Positions 1 through 5,543 of a DNA stretch of 5,543 nucleotides are shown here, in pieces. Under the pieces are notes generated by a model that saw nothing but the letters and a program-made list of their open reading frames with translations, did no database searches and was not told the origin of the DNA. Made by a program: the position numbers and the translations under genes. This DNA comes from an uncultured Chloroflexota bacterium. GTDB taxonomy: Bacteria; Chloroflexota; Anaerolineae; Anaerolineales; Anaerolineaceae. Where the stretch lies: NCBI GenBank assembly GCA_902795255.1, contig CADBKS010000195.1:1-5543 (forward strand), read 5' to 3'. Numbering within the stretch: the first letter of the stretch is position 1; every line of letters starts with the position of its first letter.

Positions 1-1
1 G

Positions 2-133
2 GCAAGTAGCTTATGCAAACATACGAACGATTGGGCCGCGCCTTGCGAAGCACTCACTTTCGACTGCCATGTGCTTATCAAAGTGAGCTCATATAGTAGA
101 GGAATGCTCTCGCGGATAAAGCCTCAAGGATAA
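2..133 (+). other. Left-edge open frame, possible tail of an upstream gene or element
   Basis: The frame starting at base 2 is open from the window edge to a TAA at 131-133 (43 codons). Its peptide includes the stretches CHVLIKVSSYSRG and MLSRIKPQG. The frame starting at base 3 is also open from the edge, to a TGA at 84-86, and frame 1 has a 27-codon ORF (13-96) without a ribosome binding site. With three overlapping short frames and no recognisable domain, none can be preferred. An inverted repeat, CTCACTTT at 53-60 with AAAGTGAG at 80-87, lies across this stretch, and AAGCC/GGCTT (119-123, 138-142) could form another small stem. It may be the 3' end of a gene or mobile element that begins outside the window, or simply non-coding DNA. 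I assign no function. Confidence 0.15.
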
Positions 134-172
134 AGACGGCTTCACAAAACCGGACGGAATTAACCTGAAGAG

Positions 173-191
173 AGCCGGAAACGGCTGTTTT
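173..191 (+). terminator. Weak GNRA hairpin with short T run
   Basis: AGCCG (173-177) pairs with CGGCT (182-186) around a GAAA tetraloop and is followed by GTTTT (187-191). It could be a weak terminator for anything entering from the left. It also lies just past the stop of the minus-strand gene at 215, but read in that direction the hairpin is followed by CTCTTC, a poor T tract. Five base pairs is short for an intrinsic terminator, so this is a tentative call. Confidence 0.22.
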
Positions 192-214
192 CGGCTGAAT
201 TCGGGTGATCCCGT

Positions 215-1189
215 TCATCTTTTTTTCCTCTTCTTTTTCCTTTCCGCAGGTTTAGCTGGAGCGGGAAACAGATCTTTATCACCGGGCCGGCCCGGAGCTG
301 TTTCCCCCGTATAGCGTTCCCATATTCTGCAGAGATTTTCTGTTTCTTCTTCGGAAAGTTCACTGTTTTCGGATTCAGCCTTCGTTCTGATCAATTCAGC
401 CGCCGCTTGCAGACCGGGAAGCTCAGGAAAAGAATCGGTAAATGAAAAAGGCAATTCGAGCAGCGGAAAAGGTTTTGCTCCGGAACGTACAGTCTCGGAG
501 GTACGGGCGGCCCGTTCGGCAGCAGATGCACGCGGGAGCGGAAATGACGGTTTGATCTTTTTCCCCAGTGGCTTATGCCCGATAACGTTTCCCTGTGCTG
601 TACAGCGGTCCTGCGTGAAATATCCGGAGCGTTTCAGAATCTGATCTGCACTGATCTTACCGGAGCGGATCGCGTCGATTTTCTCTTGTGTAGAATGCAG
701 ACGTTCCAGCACGCCGAACCAGCGGCGCTCCAGATCCAGGACCGCCCGGCAGTTCACGGTATCCGGCTGCATTGAAAGCTCGGTGAAAGCTGCGTGGCAT
801 TTTCGGAAATTAAATGATGCCATGCGAAAAATATCAGGGATGGAAAGCGCCTCCAGTCCCTGCATTTTTACGCCCTTTTTCTCCAGTGCGGCTTTCGCCA
901 CACAGCATCCCGCAAGGTCTTTGAAAAGATCCAGAAGTTTGGCGGATGTGCTCAGAAAACGAGGGGAACGGCGGTTGTAAACAGCGGTCATGTTGAACAG
1001 GACATCCATGTCCTCCGCCAGGGTTCCCGCAGCGTCTTCAAATTCGATCGGGTCCGTGCTGAAATCATCGACGGTTTCCGCAGGGTAATATTCCGGGTCT
1101 TCCGCATAGAAAAAAAAGCGTTCATCTGCTGCCGGTGTTTCATCGGCGGCCGGTGAAATATAATTTCTTTTCTTCGTTTTCTTCAGCAT
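215..1189 (-). CDS. Hypothetical soluble protein with acidic N-terminal region and lysine/arginine tail
   Basis: This is a 324-residue protein of a family I do not recognise. The start ATG (1187-1189) is preceded on its strand by GGAGAG a few bases upstream, an acceptable ribosome binding site, and no better start is seen. Residues 1-10 are basic (MLKKTKKRNY). A five-residue unit PAADE occurs twice (about 13-17 and 19-23), opening a strongly acidic, aromatic stretch to about residue 62. Residues 60-180 look helical, with cysteines at 95, 96, 131 and 147. Residues 200-260 are proline- and basic-rich and probably disordered. A short Glu-rich helix follows at 270-292, and the protein ends in KPAERKKKRKKR. 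There is no signal peptide, membrane segment or nucleotide-binding motif. The basic tail could bind nucleic acid or the membrane surface, but that is only a guess. It is divergent from the membrane-protein gene at 1487, with no evident functional link. It is very likely a real gene because the frame is long and cleanly started. Confidence 0.72.
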   Translation of the reverse strand: MLKKTKKRNYISPAADETPAADERFFFYAEDPEYYPAETVDDFSTDPIEFEDAAGTLAEDMDVLFNMTAVYNRRSPRFLSTSAKLLDLFKDLAGCCVAKAALEKKGVKMQGLEALSIPDIFRMASFNFRKCHAAFTELSMQPDTVNCRAVLDLERRWFGVLERLHSTQEKIDAIRSGKISADQILKRSGYFTQDRCTAQGNVIGHKPLGKKIKPSFPLPRASAAERAARTSETVRSGAKPFPLLELPFSFTDSFPELPGLQAAAELIRTKAESENSELSEEETENLCRIWERYTGETAPGRPGDKDLFPAPAKPAERKKKRKKR

Positions 1190-1344
1190 GGCTCTCCGGA
1201 TTTTTCCCTGGCAGATCCTGTAATGGTTTCATTCTTTCCGGCCCCTGTCACGGGACGCGGCGGTAAACACCCCGCAGTCTTTTATCAGACTTAAAACAGA
1301 GTGTACAGCATCCGGAACAGGAAAAAAAGTGACAATGTTGTCCG

Positions 1345-1373
1345 TTGACTTTTCCACAAAAATGTGGTATCGC
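1345..1373 (+). promoter_or_regulatory. Candidate promoter for the membrane-protein gene
   Basis: TTGACT (1345-1350) is a five-of-six match to the -35 consensus. A 17-base spacer separates it from TATCGC (1368-1373), which is a weak -10 but is preceded by TGG, giving an extended -10 (TGnTAT). Initiation would fall near 1380, leaving a leader of roughly 105 nt before the ATG at 1487. The spacer itself is palindromic (see the repeat at 1354-1367), which suggests that a regulator binds over the promoter. The weak second half of the -10 is the main reason for doubt. Confidence 0.4.
1354..1367. repeat. Inverted repeat between -35 and -10, operator-like
   Basis: CCACA (1354-1358), four A residues, then TGTGG (1363-1367) form a perfect 5+4+5 inverted repeat lying exactly between the candidate -35 and -10 boxes. 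This is a typical position for a repressor site, or for an activator that realigns the promoter. The binding protein is unknown. Confidence 0.4.
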
Positions 1374-1388
1374 CCGGAAGTCTTCCGG
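1374..1388. repeat. Inverted repeat at the predicted transcription start
   Basis: CCGGAAG (1374-1380) and CTTCCGG (1382-1388) are perfect complements around a single T. The palindrome directly follows the candidate -10 box and would overlap the initiation site. It is better suited to binding a dimeric protein than to forming an RNA hairpin, since the loop would be only one base. No T run follows, so it is not a terminator. Confidence 0.4.
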
Positions 1389-1460
1389 CGGACCGGCAAA
1401 CCTGAATGATCCTGTTGTAAGAGCCCTTCATTAATACGGATCTTTTGGCGAAGTTTCCGA

Positions 1461-1466
1461 TATAAT
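1461..1466 (+). promoter_or_regulatory. Isolated TATAAT box upstream of the membrane-protein gene
   Basis: A perfect TATAAT lies 20 bases before the ATG at 1487. No reasonable -35 is found 16-18 bases upstream. Initiation would occur near 1473, only just ahead of the ribosome binding site CCGGAG (1476-1481). It may be a second, short-leader promoter or chance, and the TTGACT promoter upstream is the alternative. Confidence 0.25.
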
Positions 1467-1486
1467 TTGGTTTATCCGGAGTAATT

Positions 1487-2122
1487 ATGACAAAAAAAGA
1501 AACGATCATTTCATTGATTTGCAACATCGCAAACGCTGTGCTGACTGCGGTGAGTGTCCTACGCTTTTTCATCAGCAGAGGGGATGGCAATATGGCCGTC
1601 TCAGGTTCCCGGGCTTTCCGCTTTTTCACGGTCGACTCCAATATACTGGCAGCACTTGCCTCGGTCTGCCTGATATGCTTCTGTATTGGCAGCCTGTGGC
1701 GGAACGGGGAACCGGTGCCGGTCGGAACGGCGGTTTTTAAATTTGTCGGGACCTCGGCCATCACGCTCACCCTGATGACGGTACTGCTTTTCCTGGGGCC
1801 GACCATGGGATACGGGACGATGTTTGTCGGGAGCTCTCTGTATATGCATCTGATCAACCCGCTGCTGTGCATCATTACTTTTGTGCTCGTCGAAAAAGGA
1901 CCGGAGATCCCGTTGAAATATCTGCCGCTGGGGGTGCTTCCGACGCTCCTTTACGGTGCCGTTTATATTGTCATGGCTGTTGCTTCCAACCGCTGGCCCG
2001 ATTTTTACGGTTTCAACCGCGGCGGAATGTGGTATATCAGCCTTCCGGTCATGACGGCTGCCTCTGTCGGGATCGCGTACGCACTGCTGCGGCTGCGGAA
2101 TTACTTCTGCCGGAGATCCTGA
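1487..2122 (+). CDS. Pr6Pr / FAR-17a-AIG1-like six-helix membrane protein
   Basis: This is a 211-residue integral membrane protein. CCGGAG (1476-1481) lies five bases before the ATG, which supports this start. Six hydrophobic segments are visible at roughly 7-28, 47-68, 80-104, 113-135, 143-166 and 182-203, with a short basic C-terminus. The sequence FRFFTVDSN (44-52) at the start of helix 2, HLINPL (121-126) in helix 4 and the WPDFYGFN stretch (170-177) fit the bacterial Pr6Pr family as I remember it. Pr6Pr proteins resemble the eukaryotic FAR-17a/AIG1 fold. AIG1 and ADTRP in that group are lipid hydrolases that use a membrane threonine and histidine. Thr48 and His121 here occupy comparable helices, so an enzymatic role on lipids is possible, but that is inference. 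The gene seems monocistronic: no clear terminator follows, but mgtA starts 509 bp later behind its own signals. The coding call is firm, the family call good, and the function unknown. Confidence 0.8.
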   Translation: MTKKETIISLICNIANAVLTAVSVLRFFISRGDGNMAVSGSRAFRFFTVDSNILAALASVCLICFCIGSLWRNGEPVPVGTAVFKFVGTSAITLTLMTVLLFLGPTMGYGTMFVGSSLYMHLINPLLCIITFVLVEKGPEIPLKYLPLGVLPTLLYGAVYIVMAVASNRWPDFYGFNRGGMWYISLPVMTAASVGIAYALLRLRNYFCRRS

Positions 2123-2167
2123 AAGCCGGCGGGCAGCGGAATTTTTATCACAATTTGTCTTAAACGC

Positions 2168-2199
2168 TTACCTGTTTTTAGATTATTTTGTAATATAAT
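2168..2199 (+). promoter_or_regulatory. Promoter of the mgtA leader transcript
   Basis: A perfect TATAAT (2194-2199) sits in a markedly AT-rich stretch of otherwise GC-rich DNA. The -35 is poor: TTACCT (2168-2173) lies 17 bases before an overlapping alternative -10, TAATAT (2191-2196), or 20 bases before TATAAT. Initiation near 2203-2207 would give a leader RNA of about 200 nt ending at the terminator at 2405. A weak -35 is compatible with an activated promoter, but no activator site is evident. Confidence 0.5.
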
Positions 2200-2222
2200 A
2201 AATTTATCAATGTTTTTTTACG

Positions 2223-2244
2223 GCGCATCGTTTTATGATGCCGC
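2223..2244 (+). other. Hairpin at the 5' end of the mgtA leader
   Basis: G2223-C2229 pairs with G2237-C2244 through seven base pairs, with C2242 bulged and a seven-base loop (2230-2236). It is not followed by a T run, so it is not a terminator. It lies just ahead of the GGGGA ribosome binding site of the leader ORF. It may stabilise the 5' end of the transcript or be part of a sensor. Confidence 0.4.
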
Positions 2245-2270
2245 GGCTTATATATGGGGAACAGAACATC

Positions 2271-2348
2271 ATGGAGTGCTTTCTAAGTTCACAACTGAAT
2301 ATTAAGATGGCTGCCTGCGGTGAGCTGTATCTCCCGCCGGCCGATTGA
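2271..2348 (+). CDS. Leader peptide of mgtA, 25 residues, ending Pro-Pro-Ala-Asp
   Basis: ATG at 2271 opens a 25-codon frame ending at TGA 2346-2348. GGGGA (2256-2260) is a plausible ribosome binding site, though its 10-base spacing is a little long. The peptide begins MECFLSSQLN and ends CGELYLPPAD. It is followed 25 bases later by an intrinsic terminator, and its codons 12-15 contain the complement of the terminator's 5' arm. That arrangement is characteristic of an attenuation leader. Consecutive prolines near the end are slow to translate. In enterobacteria, proline- or acid-rich leaders such as MgtL sense Mg2+ or proline and control mgtA in this way. The peptide here is not similar to MgtL, so the parallel is functional inference. 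It is too small to be a metabolic protein, and I do not know a named family for it. Confidence 0.5.
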   Translation: MECFLSSQLNIKMAACGELYLPPAD

Positions 2349-2380
2349 ATACGGCCTGTTTGATCGTTTTAACAGCCATC
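2306..2380 (+). promoter_or_regulatory. Antiterminator fold overlapping the leader ORF
   Basis: GATGGCTG (2306-2313) is perfectly complementary to CAGCCATC (2373-2380). The second segment includes the first six bases of the terminator's 5' arm, so the two structures are mutually exclusive. The closed stem would enclose hairpin A (2317-2337) and hairpin B (2339-2356), giving a three-way junction. The 5' segment lies in codons 12-15 of the leader ORF, so a ribosome there would block the antiterminator. This shows how translation could switch mgtA, but the direction of control is inferred. Confidence 0.5.
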
Positions 2381-2405
2381 GCAGTGTTTTGCGGCGGCTT
2401 TTTTT
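2374..2405 (+). terminator. Intrinsic terminator between the leader ORF and mgtA
   Basis: A2374 to A2383 pairs with T2390 to T2399 around the loop 2384-2389. There is one A-C mismatch (2378/2395) and one G-T wobble (2379/2394). Seven T residues (2399-2405) follow directly. It ends about 227 bases before the mgtA start, so it can control mgtA only by premature termination. No gene other than the 25-codon leader lies between it and the promoter at 2194-2199. Confidence 0.72.
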
Positions 2406-2427
2406 ATTATAAAGGAAGGAGTTATGT

Positions 2428-2523
2428 ATGGACAGCGAACAATACGGCAGTGCTGAATCCGATGATTCTTATCACGGTAGACGGTCCGAAATCTGTGTGT
2501 TTACGGTGTCCGTACACAGCTGA
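2428..2523 (+). CDS. Small acidic ORF, possible second leader peptide
   Basis: ATG at 2428 opens 31 codons to TGA 2521-2523. The sequence AGGAAGGAG (2413-2421) ends six bases before it, making it one of the best ribosome binding sites in the window. A second ATG at 2424 in another frame gives only 10 codons and is too close to that site. The peptide begins MDSEQYGSAESDDSYHG, with five acidic residues in the first 13, and has no membrane segment. It lies after the terminator and before mgtA, so it would be translated only from read-through transcripts. Acid-rich N-termini are known to destabilise translating ribosomes when Mg2+ is low, which would suit a second control point. It could equally be a chance ORF or the remnant of a decayed gene. 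Confidence 0.35.
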   Translation: MDSEQYGSAESDDSYHGRRSEICVFTVSVHS

Positions 2524-2572
2524 ACTTCCGGCCGGGCACTGTCCTTCTTATTGATTCAGGTCTGTTTCAGAT

Positions 2573-2589
2573 CCGGGATGCTTTCCCGG
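2573..2589 (+). other. Hairpin just upstream of the mgtA ribosome binding site
   Basis: CCGGGA (2573-2578) pairs perfectly with TCCCGG (2584-2589) around TGCTT. It ends 27 bases before the mgtA ribosome binding site, and no T run follows. It does not directly hide that site. It could shape the 5' end of the mgtA message or be incidental. Confidence 0.3.
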
Positions 2590-2616
2590 CACCGGAGCCG
2601 GACCATGTTTGAAAAC

Positions 2617-2624
2617 AGAGGAGG
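2617..2624 (+). promoter_or_regulatory. Ribosome binding site deciding the mgtA start
   Basis: AGAGGAGG lies seven bases before ATG 2632, which is near-ideal spacing. The frame stays open further upstream (TTG 2551, ATG 2605), but those starts lack a comparable site, so 2632 is chosen. Confidence 0.85.
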
Positions 2625-2631
2625 TACAGAA

Positions 2632-5343
2632 ATGATCTTCAATATCAATCTCAATAAAAAACAGAAAACCAAAGAAGAACTGGACCGCGAGCGCAATGCG
2701 AAGATGATAAAAAAACTCGCACGCTACGCATCCTACGATACCGCGACACTTTATGCGGTTTTTTTCTCATCCGACCGCGGCCTTGACAGCGAGGGTGTCG
2801 AAGACTCTGAAGACGAATACGGGAAGAATCATGTTGACCGCGGCAAAAAGGTCTCGGTCTTCAAGCGGATCTGGGATTCTTTCATCAATCCGTTCACCCT
2901 GGTGCTGATCGGACTGGCGGCTGTTTCCGCCTTTACTGACATTATTTTTGCCGCGGACGGTGAAAAGAATTTTACGACCGTGATCATCATCATGGCCATG
3001 GTGATCATCAGCGGTGTGCTGCGTTTCGTGCAGGAAACACGCAGCGGTGACGCGGCGGAAAAGCTGCTGGATATGATCACGAACACAGCCTGCGTGGAAC
3101 GGGTCGAAACCGGCAAGCAGGAGATCCCGATCGATGAGATCGTCTGCGGTGATATCCTCTGGCTGAGCGCCGGGGATATGGTCCCGGCCGATGTCCGGAT
3201 CCTGGAGGCCAAAGACCTTTTCATCAGTCAGTCCTCGCTGACCGGAGAAAGCGAGCCGGTCGAAAAGTTCCCGATCTGTGAGAACAACAAGGTACCGGTC
3301 ACGGATCTCCCGAACGTGGCTTTCATGGGATCGACCGTGATCTCCGGAAGTGCGCGCGCGATCGTGATCGGGGTTGGGAACAATACGATGCTTGGCAGCC
3401 TCGCGAAAGAGCTGGACGCGAAACCGGTCGAGACCTCATTCGATAAGGGTGTTAATGCGGTCTCCTGGATCCTGATCCGATTCATGCTGGTCATGGTCCC
3501 GATCGTTCTTTTCGTCAACGGGTTTACCAAAGGCGACTGGATGAAGGCCGTGCTGTTCGCGCTTTCCGTGGCTGTCGGTCTGACACCGGAAATGCTGCCG
3601 ATGATCGTTACAACGGCACTTGCCCGCGGTTCTGTTGCGATGAGCGAAAAGAAAGTGATCATCAAAAACCTGAACGCCATTCAGAATCTCGGCTCAATGG
3701 ATATCCTCTGTACAGATAAGACCGGAACGCTGACCCAGGACCGGGTCGTTCTGGAAGTCCACCTGGACCTGCGGGGAAATGAGGACGCGCGGGTGCTGCG
3801 TCACGCCTTTCTGAACAGCTATTTCCAGACCGGGCTGAAGAACCTGATCGATGTCGCCATTATTGAAAAACAGGATGAATTCGGTTCTCAGGATATCCGG
3901 GAAAACTACGAAAAGGTCGATGAGATCCCGTTTGATTTTGAACGCCGGCGCATGAGCGTTGTTGTCGCCGATAAAAAAGGCAAGGCGCAGCTGATCACCA
4001 AGGGTGCTGTGGAGGAAATGCTGAAATGCTGCAGCTGGGCAGACCTTGACGGCAAGGTCGTCCCGCTGACGCAGGACGTGATCGATTTTGTGCAGGAACG
4101 TTCCGATGAACTGAACGCCAAGGGGCTGCGCGTGATCGCCCTGGCTCAGAAGACTAACCCTGCGCCGGTCGGGAAATTCTCCGTAGCCGATGAGTCGGAT
4201 ATGGTGCTGCTCGGTTTTCTCGGCTTCCTGGATCCGCCGAAGGAAACGACAGCCGAAGCGCTCAGGGCCCTGCATGACCATAATATCACCGTGAAGATCC
4301 TGACGGGTGATAATGAAAAAGTGGCCGTCAGCATCTGCCGCCAGGTTGGGCTGAATGTCGAAAGAACACTGCTCGGGTCCGATGTGGACGCGATGGATGA
4401 CGCTGAACTGCTGAAAGCGGCAGAGGAGATCACCGTTTTTGCCAAGCTTTCCCCCGCGCAGAAAGCGCGCGTGATCACAGTTCTTCGGGAAGCAGGCCAT
4501 ACGGTCGGGTATATGGGTGACGGCATCAACGATGCCCCGGCCATGACGAAGTCCGATGTCGGGATCTCGGTGGATACCGCTGTGGATATCGCCAAGGAGG
4601 CCGCGGCTGTTGTTTTGCTGGAAAAGGATCTGAATGTGATCTGCGACGGCGTGATCGAAGGCCGGAAGACTTATGCCAACATGATCAAATATATCAAGCT
4701 GACCGCATCATCGAACTTCGGGAACATGTTCTCTGTTCTGGCGGCCAGTGCCTTCCTGCCGTTTCTGCCGATGGCTTCCCTGCAGCTGCTGCTGCTGAAC
4801 CTGATCTACGATATCTCCTGTACGGCGATCCCGTGGGATAACGTGGATGATGATTATCTGAAGCAGCCGAGAAACTGGGATGCGTCCTCCATCAGCCGCT
4901 TTATGATCTGGATGGGCCCGACCAGCTCGGTGTTCGATATCCTGACCTATGTGATCATGTATTTCATCATCTGTCCGCTCTTTACCGACGGGACGCTTTT
5001 CCCGCAGCTCGGAGCGCCCGCGCTCCGGGAGCTTTACGAATCCGTATTCCAGACCGGATGGTTCATTGAAACGATCTGGAGCCAGACACTCGTCATTCAT
5101 CTGATCCGGACAGAAAAGATCCCGTTTATTCAGAGCCGGGCGGCAAAGTCGGTAACGCTGATCAGCACCCTCGGAATGCTGGCGGCCACATATATCCCGT
5201 TCTCGCCGCTTTCCCGTGCCTTCGGGATGACACCGCTGCCGGGGATCTATTTCGCTTATCTTGCGGGGATCCTTATCGGATATATGGCCCTGGTGCTGGG
5301 CGTCAAGGCCCTTTACATCCGGAAATATCACGAACTGCTGTAA
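2632..5343 (+). CDS. mgtA: Magnesium-importing P-type ATPase MgtA (P-IIIB)
   Basis: This is a 903-residue inner-membrane pump that uses ATP to import Mg2+, close in length to E. coli MgtA (about 898). After a charged N-terminal cytosolic region come helices 1-2 (about 84-133). The actuator domain carries TGES at 204-207. Helices 3-4 (about 278-325) include the family hallmark [11 protein letters not shown] at 315-325. The P-domain has the phosphorylated aspartate, Asp362, in DKTGTLT. The N-domain has [12 protein letters not shown] from 434 and KGA at 457-459, followed by TGD at 558-560 and GDGIND at 629-634. Six C-terminal helices complete the ten-helix core. [10 protein letters not shown] (691-700) with Asn695 and NLIYD with Asp727 carry the conserved polar residues of the ion site. 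Long stretches, such as [10 protein letters not shown] and [16 protein letters not shown], match enterobacterial MgtA as remembered. No catalytic residue is missing. Expression is probably governed by the upstream attenuator. The gene is alone between that leader and a strong terminator. Mg2+ is the expected substrate; Ca2+ pumps lack the TPEMLPMI signature. Confidence 0.97.
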
Positions 5344-5408
5344 AGCCGGTTCCGGCAGCCGGATAACTCCGCTGCGTGCGGAAGAGACTGCTGCTCCCTG
5401 ATGATTGG

Positions 5409-5451
5409 AGCCGGTACACCTGCATCATATACAGGTGTACCGGCTTTTTTT
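5409..5451 (+). terminator. Intrinsic terminator of mgtA
   Basis: A perfect 14 bp stem (5409-5422 with 5432-5445) encloses a nine-base loop, and a run of seven T residues (5445-5451) follows. It lies 66 bases after the mgtA stop. A smaller hairpin, TCCGC/GCGGA (5368-5372 and 5378-5382), precedes it and has no T run. This is a textbook terminator marking the end of the mgtA transcript. Confidence 0.93.
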
Positions 5452-5460
5452 CATGGTAGA

Positions 5461-5484
5461 GAAAACCACCTGCTAAGCAGGTGG
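5461..5484 (-). terminator. Right-edge hairpin: convergent terminator or insertion-sequence end
   Basis: CCACCTGC (5466-5473) pairs perfectly with GCAGGTGG (5477-5484) around TAA. On the minus strand the hairpin is followed by TTTTC, so it could terminate a gene entering from the right. No such gene can be confirmed in the 59 bases that remain. Subterminal hairpins of this type also mark the ends of IS200/IS605-type elements in related bacteria, and the flanking bases have that flavour. The sequence here cannot separate the two readings. On the plus strand it has no T run and adds nothing to mgtA termination. Confidence 0.4.
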
Positions 5485-5543
5485 AGCCGAAGAGCTTTAG
5501 CATAATGCTTATCGGGAGCATGCTGCCGGACCTGAATATGTGC

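Follow-up and report, generated by a model that had tools for sequence, protein, structure and literature searches.

The window, the whole stretch of 5,543 nucleotides analyzed here, raises the question of how the magnesium pump gene mgtA is controlled. On balance, our analysis favored an arrangement in which mgtA is under two leader switches in series, a riboswitch-like attenuator at about 2206-2405 and then an acidic upstream ORF (uORF) of the mgtL/mgtQ type. The uORF was the firmer of the two findings. The gene and its ribosome-binding site were as follows:

2619-2625, + strand: Shine-Dalgarno (SD) sequence of mgtA, AGGAGGT, seen in the sequence
2632-5343, + strand: mgtA, encoding a Mg2+-importing P-type ATPase of 903 residues (TIGR01524, 1138 bits, cut-off 611; NF011702, 1153 bits, cut-off 975)

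The start of mgtA was located 227 nt past the terminator end at 2405, in agreement with the sequence-only reading, which had placed it about 230 bases on. Besides one identical entry, the nearest MgtA proteins were 14 sequences with 79-83% identity, two of which carried the source name of Anaerolineaceae bacterium MAGs. No MgtA was found in viral contigs, whether the query was the protein itself or an alignment of 15 MgtA sequences (that of the window and 14 relatives). The gene upstream of the leader, at 1487-2122, encodes a membrane protein whose nearest named relatives were proteins of Clostridia (58%) and Eubacterium (54%) MAGs; its product gave sub-threshold matches to the MAGa3780 and Pr6Pr families and 195 database matches at E ≤ 1e-10. 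An ORF of 324 residues on the minus strand (215-1189) matched just 13 database entries at E ≤ 1e-5, none of them a named relative, and no NCBIfam model.

The leader between these two genes contained a first set of elements that resembled a transcription attenuator:

2194-2199, + strand: TATAAT, seen directly, a possible -10 element without a matching -35; its role as a promoter is presumed
2256-2334, + strand: hairpin (2256-2284 with 2305-2334) predicted in the MFE fold of 2206-2405, which excludes the antiterminator; a candidate sensor or anti-antiterminator
2271-2348, + strand: ORF of 25 codons (MECFLSSQLNIKMAACGELYLPPAD) with its ATG at 2271 and without an SD; probably no leader peptide
2315-2384, + strand: predicted antiterminator (2315-2328 with 2372-2384, 13 pairs), which encloses a hairpin (2336-2343 with 2352-2359)
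2374-2405, + strand: intrinsic terminator, a hairpin (2374-2384 with 2389-2399, -13.8 kcal/mol) followed by the T tract CTTTTTTTATT

In the structures predicted for 2206-2405, the antiterminator and the terminator excluded each other. The antiterminator duplex had an energy of -21.7 kcal/mol versus -13.2 ± 2.1 kcal/mol when the upstream stretch was shuffled, and only 2 of 500 shuffles were as good. The predicted arms of the attenuator are better than chance, and the fold of the whole 2206-2410 was only mildly better than shuffles (z = -1.68, 13/200 as good). The antiterminator arms and the strong terminator of the sequence-only reading were borne out, whereas its TATAAT box and its 25-codon ORF stood only in part. 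The box is present, yet a promoter scan predicted none on the + strand at this place, and by eye the -35 position was unlike TTGACA. The ORF exists, but an SD was lacking both from it and from its longer in-frame versions, so that a leader peptide would be improbable here without some other mode of translation.

The type of the attenuator had been called unrecognized, and the Rfam searches agreed. No family matched the whole window at the gathering threshold. When the region 2120-2700 was searched at E up to 10, the eight rows obtained included nothing credible, the best reaching 14.9 bits where the threshold is 42; GcvB, Spot 42 and other weak matches were dropped because their 9-15 bits were far under the threshold. 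The covariance model of the M-box, RF00380, was unmatched in the window, as the sequence-only reading had held for the M-box signature. With no Rfam match and with predicted arms better than chance, the attenuator-like, riboswitch-like region 2206-2405 is a reasonable candidate new element.

A second element was found between the terminator and mgtA. The sequence-only reading saw no MgtL-like peptide here and missed half of the switch, an SD-led uORF resembling mgtL and mgtQ:

2416-2421, + strand: SD of the acidic uORF, AAGGAG, 6 nt ahead of its ATG, seen in the sequence
2428-2523, + strand: acidic uORF of 31 codons (MDSEQYGSAESDDSYHGRRSEICVFTVSVHS), mgtL/mgtQ-like, with putative translation

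The peptide begins with MDSEQYGSAESDDS and carries D2 and E4 within its first five codons; among residues 1-13, five are acidic and none is Lys or Arg. Under a strict rule for small ORFs (SD match of at least 6, spacing 4-10, ATG or GTG, 8-60 residues), this uORF and an overlapping ORF of 10 codons at 2424 were the only ones to pass on either strand of the window. Searches of uORF peptides against Pfam (nine tried) and NCBIfam (ten tried) matched no model.

Relatives' mgtA loci were gathered by protein search of genomes. The 117 mgtA starts were reduced to 106 after identical upstream regions were dropped, to 105 with at least 250 nt of upstream sequence, and to 93 nonredundant leaders including that of the window. 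These leaders contained 44 small ORFs under the strict rule, 29 of which (window included) had an acid, Asp or Glu, as their second residue. Outside the leaders, the same loci showed this in 8 of 105 control small ORFs and at 26 of 215 gene starts; acids at both codons 2 and 4 occurred in 3 of the 105. The difference between leader and control ORFs was significant in a Fisher test that ignores shared ancestry (p = 4.8e-13). With the window set aside, a strict SD-led uORF with an acid at codon 2 was present in 28 of 92 leaders, at least one of them a likely false positive; in locus L111, the supposed uORF falls within an M-box and probably arose by chance. Grouped by MgtA identity to the window, the uORF was present in 8/14 leaders at 60% or more, 11/25 at 55-60%, 5/14 at 50-55%, 3/24 at 45-50% and 1/15 at 40-45%. 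The strict spacing of 4-10 misses E. coli mgtL (spacing 3), which a looser scan catches, and a looser look also revealed acidic-start ORFs in L032, L094 and L097. The 34 MgtA proteins of the uORF-bearing loci, including the window, formed 22 clusters at 70% identity.

The starts of these uORFs were alike, as in MEPESSNG (L093, the nearest relative whose DNA was examined, with an MgtA 65% identical to that of the window), MDPESSKG (L059), MDAGSSNN (C. difficile, L003), MDTGSSTD (L099) and MDSDSSPQRHR (L035). L120, whose genome belongs to the same phylum as a Treponema MAG, had MNDSDGS with the acid at codon 3. The consensus of the start was M-D-[S/P]-[E/G/D]-S-S, in which S5 and S6 are replaced by Q and Y in the window, and from residue 13 on there was no such bias. 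Two codon families, AGY and TCN, encoded the Ser residues, a mixture that suggests selection acting on the start of the peptide. Across whole uORFs, 72 changed codons in close pairs comprised 53 non-synonymous and 19 synonymous changes (11 pairs, some with a common member; a twelfth pair was missing) and gave no sign of selection for the peptide as a whole; RNA structure therefore seems to be what maintains the remainder, if anything does. The window's leader showed no DNA similarity to the leaders of its relatives (best blastn E 0.097), and the kinship of the uORFs therefore rests on their place, SD and acidic start. A search of 21 genomes with the leader DNA gave no match, a result that is uninformative without a positive. 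Among the matches listed in the mostly open-access literature, no acidic uORF before mgtA was found for Bacillota or Chloroflexota.

An M-box scan covered 36 uORF-bearing loci, namely all strict relatives but one (32 of 33, without L052) and four loci outside the strict nonredundant set (L048, L066, L074 and L094). Of these loci, 25 (16/20 and 9/16) contained an M-box, with scores of 87-160 bits; in 22, it preceded the uORF by 63-305 nt on the same strand. In L061 and L066, the M-box was about 0.8 kb before the uORF, with an open frame of more than 100 codons in between. A terminator-like hairpin was present within 260 nt before the uORF in 24 of 33 loci. In L093, the order before mgtA was an M-box (-473 to -315), a terminator hairpin (-230 to -191) with a T run, and the uORF (-164 to -65). 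In the window, the terminator hairpin (-259 to -233) with its T run and the uORF (-204 to -108) follow the same numbering, and the 2206-2405 element occupies the place where the M-box stands in many relatives. Many Bacillota including C. difficile had the M-box and the acidic uORF in series (22 loci, e.g. L072, L093 and L099; also L003), so that apparently two Mg2+-related control elements precede one gene there.

This shared place would suit a diverged M-box at 2206-2405, since 22 of the 36 scanned relatives have theirs at the same position. We rejected that origin as highly improbable because RF00380 gave no row up to E 10 in 2120-2700, whereas the M-boxes of the relatives scored 87-160 bits; moreover, the element of about 200 nt is shorter than the M-box plus platform of L093. 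The terminator might instead simply end the transcript of the 1487-2122 gene, with the mgtA promoter further down and the acidic uORF as sole regulator. Its position 252 nt past the stop codon of that gene, the TATAAT at 2194 without a -35, and the 11 of 36 scanned uORF-bearing relatives that had no M-box in the stretch examined are consistent with this explanation. However, a significant antiterminator overlaps the terminator, relatives often show the same order of terminator and uORF behind an M-box, and the only + strand promoter-like match after the terminator (2609-2636) overlaps the mgtA start. We regard a mere upstream-gene terminator as doubtful.

The uORF and the mgtA SD region could form alternative helices:

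2420-2521, + strand: predicted stem 1:2, the uORF start (2420-2437) with the uORF end (2504-2521)
2503-2542, + strand: predicted alternative stem 2:3 (2503-2512 with 2533-2542, duplex -16.6 kcal/mol), which excludes 1:2 and 3:4
2539-2629, + strand: predicted stem 3:4, an anti-SD (2539-2549) with the mgtA SD region (2618-2629)

The opening of uORF codons 1-3, which lie in stem 1:2, required 14.8 kcal/mol versus 4.7 kcal/mol in shuffles (z = 5.07, 0/60). This hairpin bears on whether the region 2206-2405 could be a self-sufficient attenuator and the ORF at 2428 a product of chance, a reading to which the antiterminator duplex, better than 498 of 500 shuffles, would lend itself. The start hairpin speaks against this reading, as does the rarity of SD-led small ORFs with an acid at codon 2 elsewhere in these loci (about 0.003 per 400 nt, in largely coding DNA) compared with 28 of 92 leaders; we consider it unlikely.

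The results at the other helices weighed in part against the arrangement of two switches. Stem 2:3 entered the MFE structure once a modeled ribosome covered uORF codon 4 or 8, and the modeled opening energy of the mgtA SD decreased only from 6.0 to 5.1-5.2 kcal/mol with the ribosome at these codons. The energy dropped equally with the ribosome at codon 25 or at the stop codon (5.0 and 5.25 kcal/mol), and the helix switch was unremarkable alone, as 32 of 400 shuffles behaved in the same way. For the window taken by itself, sequestration of the mgtA SD by stem 3:4 fell short of significance (z = 1.14, 5/40 shuffles as strong). The opening of the uORF start was tested in 31 of 34 leaders and SD sequestration in 28 of 34; sequestration beyond shuffles was absent in 10 of the 28. 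When the uORF start was blocked in 28 leaders, mean SD sequestration rose by 0.7 and 2.35 kcal/mol, opposite to the proposal, and modeling of ribosome positions in them gave no shared direction. In L047 and L048, a GC hairpin resembling a terminator, followed by a T run, was seen between the acidic uORF and mgtA (by eye in L048), so in these two loci the uORF may act on transcription instead of translation.

The sequence elements, the enrichment of uORFs before mgtA and the predicted helices are observed. From them we infer translation of the uORF, destabilization of ribosomes upon it, dependence on Mg2+ and the direction of switching. In the proposed control, the mutually exclusive hairpin, antiterminator and terminator in about 2206-2405 would set whether RNA polymerase passes 2405, and the uORF at 2428-2523 would then govern translation of mgtA. 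In the off state, ribosomes would complete the uORF, stem 1:2 would re-form behind them, and stem 3:4 would mask the mgtA SD. In the on state, at low Mg2+, ribosomes would falter at the early acids D2 and E4 or abort there. A ribosome held there would keep region 1 out of stem 1:2, and region 2 would pair with region 3 to free the mgtA SD.

Mg2+ sensing through destabilization of ribosomes on acidic leader ORFs has been described for enterobacterial mgtL (PMC11282234) and mgtQ (PMC8092293). In Salmonella, mgtQ is an ORF of 8 codons with D2 and E5 that frees the ribosome-binding site of mgtB; it is conserved in Erwinia, Yersinia and Serratia, and an mgtQ-like ORF occurs in Brucella (PMC8092293). 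Both mgtQ and the uORF of the window are small ORFs with a strong SD, early acids (D2 and E4 in the window) and a Mg2+ P-type ATPase downstream. For mgtQ, stems 1:2 and 3:4, the latter hiding the SD of the pump gene, alternate with stem 2:3, and counterparts of these helices are predicted in the window. However, mgtQ lies between mgtC and mgtB and its action was shown experimentally (PMC8092293), whereas the uORF of the window, a prediction from sequence, has 31 codons and lies in a leader behind a candidate transcription attenuator.

In E. coli K-12, mgtL encodes 17 residues and starts 194 nt before mgtA. Like the uORF of the window, it is an ORF about 200 nt before mgtA with acids at codons 2 and 4 (MEPD in mgtL, MDSE in the window). 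Ribosomes drop off mgtL at its EPDP motif in low Mg2+, which is reported to relieve Rho-dependent termination (PMC11282234). Whereas mgtL has four Pro and acts through Rho, the uORF of the window has no Pro and a predicted helix on the mgtA SD. The uORF was classed as working like mgtQ and mgtL by analogy, which does not imply common descent. An M-box (ykoK) riboswitch, RF00380, precedes the uORF and mgtA in many relatives but had no match in the window. A conserved uORF behind a Mg2+ riboswitch, similar to that of the relatives, is also described for Mycobacterium tuberculosis (rv1805A), with a conserved Pro and a peptide said to be specific to mycobacteria; the gene that follows it is pe20, not mgtA (PMC12810186).

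If the uORFs found here act alike, Mg2+ sensing by the ribosome itself would be widespread and often in series with a Mg2+ riboswitch, and one gene would read Mg2+ twice, at transcription and at translation. The window is a case in which the first sensor is not an M-box, and the ligand of the attenuator becomes a direct question. More tentatively, a new class of RNA attenuator may perhaps have replaced the M-box here. The acidic leader ORF that follows it in series (M-D/E-x-D/E/G-S-S) would then be ancient, would let the ribosome sense Mg2+ in lineages far outside Enterobacteria, and would be paired with the M-box in many Bacillota.

Two further observations concern the pump genes themselves. 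Downstream of mgtA, an inverted repeat with a T run was seen by eye at 5410-5451 of the window and is likely the mgtA terminator. In ten loci (G001, G267, G275, G319, G346, G439, G448, G450, G474 and G723), paired MgtA-type ATPase genes were located close together, one about 60% and the other 41-46% identical to the MgtA of the window.
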